Below, in pieces: positions 1 to 43,787 of a stretch of 43,787 bases of DNA. Position 1 is the first letter of the stretch, and every line of letters starts with the position of its first letter. The stretch covers positions 1 through 43,787 of the forward strand of contig CANQPO010000009.1 of assembly GCA_947625695.1 (NCBI GenBank), given 5' to 3'. This DNA comes from an uncultured Clostridia bacterium (GTDB taxonomy: Bacteria > Bacillota > Clostridia > Christensenellales > Borkfalkiaceae). Both the position numbers and the translations under genes were made by a program. The notes below the pieces were generated by a model that was not told the origin of the DNA, did no database searches, and worked only from the letters and a program-made list of their open reading frames with translations.

Positions 1-661
1 GGAGCATACGGGAGACGCGGGTGAGGCGGTTGATCGTCTCCACCATGTGCACGGGAATGCGGATGGTGCGCGCCTGGTCGGCAATGGCGCGGGTGATGGA
101 CTGCCTGATCCACCACGTCGCATAGGTGGAGAACTTGAAGCCCTTCTGGTAGTCGAACTTCTCCACCGCCTTCATGAGCCCGAGGTTGCCCTCCTGAATG
201 AGGTCCAAAAAGAGCATGCCCCTGCCCACATACCGCTTGGCGATGGACACGACGAGACGGAGGTTGGCCTCGGACAGCCGCTTTTTGGCGGCCTCGTCCC
301 CCTCCTGCATCTTGCGGGCGAGCTCGATCTCCTCGTCCGTCGAGAGAAGGGGCACCCTGCCGATGTCCTTCAAGTACATCTTTACGGGGTCGTCGAGCCC
401 GATGTCCGAGAGCGCCTGTTCGAAGAGTTCGCGGTCGCGCTCGTCCTCGTCGAAGATCTGCACCCCCTGTTCGGGGAGGGCGCGGTAGATCTGTTCGATC
501 TGCAGCGGGCTCAAATCGTAACGCTCCAACAGCTCGCACAGCGCGTTGGTGGAGATGCTTCCTTTCATCTTATAGGAGGAAACAATGCCGTCGATGAGTT
601 CGTTTAATTTTTGCTCACTGATCGTCTTGCTTTCCTCGGGAATTTGTTCGGTGATATCCAT
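1..661 (-). CDS. rpoD: RNA polymerase primary sigma factor RpoD (N-terminal 220 codons; continues past the window)
   Basis: Housekeeping sigma factor that directs RNA polymerase to -35/-10 promoters. The visible part has a short region 1.1-like N-terminus, the conserved entry to region 1.2 ([11 protein letters not shown]), and region 2 with [30 protein letters not shown] and the -10-melting motif [11 protein letters not shown] followed by [12 protein letters not shown] of region 3. It breaks off at the window edge in region 3, so the -35-binding region 4 is not seen. The ATG (661-659) shares its A with the dnaG stop (TAATG) and has a strong AGGAGG just upstream. It is the last visible gene of a dgt-dnaG-rpoD run, the classical macromolecular-synthesis arrangement. 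Identity is certain from the motifs. Confidence 0.97.
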
Positions 662-2436
662 TATTCCTCCTGCCTTTTTAACCGAGACAATTTTTTCGTC
701 AGTTCTTTGATGCGGGTGAGATATTCCCCGCGCTCTTCCAAATTTTCCGCCTGCACGCTTGCGGCGCGGCAGACGGCGATCTGCTCCTCTATTTCCCTCT
801 GCCGCAAGAGGCGCACGCAGTCGTTGAAATATTTCTCCGCGACCGCCCCTTCGAGGTCTCCGTTATTTCGTTCGAGCACGGCGTTGAGTTCGGCGTTGTC
901 CGAGCCGAAGAGGTCGAACACCCCGCTCGGGCGCACCTTGCCCCGTTCGCGCTCCTCCATGATGTATTCGGAGAGCTGTTCGAGGGTCTCATCGCGGAAT
1001 CCGAATTCGTACAGATTGCACGATTTCGCGTATTCTTGATTGAAGAGACAGGCGGCGAGGATAAACCGCTCCGCCTTGCGGATCCTGTCCGTCTCCTCCC
1101 GTGGGCGGGGCGGGGGCGGCTCCTTTTTCTGCGGGGAGCTCTCAAGGTCGCGAAGAAGGGACGCATAGCTTACGTTCGCCTCCTTGGAGACCCGCTTCAA
1201 AAGCTCCTCCCGCTCCGACGCGCTCTCCGCCTCTTTTACGACGACAAGCGCCTCGCGGGTGTATTCCCGCCTTTGATAGGGGTCGGAAAGATCGAACTTC
1301 CGCTTGATGGACAGAAGCCTGTAGTCGATGAGTGGCATGGCGGCGGAGAGGCACTTCTTGTACTCCTCCGCGCCCCTCTTGACGATGACGTCGTCGGGGT
1401 CGAGGCCGTCGGGCAGGGGCACCACGCGGATGTTCACCCCCTCGTCCTCGAGAAGTTTCAGCCCGCGGAGGTTCGCCGACTGCCCCGCCGCGTCCCCGTC
1501 GTAGCTGATGAGCACGGTATCGGAATACCGCTTGCAGAGACGCACCTGCTCCTTGGTGAGCGACGTTCCCATGCTCGCCACGACGTTATGAAAACCCGCC
1601 TGATAGAGGGAGATCACGTCCATGTACCCCTCGAGCATGATGAGATAGGGAATGGCGGCGACCCGCTTTTCCCTCTTGACGAGGTTGATGTTGTATAAAT
1701 TTTTGCGCTTGTCGAAGAGGGGGGTATCGCAGGTGTTCTTGTATTTGGCGCGGTCGGTCTTTTCGAGCATGCGGCCGCCGAACGCGATCACCTCGTCGAG
1801 ATTGTTGATGATGGGAATGATGAGCCTGCCGCCCAAAGCGTCGAACAGCCGCCCCTCCTCCGTTCTGCCGCACGCGCCGCTCAAGGTGCACTCCTCGGCG
1901 GTGTAGCCCTTCTCGCGCAGATACTTGGGAAGGGAATTGAAATCAAGCGACGCGCCCAGCCCGAATTTTTTCATCGTGGTGGGCTCCACCTTCCGCCTGC
2001 TAAGGTATTCGAGATGCTTTTCCGCCCTTCCCGACCAAAGATTGTTGAGATAGAAGCGGGCGGCGTCCTTCATGAGAGAGGAGAGCCTGTCCTTTTGCGC
2101 CTTCTTCTTTTGCGCCTCCTCGGAGGAGCGGTTGTCAAAGACGGGCACCTCCAGCCCCGCGCGCTTTGCGAGGATCTCCACGGCCCCGCGGAAATCGACG
2201 TTCTCGTACTCCTTGACAAAGGTAACGACGTCCCCCGACACCCCGCAGCCGAAGCAGTGGTAGTATCTGTCTGCAGCGTTCACCGCAAAGGAAGGCGTCT
2301 TTTCGTGGTGGAAGGGACAGCACGCCCAATAGGTGTAGCCCCTCTTGTCGAGCTTGATGTAGGAGCCGATGACCTCGACGAGATCGCATTTCTCTTTGAG
2401 CTGGGTCAGAAATTCGGCGTAAACGCCATCGCTCAT
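661..2436 (-). CDS. dnaG: DNA primase DnaG
   Basis: Synthesises RNA primers at the replication fork. The 591-residue protein has the CHC2 zinc ribbon at the N-terminus (C40-x2-H43, then C61-x2-C64), the primase core, and a Toprim domain with E269-GYMD and D313-G-D315. The acidic C-terminal part should contact the replicative helicase. I chose the ATG at 2436 because the [10 protein letters not shown] start puts the zinc ribbon at the usual distance, has GGGAGGGG upstream, and overlaps the dgt stop as ATGA; the frame stays open 27 codons further but that stretch is Arg-rich and not primase-like. The stop overlaps the rpoD start. Full length for the family. Confidence 0.97.
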
Positions 2437-3425
2437 ACGCTCCCCTCCCGCGGCACGAACAAGCGCTTGAAGAGGTTGACGGCGTAGCGGTCGCTCATGG
2501 AGGAGAGATAGTCGCATACGGCGCGGTCGGCGCCGTCCTCCTCCATCACCGAAAGATATAGCGGCGGGAGCTCCTCGGGTTTCTCCGCAAAGTATGTATA
2601 GAGCGCGCCGAGCATGCGCTCCGCACTCTCCTGAATGAGCTTGTTCGCCTGCTCGTACACTGTGCGGAACATGAACGCGCGAAGCTCGATGAGCGCCTCC
2701 CCCATCTTCTCGGACGTCTTGACATAGGGCTTTCCGTAGGACTCGCCGTAGATGTCGAGAATGGCGGAGTTGATGCGCTCGGACGTCGCGTGCCCGAGGA
2801 CGGAGATGGGCCCCTTGGGGAGCTGTTCCGCCTTCAGAAATCCCGCGCGGATGGCGTCCTCGATGTCGTGATTGATGTAGGCGATGAGGTCGGCGAGCCG
2901 CACGACCTCGGCTTCGAGCGTCTCGGGCGTGCCCGCGGGGGTGTGGTTGAGAATGCCGCTTTTCACCTCATAGGTGAGGTTGAGCCCCTTGCCGTCCTTT
3001 TCGAGCTTGTCCACAACGCGAAGGGACTGCTCATAGTGGTGGAAGCCGCAGGGGGCGATGCGGTCGAGCACCCTCTCCCCCACGTGGCCGAAGGGGGTGT
3101 GCCCCAAGTCGTGGCCGAGCGCGATCGCCTCGCAGAGGTCCTCGTTGAGGCACAGACACCGCGCAAGGGAGCGGGCGATCTGGCTGACGTCGAGGGTGTG
3201 CGTGAGGCGGGACATGTAGTGGTCGCCGTCGGGCGCGAAAAAGACCTGCGTCTTGTTCTTGAGCCGCAGAAAGGCCTTGGAATAGATGATGCGGTCGCGG
3301 TCGCGCTGGAAGTCCGTCCGCATTTTGCAGGGCTCCTCCTCCCGCGCCCTTCCCTTCGTCTTTTCGGAGAGTTGGGCGTAGGGCGAGAGGAATTCGCGTT
3401 CCCGTTGATAAATTTTTTCCTTCAT
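2433..3425 (-). CDS. dgt: HD-domain deoxyguanosinetriphosphate triphosphohydrolase-like protein
   Basis: Predicted dNTP triphosphohydrolase (dNTP to deoxynucleoside plus triphosphate). From the ATG at 3425 the protein has 330 residues: the family N-terminus (LSPYAQLSEKTKGR, then EPCKMRTDFQRDRDRI), an HD metal site (H76, H105-D106, and a later Asp in INHDIED), and an all-helical C-terminus. The start is uncertain. By homology it is this ATG, but no Shine-Dalgarno sequence precedes it. A GTG at 3503 overlaps the GH31 stop as GTGA and would add 26 residues rich in Phe and Lys from a strikingly AT-rich stretch. The 3' end overlaps dnaG by ATGA, so nucleotide-pool control and primer synthesis are co-expressed. 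Confidence 0.9.
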   Translation of the reverse strand: MKEKIYQREREFLSPYAQLSEKTKGRAREEEPCKMRTDFQRDRDRIIYSKAFLRLKNKTQVFFAPDGDHYMSRLTHTLDVSQIARSLARCLCLNEDLCEAIALGHDLGHTPFGHVGERVLDRIAPCGFHHYEQSLRVVDKLEKDGKGLNLTYEVKSGILNHTPAGTPETLEAEVVRLADLIAYINHDIEDAIRAGFLKAEQLPKGPISVLGHATSERINSAILDIYGESYGKPYVKTSEKMGEALIELRAFMFRTVYEQANKLIQESAERMLGALYTYFAEKPEELPPLYLSVMEEDGADRAVCDYLSSMSDRYAVNLFKRLFVPREGSV

Positions 3426-3499
3426 AACGGTAATTATTTCGACGGAAGGAGGCAAAACTCCTTTTTTTTGAAAAAAATTTTGGAAAATGCGGAATTTTT

Positions 3500-5467
3500 T
3501 CACTTTATCCGCTCAAAAACGGGGATCTCGTCGAGCGGCGCGTCCACTTCGTACTCCCCGCCGCGATAAATTTCCTCTCCACCGGGGAACTTTCTCCACT
3601 CTCCCTCGGGCAGGTAGACGGTGCGCCTGAGCATGCCCTCGTAGAGCACGGGCGCAACGAGGAGGCGGCTCCCCAACATGTATTCGTCGGCTACCTCCCA
3701 TGCGCGGCTGTCCGCGGGGAACTCGAAAAAGAGGGTCCGCATCACGGGATATCCCTTCTCGCTCGCCTCGGCAAAGACCTCTTTTAAATACTCCTTCATG
3801 GAGAGGCGGAGAAAGAGGAATTTTTTGAGGATCGCGTAAGTCTCCTCCCCATAGCTCCAGAGCTCGTTGTCCCGCCCCGTCGGCGAGAACCCACCGCCAA
3901 AGTCGAGGGAGGTAAAGGAGGGAATGTCGTGCGGACCGCGGTCCCCGTGCAGACGGAGCACGGGCGAAAAGACGGAGAATTGGAACCAGCGGATGAGAAG
4001 TTCGTTGAAATGAGGGGCGGTCACGTCCCCGAAGAAGCCGCCCGTGTCCGTCGTCCACCACGGAATGCCCGCGAGCCCGATGTTGAGCCCGCCCGCGAGC
4101 TGGTCGCGCAGCGTCTCGAAATTGGAGAGGATGTCCCCCGACCACACGACCGCGCCGCATTTGGCGCTCCCCACCCATGCGCTGCGGGTAAGATTGACGA
4201 CGTCCTTCTGCCCAGCCTCCTTCATCTTGCGGTAAAAGCCCTCCGCATGGGCGCGGGGATAGAGGTTGCCCGTCTTGACAACGGGTCCCGCCTCGTAGCG
4301 GAAGTGCTCGAAGTCGTAGGCGCAGTACTCGGGCTCCGCCTCGTCCAGCCAAAAACTGTCTATTCCTTTTTGATAATAGTTCTTCTCGATCTGCCCCCAG
4401 AGGTAGTCGCGCGCGGCGGGCGAGGTGGCGTCGTAGATCACGGTGTCCCCCTGAAAATCAAAACATTGAATGCTCCCCCGCTCGGTGCGAACGAGCAGCC
4501 CTTTTTCTTTCATCGGCAGGAAGTTGACGCTCTTTCTGTCCACCGTCGGCCAGACGGAGACCATACAGCGGGTGCCGAGCGCGTGCAGCTCCTTTGTCAT
4601 CGCCTCGGGGTCGGGGAAGTAATCGGGGTCAAACGCCCAATCGCCCTGCCGCACCCAATGGAAGAAGTCGATGACGATAACGTCGAGCGGAAGCCCTCTT
4701 CTGTGATACTCGCGGGCGACGGAGAGCACTTCCTCCTGCGTGCGGTAGCGCAGTTTACTCTGCCAGAGCCCGAGCATGTTTTCGGGGAACTGCGGCGCCC
4801 GCCCCGTGACCGCGGTGTAGCGCTCGAGGATATCTTTCGGCGTGCCCGAAACTATCCAATAGTCGATCTCGTCCGAACAGAGTTCCCGCCACTGCGTAAA
4901 GTTGGCGCCGAACGCCGCCTCCCCCACCCCCGCATGATTGAGCAAGAACCCGTAGCCGCGGGAGGAGAGCAGGAAGGGCACGGAAATTTGCGAGTTGCGC
5001 TGGGCGAGCTCCAACACGCACCCCTTCAAATTGAGCAGGGGCTGCTGGTACTGCCCCATGCCGAAGAGCTTCTCCTCTAAGGCCTCAAAGCGGAGGGTGA
5101 TGCTATAGTCGCTCCCGTGCGGCTTGTATTCGCGGGCGCGCAGCTTCATGCTCGGGCTGTGCCCGTTCGCACCCGAAAAGTCGCGGTAATACTCCTTAAG
5201 AAGGAGGGTATCGCCGTCGTAAAACTCCATCCAGCCGTGCTCGTGCACAATACAGCATAGGCTGCCGTTTTGAATGATCGCCCCGTTTTCAACGCGCTTG
5301 ACCTCCGCGTGAGACTTTGGGCGAGACAAAAGCCCCTTTTCGGCGCACGAGAAAGAAGCATTCAAGGTCGCACGCACGCGGAGCGCGCACTCTCCCCAGC
5401 CCTCAATGCGGATGCGCTCGTTTCCCTCTTGCGCGATAAGAGCGTTATCTTCTACAGAAAAGAACAT
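3500..5467 (-). CDS. Glycoside hydrolase family 31 alpha-glycosidase (alpha-glucosidase/alpha-xylosidase type)
   Basis: Retaining exo-alpha-glycosidase of 655 residues. The N-terminal beta-sandwich covers about residues 1-220, the (beta/alpha)8 barrel about 225-530, and a C-terminal beta domain the rest. The nucleophile is predicted as D375 in SFWLDEAEPE and the acid/base as D445 in VWSGD; IDFFHW and PWWTTDTGGF are further subsite motifs. No signal peptide is visible, so it should act in the cytoplasm on imported oligosaccharides. Substrate (glucoside, xyloside or other) cannot be told from the sequence. The ATG has AAGGAG upstream. It is preceded by an array of palindromes likely to be operators, and its stop meets a GTGA coupling point with the dgt reading frame. 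No sugar transporter is adjacent. Confidence 0.93.
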   Translation of the reverse strand: MFFSVEDNALIAQEGNERIRIEGWGECALRVRATLNASFSCAEKGLLSRPKSHAEVKRVENGAIIQNGSLCCIVHEHGWMEFYDGDTLLLKEYYRDFSGANGHSPSMKLRAREYKPHGSDYSITLRFEALEEKLFGMGQYQQPLLNLKGCVLELAQRNSQISVPFLLSSRGYGFLLNHAGVGEAAFGANFTQWRELCSDEIDYWIVSGTPKDILERYTAVTGRAPQFPENMLGLWQSKLRYRTQEEVLSVAREYHRRGLPLDVIVIDFFHWVRQGDWAFDPDYFPDPEAMTKELHALGTRCMVSVWPTVDRKSVNFLPMKEKGLLVRTERGSIQCFDFQGDTVIYDATSPAARDYLWGQIEKNYYQKGIDSFWLDEAEPEYCAYDFEHFRYEAGPVVKTGNLYPRAHAEGFYRKMKEAGQKDVVNLTRSAWVGSAKCGAVVWSGDILSNFETLRDQLAGGLNIGLAGIPWWTTDTGGFFGDVTAPHFNELLIRWFQFSVFSPVLRLHGDRGPHDIPSFTSLDFGGGFSPTGRDNELWSYGEETYAILKKFLFLRLSMKEYLKEVFAEASEKGYPVMRTLFFEFPADSRAWEVADEYMLGSRLLVAPVLYEGMLRRTVYLPEGEWRKFPGGEEIYRGGEYEVDAPLDEIPVFERIK

Positions 5468-5504
5468 AAAATTTCTCCTTTTTTAACAATCTTTTGAAAA
5501 ATTA

Positions 5505-5596
5505 AATACTATGTCTGACATAGTATTTGCGTATTATGTCACGCGAAGTACTCTATTATGTCTGACATAGTACTGATTATGTCACGCATAATACTA
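5505..5596. promoter_or_regulatory. Operator-like array of TATGTC/GACATA palindromes upstream of the GH31 gene
   Basis: Two nearly identical palindromes lie about 47 bp apart. The first (5505-5527) is AATACTATGTC-T-GACATAGTATT, perfect 11-bp arms around one base. The second (5554-5572) is the same motif with one arm mismatch. Each is followed by a related half-site ATTATGTCACGC (5533-5544 and 5576-5587); the last one pairs with CATAAT as a third, looser palindrome. The array lies in an AT-rich gap between the terminator of the aro operon and the GH31 start. A dimeric repressor binding several sites is the natural reading; the regulator is not in the window and I cannot name it. No convincing -35/-10 pair stands out here. 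Confidence 0.6.
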
Positions 5597-5607
5597 TGCT
5601 AATGCCG

Positions 5608-5627
5608 AAAAAAGCCCCTATTGGGGC
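5608..5627 (-). terminator. Intrinsic terminator of the patatin-aro-SDR operon
   Basis: GCCCC-loop-GGGGC stem (5614-5618 with 5623-5627), followed in the minus direction by six T. It lies just beyond the SDR stop and separates that operon from the GH31 gene. The plus strand also has a T run after the stem, so it could work in both directions. Confidence 0.8.
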
Positions 5628-5652
5628 ATTTTTTGCGGTTTTTTGTGTGCAA

Positions 5653-6354
5653 TCAGATATAAAAGCCGCCGTTGAGGGCGATATCCTGACCGGTGAGGTA
5701 TTTTTGCGTAGCGACGCGGTAAATGAGCTCCGCGACCTCCCCTGCCCTACCGAATCTGCCGAGCGGGATCTCCTCTTGGAGCGCTTTTTTCTCTTCCCTG
5801 TTGAGGCGGGCGTTCATCTGGGTGTCGATGACCCCCGGGGAGACGCAGTTCACCGTGATGTGCGAGGGGGCGAGCTCCTTTGCAAGCGCCTTGGAAAAGG
5901 CGATGACCGCACCCTTTGAGGCGGAGTAGGCGCTCTCGCAGCTGCCGCCCGTCTCTCCCCACACCGAGGAGACGTTGACGATGGCGCCCCCTCCCCTTTC
6001 GAGGAGTTTTTTGACGGCGTACTTGCAACAGAGGAACACGCCGCCCGCATTCACCTTCATCACGCGCTCCCACTCCTCCCACGAAGTGTCCTGCACCTGC
6101 GAAAAGAGGGAGATGCCTGCATTGTTTACAAGAACGTCCAAAAAAGGAAGGCGGGAAAACACTTCTCTCACTTCCTCCTCCTTGGAAACGTCGGCGCGGA
6201 CAAAGGAAGCGGCGGGGAATTTCTCCCGCGCTTTTTTAGCGTCCTCTTTGCTGTGCGAATAGAGGGCGGTGACAAGATAGCCCGCCTTTAAAAAGCGTTC
6301 CACTGAGGCAAGCCCGATCCCGCGGGTGCCGCCCGTGATGAGAGCCTGCTTCAC
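5653..6354 (-). CDS. SDR-family NAD(P)-dependent oxidoreductase (FabG-like)
   Basis: Classical short-chain dehydrogenase/reductase of 233 residues. The cofactor-binding glycine motif is TGGTRGIG (7-14), NNAG is at 77-80, the catalytic triad is S130, Y143 and K147 (YSASK), and the PG motif follows in CVSPGVIDT. The sequence is closest in style to 3-oxoacyl-ACP reductases, but the substrate is open: no other fatty-acid gene is nearby and it sits at the end of the shikimate operon. It starts with GTG that overlaps the aroK stop (GTGA). A terminator follows, so it is the last gene of the transcript. Confidence 0.88.
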   Translation of the reverse strand: MKQALITGGTRGIGLASVERFLKAGYLVTALYSHSKEDAKKAREKFPAASFVRADVSKEEEVREVFSRLPFLDVLVNNAGISLFSQVQDTSWEEWERVMKVNAGGVFLCCKYAVKKLLERGGGAIVNVSSVWGETGGSCESAYSASKGAVIAFSKALAKELAPSHITVNCVSPGVIDTQMNARLNREEKKALQEEIPLGRFGRAGEVAELIYRVATQKYLTGQDIALNGGFYI

Positions 6355-6863
6355 GCCGTCTCTCCCGCGGCAAGCGCCAAAATTTCCGCCGCCGTCTGCT
6401 CTACCGACTTCCCGTCCGTGTCGATGATGTAGTCCGCCACGTGTTCGTAGACGGGGAGGCGCTCAAAGAGCAAGCCCTTCAGCCGCTCCTCGGCGTTGTC
6501 CGCGCCGCGAAGGAGGGGACGCGTCTCGTCGGCATACACCCGCTCGAGAATGGTCTCAAGCGAGGCGCGCAAAAAGAAGAGCTTTCCGTTCTTTTTGAGC
6601 AGTTCGCAGTTGTCGTAGTTGAGTACCAGCCCGCCGCCCGTGGAGATGACGAGCCCGTCCTGCTTTGCATATTCCTTGGTGACCTCCGTCTCGAGAGAGC
6701 GGAAGTGCGCCTCGCCGTAATATTCGAAGATGTCCGAGATCCTGCCGTAGCGCGCCGTGATGATGCCGTCGGTATCCACCCAGCGCCGCCCCGTCAGTTC
6801 CGCGAGTTTTATGCCGATGGTGGACTTTCCCACCCCCATCATGCCGCAAAGTACGATATTCAT
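6351..6863 (-). CDS. aroK: Shikimate kinase
   Basis: Phosphorylates shikimate to shikimate 3-phosphate with ATP, the fifth step of the shikimate pathway. The 170-residue protein has the P-loop GMMGVGKST (7-15), the shikimate-binding D30-T-D32, the FRSLE motif, STGGG, and the lid motif TRPLL. The ATG at 6863 overlaps the aroQ stop as ATGA and is preferred over a TTG two codons upstream. The 3' end overlaps the SDR gene (GTGA). Normal length for a monofunctional enzyme. Confidence 0.95.
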   Translation of the reverse strand: MNIVLCGMMGVGKSTIGIKLAELTGRRWVDTDGIITARYGRISDIFEYYGEAHFRSLETEVTKEYAKQDGLVISTGGGLVLNYDNCELLKKNGKLFFLRASLETILERVYADETRPLLRGADNAEERLKGLLFERLPVYEHVADYIIDTDGKSVEQTAAEILALAAGETA

Positions 6864-7282
6864 AGCCAAAAACTCTCCAATGCCAATTTATAGCTGTTCT
6901 TGCCGAAGCCGAGCACCTCGCCCTTGCAGACCTCGGTGAGGACGGACTTTTTGCGAAACTCCTCCCGCGCGTAGACGTTGCTCATATGCACTTCCACAAC
7001 GGGGGTGAAGATGCCCGCGATCGCGTCCCTGATCGCATAGGAATAGTGGGTGTAAGCCCCTGCGTTGATGACGATGCCGTCGTAATTCCCGTTCGCCTGC
7101 CCGAGCGTTTCGCAAATCTTTCCCTCGATATCCGACTGAAAGAAGTCCACCTCGTGTCCGTGCGCCCTGACAAATGCCTTTAGCTCGGCGTTGATTTCCT
7201 CGAGGGTCTCCCCGCCGTACACGCCCTTTTCGCGGACGCCTGTTCTTCCGAGATTGACGCCGTTGATCACCAAAAATTTCAT
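6860..7282 (-). CDS. aroQ: 3-dehydroquinate dehydratase, type II
   Basis: Dehydrates 3-dehydroquinate to 3-dehydroshikimate. The 140-residue protein is the usual length of the dodecameric type II enzyme. Visible catalytic features are the INGVNL start, Tyr22 in GVYGG, N73-A-G, H79, and H99 in EVHMSN, followed by AREEFR. The ATG at 7282 has GGAGG upstream and overlaps the aroE stop as ATGA; the frame is open a further 99 codons but that part is antisense-like Arg-rich sequence over aroE. It overlaps aroK by ATGA. Confidence 0.96.
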   Translation of the reverse strand: MKFLVINGVNLGRTGVREKGVYGGETLEEINAELKAFVRAHGHEVDFFQSDIEGKICETLGQANGNYDGIVINAGAYTHYSYAIRDAIAGIFTPVVEVHMSNVYAREEFRKKSVLTEVCKGEVLGFGKNSYKLALESFWL

Positions 7283-8112
7283 TTTATTTCCTCCCGATAT
7301 TCTTTCCAGAGTTTTTTTGCCTCTTCTGCATTCGCGGAGGCGGAAAGATAGATGCAGTCCGCCATGTACGCCTGATAGAAGAGCATGGACGCGCCGTTTA
7401 CCGCGGGTTTTCCGTAGCTCTCCGCAACGCGCAGAAATTGGGAACGGGCGGGCACGTAGATGAGGTCCACCGCTTTTCCGCATACTTTCAAGAGCCGCTC
7501 CACGGTGTCCGTTTCCCCGCTCTCGTAGGGTAGGGTGGGGAGCATTCCTTCCGTGGCGTGCATGCCGACCCCCGTGCAATTTAGAAGAACGTCGAATTTC
7601 CGCTCGGGGACCCTTTCAAGGGGGGTGAAGCCACCGAACTCCCCATAGACCGCCTGAAGGCGCTTCTCGTCCCGTTCGAACACGAACACCTCCGCGCCCT
7701 CTTCGGAAAGTTTTTTGATGCAGCTCCTGCCCGCGCCGCCCGCGCCGAGCACGAGAACGGACTTATTTTTCACCTCCACGCCCTCGTTTTGGAGCATCAA
7801 GAGGAAGCCGTAGCCGTCCGTATTGAAGCCGAAACGGGGCCCCGAGAGCACGGTATTCACCGCGCCGAAGGAGGAAGCATCCCCCTTGAGTTCCTTTAAG
7901 TAGGGCAAAATTTCCTGCTTGAAGGGAATGGTGACGTTGAAGCCGAAATAGCGGGAAAAGAGCTCCTCCGCGCGCGAAGAAAATTCCTCGGGCGGAATGC
8001 TTACCTTTTCATATGTGCATTCGGCCAAAAAACGGCGGCGAAGAATAAATTCGTGAATGGCGGGACTGTCCGACTTACTTACGTCCTTGCCGATGACTGC
8101 GAGTTTTAACAT
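7279..8112 (-). CDS. aroE: Shikimate dehydrogenase
   Basis: NADPH-dependent reduction of 3-dehydroshikimate to shikimate. 277 residues. The substrate-binding serines lie in KSDSPAIHEF (S14, S16), the catalytic lysine is K65 in TIPFK, N86 is in GAVNT and D99 in FNTDG. The Rossmann glycine motif is GAGGAG (123-128). The C-terminus carries the family's NGASML..QA region. It overlaps the end of aroB by 7 nt and aroQ by 4 nt, consistent with coupled translation. Confidence 0.95.
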   Translation of the reverse strand: MLKLAVIGKDVSKSDSPAIHEFILRRRFLAECTYEKVSIPPEEFSSRAEELFSRYFGFNVTIPFKQEILPYLKELKGDASSFGAVNTVLSGPRFGFNTDGYGFLLMLQNEGVEVKNKSVLVLGAGGAGRSCIKKLSEEGAEVFVFERDEKRLQAVYGEFGGFTPLERVPERKFDVLLNCTGVGMHATEGMLPTLPYESGETDTVERLLKVCGKAVDLIYVPARSQFLRVAESYGKPAVNGASMLFYQAYMADCIYLSASANAEEAKKLWKEYREEIK

Positions 8113-9158
8113 AGTTCCTCCGCGATCTTCAGGATCTCCGCTTGGTACTGCGCAAAGGGCAGCTGTAATATTTCGTAGGCTCCCGCGGCGACGGGCACGG
8201 CAAGCGTGACCGCTCCCGAGGAGGTATTCTTCTTGTCGAGCAGGGCGCTCTCGAGCTCGAGCGGGGGCTTCTTCCCCCCCTCGAGGGCGCGGAAACAGAG
8301 CGCGGCGAGCTTTTCCTGAAACTCTTTCTCCACGCTGAGATGACGGGCGGCGAGCTTGCCCTCAAAGAGCAGCCCCCACAGCACGCACTCCCCGTGCGAA
8401 AGGTTTGAACAGAGCTCCACCGCATGCCCCGTGGTGTGCCCCAAGTTGAGGCACCGCCTCAGCCCCTTTTCGCGGGGGTCCTTGCGGACGACGGACGCCT
8501 TGAACGCGATGTTCTCGGGCACGATCTCAGCGAGAAAAGAAAGGTCGAACAGGTCGGGAGCCGCAATAAGTTTTTCAAAGAGCGGCGCAGAGAGGGCGCC
8601 GTGCTTGACGATCTCCCCGAGCCCGCAACGAAGTTCGCGGCGGGGAAGGGTGTTGAAAAAGGCGGGGTCCGCGATCACCCGCGCGGGCTGGTGGAAGGCG
8701 CCGATGAGGTTCTTCACCCCGCCGAAATCCACCGCCGTCTTGCCGCCGACCGAGCTGTCCACCTGCGCAAGCAGAGTGGTGGGGACCTGTATGCAGGGAA
8801 TTCCCCGCATGTAGAGGCCGGAAGCCAGGCCGCCGACGTCCCCCACGACCCCGCCGCCGAGGGCGATGAGGCAGGAATTCCGCCTTAAATCGGCCTCCCG
8901 CATGGCGTTGAGGAGATGAAAGAGGGTCTCCGCGGTTTTATGTTCCTCCCCCGCGGGCATGACGAACACAGGCACGCCGCCAAGGTATTTTTCAAGTTGT
9001 TTTTTGTAGAGCGCGAACACGTTGGAGTCGGTAAAGACGATCCCCCCGCCGCCGAGAAGTGCCTCTCGTTTCGGCGCAAGTTCGCTTGCGAAGGCATGTT
9101 TTCTGCAGACGATGACGCTCTCCCGCGCCTCGCGCTCGGTGATGCGGAAGGTTTTCAT
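8106..9158 (-). CDS. aroB: 3-dehydroquinate synthase
   Basis: NAD- and metal-dependent cyclisation of DAHP to 3-dehydroquinate. The 350-residue protein has the NAD-binding GGGVVGDVGG, the PTTLLAQVDSSVGGKTAVD segment, and metal ligands Glu in GLGEIVKHG, His in NLGHTTGHA and His in LSHGE. The ATG at 9158 overlaps the aroC stop as ATGA, which fixes the start; upstream the open frame is antisense-like. The DAHP synthase that makes its substrate is not in this window. Confidence 0.96.
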   Translation of the reverse strand: MKTFRITEREARESVIVCRKHAFASELAPKREALLGGGGIVFTDSNVFALYKKQLEKYLGGVPVFVMPAGEEHKTAETLFHLLNAMREADLRRNSCLIALGGGVVGDVGGLASGLYMRGIPCIQVPTTLLAQVDSSVGGKTAVDFGGVKNLIGAFHQPARVIADPAFFNTLPRRELRCGLGEIVKHGALSAPLFEKLIAAPDLFDLSFLAEIVPENIAFKASVVRKDPREKGLRRCLNLGHTTGHAVELCSNLSHGECVLWGLLFEGKLAARHLSVEKEFQEKLAALCFRALEGGKKPPLELESALLDKKNTSSGAVTLAVPVAAGAYEILQLPFAQYQAEILKIAEELC

Positions 9159-10279
9159 AGTCTTTCGTACCGCTCCTTGACCTGCGCCATGTTGTCCCCC
9201 CCGAGCCGCTCGGAAACGGCTTGGGCAAGGGCGAAGCAGAGGGCGCTCTCCAAGACGACCTCGCACGCCGTGACGGCGCACGTGTCGCTCCGCTCGGGCG
9301 CGGCGACCGCGGGCTGCCCCGTTGCAAAATCGACCGTTTTCAGCCCCTTCATGAGGGTGGGAATGGGCTTCATTGCGGCGCGAAAGACGAGTTCCTCGCC
9401 GTTGCTCATGCCCCCTTCGATTCCCCCCGCACGGTTGGTGGTGCGGACAAACTTCCCGTCCGTGGCAAAAATTTCGTCGTGGACGGCGCTCCCCTTTTCA
9501 TGCGCAAGCGAAAAGCCGCCGCCGACCTCTACCCCCTTCACCGCCTGCACGCTCATGAGCGCCGCGGCGATGCGGGCGTCCAATTTCTCTTGATAGGTCA
9601 TGGGGCTGCCGAAGCCGCTCCTGAGCCCCTTGACGCGGAGCTCTATGACCCCGCCGAGGGTATCGCCCTCCTTTTTCGCCTCTTCGATGAGGGAGATCGC
9701 GGCCTGTTCCGCCCCTTCCTCCATCATGCCGAGGAGGGGACGGCGGCCCTTTTGAATTTCTTCAAATGGATATTCTCTTCCGTCCAAGACCTGCCCGATA
9801 GAGCGGACGTAGCCCGTGACGGCGATATTCAATTCTTTAAGGTATGCGCGGCAGATCTCCCCCGCCGCCACTCTTGCCGCCGTTTCGCGGGCGGAAGCGC
9901 GCTCCAACACGTTGCGGGCGTCGCCGGCGCCGAATTTGCGCATGCCCGCAAGGTCGGCGTGCCCCGGGCGGACCTTGGTGAGCTGCCGTGAAGAGACGTC
10001 GCACCCCTCGGGCGCCATAAATTCCTTCCAATTCTCATAGTCGCGGTTCCACACGGCGAGCGCGATGGGGCTGCCGAGGGTCGTAAGATTTCTCACCCCC
10101 GACAAGAGCTCCACATGGTCCTGTTCGATCTTCTGCCGCCCGCCGCGGCCGTAACCGCTCTGACGGCGGGCAAGTTCGGCGTCGATTTGCGCCATGTCGA
10201 GCTGCAGGCCCGCGGGGACCCCCTCCAAGATGGCGAAGAGCCCCTTTCCGTGCGATTCTCCCGCTGTCGTCAGTTTCAT
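9155..10279 (-). CDS. aroC: Chorismate synthase
   Basis: Final shikimate-pathway enzyme; makes chorismate from EPSP using reduced FMN as a catalyst. 374 residues, typical length. Signature motifs are GESHG at the N-terminus, the Arg-rich RRQSGYGRGGRQ, RPGHADLAGMRKF with DARNVLERASARETAARVA, and GGIEGGMSNGE. The start overlaps the ComEC-like gene by ATGA and the stop overlaps aroB by ATGA. The EPSP synthase gene (aroA) needed between aroK and aroC is not in the window. Confidence 0.97.
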   Translation of the reverse strand: MKLTTAGESHGKGLFAILEGVPAGLQLDMAQIDAELARRQSGYGRGGRQKIEQDHVELLSGVRNLTTLGSPIALAVWNRDYENWKEFMAPEGCDVSSRQLTKVRPGHADLAGMRKFGAGDARNVLERASARETAARVAAGEICRAYLKELNIAVTGYVRSIGQVLDGREYPFEEIQKGRRPLLGMMEEGAEQAAISLIEEAKKEGDTLGGVIELRVKGLRSGFGSPMTYQEKLDARIAAALMSVQAVKGVEVGGGFSLAHEKGSAVHDEIFATDGKFVRTTNRAGGIEGGMSNGEELVFRAAMKPIPTLMKGLKTVDFATGQPAVAAPERSDTCAVTACEVVLESALCFALAQAVSERLGGDNMAQVKERYERL

Positions 10280-11235
10280 AATTCCTCCCTTGCCAAGACG
10301 CTGTAGCTTGCGTCTTTGACGGAGACGATGATATCCCCTTGTTCATCAGTGCGATATATTTTGCCCTCGGGAGAGGCCGCGCGAAAGTTTTCGAGCGCGC
10401 CGCCCTTGGGGAAGCGATAGCCGTTGTCCTTGCCGCAGGTGACAATAAAGCTCTGCGGACGGAGAAGGCTTAAAAATTCCAGAGAAGAGGAGTTGTCCGA
10501 GCCGTGGTGGGGCGCCTTGAGAACTTCGATCTTGTCAAGGTCCACCGCGCAATCCCCGCTGTTGAAAATGTTGGGCATGAGGTCATATTCGCGAAGAAGC
10601 GCCTTCTCCCGCGAGGAGGAGACGTCCCCGCACAAAAGAATTCTCACCCCGCCGAAGTCGAGATATAAAACGGCGGAGGTATCGTTCTCGTCGTCCTCTT
10701 CCTCACTTCTCGGGGAGAGGCAGACGAGATACCCCTCTTGCTTCTCCATCCTGTCGTAGCGGGTGAGAACGTCCGTGTTGCATTTCGCCTCCTCCACTGC
10801 GGAAAGAAGCTCTGAGTAGGCGGCGTTCTCCACGGGGAGGAGGGGCAGATAGCAAGTTGCCACCTCGAACTCTCTTAAAAGAAAGGGAAAGGCGCCGAAA
10901 TGATCGACATCCGCATGGGTGACGAGAAGAGAAAGCCGCGCGGGAGAAAGCGCCTTTAAGTAACGGGCGATCTTGTTGACGCTGGAAAAGGAGCCGTCGC
11001 CGCCGTCCACCGCGAGCACTTCGCCGTCGGGAAATTCGATGAGGGTGCAGTCCCCCTGCCCCACGTCGAGAAAGTGGAGCCGAAGCTCCCCCTCCTCCCG
11101 CTTGGGAAGCGCATATGCGGGCAGGAGCATGACAAAGGGCTCCAAGGCAAACAAAGTGGCAAGTGCGCACACAAGAAGAATCGCCGCGCCCGCCAATATC
11201 AGCCGTTTTAGGAGCTTCTTCTTTTGCGCGGGCAT
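10276..11235 (-). CDS. Membrane-anchored ComEC/Rec2-type metallo-beta-lactamase-fold hydrolase
   Basis: 319 residues. One hydrophobic helix (about 9-40) after a Lys-rich N-terminus suggests an anchored or exported protein with its catalytic domain outside. The MBL domain opens with LHFLDVGQGD and has the ComEC-type metal motif T106-H-ADVDH, then LLCGDV and APHHGSDNS. Only the hydrolase module is present: the ComEC channel and OB domains are missing, so a role in DNA uptake cannot be assumed. Stand-alone proteins of this kind may be nucleases or phosphodiesterases. It overlaps the patatin end by 28 nt and aroC by ATGA. Confidence 0.85.
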   Translation of the reverse strand: MPAQKKKLLKRLILAGAAILLVCALATLFALEPFVMLLPAYALPKREEGELRLHFLDVGQGDCTLIEFPDGEVLAVDGGDGSFSSVNKIARYLKALSPARLSLLVTHADVDHFGAFPFLLREFEVATCYLPLLPVENAAYSELLSAVEEAKCNTDVLTRYDRMEKQEGYLVCLSPRSEEEDDENDTSAVLYLDFGGVRILLCGDVSSSREKALLREYDLMPNIFNSGDCAVDLDKIEVLKAPHHGSDNSSSLEFLSLLRPQSFIVTCGKDNGYRFPKGGALENFRAASPEGKIYRTDEQGDIIVSVKDASYSVLAREEL

Positions 11236-12047
11236 TTTCGGATCACTTCCTTGATCTTTGGCATGTTTTCTTTGGCGGTCTCATAACCGATCTCAAACAT
11301 CTTTGCCATTCCCTCGCGGCTCACGTCCGTCGCGCGGAAGTCGAGAAGGTTGGGCCGCAGCATAAAGTCGGCGTTTTCGTAGCCGCGGGAACGGCAGTCC
11401 TCGGTGTAGCGGACGGGCGAAATTTTGGCGACCGCCAGCCCGAAGATGCGGGAAATGCGGCTCTTTTCGTCCTCCTGCCGCGCAAACGCCGAGAGGTCGA
11501 TGCCGATGACGACGTTCGCGCCGAGCGCCCTGCACGCCTCCGCGGGAATGGCGTTGGAGAATGCGCCGTCGTAGTAGCGCTTCTTCCCGATCTCCACGCC
11601 GCGGAAAAAGGGAGGGATCGCCGAAGAGGCCGTGAGAACGCGAGCGGTTTTCCCCGCGGAGAGCATTTCGCCCTCGTTCGTCTCGCCGTCCGTCGCCCAC
11701 GCCGCAAAGGGAATGGGGAGCCCCTCGATTTCCCCTTCGACGTAGCAGGACAAAAATTCCTCCGCAAAGCTAAGATCGGCAAAGGGACGCAGATTTTTGC
11801 CGAATTCTTTCATATTCAGATTTTCGATGATCTGGATCATGTCGTCCGCCGTATATCCCTTTGCATACAGCGCGCCGACGATGGAGCCGATGGAGGAACC
11901 CGTAACAACCTGAAAACGCACGCCCGCCTCCTCGAACGCCTTGAGTGCGCCGAGGTGCGCCATGCCCTTCGCCCCGCCGCTGCCGAAGGCAATGCCGACG
12001 ACCTTTTTGCGGGAAAATATCGTTTTAATGCGGGCGAACAATCCCAT
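11208..12047 (-). CDS. Patatin-like phospholipase/acyl hydrolase (RssA type)
   Basis: Serine acyl hydrolase with a Ser-Asp dyad, 279 residues. The oxyanion motif is GSGGAKG (22-28), the nucleophile S52 is in GSSIG, and the Asp is D160 in YDGAFSN. There is no signal peptide but the N-terminus (ARIKTIFSRKK) is basic and may lie on the membrane. It is the first gene of the operon that goes on to the ComEC-like gene and the aro genes. It has its own promoter and a good AAGGAG site. The link between lipid hydrolysis and the aro genes is unclear. Confidence 0.9.
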   Translation of the reverse strand: MGLFARIKTIFSRKKVVGIAFGSGGAKGMAHLGALKAFEEAGVRFQVVTGSSIGSIVGALYAKGYTADDMIQIIENLNMKEFGKNLRPFADLSFAEEFLSCYVEGEIEGLPIPFAAWATDGETNEGEMLSAGKTARVLTASSAIPPFFRGVEIGKKRYYDGAFSNAIPAEACRALGANVVIGIDLSAFARQEDEKSRISRIFGLAVAKISPVRYTEDCRSRGYENADFMLRPNLLDFRATDVSREGMAKMFEIGYETAKENMPKIKEVIRKCPRKRRSS

Positions 12048-12066
12048 TCTGTGCTCCTTGACCCTT

Positions 12067-12095
12067 ATTTTACACGATTTTTAGTAAAAAGTAAA
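12067..12095 (-). promoter_or_regulatory. SigA-type promoter of the patatin-aro operon
   Basis: TTTACT (12090-12095), 17 bp, TAAAAT (12067-12072), about 20-30 bp upstream of the patatin ATG. The -35 box overlaps the end of the preceding terminator stem. Confidence 0.65.
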
Positions 12096-12110
12096 CCCCT
12101 TTGCGGGGTT
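12094..12110 (-). terminator. Intrinsic terminator after the PhnP-like gene
   Basis: Stem AACCCC/GGGGTT (12094-12099 with 12105-12110), 5-nt loop, followed in the minus direction by TACTTTTTACT. It ends the M24 peptidase-efp-dtd-hydrolase transcript just before the patatin promoter. Confidence 0.8.
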
Positions 12111-12132
12111 ATTCTCTTTTGCCTTGAAAAAT

Positions 12133-12966
12133 TCAGATGGTGAGCTCCATGCCGTCGTAGGCGGCGATGAAACCGAACTCCTCCTCGGCGCGGCGCAGAA
12201 GCTCGTCCGACGGGTGAGAGTTGTGCGAAAAATGGGAGATGACCTTTTTGGTGTGCCCGTCCACAAGGCCGAGCTTTTTCAGCCGCATAAGCACCTCCTT
12301 GTCCTCATACACCCCCATGTGCCGCGCGTTCTCGTTTGCGCGGTTGTAGACATAGGTGCAGTCGAGGGTGACGAGATCGACCGGTTTCCCGCCGATCTTT
12401 GCGAGGTACTCGTAGTCCTCCTCGGGCAGAAGTCCCGTGTCGTGCAGGTGCAGAATGCGCTTTTTCCCTTTTTCGATGAGGAAGAGAAGGGGTTCGCGGG
12501 AGGAATGCTTCGCCTTGAGGGGGTACACCTTCCAATCGCCGAAACTTGCCTCTTCGAAGGCGTTGAGCACGTAGAGATGAATGCTCTCCTTGACGTCGGG
12601 CTTGATCTCCCGCCGCGTGCTCTCGCAGAAGATCTCGCACACCTCCTCGCTCCCGAAGATATCGAGGGCGGGCTCCGTCATCTCCGAGGCGAACTTATAG
12701 CCGCGGAGCATGAGGTCGTTCGCAAAGAAGTGGTCCTGATGGGCGTGGGTGACGAGAAGATAGCGGATGGCGGAAAAGTCCGCGCCGCTTTTATACATAT
12801 GGTAGAATGCGTCGGGCGGGAAGTCGATGGAGAGCTCCCCGTCCAAAAGAATCTGCGTGCGCGAGCGGAAAATGCCCTCCTTTCTCGCCCTTTTGCAGAA
12901 TGGGCAGTTGCAGAACAGGGCGGGCACGCCCTCGGCGGCCCCCGTTCCCAAAAAAGTCACTTTCAT
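12133..12966 (-). CDS. PhnP-like MBL-fold metallo-hydrolase
   Basis: 277-residue cytoplasmic hydrolase of the PhnP branch of the metallo-beta-lactamase fold. It begins FLGTGAAEGVPALFCNCPFC, where C19, C21 and C24 match the structural zinc site of PhnP. The catalytic metal motif is T73-HAHQDH, with later ligands in LHLHDTG and ISHFSHNSH. PhnP itself is a phosphoribosyl cyclic phosphodiesterase; no phosphonate genes are nearby, so the substrate here is open. It follows dtd after 20 nt and precedes a terminator. Confidence 0.88.
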   Translation of the reverse strand: MKVTFLGTGAAEGVPALFCNCPFCKRARKEGIFRSRTQILLDGELSIDFPPDAFYHMYKSGADFSAIRYLLVTHAHQDHFFANDLMLRGYKFASEMTEPALDIFGSEEVCEIFCESTRREIKPDVKESIHLYVLNAFEEASFGDWKVYPLKAKHSSREPLLFLIEKGKKRILHLHDTGLLPEEDYEYLAKIGGKPVDLVTLDCTYVYNRANENARHMGVYEDKEVLMRLKKLGLVDGHTKKVISHFSHNSHPSDELLRRAEEEFGFIAAYDGMELTI

Positions 12967-12986
12967 ATTTTTTCCCGATTGGTGTT

Positions 12987-13424
12987 TCAGAGTTCGAAGA
13001 GAATGGTGACGGGGCCGTCGCCTATCTGCTCGATGCGCATGTCCGCGCCGAATATTCCCGTCTTTACAGGCACATCTTGGGCGCGCAGACAGCTTGCGGC
13101 GTACTCATAGAGGGGCTCCGCCCGCTCGGGACGCTCCGCCTCGGTAAAACTCGGGCGGTTGCCCTTGCGCGCGTCGCCGTACAGCGTGAATTGGGAGACG
13201 AATAAAATTTCGCCCCCGACCTCCTTCACCGACCTGTTCATCTTGCCCGCGTCATCCTCAAAGACGCGCAGGGCGGCGATCTTTTCGGCGCACTTTTCCG
13301 CCTGCTTTTTTTCATCGCCCGCCTTTACGCCGAAATAAACGACAAGCCCGCGTCCGATTTCGGAAACGAGCTCACCGTTTACCGTAAGACGTGCGCCGAG
13401 CACCCGTTGCGCTACGAATCTCAT
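12987..13424 (-). CDS. dtd: D-aminoacyl-tRNA deacylase
   Basis: Hydrolyses D-amino acids (and glycine from mischarged tRNA-Ala) off tRNA. The 145 residues match the family length. It starts MRFVAQRV, carries the SQFTLYGD motif that positions the ester, and ends with GADMRIEQIGDGPVTI, which holds the Gly-cis-Pro motif responsible for chirality checking. It lies 19 nt after efp, so translation-quality genes are grouped here. Confidence 0.95.
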   Translation of the reverse strand: MRFVAQRVLGARLTVNGELVSEIGRGLVVYFGVKAGDEKKQAEKCAEKIAALRVFEDDAGKMNRSVKEVGGEILFVSQFTLYGDARKGNRPSFTEAERPERAEPLYEYAASCLRAQDVPVKTGIFGADMRIEQIGDGPVTILFEL

Positions 13425-13443
13425 GCCGCGTCTTTTCTGCAGG

Positions 13444-14007
13444 TTACACTCTCGACATGTATTCCCCTGTTCTCGTGTCGATGCGGATGGTGTCGCCCTC
13501 CTCGACGAACATGGGGACCTGGAAAGTCGCGCCCGTCTCTACCTTTGCGGCCTTGGTGACGTTGGTCGCCGTGTTGCCCTTGACCCCGGGCTCTGCCTCG
13601 ATGACCTTGAGCTCCACAAAGTTTTCGGGCTCCACCGAGAAGGCGTTGCCATAGAGGAAACGCACGGTGACGGTGTCGTTTTCACGAATGTATTGCAGCG
13701 CGTCCTCCACCTGCGAATGGTTGAGGGGGGTGAGGTTGAACTCGTCGTCCATGAAGTAGTAGAACTCCCCGTCGTTGTAGGAGTAGGTCATCTTCTTGGT
13801 CTCGACCTGCGCCGTCTCGAGCTTGGTGGTGGGGTTGAAGGTCTCGTCCGAGAGAACTTGTCCCGTGACCACGTTTTTCAGCGTCGTGCGGACGAACGCC
13901 GCGCCCTTGCCGGGTTTTACGTGCTGGAATTCGGTGACCGTGTACACGCCGCTCTTGTATTCGAACGTGGTGCCCTTTCTGATGTCGCCTGCCAAAATTT
14001 GTGCCAT
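13444..14007 (-). CDS. efp: Translation elongation factor P
   Basis: Relieves ribosome stalling at polyproline stretches. The 187 residues form the KOW-like domain and two OB domains. The loop that reaches the peptidyl-transferase centre is KPGKGAAF, with the modifiable lysine at K34. The C-terminus has the family signature [14 protein letters not shown]. The start has TTAAGGAGAAC upstream. Its position directly after an Xaa-Pro-type peptidase is a conserved pairing in Bacillota. The modification enzyme is not in the window. Confidence 0.97.
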
Positions 14008-14061
14008 ATGTCTGTTCTCCTTAATTGATTTCGCTGTTTACTGCCGCGCCGCGGCAAGATT

Positions 14062-15117
14062 TTATAAAATGATGAGCTTTTTTTCCGTCTTGTGCATAAA
14101 GGAGTGCACTTTGCCGCCTTTCATAAAGCAGCTGTCCTCGATGCGCACGCCGAACTTGCCCGCAAGATACACCCCGGGTTCGTCCGAAAAGACCATGCCG
14201 TCCTGCAAAACTTCCTCCCCGCGGGGCGAGAGGGTGGGATATTCATGGATCTGAAGCCCGATGCCGTGTCCCAAGGAGTGGGTGAAATAGTCGGCAAGGC
14301 CCGCCTTTTTCAGGGAACCGCGGGCAACTTCGTCCGCTTTCTTCCCCGTCATGCCCGCCTTCACGTTTGTTTTCACGAGCTCGTGCGCCTTGAGTACCTC
14401 TTCGTACACGGTTTTGAATTCCTCGTGCTCCCCGTCGTCGCCGAAGAGAAAGGTGCGGGTGCAGTCCGAGCAGTACCCCTCCACCTTGCAGCCGTAGTCG
14501 ATGAGGACGACGTCGCCGAACCTGAGCTTCGTCTCCCCCGTCTCGTGATGGGGAACGCTCGAGTTCGCGCCGAACGCAACGATGGTCTCAAAGGAGGTCC
14601 CGCTCGCGCCGAGCTGCCGCATCTTGTATTCGAGAAGGGCGGCGGCCTCGCTCTCCGTCATTCCCTCTTTGATTTCGGGAAGAAGGCTCAAAAGGGCCTC
14701 CTCCGCGACGTCGCACGCCTTTTGGATGAGGGAGAGCTCCCGCTCCGTCTTGATTTCCATCGCCCGTTTGAGGGCGGGCATGCAGTCGGTGAGCGTAAAG
14801 CCCTCCTTTCTCAACCCCTCCGCCGAGGAGAGGGTGACAAAGGGATAGGGAACGCCGAGCGTTTTGCAGTTTTTGACGAGCTCGAGCGCCTCTTTCCTTG
14901 CGCCCGCGACGACGGTGACGTCCGTGCCCCTGAGCTCCTTTTCCGCCGCCTCGAAGTAGCGGGGATCGGCAAAGAAGAAACATCCGTCCTCGCTTAAGAC
15001 GACGTAGCCGTCCGTGGAATAAAAGCCCGTGAGGTATCTGCGGAGGTGATCCGCCTCCACAAAGAGGGCGTCCGCCCCCGCTTCACGGTATATTTTGCGC
15101 TTTTCTTCTTCTAACAT
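14062..15117 (-). CDS. M24-family Xaa-Pro aminopeptidase
   Basis: Metallopeptidase that removes N-terminal residues preceding proline; 351 residues from the chosen start. The N-terminal creatinase-like domain is followed by the pita-bread fold. Dimetal ligands appear as Asp in VLIDYG, Asp in YCSDCTRT, His in HSLGHGIGLQIHE, Glu in FSDEPG and Glu in VRIED. The start ATG at 15117 has no Shine-Dalgarno sequence. A near-perfect promoter places the transcription start at this A, so the mRNA looks leaderless; an ATG at 15123 and one at 15147 lie at or upstream of the predicted start of transcription. A short GC hairpin (14042-14056) lies between this gene and efp. Confidence 0.92.
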   Translation of the reverse strand: MLEEEKRKIYREAGADALFVEADHLRRYLTGFYSTDGYVVLSEDGCFFFADPRYFEAAEKELRGTDVTVVAGARKEALELVKNCKTLGVPYPFVTLSSAEGLRKEGFTLTDCMPALKRAMEIKTERELSLIQKACDVAEEALLSLLPEIKEGMTESEAAALLEYKMRQLGASGTSFETIVAFGANSSVPHHETGETKLRFGDVVLIDYGCKVEGYCSDCTRTFLFGDDGEHEEFKTVYEEVLKAHELVKTNVKAGMTGKKADEVARGSLKKAGLADYFTHSLGHGIGLQIHEYPTLSPRGEEVLQDGMVFSDEPGVYLAGKFGVRIEDSCFMKGGKVHSFMHKTEKKLIIL

Positions 15118-15123
15118 ACCCAT

Positions 15124-15152
15124 ATTATACCAAATACGGCCATGCAAGTCAA
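15124..15152 (-). promoter_or_regulatory. Extended -10 promoter of the M24 peptidase-efp-dtd transcript
   Basis: TTGACT (15147-15152), 17 bp, TATAAT (15124-15129), with TG one base before the -10. The start of transcription, 7 nt on, falls at 15117, the first base of the peptidase ATG. The -35 box begins only 7 nt after the stop of the TIM-barrel gene. Confidence 0.85.
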
Positions 15153-15159
15153 CAACTTT

Positions 15160-16026
15160 TCAGGAGAAAGTGTCCGCTCCGCATGCGATGGCGTACATCT
15201 GTTTCATCGCGGCCGCGTCCTCCGCCTGTGTGCCCGCGGACTCGGAGACGATGTAGGGCTCCAATCTGAGTTCAAAGAGCGCCTCGGCAAGGGGCATGAA
15301 TTCGGGCCCGAACACTTCGTCCGCAAAGGTGAGGTGACGAATTTCCCCCTTCGCGCCGTACTGAATTTTGGAAAAGTGCACGTGGAAGTGTTTCATGCGC
15401 TCATAGCCCAATTTCTCGATGAGATATTCGAGACGGTCAAGATAGTCCCCTTTCGTCTTTAAGCTCCCCTGCTCGCGGGCGTTGACGTGCCCGAAATCGA
15501 CGCAGGGCGTAAAGACGGGATCGACGAGGCAGAACCGCGCGATCTCCTCCACGGTGCCGATCTGCGCCGTCTTGCCCATCGTCTCGGGGCAGAACATGAG
15601 GTGTTCCAGATTGTTGAGATAGATGTAATCGCGCAGCACTTTGAGGCGGTCCTCGGTGCGGGAGACGGCAGTTTCCCTCTCCTCCTTCCCCTGCGCGGCT
15701 GGGTGAAAGACGACCCGCGTTCCCCCCATGAGATCAACCATTTTGCCGCTGTCGAGCACATAGCCGTAGGACTTTGCCGCCATCTCGTCGTCGGGGTTTG
15801 CAAAGTTGACAAAGTAGGGCGCGTGCACCGAAATTTCCACGCCGTTCTCTTTGAACGCCTCGCCGATGGAGATCGCCTTGTCCTCCGTCATGCGGACCCC
15901 TCGCCCGAAGGAGTATTCGAAGCAGTCGAGCCCCCTCTCCTTGACGAATTTTGCCGACTCCTCCGTGTGGGAGTAGCCCGCCGCGTAAAAGCTCTCCGAG
16001 TTGCCGCTCGGCCCGAATTTTATCAT
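15160..16026 (-). CDS. TIM-barrel protein of the AP endonuclease IV/sugar-phosphate isomerase superfamily
   Basis: 288 residues starting MIKFGPSGNS. Metal-site-like motifs follow the endonuclease IV order: VHAPYFVN near residue 68, FHPAAQG near 107, CPETMG near 146, VDFGHVNAR near 177, HVHFSK near 215 and a Glu in VSESAG near 261. The family includes Nfo endonucleases and xylose-isomerase-like epimerases; this sequence keeps HAPY but has HVHFSK where Nfo has HLNDSK-like, so I do not call it nfo. The ATG at 16026 overlaps the ribF stop (ATGA); earlier in-frame codons are antisense-like. Confidence 0.85.
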   Translation of the reverse strand: MIKFGPSGNSESFYAAGYSHTEESAKFVKERGLDCFEYSFGRGVRMTEDKAISIGEAFKENGVEISVHAPYFVNFANPDDEMAAKSYGYVLDSGKMVDLMGGTRVVFHPAAQGKEERETAVSRTEDRLKVLRDYIYLNNLEHLMFCPETMGKTAQIGTVEEIARFCLVDPVFTPCVDFGHVNAREQGSLKTKGDYLDRLEYLIEKLGYERMKHFHVHFSKIQYGAKGEIRHLTFADEVFGPEFMPLAEALFELRLEPYIVSESAGTQAEDAAAMKQMYAIACGADTFS

Positions 16027-16925
16027 ACGTATCCCCCTTTTCGCAAGAGATGAATGTCCAAAAGCAATCTTTCTTTGAGTTCCCTCGGGGAGGCGAACTT
16101 GTAGATGGGGCGCAAAAATTTGGTGGGATAAACGCGCACATACGCCCCGTATAAATCGCCCGAGAAGCCGTCCAAATACGCCTCGATCTTGCGCTCCTCC
16201 ACCCCGAACGTGGGGCGCGCGCCGATGTTGATGATGGCGGGAAAGCTCCCTTTCGGCGTTTCGACGAGCCCGCAATACACCGCGTCAGGCGGGAGAAGTT
16301 TGTGCTCGGGAACGCTTAAATTGAGGGTGGGGAAGTCGTAAGTTCTGCCCACCTGCCGCCCGCGCTCCACCTCGCCGCCGATAAAGTAGCCGCGGCGAAG
16401 TTCCTCAACGGAAGAATAGAAGCAGGCGTTGAGGCGGGGAAGATCCCCCTTCTCCAACAACGCTTTGCAAGTTGTGGAGGAGTACTTTTGCATGACCCCC
16501 TCCTCGGGAAAGCCGACCGTTTGCACGACTTCCACGGGGCAGGGCGCGCGTTTTTTGAGAAGTTCCGCCGTCCCCTCCGCTCCCTTTCCGAAGCGGAAAT
16601 CTTCGCCGCAGACGGCAAGTTTTACCTCGAGCCGCCCGAAAAGAGAATTCAAAAATTCCTCTGCGGGAGTGTTTTTGAGTTCCTCCGTGAAGGGAAATTC
16701 GAGTACAAAACGCACACCGTATTGCAAAAAGAGGTAATTCCGCTCCTCGCGCGTGAACAGCTCCTCGCCCTTGCCATGAAGTACCGACGTGACGCCGACG
16801 GGAAGTCCGCTTTTTTTTGCAACCTCCAAAAGGGCGCGGTGGCCGAGGTGCAAACCGTCGAACCCGCCTAAAAGGAGCGCGCACGACTCCGAAAAACATT
16901 CCCCTTTTTTGAGTACGGTCAGCAT
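16023..16925 (-). CDS. ribF: Bifunctional riboflavin kinase/FAD synthetase
   Basis: Makes FMN and FAD from riboflavin. 300 residues. The N-terminal nucleotidyl-transferase part has GGFDGLHLGH (20-29), CGEDFRFG, and YSSTTCKALL. The C-terminal kinase part has GRTYDFPTLNL and INIGARPTFG. It overlaps truB by 7 nt, keeping the conserved truB-ribF order, and overlaps the TIM-barrel gene by ATGA. Where many Bacillota have rpsO next, this genome has the TIM-barrel gene. Confidence 0.96.
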   Translation of the reverse strand: MLTVLKKGECFSESCALLLGGFDGLHLGHRALLEVAKKSGLPVGVTSVLHGKGEELFTREERNYLFLQYGVRFVLEFPFTEELKNTPAEEFLNSLFGRLEVKLAVCGEDFRFGKGAEGTAELLKKRAPCPVEVVQTVGFPEEGVMQKYSSTTCKALLEKGDLPRLNACFYSSVEELRRGYFIGGEVERGRQVGRTYDFPTLNLSVPEHKLLPPDAVYCGLVETPKGSFPAIINIGARPTFGVEERKIEAYLDGFSGDLYGAYVRVYPTKFLRPIYKFASPRELKERLLLDIHLLRKGGYV

Positions 16926-17752
16926 AGTTTTTTCTCCGTCTTTAAAAGCCCGTTTTCCACCCTTGCGAGCCCGTAGAACGCTCCCTCGCGGTAGAGCTTA
17001 TACAGCCCGTCCGCGTTTTTGCAGGGCACCGAGAGCCCGTGGTAGAGCTTCTCGTCGTCGCAGGAAAGGGTGGGAAAGGGCAGCACCTCCTCGGTCGGAA
17101 TGAGATACGTTTGCACATTTTCGGGGGTGAGGACGTCGAGCGGGACCGCCGTCTCCTCGGTGAAAATGCCGCTCTTGGTGCGCCGAAGAGAGGCCATGAG
17201 CCCCTTGGTGCCGAGCGCCTCTGCGACGTCCCGCGCGAGCGAGCGGATATAGGTGCCGCCGCCGCAGACGATCTCGAACGAGAACTCGTCCGCACCAGTC
17301 TGTTCAAGCAGGCGAAAGGCGGAAATGCGCACCCGTTTTGCATTTAAGGGCACTTCTCTTCCCTGCCGCGCGTATTCGTAGCTCCTCTTCCCCCCCACCG
17401 AAATGGCGCTGTAGGCGGGCGGAATCTGCTCGATCTCCCCCAAAAAGTCGGGAAGAATTTCCTCGATCTCACGCGCCTCGGGCACCCTTCCGCCAAAGAC
17501 AAGCTCGCTCTCGCGGTCGAAACTTTTGGAAGTGACGCCGAAGCGGAAGCGGGCGAGGTAGGTCTTTTCCTTCTGTAAAAAATATTCAAAGAGGCGGGTG
17601 GCGTTGCCCACGCCGATGGGCAGCACGCCCGAGGCAAGGGGGTCGAGGGTGCCCATGTGCCCGCAGGGGGTATGGAAGAGCCGCTTGAGCCTGTTCACGG
17701 CGTAGGTGGAGGAAACTCCCTCCCGCTTATCGATGTTGACAAAACCCGTCAT
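16919..17752 (-). CDS. truB: tRNA pseudouridine(55) synthase
   Basis: Isomerises U55 in the T-arm of tRNAs. 277 residues. The catalytic aspartate is D37 in GHMGTLDPLASGVLP; GGGTYIRSLARD and the C-terminal PUA-like segment are also present. The ATG directly abuts the stop of nrnA (TAGATG) and the stop lies inside the ribF start. Full length for the family. Confidence 0.96.
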   Translation of the reverse strand: MTGFVNIDKREGVSSTYAVNRLKRLFHTPCGHMGTLDPLASGVLPIGVGNATRLFEYFLQKEKTYLARFRFGVTSKSFDRESELVFGGRVPEAREIEEILPDFLGEIEQIPPAYSAISVGGKRSYEYARQGREVPLNAKRVRISAFRLLEQTGADEFSFEIVCGGGTYIRSLARDVAEALGTKGLMASLRRTKSGIFTEETAVPLDVLTPENVQTYLIPTEEVLPFPTLSCDDEKLYHGLSVPCKNADGLYKLYREGAFYGLARVENGLLKTEKKLC

Positions 17753-18715
17753 CTATTCCCCCATATGCTGCAGCACGGCATAGCGCAATTTATCGACGAT
17801 CTCCTCATATTCGCCAAAGAACATACAGCCCGAGGCGAGCATATGTCCGCCGCCGCCGAATACGCCCGCAACCTCGTTGACGTTCACCTTCCCCTTGGAG
17901 CGGAAGGAGGCCTTATACTGCCCTTTTTTGGACTCCATGAGGCAGACGCTGACTTCCACGCCCTCTATGGTGAGCCCGAAATCCACAATGCCCTCGGTGG
18001 TGTCCTGCCCGAGCCCGTAGCGGTTGAGCATCTCCTGCGTGACGAGGGCGAGGACGAGGCGGTCGTCCAAGAGGTAGCGGAGATGGGAGATGGTCTCTGC
18101 GTACATCTCCGCGCGCGCCTTGCTCTGTTTTCTGAACATGTAATAGGTGATGACGTTCACGTCCGCGCCGCCGTCTGCAAGCCGCGCCGCCGCACGGAAG
18201 GTATCGCCGCCGACGTCGCTGTGCGAAAAGCCGCCCGAATCGGTGACAAGACCCGTCATGAGAAGGCGGCAGATATCCTCGTTAAAGGGAACGCCGAGGG
18301 CCTCTATGAGGTCGGCGATATTTTCACTGTTGCTGGCCCGCTCCCGCACGTAGTTGTATTTGCAGAAACGGGTATTGGAGATGTGGTGGTCGATGTTCAC
18401 CGTCGCCTTCCCCTTGCGCGCGCCCTTGCGGAAGGCGCTCGTGAGTTCCCCGAGGCGGCTGTCGTCGCTGGAGTCCACGCAGATGTACCCCTCCGCGTCG
18501 AGGGTGGGAAAGGGCTTTATTTCGAGCCCCAAAAAGGCGAACTTTTCGGGGATCTCGCTGTCGTTTACCACCTGATTTTTGATGTTGCAAAAAGAAAGAG
18601 CGCGGGAAAGCGCCATCGCCGACCCGAGTGCGTCGCCGTCGGGCCGCGTATGGGTAAAGATCACCGCGCTTTTCAGGCTCTTCAAAATGCCTGCGATTTC
18701 TTCTATCGTGTTCAT
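17753..18715 (-). CDS. nrnA: DHH-family phosphoesterase, NrnA-type nanoRNase/pAp phosphatase
   Basis: Predicted to degrade 2-5 nt RNAs and to dephosphorylate 3'-phosphoadenosine 5'-phosphate. 320 residues: the DHH domain has HTRPDGDALGS (H22, D26, D28), D81 in VDSSD, the DHH triplet at 109-111 and a later DSGGFSHSD. The DHHA1 domain ends with GGGGHMLASGC. Placement between rbfA and truB is the usual one in Clostridia. It overlaps rbfA by ATGA. Confidence 0.94.
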   Translation of the reverse strand: MNTIEEIAGILKSLKSAVIFTHTRPDGDALGSAMALSRALSFCNIKNQVVNDSEIPEKFAFLGLEIKPFPTLDAEGYICVDSSDDSRLGELTSAFRKGARKGKATVNIDHHISNTRFCKYNYVRERASNSENIADLIEALGVPFNEDICRLLMTGLVTDSGGFSHSDVGGDTFRAAARLADGGADVNVITYYMFRKQSKARAEMYAETISHLRYLLDDRLVLALVTQEMLNRYGLGQDTTEGIVDFGLTIEGVEVSVCLMESKKGQYKASFRSKGKVNVNEVAGVFGGGGHMLASGCMFFGEYEEIVDKLRYAVLQHMGE

Positions 18716-19083
18716 TCGCCGTCCTCTGGCTTGATGTCGAGCCCTGACAGGAGAGCGTCCATTTTCGAGCCGTATTCCATGCTCCCGTCCTCTAAAAAGG
18801 TGAGGCTCGGCACCGTGCGCATGCGCATCATCTGCGAAAGTTCGTGCCGCACGAATCCCGCGTTCTCCTTTAAGATGCGGAAGCTCTCCTTCTTTTCGCC
18901 CTCCTCCGCCGCCAGAATGCTGACGTAGATCTTCGCGGTCTTTAAATCGGGCGCAACGTCCGCCTCCGTCACCGATATGATGCCGCGAAGGCTCGGTTCC
19001 CTGTTCTTTAAGGGGCCCGCGACGATCTCCGAGACGGCGCGGCGCACTTCGCTGTCCAGCCGCTGTGTCCTCGTAGATTTCAT
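18712..19083 (-). CDS. rbfA: 30S ribosome-binding factor A
   Basis: Late 30S assembly factor that binds near helix 1 of 16S rRNA. 123 residues, starting [20 protein letters not shown], with the KH-like core and the VRHELSQMMRMRTVPSLTF segment typical of the family. The ATG at 19083 overlaps the infB stop (ATGA); the 27 open codons before it are not RbfA-like. The stop overlaps nrnA. Confidence 0.95.
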   Translation of the reverse strand: MKSTRTQRLDSEVRRAVSEIVAGPLKNREPSLRGIISVTEADVAPDLKTAKIYVSILAAEEGEKKESFRILKENAGFVRHELSQMMRMRTVPSLTFLEDGSMEYGSKMDALLSGLDIKPEDGE

Positions 19084-21635
19084 TGTTTGATCTCCTCGAT
19101 CATGTAGCATTCGATGAAGTCGCCGATCTTGATCTCGTTGAAGCCGTCGATCGCGCAGCCGCATTCGAGCCCGCCCGAGACTTCCTTCGCGTCGTCCTTA
19201 AACCGTTTGAGCTGTTTCACGTTCCCCTCGACGATCATCACGTCGTCGCGGTAAATGCGGAGCTTGCCGCCGCGCACGAGCTTTCCTTCGGTGACATAGC
19301 ACCCCGCGACCGTGCCGACCCCCGTGATGTTGAAGGTCTGCAGCACCTGCGCCTTGCCCATGTAAATTTCGTGGTACTTGGGGGCGAGCATACCCTTGAG
19401 CGCCGCCTCCATGTCGTCGATGAGCTCGTAGATGATGCGGTAGGTTCTCACATCCACCTTGCTGCGCTCGGCGAGCTGTTTCGCCTTGGTATCGGGGCGG
19501 ACGTTGAAGGCGATGATGATGGCGTTTGCGGAGTCGGCGAGCATGACGTCGCTCTCGTTGACCGCGCCCGCGCCCGCATGGATGACCTTGACCTTGACTT
19601 CCTCGTTGGAGAGCTTTTCAAGGGAGGCTCTCACCGCCTCCACCGAGCCCTGCACGTCGGCCTTGACGATGACGTTGAGCTCCTTCATGCCCTCCGAGAC
19701 CTGCGCGAACACGTCGTCCAAAGTGACCTTTGTCGTCTCCTTTATCATGGACTCGCGCTGCTTATTCTTGCGCTCTTCCTGCACCTGCTTCATGAGGGAT
19801 TGGTCCACCGCAAAGATACTGTCGCCCGCGTTGGGCACATCCTCAAGGCCGAGCACGGAGACCGCCATGGAGGGTCCCGCCTCCTTGACCGTTCTGCCCT
19901 TGTCGTCGATCATGGCGCGCACTCTGCCCATGGTGGTGCCCGAAATGAGGTTGTCGCCCGTGCGCAGGGTGCCGTTCTGCACAAGCACGCTTGCCATGGG
20001 GCCCTTGCCCTTGTCGAGCTTCGCCTCGATGATGACCCCCTTCGCCTTGCGGTCGGGGTTGGCCTTGAGCTCCTGCATTTCGGCGACGAGATAGATGTTT
20101 TCGAGCAAACTGTCTATGCCCATGCCCGTCTTTGCCGAGACGGGGACGATGATGACGTCGCCGCCCCACTCCTCGGGCACGAGGTTCTGGTTGACGAGCC
20201 CCTGCTTCACCTTGTCGGGATCGACATGGGGTTTATCCATTTTATTCATGGCGACGATGATGGGAACATGCGCCGCCTTTGCGTGGTCGATGGCCTCGAT
20301 GGTCTGCGGCATGATGCCGTCGTCCGCCGCCACGACGAGGACGACGATGTCCGTCACCTGCGCACCGCGTGCGCGCATTGCCGTGAACGCAGCGTGCCCG
20401 GGGGTGTCGATAAAGGTGATCTTCTTTCCCTCGCCGAGGGAGACGGTGTAGGCGCCGATGCTCTGGGTGATGCCGCCCGCCTCGCCCGCGGTAACGTTGG
20501 TCTTGCGGATACAGTCGAGGAGGGAGGTCTTGCCGTGATCGACGTGCCCCATCACCGTGACGACGGGCGCGCGCGGAACGGTGTTCTCCGCACTGTCGTC
20601 GCCGTGCTGTTCGAAGAGGGCGTCCTCCGCCGTCTTTTCGGGTTTATATTCGAGGTCGATGCCCAGCTCCAACGCGATGAACGCCGCGTTGTCGTAGTCC
20701 ACCGATTCGTTGACCGTCTTCATGACCCCTTCGCGGAAGAGCCGCTTTGTGATTTCCACCGCGGAGATGCCGAGCTTTTCGGAGAGCACCTTGATGGGAA
20801 TCTCCTTGCTCGTGACGACGGCGTGGTCGATCTTGACCGTCTGCGTCTCCTTCTTCACCCCTTTCTTTGCGAAACGGGCCTTGCGGTAGCCGCTCTTATC
20901 CTCGTCGAAATCCCCCACCGTGGCGCCCTGTCTCTTTTGGAGGGCGCGCTTATTCTCGGGGCGCTTTTCCACATAGGTCTTATCGAATTTCTTGCCGCCC
21001 GCGGTTTCTCTGCGCGGAGCGGGCATGGCGGGCGCCGCCGTAGGACGGGGAACGCGAGGCGCTGTTCCCGTTGTAGGACGGGAGGGACGGGTCCCCGCGG
21101 CTGTGCCTTGGCGAGGGCCTGTTCCCATCCCCGTGCGGGGGCCTGTGCCCGCAGCGGGACGGGCGGGACGGTCGGGTCTCGCCTCGGGACGGAAGGTGGC
21201 GCGAGGCGTAGACGCGGGCGCTCTGTAGGAGCCCTGCGGCTGCTCGGGACGGCGCGGCGCGGGCTTTGCCTCGGGACGGGGCGTGGTGCGCTCCTCCGCC
21301 TTGACTGCGGGATTTTCCACAGGTGCGGGCGCGGGAGCGGGTTCCTCCTTCGCCTCGGGAACGGGCTCGGGTGCGGGAGCGGGCTTTGCCTTTTCCGCCT
21401 CCTCTTTGAGCCGCTGTTCCTCCCTTGCGCGCTCCTCCGCCAAGGCGCGCTCTTCCTCCTGCCGCCTTGCCTCCTCTTCGGCAAGCCGCTTTGCGTTTGC
21501 CGCCGCTTCCATTTCGGTGAGCTTTTTGAGAATGTCCGAAAGTTGCCGCTCTCCCTGCGAAACCGACTTCTGAAGATCGCCGACCTTCTTGCTCTCGATG
21601 AGCGTCCCTAACTTTTCAATGTTTTCGTATGCCAT
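19080..21635 (-). CDS. infB: Translation initiation factor IF-2
   Basis: GTPase that places initiator tRNA on the 30S subunit. 851 residues. The first 80 form a charged helical, coiled-coil-like segment. Residues about 83-230 are a low-complexity Pro/Ala/Arg/Gly linker. An IF2_N domain ([19 protein letters not shown]) lies at about 277-325. The G domain has G1 GHVDHGKT (363-370), then [12 protein letters not shown] and SAKTG, followed by domains II-IV. The ATG is read from 21635; the nearest purine-rich site (AAGGAAA) is rather far, about 17 nt upstream. The Pro-rich linker explains why the opposite strand stays open over nearly the whole gene. Confidence 0.98.
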
Positions 21636-21653
21636 ACGGTTTTTGATATTTCC

Positions 21654-21953
21654 TTATTCCTGTGATGTTTTATTCTCGTTGAGGATCGCCGCGGCGAGGT
21701 ATTCGTCCCGCACGGCGGCGAGCTTGCATGCGCTCTTGCCCGTCATGCCCTCGAGGTCTTGCACGAAGAGAAGAGGACAGGCGAACCTTCTTTGCAGTTT
21801 TTCGATCTCTTTCAAGCTGTTCTTTGCGACCGTTTGGTCGGCAACGAGCAGATAGACGCCCTTCTTCACTGTTCCCGCCGCCTGCACGCCGAGGGTGAGC
21901 TTCCCCGCCCGCCGCGCAAACCCGAGATAGCTTGCCGTTTTACTTCGCTCCAT
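21654..21953 (-). CDS. ylxQ: L7Ae-family K-turn RNA-binding protein YlxQ
   Basis: 99 residues of the L7Ae/L30e fold, which binds kink-turn RNA. It begins MERSKTASYLGFARRAGKLTLG, the family signature with the Arg-Ala-Gly-Lys loop, then VADQTVAKNS and CKLAAVRDEYLA. The ATG at 21953 lies inside the end of rnpM (14-nt overlap). Its position between rnpM and infB is conserved in Bacillota. The exact RNA target is not known from sequence. Confidence 0.9.
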   Translation of the reverse strand: MERSKTASYLGFARRAGKLTLGVQAAGTVKKGVYLLVADQTVAKNSLKEIEKLQRRFACPLLFVQDLEGMTGKSACKLAAVRDEYLAAAILNENKTSQE

Positions 21954-22200
21954 ATTCTTCCTCAATGCGGGCGTACACCTCTTCGGGCACCTCGCAGGAA
22001 AAATTTTTGTTGAGCAGGCGGTATCTGCGCAGTTTTTTGATACATTCCGCGCTGTCGCAGATGTACGCGCCCCGCCCGGGGAGCTTGCCCGAAAAGTCGA
22101 GACGGATCTCCCCCGCCGCATTCTTTACGACGCGTAGCATCTCGCGCTTGGGCTTTTCCCCGCGGCAGGCGATACAGGTGCGCATGGGGATCTGCTTCAT
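21940..22200 (-). CDS. rnpM: RNase P modulator RnpM (YlxR)
   Basis: 86-residue DUF448 protein. It starts MKQIPMRTCIACRGEKPKREMLRVV, the family signature with the CxxC pair, and has GRGAYICDSAECIKK in the middle. In Bacillus the YlxR protein binds RNase P RNA and tunes its activity; I transfer that by homology. The ATG at 22200 overlaps the nusA stop (ATGA), fixing the start. The stop lies inside ylxQ. Confidence 0.93.
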   Translation of the reverse strand: MKQIPMRTCIACRGEKPKREMLRVVKNAAGEIRLDFSGKLPGRGAYICDSAECIKKLRRYRLLNKNFSCEVPEEVYARIEEEYGAK

Positions 22201-23318
22201 TCCGCCGTCTCCCCCGTTTCGGGCTCGATAGGCTCCGCGGGTCCTACGGGCTCCTCCTGCTCGGTGAGCGCAAGTTTTGCCGCCGCGCTCTCGCTCTTTA
22301 CGTCGATCTTCCAGCCCGTGAGCCTTGCCGCAAGCCGCGCGTTCTGCCCGTCTCTGCCGATCGCAAGGGAGAGTTTGTCGTCGGGCACGACCGCGACCGC
22401 CGATTTTTCGGACATCTGCGTGACCGAGATGACCGTTGCGGGCGAGAGAGATTTTGCGATGAATTCGAGGGGGTTCTCGCTCCAGAGGATGATGTCCACC
22501 TTCTCGCCGCCGAGTTCGGCGACGACCGCATTCACGCGCGCCCCCTTGTTGCCGACGCATGCGCCGACGGGATCGACGTGCGGGTCGGAGGCGTAGATCG
22601 CCATCTTGGTGCGGTGCCCCGCTTCGCGGGCGACCGATTTGATGACGACGGTGCCCTGCTTGATTTCGGGGACCTCCTCCTCAAACAGCCGCTTTACAAA
22701 CCCAGGCGCGGCGCGGGAGACGAGCACCTGCGCGTTTTTGCCGCCGCTCTTGACCCGCTTTACGAACACTTTGAGGCGGTCGCCCGTCTCGTAGCGTTCC
22801 CCGGGGACCTGATCCTGCGGGAGCATGAGCCCCTCGATCTGCCCCTTGCCGAGTTCGATATATACGTTTTTCATATCGACCTTGCGCACCAGCCCGTTCA
22901 TGAGTTCGCCCTCTTTGTCGGAGAACTCGGAGAGGGTGTTGTCGCGCTCCGTCTCGTGGATCTTTTGCAGAATGACCTGTTTTGCGGTCTGCGCGGCGAT
23001 GCGCGAGAAATCCTTGGGGACGAATTCCTCGGAGAGAATGTCCCCGATCTGCACGTCCTTTTTGATCTCCACCGCGTCCTTTAAGAGGATCTCGCCGTCG
23101 AGCGCCTCATCGTTATCCACCACCACGTGTTCGAGGAAGAAGCGGATGGTGCCCTTTTCGGCGTCGAAGTCGATGCGGACCGCGCCCGTCTCGTCCTCAT
23201 ACTGCTTTTTGTATGCAGAGGAGAGGGCGCCGCGGAGCGCCTCGAAAAACACTTCCTCGCTGATCCCCTTTTCCCGTTCGAGATCGGCAAGCGCCGCAAA
23301 GAAATCCTTGTTTACCAT
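22197..23318 (-). CDS. nusA: Transcription termination/antitermination factor NusA
   Basis: RNA polymerase-associated factor controlling pausing and termination. 373 residues: an N-terminal polymerase-binding domain (MVNKDFFAALADLEREKGIS), an S1 domain (about 130-200), and two KH domains with VGACVGNKGARVNAV and AIGRDGQNARLAARLTGW. A short acidic Glu/Pro tail follows. The ATG at 23318 has AAGGAG 8 nt upstream. It is separated from rimP by 455 nt filled with repeats, although in most Bacillota the two genes nearly touch. It overlaps rnpM by ATGA. Confidence 0.97.
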   Translation of the reverse strand: MVNKDFFAALADLEREKGISEEVFFEALRGALSSAYKKQYEDETGAVRIDFDAEKGTIRFFLEHVVVDNDEALDGEILLKDAVEIKKDVQIGDILSEEFVPKDFSRIAAQTAKQVILQKIHETERDNTLSEFSDKEGELMNGLVRKVDMKNVYIELGKGQIEGLMLPQDQVPGERYETGDRLKVFVKRVKSGGKNAQVLVSRAAPGFVKRLFEEEVPEIKQGTVVIKSVAREAGHRTKMAIYASDPHVDPVGACVGNKGARVNAVVAELGGEKVDIILWSENPLEFIAKSLSPATVISVTQMSEKSAVAVVPDDKLSLAIGRDGQNARLAARLTGWKIDVKSESAAAKLALTEQEEPVGPAEPIEPETGETAE

Positions 23319-23386
23319 GATATTTTCTCCTTGTAATGTTTTCAAAAAATAGTTTTAGTTTCGCACAATTCTTTTCTCGCTCCCCC

Positions 23387-23496
23387 CTTGGCGCCCCTTA
23401 TAGGGGAGCTGTCACCGCAGGTGACTGAGGGGTTTTTGAAAGTTGTTGAGAACCCTTTCGGCACTGCGTGCCACTTTCCCTTTCAGGGACAGCAAG
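23387..23496. repeat. Five-stem dispersed repeat, copy 1 (between rimP and nusA)
   Basis: Runs from CTTGGCGCC to GGGACAGCAAG. It folds as CCCCT/AGGGG, GTCACC/GGTGAC, GGGTT/AACCC, GGCAC/GTGCC and TCCCT/AGGGA stems. The two ends are imperfect inverted repeats (15 of 19 bases). All four copies in the window share this order and orientation. It resembles a MITE or REP-type element; no transposase is in the window and no target-site duplication is obvious. Confidence 0.8.
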
Positions 23497-23690
23497 GGGG
23501 GGATACGACACCGCGCGGTAGCGCGTCATTCCGAGCCGTAGAGGAAATAACGGAGTCCGACATGGACAGTCACCGAGGGAATCTTGCTACGTCCAAGTAC
23601 GATTAAAACCACACCCAAACGTACCAAGATGCCTTCGCGGACTTTCTAACGGGACTGCGTAAATGCGTTTCGGCTACTTCGCACTGCGTG

Positions 23691-23731
23691 CTCGTGCCGC
23701 CCTTAGGCAACATAGAACGTGCGGGCGGGGC
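23691..23731. repeat. 41-bp dispersed repeat, copy 1
   Basis: Begins CTCGTGCCGCCC and ends GCGGGCGGGGC, with complementary CCGCCC/GGGCGG ends. It matches 26145-26185 at 40 of 41 bases. In both places it lies a short distance after a five-stem repeat. Confidence 0.75.
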
Positions 23732-23773
23732 AGCATGACGCTTTGGAAGAGCCTTGACGTCTTTTCACTCCCC

Positions 23774-24226
23774 CTACACCTCTATTAAAAGGCAGGCTTT
23801 GGAGATTTTGTCGAGCGGGAAGGAGGCCTCCCCCTGCGCCGTTGCTACCTTGACGTAGCCCTCTTCGAGCCCGAGGAGGGTCCCCTCGTAATACTTCGCC
23901 CCGAAAAGAGGAGCAAACAAATGGATCTCCACCTTTTCGCCCACGTGACGAAGATAATCTTTCTCCGTTTTGAAGGGGCGGTCGAGCCCCGCCGAGGAAC
24001 AGCTCAAAGTGTACGCCGCGCCGAAGGTGGGGTCGAGCTCATCCAACGGCCCGTCCACCGCGCGGTGGAACTTTTCGCAGAGCACAAGGTCCACCCCGCC
24101 CGCGGCGTCGATGTAGACGGCGAGCGTGTTGCCCCGCTCCCATTTTACCTCTACGATCTCCACACCGACCTCCTCCGCAATGGGGGCAAGATAGGCGGCG
24201 ATCTCCGCGGCGGACTTGACTTTCAT
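23774..24226 (-). CDS. rimP: Ribosome maturation factor RimP
   Basis: 30S subunit assembly factor. 150 residues: N-terminal alpha/beta domain (SAAEIAAYLAPIAEEVGVEI with VEVKWERG) and C-terminal SH3-like domain (YEGTLLGLEEGYVKV). The signature LDELDPTFGAAYTLSCSSAGLDRPF is close to the family's SPGLDRPL motif, with Ala in place of Pro. The ATG at 24226 has AAAGGAG upstream. It has its own promoter and a leader with an 11-bp hairpin. rimP-nusA order is kept but stretched by a repeat block. Confidence 0.95.
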   Translation of the reverse strand: MKVKSAAEIAAYLAPIAEEVGVEIVEVKWERGNTLAVYIDAAGGVDLVLCEKFHRAVDGPLDELDPTFGAAYTLSCSSAGLDRPFKTEKDYLRHVGEKVEIHLFAPLFGAKYYEGTLLGLEEGYVKVATAQGEASFPLDKISKACLLIEV

Positions 24227-24245
24227 ACTTTCTCCTTTATAAAGA

Positions 24246-24271
24246 ATTGAGAGCGGAGACCCGCTCTCAAT
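24246..24271 (-). promoter_or_regulatory. 11-bp hairpin in the rimP leader
   Basis: Perfect arms ATTGAGAGCGG/CCGCTCTCAAT (24246-24256 with 24261-24271) and a 4-nt loop. In the minus direction it lies between the promoter and the ribosome site, ending 8 nt before AAAGGAG. A 10-nt palindrome CTTTATAAAG overlaps the ribosome site. This could be an RNA stabiliser, an attenuator or a protein-binding site; there is no T run directly after it. Confidence 0.6.
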
Positions 24272-24296
24272 CACCTTTCCTTGATCAAGCAAGTGT

Positions 24297-24325
24297 ATTG
24301 TACCATACCCTGCGAAAAAATGCAA
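24297..24325 (-). promoter_or_regulatory. Promoter of rimP
   Basis: TTGCAT (24320-24325), 17 bp, TACAAT (24297-24302), giving a leader of roughly 65 nt. It lies in the gap right after the polC-like gene, so rimP and downstream genes can be transcribed independently of ispG. Confidence 0.65.
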
Positions 24326-24346
24326 GCGTTTTGCGCAAATTTTTCC

Positions 24347-25873
24347 TTAAAAGGAGGAGAAAGGCTTGGGAATCGCCCCTTTTTCGCGCACGAGTTCGAT
24401 GAAAATTTTCGCTGTGACAAATGCATCGTCGAACGCGCGGTGATGGTTGAAGGTAAAACCGTAATAGTCGGCGATGGTGTTGAGCTTATAGTTGCTCAGC
24501 CGGAGCGTCTCCTGCGCGATGGCCACCGTGTCGAACAGGCGGTGGTCGAAGCGGTAACCCGCCTCCTCGCCGTAAAAGCGGACGAACGCGCTGTCGAACG
24601 CGGCGTTGTGGGCGACGAGGGAGCAATCCTTGCAGAATTTGCAGAAGTCGGCGAGCACTTTGTCCACTTCGGGCGCGCCGAGGAGCATGTCGTCCGTGAT
24701 GCCCGTCAGCTCCTTGATCTCGCCGGAAAGACGCACGGGGCAGGCGACGAAGGAGGAGAACTTTTCCTTGATGACGCCGCCCTCGATCTTGACCGCGCCG
24801 ATCTCGATGATGCGGTCCATGCTTCCCCCAACGGGGGAGTGGTTGAGCCCCGTCGTCTCCAAGTCAAACACGACGAAACTTGTTTTTCCGAACTCCTCGG
24901 GGAGGGGCTTTACGCCGAACAGGTCGGCCTGCACGGGATCGGAAATGGGCTCGGGGCGCACTACCTTATACACCGCGGGCACGGGCAGATAAATTTTCTT
25001 CGCGACGTACCCTTCTGGCGGGGCGCCGAGGTCGATCTTGTTTGCCGTAAAGCGGAAACTGCCGTTGAAGAGCTCGTTCGCCCCCGTGAGACACACGCTC
25101 GTCCCCGCTTGCAGGGCGCGCACCTTCTCCACCGTCGCCTTCTTTGCAAAGTAGGAAAGGCTCAAGGAACCGCTCGAATCGCGCACCGTCATGCGGAAAT
25201 AGGGCTTGCCCGTCTTGGTGGTGCGCTCCTCGAGGTGGACGAGCTCCCCGCACAGCGTAACGTTTTGTTCCTCTCCCTTGAGGTCGGCAATGCACAGCGC
25301 GCTTGTGACTTCCGCGCCGTCGATCGCTCCGAAATTCTCCACGGGAAAGACGCGGGGCCCCACCACGACCTCCGCGGGGGGCGGCGCCTCGTGCACAAGT
25401 TCGCGCGGAGCCTTTTCCACGCGGCGATAATCGCCGATCCAGCTCCCGCAAAAGCGGCGGTTGAGTTCGGCGGAGAGGGTGTTCAGAACGTCCCCCGCCG
25501 CAAATTTCTCCCGCTCTTTTTCCTCAACGTCGAGCAAGAACTTCCCGCCCGCGCCGCTTAAGGTGACCTCCACGTCCTCGGGGGTGAAGAATGCCGCCGC
25601 CGCGGGAAAGCGGGTTCTTAAAAGTTCGGAAACGGTCGCCCGAATCCCCTCTTCGCTCGGCACCGACTTGACGACGTTCACTTCCGCCGTGTACCCCGCG
25701 GGCACATAGCGGGAAGAGACCTCCCGCGCGTAGTCGGTGTCCTCCTTGCGGTAGGTGAGGTCTGTGACGAGGCAGAAGGTGACGCGGTCCCCCTCTATGA
25801 TGATCTTTTTGAGGACGGCGCGCTTGAGCCCCGCCGAAAGACGTATTTCGTTTAAGTATGCTTCGCTCTTCAT
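24347..25873 (-). CDS. Polymerase-less PolC: PolC N-terminal and OB domains plus DEDDh 3'-5' exonuclease
   Basis: 508 residues at the position where Bacillota carry polC (between ispG and rimP). Residues about 1-160 look like the PolC N-terminal domains, about 200-290 like the PolC OB domain (VTLCGELVHLEERTTKTGKP), and 333-490 are a proofreading exonuclease with D337-x-E339 (FDLETTGL), D427 (HNAAFDSAF), H478 and D483 (HHRAFDDA). PolC would have a PHP domain split around the exonuclease and a large polymerase domain after it; both are absent, and the gene ends cleanly with TAA shortly after the exonuclease. All five exonuclease residues are kept, so it is likely active. The ATG lacks a clear Shine-Dalgarno sequence. 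A shortened PolC relic turned accessory nuclease is my reading. Confidence 0.85.
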   Translation of the reverse strand: MKSEAYLNEIRLSAGLKRAVLKKIIIEGDRVTFCLVTDLTYRKEDTDYAREVSSRYVPAGYTAEVNVVKSVPSEEGIRATVSELLRTRFPAAAAFFTPEDVEVTLSGAGGKFLLDVEEKEREKFAAGDVLNTLSAELNRRFCGSWIGDYRRVEKAPRELVHEAPPPAEVVVGPRVFPVENFGAIDGAEVTSALCIADLKGEEQNVTLCGELVHLEERTTKTGKPYFRMTVRDSSGSLSLSYFAKKATVEKVRALQAGTSVCLTGANELFNGSFRFTANKIDLGAPPEGYVAKKIYLPVPAVYKVVRPEPISDPVQADLFGVKPLPEEFGKTSFVVFDLETTGLNHSPVGGSMDRIIEIGAVKIEGGVIKEKFSSFVACPVRLSGEIKELTGITDDMLLGAPEVDKVLADFCKFCKDCSLVAHNAAFDSAFVRFYGEEAGYRFDHRLFDTVAIAQETLRLSNYKLNTIADYYGFTFNHHRAFDDAFVTAKIFIELVREKGAIPKPFSSF

Positions 25874-25940
25874 CTGTTCAAAAATTCATTTATTCATTTA
25901 TCTGTTCATCCGAGCCCCACGGAGGGGGCTTCTTGTGCCC

Positions 25941-26054
25941 CTTGGCTCCCCTCGTAGGGGAGCAGTCACCGCAGGTGACTGAAGGGTTCTCCGAGAGCCT
26001 TGTAGAAACCCTTTCCCCCGCTGCGCGGGTACTTTCCCTAAAAGGGACAGCAAG
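25941..26054. repeat. Five-stem dispersed repeat, copy 2 (between ispG and the polC-like gene)
   Basis: Begins CTTGGCTCCCC and ends GGGACAGCAAG. The first loop is CGT instead of TAT. The fourth stem reads CCCGC/GCGGG where copy 1 has GGCAC/GTGCC, a paired change. The third stem is longer and interrupted. Confidence 0.8.
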
Positions 26055-26144
26055 AGTAGCCATCCTTCAAATGTCATGTCGACCGAAGTGGAGACATCTC
26101 TACCGCATTATAATAATGTGAGATTTCTACTTCGTCGCAAGCTC

Positions 26145-26185
26145 CTCGTGCCGCCCTTAGACAACATAGAACGTGCGGGCGGGGC
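26145..26185. repeat. 41-bp dispersed repeat, copy 2
   Basis: Matches 23691-23731 with a single G-to-A difference and the same CCGCCC/GGGCGG ends. It is followed by CTCGAAATGACA motifs. Confidence 0.75.
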
Positions 26186-26275
26186 GACTGCGCTCGAAAT
26201 GACAAATTAAGAACGGCTTCGTTCCGCTCGAAATGACATATTAGAAACATATTAGAAACAGCAAGGAGGTCCCCG

Positions 26276-27316
26276 TCAGCTGTTCAGATATTCCTCAAGG
26301 CGGGTGAAAAAGACTTGCTCCGCTTGCTCCGCGGGTACGCGCTCTTGCGTCTCCCCGCGGAAGATGACGCAATACTTTTCGCCGCCCGCAATGCCGAGAT
26401 CGGCGTCCTTCGCCTCCCCGGGACCGTTGACGACGCACCCCATTACGGCGATCTTCCCCCTCTTCTTGACCCCGCGCACCCGCTCGTTCACCCGTTCGGC
26501 GAGCCCCATGCAGTCGTAGCGGCACCGCCCGCAGGTGGGACAGGAGACGACTTCGATGTAGTCCTTTTCGAGCCCGCAGGCGCGGAGAATGTCGTGCGCA
26601 GCGTACACCTCCTTCACGGGGTCGGAGGTGAGAGAGACGCGGATGGTGTCGCCGATCCCCTGAAGGAGAAGCGCGCCTATGCCGACGCTGCTCTTGACAA
26701 CGCCCATGCGCTCGGTGCCCGCCTCGGTGACGCCCACGTGGAGGGGATAATCCGTCTCCTTTGCGATAAGCTCATACGCCTTCACCGTGAGGGGGACGTC
26801 GGAGGCCTTCACCGAAATAACGAGGTCATTTAAACCGTGCCGCTCGAAAATTTTCACGTTCTCGAGGGCGGAGAGGACGAGCGCCTCGGCGCTTCTGCCG
26901 TATTTTGCAAGAAAATGGGGCTCGATGCTCCCCGTGTTCGCCCCCACGCGGACGGGAATATGATGCGCCTTGACGCAGTCCGCCACGAGGGAGAGCTCTT
27001 TTTCCCCGCCGATGTTGCCCGGGTTGACGCGCAGCTTATCCGCCCCGCTCTCCGTGGCAAGCACCGCGAGCTTTGCCGAAAAGTGAATGTCCGCCACGAG
27101 CGGAAGATGTATTTTTTGTTTGACGGCGGAAATGGCGCGGGCGTCCTCCTCGTCGAGCACGGCGACCCGCACGATATCGCACCCCGCTTCTTCGAGGCGC
27201 AGAATTTGAGCGACGCATTTTTCCACGTCGCTCGTCTTTTCCGTCGTCATGCTCTGCACGGCAATCTTTCCGCCGCCGAGAATGCAATTTCCGACTTTTA
27301 CCTGTTTTTTCGACAT
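26276..27316 (-). CDS. ispG: (E)-4-hydroxy-3-methylbut-2-enyl-diphosphate synthase
   Basis: Iron-sulfur enzyme of the MEP isoprenoid pathway, converting MEcPP to HMBPP. 346 residues. The TIM-barrel part has QSMTTEKTSDVE and VADIHFSAKLA. The [4Fe-4S] ligands by position are C259 and C262 (SCPTCGRC), C294 (MGCVVNGPGEA) and E301. The ATG shares one base with the nrdR stop (TAATG). ispG just before the polC position is a common order in Clostridia. Confidence 0.96.
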   Translation of the reverse strand: MSKKQVKVGNCILGGGKIAVQSMTTEKTSDVEKCVAQILRLEEAGCDIVRVAVLDEEDARAISAVKQKIHLPLVADIHFSAKLAVLATESGADKLRVNPGNIGGEKELSLVADCVKAHHIPVRVGANTGSIEPHFLAKYGRSAEALVLSALENVKIFERHGLNDLVISVKASDVPLTVKAYELIAKETDYPLHVGVTEAGTERMGVVKSSVGIGALLLQGIGDTIRVSLTSDPVKEVYAAHDILRACGLEKDYIEVVSCPTCGRCRYDCMGLAERVNERVRGVKKRGKIAVMGCVVNGPGEAKDADLGIAGGEKYCVIFRGETQERVPAEQAEQVFFTRLEEYLNS

Positions 27317-27786
27317 TATTTCTTTTCCGTCTCTTTGCGCTCCATCATGCGCTGCAGTTCGGACATGAAGGAGTTGATATCCTTGAAGGAGCGGTACACC
27401 GAGGCATAGCGCACATACGCCACCTCGTCGAGCTCCTTGAGCCCCTCCATCACCATTTCGCCGATCTGTTTGGAGCTGACTTCCTGCTCCATGGAGTTAT
27501 ACACTTTTTTTGCAATCTCCTCGGCGAGCGCGTCGATCTGCTCGATGGACACCGGCCGTTTTTCGCACGCCTTTACGATGCCGCGCTTGATCTTGCCGAT
27601 GTCGAACGCCTGCCGCGTGCCGTCCGATTTGACGACGAGGAGCGGGGAGATTTCGATCGTTTCGTAGGTCGTAAATCTTCTGCCGCACCCGAGACACTCC
27701 CTGCGGCGGCGAATGGTCTTGTCGTCGTCCGCCGAACGGGAATCAATCACCTTGCTCTCCGTACAGTTGCAATATAAACAGCGCAT
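27316..27786 (-). CDS. nrdR: Ribonucleotide reductase repressor NrdR
   Basis: ATP/dATP-sensing repressor of ribonucleotide reductase genes. 156 residues: a zinc ribbon with C3, C6, C31 and C34 (MRCLYC, CLGCGRRF) and an ATP-cone domain from about residue 49 (LLVVKSDGTRQAFDIGKIKRG). The start has GAGGGTGAGG upstream and its own promoter. No ribonucleotide reductase gene is in the window. It is co-transcribed with ispG. Confidence 0.97.
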   Translation of the reverse strand: MRCLYCNCTESKVIDSRSADDDKTIRRRRECLGCGRRFTTYETIEISPLLVVKSDGTRQAFDIGKIKRGIVKACEKRPVSIEQIDALAEEIAKKVYNSMEQEVSSKQIGEMVMEGLKELDEVAYVRYASVYRSFKDINSFMSELQRMMERKETEKK

Positions 27787-27816
27787 ACCTCACCCTCTTG
27801 TGTTTGTGTCGGTCCC

Positions 27817-27845
27817 ATTATACCATATACTGAGAAAAAAAGCAA
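27817..27845 (-). promoter_or_regulatory. Extended -10 promoter of nrdR-ispG
   Basis: TTGCTT (27840-27845), 17 bp, TATAAT (27817-27822), with TG one base before the -10. The leader is about 25 nt. Confidence 0.8.
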
Positions 27846-27878
27846 GAAAATTTCAGCGGTTTGCAAGGATGGGGAAGC

Positions 27879-28979
27879 TCATTCCTTTTCCTGCGGGGAG
27901 GCGGACGGTTCGGAGGACGCCAGCGGGTTGTCCGCAGCATTTGCGGCCGCTTCCGCAGAATTTGCAACCGCTTCCGCAACATTTGCGGCCGCTTCCGCAA
28001 GCTCCTCCTCGTCCTTTCCCTCGAGTTCTTTGGGAAGGCGGATCCCCTCCGAGCTGAACCCGCGTCCTCGCACTTCGGAAACCTCGGAGATGGTCATGAA
28101 CGCCTCGGGGTCGATCTCCTGCACCTTGTTTTTGAGTTTGACGAGCTCGCGGTTAGAAACGATTGTAAGGAGCATATGGCACCGCTCCTTGAGGTAGCCC
28201 GTCTGACCGTACAAGACGGTGACGCCGCGGTTGAGCTCTTTTAAGATCATTTCGCGGATGGCGCGATATTGTTTGCTGACGATCTTCACCTGCGTCTTTT
28301 TCATGCCGATGGGCGAGAGTTTTTCGATGGCGAAGGAGGAGATGAGGCAGATGATGATGCCGTAAAAGACGAGACCGATGTCGTCCACCACAAAGAGCTC
28401 CAAAAGGACGATGGAGGCGTCTAAACACCACATCGTGACGGAGACGGGGAGATTGAAGAACTTATGGAGAATGAGGGGCGGGATGTCGGTGCCGCCCGTG
28501 CTCGCTCCCACGCGGACGACCATTGCAACGCCGAGACCGAAGATGAGGGCGCCGAACAGCACCGCAAGGACGGTGTCCGTCACGATGGGCTTTCCCCCGC
28601 TGATGAGCTTGTATAAACTCATGAAGGAGGGATAGAGCAGAGTGCCCGCAAGGGTGGACGCCGCAAACTTTTTGCCGAGCAGGACCGCGCCGATGACAAA
28701 GAGGATGATATTCGCCGTGTAGACGGTGATGTTGACGATCCAGCTCGTCAGCGTTTCGTCCGCCGAGCTGACCTTGTTGAGCAGGTTTCGCACGAAGATG
28801 CCGACGCCCGTGGTGCCACCCATGACGAGACCGTTCGGTTCAATGAAAAAAGCCGTCCCCGCCGCGGCAAGCGCGTTGCCGCCAAGGACGATGAGACAGT
28901 AGATGAGGAATTTTTTGACCTGCGTCTTTGTGGGTTTTGTGAATTTTGGTTTTGTCAATTTGGGTAGTGTGAATTTCAT
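27879..28979 (-). CDS. YitT-family membrane protein with C-terminal DUF2179 domain
   Basis: 366 residues. A Lys/Pro/Thr-rich cytoplasmic start (KLTKPKFTKPTKTQ) leads into five or six membrane segments (about 25-225, with EPNGLVMGGTTGVG and GASTGGTDI loops typical of YitT). The soluble DUF2179-like domain (about 232-310) follows, with VTVLYGQTGYLKE and LLTIVSNREL. The function of the family is not established; some members are proposed transporters. An unusual tail of three heptads (AEAAANV, AEAVANS, AEAAANA) is encoded by three 21-bp repeats. It has its own promoter. Confidence 0.88.
   Translation of the reverse strand: MKFTLPKLTKPKFTKPTKTQVKKFLIYCLIVLGGNALAAAGTAFFIEPNGLVMGGTTGVGIFVRNLLNKVSSADETLTSWIVNITVYTANIILFVIGAVLLGKKFAASTLAGTLLYPSFMSLYKLISGGKPIVTDTVLAVLFGALIFGLGVAMVVRVGASTGGTDIPPLILHKFFNLPVSVTMWCLDASIVLLELFVVDDIGLVFYGIIICLISSFAIEKLSPIGMKKTQVKIVSKQYRAIREMILKELNRGVTVLYGQTGYLKERCHMLLTIVSNRELVKLKNKVQEIDPEAFMTISEVSEVRGRGFSSEGIRLPKELEGKDEEELAEAAANVAEAVANSAEAAANAADNPLASSEPSASPQEKE
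27931..27993. repeat. Three 21-bp tandem repeats in the tail of the YitT-family gene
   Basis: Units at 27931-27951, 27952-27972 and 27973-27993, each TCCGCA...GCT on the plus strand with three or four differences between them. They encode one heptad each, so copy-number change would lengthen the tail in frame. Confidence 0.85.
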
Positions 28980-29001
28980 AATGTCCCCCGCTCCGGCGAT
29001 T

Positions 29002-29030
29002 ATTATAGCATTTCACCCCTCGCTTTGCAA
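29002..29030 (-). promoter_or_regulatory. Extended -10 promoter of the YitT-family gene
   Basis: TTGCAA (29025-29030), 17 bp, TATAAT (29002-29007), TG one base before the -10. The ATG is about 16 nt beyond the predicted transcription start. Confidence 0.75.
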
Positions 29031-29083
29031 GAAGTTTCGGAAGAAATCATAAAAAAATTTTTCCTCTTTTAAGACGCAAAAAA

Positions 29084-29105
29084 GAGCGGAGAGACCTCCC
29101 CGCCC
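29084..29105 (-). terminator. Intrinsic terminator after the cysteine-rich protein gene
   Basis: GAGCGGAG pairs with CCCCGCCC (8 bp in the RNA, including two G-U pairs) around a 6-nt loop, followed in the minus direction by six T (29078-29083). Confidence 0.8.
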
Positions 29106-29120
29106 TTCTTTTCGATTTTG

Positions 29121-29471
29121 TCAATGATTGCAGCCGCAACCGCAGCCGAGCGCGTATTGGCGCACGTAGTAGGCGTCGTAGGTATTCCCACAGCCGCAGC
29201 CGTTATTGCCGTTGTTTCCGCAGCCGTTGTTGCAGCCGCAGCCGCCCCCGAATCCGTTGTTGCCGCGCGTCTGCACCGTGCCGACGTTCTGCACAAGGTA
29301 GAGATTTCCGCAGCCGCAACCGCTATTGCAGCCGCAGCCGCCGAGCGGGGTGAAGAGATTGGTGAGCGCCGCAAGGAGCGGATCGTAGCCGTTATTGCCG
29401 CAACCGCAACCGTTGTTGCCGTTATTGCCGCAACCGTTGTTGCAGCCGCAGGAATTACAGGTATTGCACAT
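29121..29471 (-). CDS. Small Cys/Asn/Gly-rich repeat protein, function unknown
   Basis: 116 residues with 19 cysteines, mostly as CGC, GCG and NNGCG units; no recognised family. Two copies of a block reading CGCNNGCGNNGNNGCGCGN (N-terminal and around residues 75-95) flank a central hydrophobic part (YDPLLAALTNLFTPL and NLYLVQNVGTVQTRG). The C-terminus is YALGCGCGCNH. There is no signal peptide. Supported as a real gene by its own ribosome site (AGAGGTC), a stem in its leader (29496-29511) and a strong terminator. Metal binding, disulfide cross-linking (spore-coat-like) or a modified-peptide precursor are all possible; none is shown. The other frames over this region give Ala/Thr-rich artefacts. 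Confidence 0.75.
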   Translation of the reverse strand: MCNTCNSCGCNNGCGNNGNNGCGCGNNGYDPLLAALTNLFTPLGGCGCNSGCGCGNLYLVQNVGTVQTRGNNGFGGGCGCNNGCGNNGNNGCGCGNTYDAYYVRQYALGCGCGCNH

Positions 29472-29596
29472 AGTAAGACCTCTGTCGTAAAATTCTGCGG
29501 AGAGTTCCGCACTGTCAGTATATGCCCAAATGCCGAAAAGAGGTGAGGGAGAAGGGGCAAGCGAAGCATCTCTTTAGAAGGGTGACAAAGGGGGCA

Positions 29597-29696
29597 CTTG
29601 GCGCCCCTTATAGGGGAGCTGTCACCGCAGGTGACTGAGGGGTTTTGAAAACCCTTTCGGCGCTTACGCGCCACTTTCCCTAAAAGGGACAGCAAG
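29597..29696. repeat. Five-stem dispersed repeat, copy 3 (after rny)
   Basis: The most regular copy. The third stem is GGGTTTT/AAAACCC, and the fourth is GGCGC/GCGCC with a TTAC loop, again different in sequence but paired. Starts CTTGGCGCC and ends GGGACAGCAAG. Confidence 0.82.
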
Positions 29697-29823
29697 AGCA
29701 AGCGGAACCGCGTTCCTAAAATGTCACCCTGCCCCGCGCGCAGTTCTGATTCTCTAAGCGCGGTCGAAATGACATATTTAGAATTGCGGAGTGGAATAAA
29801 CAAATCAAGAAAAGTATCGTAAA

Positions 29824-29852
29824 GGCGGCGCGGGCAAATTGCCCGCGCCGCC
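29824..29852 (-). terminator. Terminator hairpin after rny
   Basis: Perfect 12-bp stem GGCGGCGCGGGC/GCCCGCGCCGCC with a 5-nt loop, 14 nt after the rny stop. The tail in the minus direction is short (TTTACGATACTTTT); the plus strand has a better T run, so it may act both ways. Confidence 0.7.
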
Positions 29853-29865
29853 GCGTTTTTCATTT

Positions 29866-31479
29866 TTACTTCGCGTATTCCACACTGCGGAATTCGCGGA
29901 TGACGTTCACCTTGATCTGCCCCGGGTATTCGAGCTCCGTTTCGATCTTCTTGGCGATGTCCTTTGCAAGGAAGAGCGCCTGCGCGTCGTCGATAACATC
30001 GGGTTTTACGATGACGCGGACCTCTCTGCCCGCCTGAATTGCATAGCTCTTGTCCACACCCTTGAAAGAGGACGCGATCTCCTCGAGCTTTTCGAGCCGC
30101 TTTACATACCCTGCGCCCGTCTCTCTCCGCGCCCCGGGGCGCGCGCCCGAAATACCGTCCGCCGCCTGCACCAAGATCGCCTCGATCGTCTTGGGTTCCA
30201 CGTCGCCGTGGTGCGCCATGATGGCGTTGACGATCATCGCGTTCTCTTTATACTTCTTGGCAAGATCGGCGCCGAGCTGGATGTGGGTGCCCTCCTGCTC
30301 GTGATCGACCGCCTTGCCAATGTCGTGCAGAAGTCCCGCGCGCTTGGCAAAGTTGACGTCGAGCCCCAGCTCCTGCGCCATGAGCCCCGCGAGCTGCGCG
30401 ACCTCGATGGAGTGGCGGTAGACGTTCTGCCCGTAGCTCGTGCGGAATTTGAGCCGCCCGATGAGCTTGATGAGCTCGGGATGAAGCCCGAAGATGCCCA
30501 CCTCGAACATGGCGTTCTCCCCCGCCTCCTTGATCTGCTGGTCGAGCTCCTTGGTGACCTTTTCCACTGTCTCCTCGATGCGGGCGGGATGGATCCTGCC
30601 GTCGGCGATGAGCTTTTCGAGGGTGAGACGGGCGATCTCCCTTCTCACGGGGTCGAAGCCCGACAAAATAACGACTTCGGGCGTATCGTCGATGACGAAC
30701 TCGATGCCCGTCGCATTCTCGATGGCGCGGATGTTTCTGCCCTCTCTGCCGATGATGCGCGCCTTCATATCGTCGTTGGGAAGGGGCACCACCGACACGG
30801 TGGTCTCGGACGCATGGTCGGAAGCGCAGCGCTGGATGGCGAGGGAGATGATGTTTTTGGCGTTCATATCCGCCTCTTCCTTTGCCTGCGCCTCGAGGTT
30901 GCGCACCTGCACCGCGCAGTCGCGGCGGGTCTCCTCGAGAATTTCGTCTGTGAGCTGCTTTTTCGCCTCTTCACGGGTGAGCTGGGCAATGCGCTCGAGC
31001 TCCTCCGTGACGAGCTCCTGCTGGTGGGAGAGCTGTTCCTGCAGCTTGTCCACTTCCTCCGTCTTTTTGACGAGGTTCTTCTTCTGGTCGTCGAGGGACT
31101 GCTCTTTTCGGGAAATTTCCGTTTCCCGTTTTTCGAGCTGGTCCTCCTGCTTGTTGAGGCGGGCCTCCTGCCGCTGCTGTTCGGCGCGCTTCTCCCGCAT
31201 CTCCTGTTCGAATTCGTTTCTTCGCTTTTCTACCTGTTCCTTTGCCTCTAAAATCGTTTCCCGTTTTAACTGTTTGCAATCGTCCTTGGCTTTTGCAAGC
31301 ATTTCTTCCACTTTCTGCGACGTTTCGTCGAGTTTTTGTGCATTTCTCTTCTTGGAAACTTGTTTGAGAATAAGCCACACAGCGCCGCCGCCAATCGCAA
31401 TTCCGATAACCGGAAGTACAACGAGCAGGGCGATCGCCCATGTGTCTACCGCAAGGAGCAGGCTGACAATGGTGTTCAT
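29866..31479 (-). CDS. rny: Ribonuclease Y
   Basis: Membrane-anchored endoribonuclease that starts mRNA decay in Bacillota. 537 residues: an N-terminal membrane helix (about 13-38), a long charged coiled coil (about 45-205), a KH domain with [14 protein letters not shown] (241-254), and an HD domain with [12 protein letters not shown] (H385-D386) followed by MAHHGD. The C-terminus ends [14 protein letters not shown] as in the family. The start has AAGGAGG, and a consensus promoter lies upstream. Confidence 0.98.
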
Positions 31480-31560
31480 ATGTTAGCCTCCTTGTATGAT
31501 GATTTCGACTTTTATCCTAAGACGCCCCGAAAAAGGGCATAATTAGACATTGTCGCAGAC

Positions 31561-31589
31561 ATTATACTATATTTTGTTGCTCCTGTCAA
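31561..31589 (-). promoter_or_regulatory. Consensus promoter of rny
   Basis: TTGACA (31584-31589), 17 bp, TATAAT (31561-31566): both boxes perfect. The leader of about 75 nt contains a small GCCC/GGGC hairpin near 31530-31545. Confidence 0.88.
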
Positions 31590-31659
31590 TCAATTCACAA
31601 GAATATGTGCATAAAATGCGCAAATTTTCCCTCTTTCTTTGCGGAAAACGAACAACAAA

Positions 31660-31680
31660 AAACCGCCTTATCCGCGGTTT
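31660..31680 (-). terminator. Intrinsic terminator after the small lipoprotein gene
   Basis: Stem AAACCGC/GCGGTTT (31660-31666 with 31674-31680), 7-nt loop, followed in the minus direction by TTTTGTTGTT. Confidence 0.75.
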
Positions 31681-31709
31681 CTTCACAAAATTTTATCTTT
31701 TTAAGTTTT

Positions 31710-32108
31710 TTATGACGTGCCGAATTCCGCAAGGAGCAGCTTGCCGCCGAAGGGAAGCTCTAAATGCACCGTTCCCTTTTCATAGGGAAACACGAATTTC
31801 TTCTCCTCCCCGCCCGAAAGAGTGCGGAAAGTGACCGAACTTTCCCCCATTTCGTATTCTCCCGCGTACTCTCCCCTGCCGCCGCCGACATCCTCGTACT
31901 TGAAGGTAAACGTGCCATCTTGGGCGAGTTCAAGTTTGAGGAAGCGGAAACTTGCGAGCATGTTCTCTCCCCCCAAGGTCAGCTTTTTGCATTTGTACTC
32001 CCCCGCATACGGGCGGGAGATCTCGCGGAGAGAACTCATTTCCTCCACATTGCAGCCCGTAAACAGAAACATGCACGCAAGCGCGAGCGCACAGACGATC
32101 TTCTTCAT
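31710..32108 (-). CDS. Small predicted lipoprotein, function unknown
   Basis: 132 residues with a lipoprotein signal (MKKIVCALALACMFLFTGC, lipobox FTGC with Cys19). The mature part is beta-rich with YAGEYKCKKLTLGGE, TFTFKYEDVGGGRGEYAGEYE and SSVTFRTLSGGEEKKFVF, which reads like a small lipocalin-like barrel, though I cannot assign a family. The ATG lacks an obvious ribosome site and promoter, so expression and start are less sure than for its neighbours. A terminator follows. Confidence 0.72.
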   Translation of the reverse strand: MKKIVCALALACMFLFTGCNVEEMSSLREISRPYAGEYKCKKLTLGGENMLASFRFLKLELAQDGTFTFKYEDVGGGRGEYAGEYEMGESSVTFRTLSGGEEKKFVFPYEKGTVHLELPFGGKLLLAEFGTS

Positions 32109-32157
32109 ATGGGAAGTATGTGCAAAAGAAGCGGTTTTTATTGAGGGGGAGAAAATA

Positions 32158-32196
32158 GCGGCGCGCCGTTTTTGCTAAACAAAAACGGCGCGCCGC
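32158..32196. terminator. Long hairpin, possible terminator of the MBL-C_GCAxxG transcript
   Basis: Perfect 17-bp arms (32158-32174 with 32180-32196) of GCGGCGCGCCGTTTTTG and its complement around CTAAA. A TATTTTC tail follows in the minus direction. The T run lies partly inside the stem, so termination is likely but not certain. Confidence 0.55.
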
Positions 32197-32223
32197 CAAC
32201 AGCAACTTGCTTGCGGGCAAACC

Positions 32224-32325
32224 CTCGGCGCCCCTTATAGGGGAGCTGTCACGAAGTGACTGAGGGGTTTTAGAGAACCCTTTCGGCTCGCTACGCTCGC
32301 CACTTTCCCTAAAAGGGACAGCAAG
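32224..32325. repeat. Five-stem dispersed repeat, copy 4
   Basis: Starts CTCGGCGCC and ends GGGACAGCAAG. The second stem is GTCAC/GTGAC with a GAA loop, one base pair shorter on both sides than in the other copies. The fourth stem is imperfect (GGC/GCC closing a TCGCTACGCTC interior). Confidence 0.8.
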
Positions 32326-32352
32326 AGACCCCCACCACCCGCTCCGCGGGAG

Positions 32353-32395
32353 CCTCCCCCTAAAAGGGGTAGGCCCTACCCCTTTTAGGGGGAGG
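32353..32395. repeat. Perfect 43-bp palindrome
   Basis: 21-bp arms (32353-32373 and 32375-32395) around a single C. Each arm itself contains CCCC-TAAAA-GGGG-like self-complementarity. It lies 33 nt after the C_GCAxxG stop and just beyond repeat copy 4. Confidence 0.85.
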
Positions 32396-32427
32396 GGGAA
32401 TAAGGGGGTGGGCAATTCGCCGCCCCG

Positions 32428-32877
32428 TCAAGACAGGGGAATGCCCTGTTCTTTCAAAAGCGCTTCGAGTAATTCTGCGGCGCCGTACACGAGGTCGGGG
32501 CAGGGGCGCTTTTTGTAATATTCGGGGGTGCGGGGCTCGGCCTTTGCGGAGGTATCCGCATGCACGCCCGCGCCGCTTAGGAGTTCCCCGCAGATACAGC
32601 TGCCGAAGCGGGCGGAATACCGCCGCGCATACTCCTGCACAAGGGCATAGAGCTCGCTCTTGGGAAGATCGGGAAAGAAGAGCCCAAGCGCCATCACCCC
32701 GCCCGAGAGGGCGCCGCACGTGAGGCGGAGCCGGCCCATTCCCCCGCCGAAGGGACGGGAGAGAGCGCGAAGGGCATTTTCCTCTGCGCACACGTCCTTT
32801 GAAAAGGCGAGAAGCACCGCCTGCGCGCAAGTATCTCCCGAAAGAAAATTTTGTTTTGCCTGTTCCGCTCTCGTCAT
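32428..32877 (-). CDS. C_GCAxxG_C_C family predicted redox protein
   Basis: 149 residues. The family's spaced cysteines are visible: C17 in GDTCAQAVL, C54 in RLTCGALSGGVMALG, the pair in GSCICGELLSG, and a last Cys in RPCPDLVYGAAELLE. Members are thought to bind a metal or cluster and take part in redox reactions, without a proven role. The ATG at 32877 overlaps the stop of the MBL gene (ATGA) and is preferred over an in-frame Met four codons earlier. Confidence 0.88.
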   Translation of the reverse strand: MTRAEQAKQNFLSGDTCAQAVLLAFSKDVCAEENALRALSRPFGGGMGRLRLTCGALSGGVMALGLFFPDLPKSELYALVQEYARRYSARFGSCICGELLSGAGVHADTSAKAEPRTPEYYKKRPCPDLVYGAAELLEALLKEQGIPLS

Positions 32878-33656
32878 ACTTCGTACCACTCCCCCTCCGT
32901 GGGGACGATCGTTCTCGCCTCGGGAAGATGTTTTTTGACCGTCGTTTCGAATTTTTTGGTCTTGACCGCGCGGGTGAGCGGCGGGAAGGCGTCGTCGAAA
33001 TGGTCGATCATCACCGCCTTGGGCGCGAACTCGTGCAAAAACGGGACCATGTATTTGTGCATGCGCGCCCGCCCTTGGTAGGGAAAGACGAGAAGGTCCG
33101 CGCCGTCGGGATATTCGGTATTTTCCTCCATGCCCGCGGAGCCGAGCACCATGATCTTTTTCCCCTCCGCAGAAAATTCGAGGGCGAAGATGTCCTCCTC
33201 GCCGATACGGAAGCGTTTTGTCTCCTTGAGGAGAGATACGCCGTCCTTGAAGTGGAAAAGATATGTGGCGGGCGAGAGGGCGACGGAGAGCACGGTTGCG
33301 GCGTCGAACTTGCAGTGGCGGCTGCGGAAGGTGTGCACGGTGATCTCCCCCACCGTGATTTTTTCATTGGCGGAGAGGGGGACCATTCTGCCGTCGGGAA
33401 TGCCGTTCGCCCGCGCGATGGAGATGCCCCGTTCTGAGACGAACACCTTTTTGAGCCCCTTTTCGAGGAATACGCCGACGTCCGCAAAGTGGTCGAGGTG
33501 TGGATGGGTGATGAACGCCGCGTCCGCGCCCGCCCCCTCCTCGACGGGAAGGGGGGGAAGTTTTTGGTTGTATGCCTTCAAGTACGGGTCGACAAGGATG
33601 CGCGTCTTGCCCGCTTCGATGAGCAAAGACGCCGTGCCGTACCATTTGATCTTCAT
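32874..33656 (-). CDS. MBL-fold metal-dependent hydrolase (UPF0173/UlaG-like)
   Basis: 260 residues starting MKIKWYGTASLLIEAG, as in the UPF0173/UlaG-like branch. The metal motif is T50-HPHLDH (51-56); further ligands are in SRHCKFD, and the DHFDDAFPP motif near the C-terminus replaces the last His site. It is cytoplasmic; the substrate is unknown. Its promoter is embedded in the end of the preceding gene, and it is coupled to the C_GCAxxG gene by ATGA. Confidence 0.88.
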   Translation of the reverse strand: MKIKWYGTASLLIEAGKTRILVDPYLKAYNQKLPPLPVEEGAGADAAFITHPHLDHFADVGVFLEKGLKKVFVSERGISIARANGIPDGRMVPLSANEKITVGEITVHTFRSRHCKFDAATVLSVALSPATYLFHFKDGVSLLKETKRFRIGEEDIFALEFSAEGKKIMVLGSAGMEENTEYPDGADLLVFPYQGRARMHKYMVPFLHEFAPKAVMIDHFDDAFPPLTRAVKTKKFETTVKKHLPEARTIVPTEGEWYEV

Positions 33657-33696
33657 GAGACTCTCCGAAAAGGCCGCACGGGGGTCCCCCGATACG

Positions 33697-36693
33697 TTAA
33701 GCCGTTTTCATTATACCATTTTGCACAGCGCTTTGCAATTCTTTTTTGTAAGAGAAGGGCGCGAGGGGGGAAATTTTTTCGTACTTTACCCCCTCTTCCG
33801 CCTCTTTTTGCTGGACGGCGCGGCTGTTTGGCCCGCTCTTGCCGTAGAGGTAGAAGCGGAAGTCGTTGGAGCCCGCCGCCGCGGGCAGGATCTGCCCCAG
33901 ATAGCCCGTGTTCCCCTCCGCGCCGCTCAAGACGGACAGGTTGACGCGGTACTCCGCAAGTCCGCCCCGCGCGGTGTGATCCTCGAGGAGGGAGTAGTTC
34001 TTTCCCCCGCCGTAAAAGGCGACGCCGCCGTGGACGAACTGCTTCCCCTCCGCCTCCTCTAAAAGTTCGCCGTATTTTTCGGGCTCACGGGAGGCGACAA
34101 AGGAGAGCATGGCGGCAAGGTCGAGTTTGAGCTCGTCGAGCTCCGTCTCGATGAGGGTGGAGCTGTCGATGAGGGAGACGTCCTTCCAATCGTACAGCCG
34201 CACCTCCCCCTCAAGGCGCAAGAGGGAGGCATAGGAGGTGCCGCCCGTGCCCGCCCAGCCGTCGAACCCTCCCCCGCCGCCCGAGGCAAGCAGGGGCCCC
34301 GAAAAGTTGCTCTCCACCCCGATGCAGAAGAGCCCGCTCTTTTCGAGCACGCTGTCCTTTAAGGTGACGTCCGTCATCACGCAGTCGCGGTAAAAGTTCT
34401 CCCCGCGCTCTCCCTCCAAGGGATAGGAGAAGAGATCTGGCTCCACGTTGTTTGCGTCGGCGCGGACGGCGGCGTTTGCACCGAGTTTGAGCAAGAATTC
34501 CCTCCCCTGCGAGAGGTGGCACCCCTCGATGTGCACGAGAATGCGCTCCTCCGCTGCGGGGCGGGGAGAAAAGTAGCGGTCCCCCTCCCTGTTCCCCCCA
34601 TAGGCGCGCACGACCGTTCTCCCGTTGCGCACGCGGCAGTTGAGAAGGCGGCAGCTCCCGTTGAGTTCAAGCACGGTGCCCACCGTGTTGAGACGGGAGA
34701 GGTCGTACCCCTCCTCCGTTTTCAGTTCCTCGTCCCCGCAGCCGAGGAGAGTGAGATTATGCAGAACGATCCCGTCCGTGCGCACGAGAAAGGAGATGTT
34801 GTCCTGCGCGGCAACGGAGGCGAGCTGCCCGAATTTGACAAAGCAAAGGGGCCCGCGGAAGAAGCGGGGAACCGCGCCGTCCTTCTCCGCGGTGAAAAGC
34901 TCCGCGCTCACCTCATGCCCGTTGCCGTAGACGTTGCCCGTAAATTCCAATACATATTTGATTTTCGCGTTTTCGGGGCGCTCGGTGGAGGCGTTTTGAT
35001 AGTAGGCGGTGTTGAAGGTGGAGGGCATTTCGTTGAGGAGCGCCGCCCGCTCCTGAGCGGGAAGGGGGTCCCCCTTTTCGTCCGCGCCAAGCAGTATGTC
35101 CGCGCTTAATACCGCGTCCCGCTTTTCCCTTTCCGCTTGGAAGAGCTCCCCGCTCGTTTTCACCTCCACGCCGTCGCCCGCTACGAAGAGGGAGAGCGAA
35201 GTTTGCACCCGTTCGCCGTAGGAGCCGTTCCCCCGCCACTCGGCCGTAACCGTGACCTCTCCCCTGCCCGTGGGAAGGAGCATGGGGCCCCCGTTCTCCC
35301 GCTCGATTTGCGCATTCCCCGAGACGGAAAAGAGGATGTCCTCCGTGCCCGATAGTTCCGTCATACCGTCCGTGAGCACGGGGTGGAGGAGGAATTTGTT
35401 TTGCGCGAGCTTGCCGTCCTCGTACTTCTGCCCCGCGACGACGAGGGAGCGGGCAAGCCCCAAGTCCGTTTTGTCGGCAAATTGAAGGGTCCGCACCCGC
35501 CGCACGCAATAAACGCGCAGTTCCCTTTCGGCGAGAAGCTCCCCGCGGAACGCCTTGACGCGCAGGGTGAGTTCTCCCGTTCTTCCCGCCGTGACGGTGC
35601 AGACACCGCCCGCGGGAGAAAGCGCGGCGTCCCCCTCAACTTCCCATGTGTAGGTAACCCCCTCGGCGGGCAGGGCGGGGACTGCGTAGAAGCTGACGGG
35701 CTCCCCGATGAGGATGCTCGGCTCGTCCGTCTGCACGGGAAGCTCGGGACGAATGGAAAAATCGAAGTCGGCAAAGGTGACCTTCCCCTCCTCCCGCTTG
35801 TCCCCCGCGCCGTTCTGGACGAAGAAGGTGAAATCTTCCCTCTCCCCTCCGAACACGATGTTCGCGCGGTAGCGGTTGCCGCCGAGGGGCTCGATGTTGC
35901 TCTCCGTAATGTGTTCGTTGGGGGCGATGAAGGGCTCCTCCTCCCCCTCGATGAAGAAGGAGAGACCCGCACCTGCACGCTCCGCCTTGAGCACGGGGTT
36001 GCCGCCGTTCACGGAAAAACCCGACGCCGTTTTGGGCGTTTCGCAAAGAAGGGTGACCGTCTTTTGCAGGGAGAGCTCTTCCCCCTTGAACCTGCCCGTT
36101 GCAGAGAGGGTGAGGGTGTGCTCGCCGCCGAAAGGGAGAAAGAGGGTCCCCGCCGCACGGTCGGGTAAGACAAACTCGGAGGCGAAAAGTTCGGGAACTG
36201 CGCCGCTCGGCACCGCCCGCGCCGCGTAAGAATAGACCCCCGTTGCAAGGCGGGCAAAGTAACCCCCGTCCGTCTCTTGGAGCAGACTTTCGCCCGCGCC
36301 GTCATAGAGAGAAAAAGTAATATCATAGGGCGAGGAGGCGTACACGACGACCTTGACGCTGTCCGTAAATCCCCCGTCCCGCGAAACGGCGGTCACCGTC
36401 CCCTCCCCCACGCCGTTTGCGCGGAGAATTCCGTTTTCGACCGTGATCGCTTCCCCCTCCGCGCGGAGGGTGTATCCCCGCTCGGACGCCGCCTCGGGAA
36501 GCACCTTCGCCTTGATTTGAATCTCCTCCTGAGGAGCCGAAATGTCGATACGGTAGCCGTTTTCGGGCGCGAGGAGCTCTATCCCGCTCGCCGAGACCTG
36601 CACGCCGAGCGAGACCGTCTTTGCCGCCGAAAAGACGGAAAAGAGAAAAAGGAGCGGCAGAATGAGGGAGAGCGCCAGAAGATTTTTTCTCAT
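33697..36693 (-). CDS. Large secreted protein with Ig-like and beta-helix regions
   Basis: 998 residues with a Sec signal peptide (MRKNLLALSLILPLLFLFSVFSA). Residues about 28-115 look like a bacterial Ig-like (Big_2) domain, with a second PKD/Ig-like part around 340-400 (ITYTWEVEGD-like). From about 560 to 800 the repeated short strands (NISFLVRTDGIVLHNLTLLGCG, LLNCRVRNGRTVVRAY, IHIEGCHLSQG-like) suggest a right-handed beta-helix. No LPXTG motif or C-terminal anchor is seen. It is coupled by ATGA to the permease gene, so it belongs to the ABC operon. Function is unknown; a surface or matrix role is inference. Confidence 0.82.
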   Translation of the reverse strand: MRKNLLALSLILPLLFLFSVFSAAKTVSLGVQVSASGIELLAPENGYRIDISAPQEEIQIKAKVLPEAASERGYTLRAEGEAITVENGILRANGVGEGTVTAVSRDGGFTDSVKVVVYASSPYDITFSLYDGAGESLLQETDGGYFARLATGVYSYAARAVPSGAVPELFASEFVLPDRAAGTLFLPFGGEHTLTLSATGRFKGEELSLQKTVTLLCETPKTASGFSVNGGNPVLKAERAGAGLSFFIEGEEEPFIAPNEHITESNIEPLGGNRYRANIVFGGEREDFTFFVQNGAGDKREEGKVTFADFDFSIRPELPVQTDEPSILIGEPVSFYAVPALPAEGVTYTWEVEGDAALSPAGGVCTVTAGRTGELTLRVKAFRGELLAERELRVYCVRRVRTLQFADKTDLGLARSLVVAGQKYEDGKLAQNKFLLHPVLTDGMTELSGTEDILFSVSGNAQIERENGGPMLLPTGRGEVTVTAEWRGNGSYGERVQTSLSLFVAGDGVEVKTSGELFQAEREKRDAVLSADILLGADEKGDPLPAQERAALLNEMPSTFNTAYYQNASTERPENAKIKYVLEFTGNVYGNGHEVSAELFTAEKDGAVPRFFRGPLCFVKFGQLASVAAQDNISFLVRTDGIVLHNLTLLGCGDEELKTEEGYDLSRLNTVGTVLELNGSCRLLNCRVRNGRTVVRAYGGNREGDRYFSPRPAAEERILVHIEGCHLSQGREFLLKLGANAAVRADANNVEPDLFSYPLEGERGENFYRDCVMTDVTLKDSVLEKSGLFCIGVESNFSGPLLASGGGGGFDGWAGTGGTSYASLLRLEGEVRLYDWKDVSLIDSSTLIETELDELKLDLAAMLSFVASREPEKYGELLEEAEGKQFVHGGVAFYGGGKNYSLLEDHTARGGLAEYRVNLSVLSGAEGNTGYLGQILPAAAGSNDFRFYLYGKSGPNSRAVQQKEAEEGVKYEKISPLAPFSYKKELQSAVQNGIMKTA
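33710..33738 (-). promoter_or_regulatory. Extended -10 promoter of the MBL-C_GCAxxG pair, inside the end of the 998-residue gene
   Basis: TTGCAA (33733-33738), 17 bp, TATAAT (33710-33715), TG one base before the -10. These bases also encode the last residues (GIMKTA) of the preceding gene. Confidence 0.78.
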
Positions 36694-38282
36694 ACATTCC
36701 CTCCCGCAAAGGCTTCATACCGCCTTTTGAGGTGCAAGAAGAGATAGAGCGCGGAAAGCAGGGCGGCGACCAAGCAAACTCCCCCCGCAAGCAGGGCGGA
36801 GTAAGAGGCGGGAAAGGCCCCGAACCCGAGCGTGCGGAAAAGCTTTAATGCAAGCAGACCCCCGCCGACGAGGAGGGCGACCCCCGTAAAGAGCAGGGAA
36901 AAGCCGCTCCCCTCCCCCACCTCGCCCTCTGCCTCCGAGGGAAAGCGGGCGTGCGAAAAGTCGTAACGGGTGGCAAAACACACTTGCGCAAAGGAGAAAG
37001 TAAGCCCGAGGAAGAAGATAAAAAGAGAAGCGGACAATGTAAGATACCCCGCAAAAAACAATGCCGCTGAAGAGGCGAGAAGGGAGAGCGCGACGACGAG
37101 CATGCAGAAGAGCACCTTTGCCGCAAACACCTGCCCCGCGCGCACGGGCATTCCCTTGAGGACGCAGAACATCTTTCCCTCTCTGCTTACGTTGGTGGCG
37201 CAGAACACGTTGGTAAGCGAACTATACAAGAGGGTAAGAAAGACGGCGAGTTCGAAGGTGCAATCTACTCCGAGAAGGCGCAGAAGGAGGGACCCTCCCA
37301 CCGACATGCAGAAGTACACCATGAGGGGCATGACCACGGCGACGGAGAAGTAGGAAAAGACATATGCGGGCGTGCGAAAGACGCTGATGAACTCCTTTTT
37401 GAGGAGGGCGAAAAATTTGGGGCTCGCCTTTTCGCTTGCGGGAATGCGGGGCTCGGGCGGGGCCTTGAAGGAATATGCGCCGCGAAGCAGCCCGCGGGCG
37501 AGGAGCAGAGAAAGAGGAAGCGCGGCGATTGCCCCTCCCCCTACGAAAAGGAGAGCGCGCGTCTCTCCCGAGAGCAGCCGCGCTGCGAGGTTGGCGGGAT
37601 AGGCAAAACGCGCCGCAAGCGCAATGCCGCGAAGCACCTTTTCCCCGAAAAAATATTTGAGATCGCCCCCGAGGAGCAGTTCCTTGACCCCGCTGAGAAG
37701 ATAGGAATAGAGGAAGAGCCCAACGGCAAACACCGCCGTTCCCGCAAGAAAGGAGAGAAAAAACTTTCCGCGGAAAAAGCGGATGGCGGCATACACGGGA
37801 TAGGAGAGAATTGCCCCTATTCCGAGCGACAAAAGAGGCAGACAGACCGCCGCAAGAGCTATCCACTCCCACCGAAAGCGAAATGCCGTCCCAATTACGC
37901 AGAGGACGAAGAGGGACAAAAAGAGCTGCCCGAGTGCGATACTTGCAAGTTTTGCGGCGAGCAACGTGCCGCGGGGGATGGGCAGGGCGGCATAGAGGCG
38001 CAAATCGCCCGAGAGCCGCACCGAGCGCACGAGGGAGGTCGCCGCCCCCAGCGACATGAGAAGGAGCAAAAGGGCGAGGGTGAGCGCGGAGAGCTCGAAC
38101 GTGCGCTCCTCCCGCTCCCCGAGATTCAGATAGACTGCCGCGAATTTGAGGTAGAACCACACGAACGCCGCCGCAAGCCCGCCGAAAAGGACTGCCCGCA
38201 GAAGGAGCGTCCACACCCCCTCGCCGCGGAAACGCTCCCCGATCTCCTTGCCGAGCAGGGCGAAAAACAGCCTAATTTTCAT
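36690..38282 (-). CDS. ABC-2 type transporter permease
   Basis: 530 residues with about ten to twelve hydrophobic segments, in two related halves. It starts MKIRLFFALLGKEIGERFRG, an amphipathic N-terminal helix usual for ABC-2 exporters. A cytoplasmic loop NVSREGKMFCVLKGMPVRAGQVFAAKV, typical of large putative ABC exporters in Bacillota, lies in the second half. The ATG at 38282 overlaps the ATPase stop by 11 nt. It forms an exporter with the ATPase; the substrate is unknown. Confidence 0.88.
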   Translation of the reverse strand: MKIRLFFALLGKEIGERFRGEGVWTLLLRAVLFGGLAAAFVWFYLKFAAVYLNLGEREERTFELSALTLALLLLLMSLGAATSLVRSVRLSGDLRLYAALPIPRGTLLAAKLASIALGQLFLSLFVLCVIGTAFRFRWEWIALAAVCLPLLSLGIGAILSYPVYAAIRFFRGKFFLSFLAGTAVFAVGLFLYSYLLSGVKELLLGGDLKYFFGEKVLRGIALAARFAYPANLAARLLSGETRALLFVGGGAIAALPLSLLLARGLLRGAYSFKAPPEPRIPASEKASPKFFALLKKEFISVFRTPAYVFSYFSVAVVMPLMVYFCMSVGGSLLLRLLGVDCTFELAVFLTLLYSSLTNVFCATNVSREGKMFCVLKGMPVRAGQVFAAKVLFCMLVVALSLLASSAALFFAGYLTLSASLFIFFLGLTFSFAQVCFATRYDFSHARFPSEAEGEVGEGSGFSLLFTGVALLVGGGLLALKLFRTLGFGAFPASYSALLAGGVCLVAALLSALYLFLHLKRRYEAFAGGNV

Positions 38283-38991
38283 GAAAATACCTCTCCTCGA
38301 GCAGCTTCCCGCGCTCCGTTCCGTACTCTTTGAGAGGGAGCACGTCCACCTGCCTCCCCCCTTTGAGCAGCACCGCGCGGTCGCACAGAGCGGCGACGGC
38401 GGGCAGATCGTGCGAGGAAAAGAGGACGGCGTGCCCCTCTTTTGCATACGCTTGCATGTATTGCTTGACCGAGCGCACGGTGACGGGGTCGAGCCCCGTC
38501 ATCGGCTCGTCGAGCACCCACAGCTTGGGGCGGTGGAGAAGGGAGCCCATCATGCAGATCTTCTGCCGCATGCCGTGCGAGTAGGAGAAGATGAGGCTGT
38601 CGATGGCCTTTCCGAGGCAAAACACTTTTTCAAGCTCCTCCATTCTTCCCTTTCTCTCTTTGGTGGGAACGCCGTAAATGTCCCCCAAAAAGGAGAGATA
38701 CCCCCTGCCCGTCATGCGGACAAACGCGGCGTGGTCGTCGGTGACGAAGCCGAAGTTCGCCTTGGCGGCAAGGGGCTTTTTGCGCATGTCGAAGCCGCAG
38801 ATCTCCACCCTTCCGCCGTCATAGGGGAGCATTCCTTCGAGGCACTTAACGGTGGTGGACTTGCCCGCGCCGTTGTGCCCCACGAGCCCGACGATCTCCC
38901 CCTCCTCGCAGGTAAAGGAAATATCCTTTACGGCAAACTCCCCTCTTTTGTGGTACCGTTTTGAGAGGTTTTCCACTTTGAGGACGGTCAT
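38272..38991 (-). CDS. ABC transporter ATP-binding protein
   Basis: 239 residues. Walker A is GHNGAGKST (38-46), the signature is YSHGMRQK (137-144, the variant common in ABC-2 exporters), Walker B is LWVLDEPMTGLDP (157-169) and the switch histidine is H194 in SSHDL. A single nucleotide-binding domain, so it must dimerise. The ATG at 38991 overlaps the stop of the giant lipoprotein gene (ATGA); the open frame before it is antisense-like. Confidence 0.94.
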   Translation of the reverse strand: MTVLKVENLSKRYHKRGEFAVKDISFTCEEGEIVGLVGHNGAGKSTTVKCLEGMLPYDGGRVEICGFDMRKKPLAAKANFGFVTDDHAAFVRMTGRGYLSFLGDIYGVPTKERKGRMEELEKVFCLGKAIDSLIFSYSHGMRQKICMMGSLLHRPKLWVLDEPMTGLDPVTVRSVKQYMQAYAKEGHAVLFSSHDLPAVAALCDRAVLLKGGRQVDVLPLKEYGTERGKLLEERYFHEN

Positions 38992-41900
38992 TCTGCCTCC
39001 CAGCCGCCCTCGTAGCGGTAGTTGCCCGCGGAGAGCCCCGCGAGCGTGAAGGTAGTCTGGAAGAACTTCCCGCCCGTGCCCATGAGGGAGCTCATGAACC
39101 CGCCGATGTCGCTGGTCGTGCTGTGGTCCTCCTTGACGACGTTTTCGTACACGCCGCCCTCCGCAAGGGAGAGCCGCGCCCCCTCCTCGCCCGAAAACGT
39201 CACGCCGACGTGCGCACCCTCCTCTGCCGTGAATGTGCCGCCCACCGTCACTTTTGCGGGAGTTGACGAAGTGTAGCCGAGCGCGGGCGTCTTTTGATAG
39301 CACCCCGCCACATAGCCGTTGGGATAGCCCTTCAAAGAGGATAAATTTCCGTCCTCGAACGCGGAGACGTCCGAGAGGGAATAATTGTTTGCGCCGTAGG
39401 CATAGAGGGAGCCGCCCTTTTCCACCGTAAACGAAGTTCCCGCCGCCGTGGAAAGCTCCGCCCCGGGCAGAAGTTTGAGGCCGACCGTTGAAGGAATTTT
39501 CATGCTCCCCTCCCGAAGAGAGAGGGAAAAGTGCCCGGGAAGGGGAACTTGCAAGCCCGACGTGCTTGCGCTGCCCACGGTGACCGCGATGGAGACGTTT
39601 CCGAATTCGACCTCCCCCGCCGCCTCGAAGCACACCTTGCCGCTCTTTTCATCCACCCACTTTGAAACCGTTCCGCTTTTTAAGAGCATGAGGGCGTTCT
39701 CCGTGCCCACGAAGTTGATGAGCCCGTTCTGCGCGCTGTTCGACGCGGTGACGGCGACGCGCAGGGAATAGGTTGACCCCGCCGCAAAATTTGTCTTGGC
39801 GATGAGGCTGCTCGCCGTGTATTGGTTGACGGGAAAGACGGTGCCGCGGATGCCCGTAGACACGGTGCCGCCCTTCCACCCGGGCATGGAGAAGGGTTCA
39901 AAGACGGTTGCGCCCGCTTCGGCCGTCACTTGCCCCTCGCCGCAAGTGAAGCCCATGCTCTCGAATACGCCCCCGCTTTTGACCGTCACCTGCGCGTCTT
40001 TTCCGAGGCTGAGGGTCGCATATGCGCTCCCGCGCACATTGCTCGTCTGGTTGGAGTTCGACACGCGGTCGGCATTGACGATGAGTTTTCCCTCTACCAC
40101 AAGTTCCCCCTTGGGAAGGGTGAGGGTGAGATACCCCGTCGGCGCGACTGCCTCATAGCTACGGTTTGCGGTGAGCTGCTGCGTCTCCCCCGCGTCCTCC
40201 TCCCCGAAGGGCACGAGAAGGCAGGCCCCGCTCTTTACCGTGTAATACTCTTCCCCGTAAAAGTCGGGGGAGAAGGTCGTGTCGTGCTTCACCGTCGCCC
40301 GCTCCCCCGAAAGAAGGGTGAAGAGCGCGTCCTCTGCGGTGTAGAGCTTGCCGCTCAGCTCCACCGACTTCCATTTGAAGGGCGCCACGCCGCTTAAAGT
40401 ATGCTCCTTAGCGTTCTCGTTTCCGAAATGCACGCTGAAATAGTCGTTTTCGGTGAGGGCGAACGTCCACGACACGGGATAGGTCCCGCCGACAGAGAGG
40501 TTGAGGCTCGCCGTGGGGGTGAAGCGGACATACGGACTGCCGTTTTCGGGATAGGGCGCGCCGTCCTCCCCCGTGAGGGTGTATTGGGCGAGGGTGAGCT
40601 CGGAGGGCGACGCGTTCTCTACGTAGTCCGCCTCCCCGCCCGAGACGGAGAGCGCGACCTCCTCTTTTCGCGTGAAGAAGGGAAGAGAGGTCTCAAAGGG
40701 GAGCACGTTGTCGGGATCGCCGCTGTACACCGCCCCGTAGCCGTGTTGCCCGAGCACGAGGGGATCCTCACTTTTCCACGTAAAGCGGGGGTCGGGAATG
40801 GAAACTTCTTTCAGCGTCCTGCCCGCGCGGTTGACCTGCTCGGGAATTTCCGGAAGAGGGACGGGAAGGGAGGTGAGGGTCTGCTTATGGACGGTGAAGC
40901 CCGTGACCGTCTCCGTCGCGCCCGTGTAGTTTTCCCCCTCCGAAAGGGTGACGGTAACGGAAAGCGCCTCCCCCTCCGCGACCGTGGTAAAGGCGTTATT
41001 TGTGTAGGAAATGACGCCGTCCTCGGTGTTGTTGGAGGTCGCGCCCGTCTCCACCCGCTGGAGCCCGCCCGTATAGGTGTATTCGCGGGGAACGCCGCTC
41101 ACATCGAGGGTCCCCTGCGCCTTGTTCACGGTGAATTCCGCACGATTGCTCGCTTGGAAGGCGTAGTTCTCCGCCGAAAGCTTTGCAAGGTCGGCCTCCG
41201 CCGTATATTCCCCCGCGGGGAAGCGGGGTCCCTCGTGGGGCGCGCCGTTCCGCGTAAAGGAGATGGCATTGGGGGCCCCCGAAATTTCCTCCTCTCCTTC
41301 CCCTTCGGCAAAGCCCGAGAAGGTGAGAACAGGCGAGGGCGTTTGCCCGTACACCCACTTCTCCGCGACGGTAACAGTCGGGGTGAGTTGGCGTTTTTGT
41401 ACTGTGAGGGTTGCAGGGGTCATTTCGCCGAGCTCGTAATGTTCGGGCGGGACGATCTCCGCCGTCACCTCATACGTCCCCACGGGGAGGGGGTCCCCCT
41501 GCTTTTCGCCGCGGTAGCGGAAGAGAGGCGAGACCGTAGCGCTCTCGCCGAATACGAAGCCCTCCAGCGTGAGCGCGGGCGCGGGCTGCGCTCCGTAGAC
41601 GATGCTCTCTTCCGCAAGGGCGACGGTGCAGTTTAGCTTCGCCTTCTTGACGCGGAAAGTGCAGGAATTGACTGCGGAGAGCGCGTAGTTCTGGGAAGTG
41701 AGCGCGGAAGCGTCCACCTCAAGCGTATAGCTGGCGGGAGTGAACTTTCCCGTGTGCGCTTCCCCGCCCTTCAGATAGGTAAAGGCATTCTCGCCGAGCA
41801 GCCCCTCGCCGCTCTCTCCCTCGATGAGGCCGCTCCATGTGATCTGCACCTCGGGCTCCTCGCCATAAGTGAGATCGGGCACAGAGACGGTTGCAGACAA

Positions 41901-42932
41901 GGGACGTTTTTCCACCGTGAACGGGGCGGGCGACGCGGGGACAAGTTCGTAATTTTCGAGATTGGAAAACTCCGCCGTCACCGTGTATTCGCCGACGGGC
42001 AGGGGGGTCTCGACGGTCCGCGTCCCCTTCTTTTGGAACACGAACCGCGCGCCGAGCTCGCTTGCGCTGTCCCCGTGCACGAGCCCCTCCAAGTGGAGAG
42101 AGGGAGCAATTTCCTCGCCGTAGACGTATGGCCCGCCGACCGAGACGAAGGACTGCAAACTCCTCTTTTGCACGGTAAAGCTGCCCGAGAGGGTGTGGGT
42201 GGCGGCGAGCCCGAGATAGCTTGCCTTAATTTCCGCCGTAATGGCGTACTCGCCCGCGTTCTCCAAACAGGCGCTTTCCCCCTCGCCCTCCGCGCCCTGC
42301 CACGTGACGGCATAGGAAAGTCCTTCGCTTTCTGCGAGCCCTTCAATGCGCACATAGCTCTTTTCGCCGTAGAGGAAATTCCCCTCTCCTTTCAGTTCGC
42401 CTGCGGGAAGGTCGAGCGCGCAGCTTGCAAAAAGGTGCACGTCGCGGTCGGGCATTTGCGTGAAAGTCGCCGCCTGCGTGAACTCCTCGTCCTCATACCA
42501 ACCTTGAAAAGAGACAAGAGCGGGAAGAACGGGTGCGGAGAGGGAAAGGCTCTCCCCCGCCCGTACCTCCTTTTGCTCCGTTTCACCGAGGGCGCGCAAA
42601 TAGAGGGTCCGCATCGGCCTTTCGGGCGCGATCTCGGTGGCAGAGTATTGCGCGTAGAAGGTGACGTCGCCCGTCACCGTGTGCGTATTTTGCGTTTCGC
42701 CTCCCTCCGAAAGGCTCCAACCTGAAAAGGAATAGACAAACTTTTCGTCCGAAGGCTTTTCGGGCGCCGCGACGAGGTAGCGAAGATCGAGCTCCTCCCC
42801 TGCCTCCGCCTCTACCGTCTTTACGACCTCCTCCCCATAGCGGAAGGTGACCGTATATTTCCGCGCGCCCGCGCAGCCTGCAAGCGCAAACAAGAGACAT
42901 GCTCCAAGTCCGATGCACAATAATTTCCTCAT
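38988..42932 (-). CDS. Giant lipoprotein with InlB-type and MBG-like repeats
   Basis: 1314 residues with a lipoprotein signal (lipobox LAGC, Cys20). Two InlB/Flg_new-like modules (about 26-165; motifs FSGWS and FQGWY) are followed by five MBG-like beta modules of about 90-100 residues, each opening with YGE, YGA or YGQ and a GL/GF turn (NFLYGE, YVYGEE, LTYGEE, IVYGAQ, WVYGQT). The last 500 residues are Ser/Thr/Gly-rich beta structure (about 870-1314). The layout is that of a cell-surface adhesin or scaffold tethered to the membrane by lipid. It has its own promoter and AGGAG site and is the first gene of the ABC operon. Confidence 0.85.
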   Translation of the reverse strand: MRKLLCIGLGACLLFALAGCAGARKYTVTFRYGEEVVKTVEAEAGEELDLRYLVAAPEKPSDEKFVYSFSGWSLSEGGETQNTHTVTGDVTFYAQYSATEIAPERPMRTLYLRALGETEQKEVRAGESLSLSAPVLPALVSFQGWYEDEEFTQAATFTQMPDRDVHLFASCALDLPAGELKGEGNFLYGEKSYVRIEGLAESEGLSYAVTWQGAEGEGESACLENAGEYAITAEIKASYLGLAATHTLSGSFTVQKRSLQSFVSVGGPYVYGEEIAPSLHLEGLVHGDSASELGARFVFQKKGTRTVETPLPVGEYTVTAEFSNLENYELVPASPAPFTVEKRPLSATVSVPDLTYGEEPEVQITWSGLIEGESGEGLLGENAFTYLKGGEAHTGKFTPASYTLEVDASALTSQNYALSAVNSCTFRVKKAKLNCTVALAEESIVYGAQPAPALTLEGFVFGESATVSPLFRYRGEKQGDPLPVGTYEVTAEIVPPEHYELGEMTPATLTVQKRQLTPTVTVAEKWVYGQTPSPVLTFSGFAEGEGEEEISGAPNAISFTRNGAPHEGPRFPAGEYTAEADLAKLSAENYAFQASNRAEFTVNKAQGTLDVSGVPREYTYTGGLQRVETGATSNNTEDGVISYTNNAFTTVAEGEALSVTVTLSEGENYTGATETVTGFTVHKQTLTSLPVPLPEIPEQVNRAGRTLKEVSIPDPRFTWKSEDPLVLGQHGYGAVYSGDPDNVLPFETSLPFFTRKEEVALSVSGGEADYVENASPSELTLAQYTLTGEDGAPYPENGSPYVRFTPTASLNLSVGGTYPVSWTFALTENDYFSVHFGNENAKEHTLSGVAPFKWKSVELSGKLYTAEDALFTLLSGERATVKHDTTFSPDFYGEEYYTVKSGACLLVPFGEEDAGETQQLTANRSYEAVAPTGYLTLTLPKGELVVEGKLIVNADRVSNSNQTSNVRGSAYATLSLGKDAQVTVKSGGVFESMGFTCGEGQVTAEAGATVFEPFSMPGWKGGTVSTGIRGTVFPVNQYTASSLIAKTNFAAGSTYSLRVAVTASNSAQNGLINFVGTENALMLLKSGTVSKWVDEKSGKVCFEAAGEVEFGNVSIAVTVGSASTSGLQVPLPGHFSLSLREGSMKIPSTVGLKLLPGAELSTAAGTSFTVEKGGSLYAYGANNYSLSDVSAFEDGNLSSLKGYPNGYVAGCYQKTPALGYTSSTPAKVTVGGTFTAEEGAHVGVTFSGEEGARLSLAEGGVYENVVKEDHSTTSDIGGFMSSLMGTGGKFFQTTFTLAGLSAGNYRYEGGWEAE

Positions 42933-42953
42933 AAATTCTCCTATGATACTCTT

Positions 42954-42982
42954 ATTATGGTTGACTTGCGAAAAAATAGCAA
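42954..42982 (-). promoter_or_regulatory. Promoter of the giant lipoprotein-ABC operon
   Basis: TTGCTA (42977-42982), 17 bp, CATAAT (42954-42959). It starts directly beyond the T run of the LRR-gene terminator. The ATG follows AGGAG after 6 nt. Confidence 0.7.
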
Positions 42983-42989
42983 AAAAAAT

Positions 42990-43010
42990 CCCCCGCCTGA
43001 AAGGCGAGGG
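42990..43010 (-). terminator. Intrinsic terminator of the LRR protein gene
   Basis: Stem CCCCCGCC/GGCGAGGG (42990-42997 with 43003-43010, one G-U pair in the RNA), 5-nt loop, then eight T in the minus direction. Confidence 0.88.
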
Positions 43011-43025
43011 AAGGAAAAAGCAAAC

Positions 43026-43787
43026 TTATACGCTTCTCTTCCAGGAAAAGATGCTCGTTCTGAGCAGTTCTGCCGCTATACCGGGGTTTTGAAGCTGGTC
43101 TACGGGAACGGGTTCCAGATTGTCCCCTTTCTTTTCCGACCAACCGTCAAGCGCCTTGAATACCACATTGTTGAGATCGTTACAGTTGAAGAAGGCGCGT
43201 TCTCCGATATCCGTCACCGACGCGGGAATGACGACCGAGCGAAGGCTTTCGCAGCCGTAAAAGGCGTCGTTGCCGATCGCGGTCAAACCGCTTTCGTCGG
43301 GCAAGGTCACGACGGAAAGGTCGTTGCATTCGTTAAAGGCTCTCTCCTGAATGGTCGTGAGAGAGGCGGGAAGGTTGAGCGTTTCCACCAAGCACTCGTC
43401 GAACGCATAGCTTGCAATCGTCGTGATGCCCTCGGGAATGGTCACCTCGCCCACGAGGGCATTCGGAATGAACTTAAAGCTCGTGACTGCGCCTTTGCTC
43501 AAGTTATACATCACGCCGTCCCGACTCGAATACTTCGTGTTCCCCTCGCCGATGGAGACCGACTTGAGGGAGTCGCAACCGTAAAACGCATTGTCCTCAA
43601 GCGCCTGCAAAGAGGCGGGAAGAACGACGCTCTCCAGGGAAGCGCAATCGCGGAAGGTGTAGTTGCGCAGCTTGTCGCCGCCCGTGAATTCCACCGTCTT
43701 TAAGGAAGCGGGGACGGCGAGGCCCGTGCCCATATACAGTTCCGCGCCGAAAATGTAGCCAAGGTAGCTGTCGCCCGTGGCGCGGTC
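43026..43787 (-). CDS. BspA-like leucine-rich repeat surface protein (C-terminal part; start lies outside the window)
   Basis: 254 codons are visible and the frame is open through the window edge. LRR_5-type repeats of about 23 residues recur: LKTVEFTGGDKLRNYTFRDC, LESVVLPASLQALEDNAFYGC, ITTIASYAFDECL, LTTIQERAFNECNDL, LTAIGNDAFYGCESL and VTDIGERAFFNCNDL. The tail (LLRTSIFSWKRSV) has no anchor motif, so attachment would have to be N-terminal. BspA-like proteins are usually secreted and may bind host or matrix proteins. A terminator follows. Confidence 0.88.
   Translation of the reverse strand, partial: DRATGDSYLGYIFGAELYMGTGLAVPASLKTVEFTGGDKLRNYTFRDCASLESVVLPASLQALEDNAFYGCDSLKSVSIGEGNTKYSSRDGVMYNLSKGAVTSFKFIPNALVGEVTIPEGITTIASYAFDECLVETLNLPASLTTIQERAFNECNDLSVVTLPDESGLTAIGNDAFYGCESLRSVVIPASVTDIGERAFFNCNDLNNVVFKALDGWSEKKGDNLEPVPVDQLQNPGIAAELLRTSIFSWKRSV

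Follow-up and report, generated by a model that had tools for sequence, protein, structure and literature searches.

A polymerase-less PolC derivative widespread in gut Clostridia points to the probable conversion of a replicase into a stand-alone proofreader

The short gene at the polC locus

The window (the whole stretch of 43,787 nucleotides that was analyzed) carries a gene for a 508-residue protein, which we call the short form, between ispG and rimP-nusA (Table 1). The sequence-only reading had placed here, in the order ispG-X-rimP-nusA where PolC is expected, a 508-residue gene with its own stop codon, a PolC-like N-terminal domain (NTD), an OB domain and a complete DEDDh exonuclease, from which both PHP halves and the polymerase were absent. 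All of this held: the open reading frame was confirmed, as were its neighbors both here and across relatives, each domain matches its PolC counterpart by profile, the five catalytic residues are intact, and the linker is unlike either PHP half. The exonuclease had also been described as joined straight to the OB domain, and this needs correction, as a linker of ~42 residues with a putative clamp-binding motif lies between the two.

Table 1. Features of the polC locus (positions are those of the window; domain boundaries in residues of the 508-aa protein).
Feature	Positions	Strand	Basis or remark
ispG, upstream neighbor as at full-length polC loci	26276..27316	minus	gene neighborhood comparison
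Short PolC-derived gene, 508 aa, NTD-OB-linker-Exo	24347..25873	minus	ORF, Pfam, profile comparison; stop codon 24347-24349
PolC-type NTD, residues 1-185, boundary approximate	25319..25873	minus	profile match to PolC NTD, prob 97, E 8e-11
OB-fold domain, residues 186-290, boundary approximate	25004..25318	minus	PF01336 and PolC OB profile, prob 99.1
Linker, residues 291-332, at the position of PolC's first PHP half	24878..25003	minus	matches none of the compared PolC pieces
Putative beta-clamp-binding motif QADLF, residues 315-319	24917..24931	minus	Q315 and F319 invariant in 29 sequences
DEDDh 3'-5' exonuclease domain (Exo), residues 333-498; D337, E339, D427, H478, D483	24380..24877	minus	Pfam, PDB matches, alignment
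rimP, downstream neighbor, ATG start, AGGAG upstream	23774..24226	minus	gene neighborhood comparison
nusA, ATG start picked by eye	22197..23318	minus	gene neighborhood comparison

In the 508-aa protein Pfam recognizes RNase_T at residues 334-491 (E 1.4e-31) and the OB fold PF01336 at residues 205-280 (E 2.3e-5, slightly below the curated cut-off), together with a chance-level match to the exonuclease domain of B-family polymerases (E 0.17); neither a PHP nor a PolIII-alpha family turned up at E<=1. The top NCBIfam and PDB matches are PolC, with the exonuclease as the best stretch, and the five catalytic residues (Table 1) are all present and are invariant across 29 aligned sequences. When a profile of 14 short forms was compared with one of nine full-length PolC from the same order, PolC positions 52-601 were aligned (prob 100, E 3e-69). 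Because this whole-protein score is dominated by the exonuclease, the domains were also compared separately with the pieces of the nine PolC, the polymerase core being left out of the set. The NTD and OB each matched their counterpart (Table 1; E 9e-19 for OB), as did Exo (prob 100, E 2e-66), whereas non-cognate pairings, including the two PHP pieces and three control proteins, reached a prob of at most 1.9, and the NTD reached at most 0.3 with seven other profiles (four PolC pieces and the three control proteins). The linker profile matched none of the PolC pieces in this set, both PHP halves included.

Set against the features that define PolC, the 508-aa protein has the NTD followed by the OB fold and the DEDDh exonuclease, and it lacks the C-family polymerase core, a PHP domain split by the exonuclease and, at its end, the C-terminal clamp motif QLSLF, one of which is found in all nine full-length PolC (1,317-1,485 aa). 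The product of the short gene thus does not qualify as a PolC protein, since it has neither the polymerase nor the PHP that define one. The only other RNase_T match of the source genome, an assembly that is 81.6% complete, is a 319-aa protein with a C-terminal extension (L183, C3).

By descent the short gene is the polC orthologue. Among the loci listed, the next detected gene upstream is ispG in 28 of 28 short-form loci from genome contigs; the same holds for 10 of 10 short-form loci of other families, with gaps of up to ~1 kb, and for 37 of 40 further loci, the remaining three having rimP or nusA instead. At full-length PolC loci ispG stands in the same place in 8/9. This shared adjacency means that the position of the short gene is the polC position. 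Inspection of the ispG-rimP interval in related genomes, as the sequence-only reading had proposed, showed that sister families carry full-length PolC at the same ispG-rimP-nusA locus, which indicates that the locus once held polC.

The surroundings of the gene are less uniform than its position. In several of the loci L036-L058, from relatives, the short gene and rimP downstream of it are not adjacent but 1-7 kb apart (e.g., L040, L045 and L057), which points to an insertion there. A promoter for rimP directly after the stop codon, claimed earlier, was not recovered by a consensus scan; an extended -10-like sequence, TGGTACAAT, can be picked out by eye behind the stop and is no proof of a promoter. 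The intergenic stretch 25900-26260, which separates the short gene from ispG, is made up of dispersed repeats in a mosaic, with 75 matches in the source genome, itself included, several of them at 90-97% identity; GTCATTTCGAGCG occurs twice exactly, and the mosaic may be a nested non-autonomous element. An Rfam search across the window gave no match. At 29121-29471, on the minus strand, lies a 116-aa repeat protein made mainly of Gly, Cys and Asn, perhaps a coat or surface protein.

Distribution of the short form and the remaining replicase

The source genome is in 93 contigs, and with merely 81.6% completeness its own want of PolC proves little, so that relatives have to decide. We therefore relied on an even draw of 151 genomes of its order, which we take to be GTDB Christensenellales, made up of the source genome and 150 others that are at least 90% complete; the named relative Candidatus Scatosoma is placed by NCBI in Clostridia incertae sedis. 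The PolC polymerase was called with a profile of the PHP-C and polymerase half of PolC, which true PolC match at E<=1e-244. It is present in 57 genomes and the short form in 93, no genome has both, and one (G098) has neither; ispG is also unmatched in G098, that is, the locus is missing from the assembly, and we do not accept this genome as an independent loss. The PolC polymerase and the short form are thus mutually exclusive in the 150 genomes of the sample in which the locus is present. The count of 93 comprises 91 genomes found with the short-form profile and two (G135 and G148) added by a second query, in which the gene lies near ispG. The short form occurs in 15 families (f1, f3, f6, f8, f9, f10, f14, f16, f18, f19, f20, f24, f28, f29 and f32) and PolC in 12 others of the order sample, and no family has both forms.

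The loss of PolC as a replicase, which the sequence-only reading had proposed for the lineage, is supported by this survey: a search for full-length PolC elsewhere found none in the source genome, at 81.6% completeness, or in the 93 short-form genomes. An assembly gap is ruled out as the cause, as relatives up to 99% complete also have no PolC. A split polC with its polymerase half elsewhere is ruled out as well, since in genomes without PolC the best match to the polymerase-half profile is a cross-match at DnaE level (E of at least 1e-38) or there is none (G100 and G168). Beyond the order, the matches listed in a 243-genome sample of the class start at model position 324 or later, which is the exonuclease only, and lie in frames of 1,113-1,592 aa. 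Among the matches listed for a 299-genome sample of the phylum at E<=1e-70, a threshold that would miss degenerate short forms, the source genome stands alone. Five genomes of f11 (G158, G169, G181, G193 and G213) have the PolC polymerase, and the short-form profile gives only weak hits in them, the best at E 3.1e-21 to 9.4e-9; the exonuclease of their PolC is perhaps degenerate or absent, which would mirror the short form.

Trees were built with FastTree and have no outgroup. In the marker tree (ispG+nusA+infB, 61 taxa, G099 being left out for want of marker genes) a split with support 0.98 sets the eight PolC taxa apart from the 53 with the short form. The DnaE1 tree, of 48 taxa, separates 18 PolC genomes and G098 from 29 PolC-less genomes with support 1.0. 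As PolC and short form are separated by one split in both trees, one loss is likely, and the short form probably arose by a single ancestral remodeling of polC; PolC is taken as the ancestral state of these unrooted trees because it is widespread in Clostridia. Acquisition of a foreign DnaE1 is not supported, for the tree of 48 DnaE1, made without outside sequences, follows PolC status as expected of vertical descent. G205 (L143), the sole f19 genome with intact catalytic residues, branches first within f19 in the marker tree, but the DnaE1 tree places it with G088, which belongs to another family.

A count of DnaE genes, another check that had been suggested, gave a single C-family polymerase in the source genome (81.6% complete), a DnaE in a frame of 1207 aa with one PF07733 match, all nine PHP residues intact and the clamp motif QMSLF. 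An intact PHP site and a clamp motif are among the features listed by Timinskas et al. for a DnaE1 able to replicate a genome alone (PMC3919608, in excerpt). The source genome, as far as it is complete, thus has an intact PHP site, a clamp motif and no PolC polymerase, and its relatives agree: the nine metal-site residues HHDHEHCDH are retained in 29/29 PolC-less DnaE1 examined, and a clamp motif is found in 27 of these 29 by a loose pattern whose chance level was not estimated. Among the other 19 of the 48 DnaE1, one (G085) is truncated and one (G086) has its last H replaced by R. Some relatives have a further Pol III alpha-like frame (e.g., 1103 aa in G024). The source genome also encodes a sliding clamp (G000:C7:28407-29096), in a long frame of 470 aa with a moderate Pfam match to the middle domain (E 5.4e-20).

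The linker motif and the lineages with a dead exonuclease

The consensus of bacterial clamp-binding motifs is QL[S/D]LF, in which positions 1, 4 and 5 matter most (PMC3919608, in excerpt), and we used Qxx[LMIF][FL] as the strict motif. The linker between OB and exonuclease, 40-51 residues long across short forms, contains this motif in 63 of the 74 short forms that have all five catalytic residues, against a mean of 2.4 and a maximum of 8 in 1,000 shuffles (36/39 in a preliminary set, with a shuffle mean of 1.2). The 11 without it belong to f6 (7/11), f3 (3/11) and f1 (1/12), and the Q is the sole altered position in five of the 11. The matching interval of full-length PolC has no strict motif in 9/9, and the motif that all nine bear at the C-terminus is missing from the short form; clamp binding was apparently regained at a new place, in the linker. 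We infer from the motif that the short protein binds the beta clamp through QADLF. The short form would then share with DnaQ/epsilon-like proteins a putative clamp motif adjoining the catalytic domain, recognized by its sequence only, in addition to the intact DEDDh site that the 508-aa protein has in common with them.

All five catalytic residues are kept in 74 of the 93 short forms, and the DEDDh pattern is lost in 19 (8/8 in f16, 9/10 in f19 and 2/10 in f32), which we call dead; the 16 of these in the marker tree form three separate clades. Their frames are open over 489-550 aa, the shortest (G148) being cut by a contig end. In all three domains of the nine dead pairs tested, dN is 0.17-0.65, whereas dS exceeds 1 or is saturated; saturation makes exact dN/dS ratios meaningless for these pairs, and dN well below dS indicates purifying selection, so that the dead forms are not pseudogenes. 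Between the short form of the window (G000) and that of G006, dN is likewise well below dS (dN/dS ~0.22 in the NTD, 0.04 in the OB and 0.13 in Exo). In six live groups the exonuclease shows 1.3 to 2.1 times the conservation of the NTD, against 1.0 to 1.35 times in four dead groups.

At the aligned site the strict motif is found in 0/19 dead forms, which have QMNFV, QLSFA, QSSLY and similar sequences there; one dead form (G123) has a strict match elsewhere in its linker. Two dead proteins of f16 (G121 and G183) have a six-residue form, Qxx[LMIF]xF, found in no live form, so that clamp binding may persist there without catalysis. The contrast between live and dead forms counts as three events, not as 19 independent ones, and this covariation argues for a strict motif in the service of the exonuclease and for an additional role of the remainder of the protein. 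Since the protein is kept in 19/93 genomes without the catalytic residues, proofreading cannot be its sole function. The earlier statement that the proofreading part of PolC was kept needs two additions: the retained protein also comprises the NTD and OB, and in 19/93 genomes it persists with a dead exonuclease site.

A probable proofreader in trans and its alternatives

We think it probable that PolC was here remodeled into an epsilon-like, clamp-tethered proofreader that acts in trans on DnaE1. The sequences show that both PHP halves and the polymerase core were lost, the C-terminal clamp motif with them, that NTD, OB and exonuclease were retained in order at the original locus, and that a putative clamp motif foreign to that place in PolC sits in the linker directly before the exonuclease. 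DnaE1, the only replicase found in the source genome, with its intact PHP site and clamp motif, would be the partner: sitting on the beta clamp through QADLF, the short protein would reach the primer terminus held by DnaE1 and excise wrongly inserted nucleotides in trans, adding a second proofreader to the PHP exonuclease that DnaE1 itself carries, with the NTD or OB perhaps contacting DnaE1, tau or single-stranded DNA. Three lineages would later have lost the exonuclease, the protein presumably being kept for an NTD/OB function. The PHP proofreader of DnaE1 bears on this reading in two ways, as it probably allowed the exonuclease to be lost in the three lineages and as it makes a second proofreader not required, which counts against the reading. 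The 11 live short forms that lack the strict motif and the 19 dead ones count against it as well.

We infer trans proofreading of DnaE1 by analogy. Errors made by DnaE in Bacillus subtilis are removed in trans by the exonuclease of PolC, within a template-DnaE-PolC complex (PMC5627055, in excerpt), and in Escherichia coli the clamp is bound by epsilon through a motif next to the catalytic domain (PMC3642679, in excerpt); the clamp motif and the published trans proofreading lend support to a nuclease acting in trans, and most likely the short protein works like epsilon. The N-terminal subdomains of PolC are described as related to domain V of tau (PMC12926913, in excerpt), which makes it conceivable that the NTD touches DnaE or tau; such a contact with DnaE1 or tau is conjecture. 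The fuller history, in which the clade dismantled its second replicase into an epsilon-like, clamp-bound subunit for DnaE1 with a new motif and three lineages turned this subunit into a non-catalytic replisome adaptor, has in our judgment an even chance of being right.

Many repair proteins bind the sliding clamp, and with the PHP site complete in 29/29 PolC-less DnaE1 replicative proofreading may already be covered; the short protein might thus be a clamp-tethered repair or primer-processing nuclease (for 3'-end trimming in mismatch repair, recombination or Okazaki-fragment maturation) and no replicase proofreader. We consider this unlikely, as the exonuclease best matches the replicative PolC proofreader in both NCBIfam and PDB, the PolC NTD and OB are retained alongside it, and B. 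subtilis PolC proofreads DnaE in trans (PMC5627055, in excerpt).

That the protein is chiefly a replisome scaffold, in which NTD and OB tie the clamp to DnaE1, tau, primase or single-stranded DNA and the exonuclease is secondary, has only a small chance of being correct. It would explain why open frames of 489-550 aa outlived the catalytic pattern in three separate lineages, why dN stays well below dS in the NTD, OB and dead exonuclease domain of the nine pairs and why two dead proteins have the six-residue motif form. It sits poorly with the five catalytic residues intact in 74/93, with an exonuclease whose conservation relative to the NTD is higher in live groups (1.3 to 2.1 times) than in dead ones (1.0 to 1.35), and with the absence of the strict clamp motif at its place from 19/19 dead forms.

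Stand-alone DEDDh proteins average more than three per bacterial proteome (PMC12926913, in excerpt), which speaks for an unrelated DnaQ-type nuclease having entered the ispG-rimP interval once polC was gone; we hold this to be very improbable, because NTD and OB each match the PolC counterpart and no other profile compared, in PolC order, and this homology rules out an ordinary DnaQ at the locus. A functionless, decaying remnant, to which the missing parts of PolC might point, can be dismissed almost entirely and is already contradicted by conservation: the short form is present in 93/93 order-sample genomes that hold the locus without the PolC polymerase, its catalytic and motif residues are invariant over 29 sequences, and dN/dS is low in all three domains of the G000-G006 pair.

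With PolC (NF001688, TIGR01405) the short form shares the locus, NTD, OB fold and DEDDh exonuclease, and it differs in having no PHP halves, polymerase core or C-terminal clamp motif and in bearing a motif in the linker instead. E. coli Pol III epsilon/DnaQ is also a separate DEDDh exonuclease, bears a clamp motif next to its catalytic domain (PMC3642679, in excerpt) and has a DnaE1 as its partner, as the short form would, whereas the short form is derived from PolC, has its motif before the catalytic domain rather than after it, possesses NTD and OB and coexists with a DnaE1 whose PHP site is intact. Mycobacterial DnaQ, also a second, separate DEDDh proofreader beside a DnaE1 with active PHP (PMC12926913, in excerpt), is of other origin and architecture. 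Clostridial PolC without an exonuclease and Firmicutes that lost polC have been reported (PMC3919608, PMC3274465), and these also depart from the PolC and DnaE set; there the exonuclease or the whole of polC is missing, whereas here the polymerase is gone and the rest is kept. No description of a PolC without its polymerase was found among the papers listed by a search of open-access literature.

Clostridia have PolC together with a fully equipped DnaE1, and their division of work was called unknown in 2013 (PMC3919608, in excerpt). The clade offers a natural separation of function in which the PolC polymerase was dispensable given DnaE1, the rest was kept in 93/93 short-form genomes and the catalytic exonuclease residues were retained in 74 of those. 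If our reading is true, a separate proofreading subunit has arisen a second time, independently, and the NTD and OB of PolC have a role of their own beyond polymerization and proofreading. The short forms are compact proteins for probing such roles and the trans action of PolC-type proofreading, and antibacterials directed at PolC are predicted to find no target in these gut bacteria. Among phage proteins, the PHROG family phrog_192, annotated as 'DNA polymerase exonuclease subunit', matches the exonuclease domain at E 3.9e-39, the match being confined to residues 331-498 of the short form.
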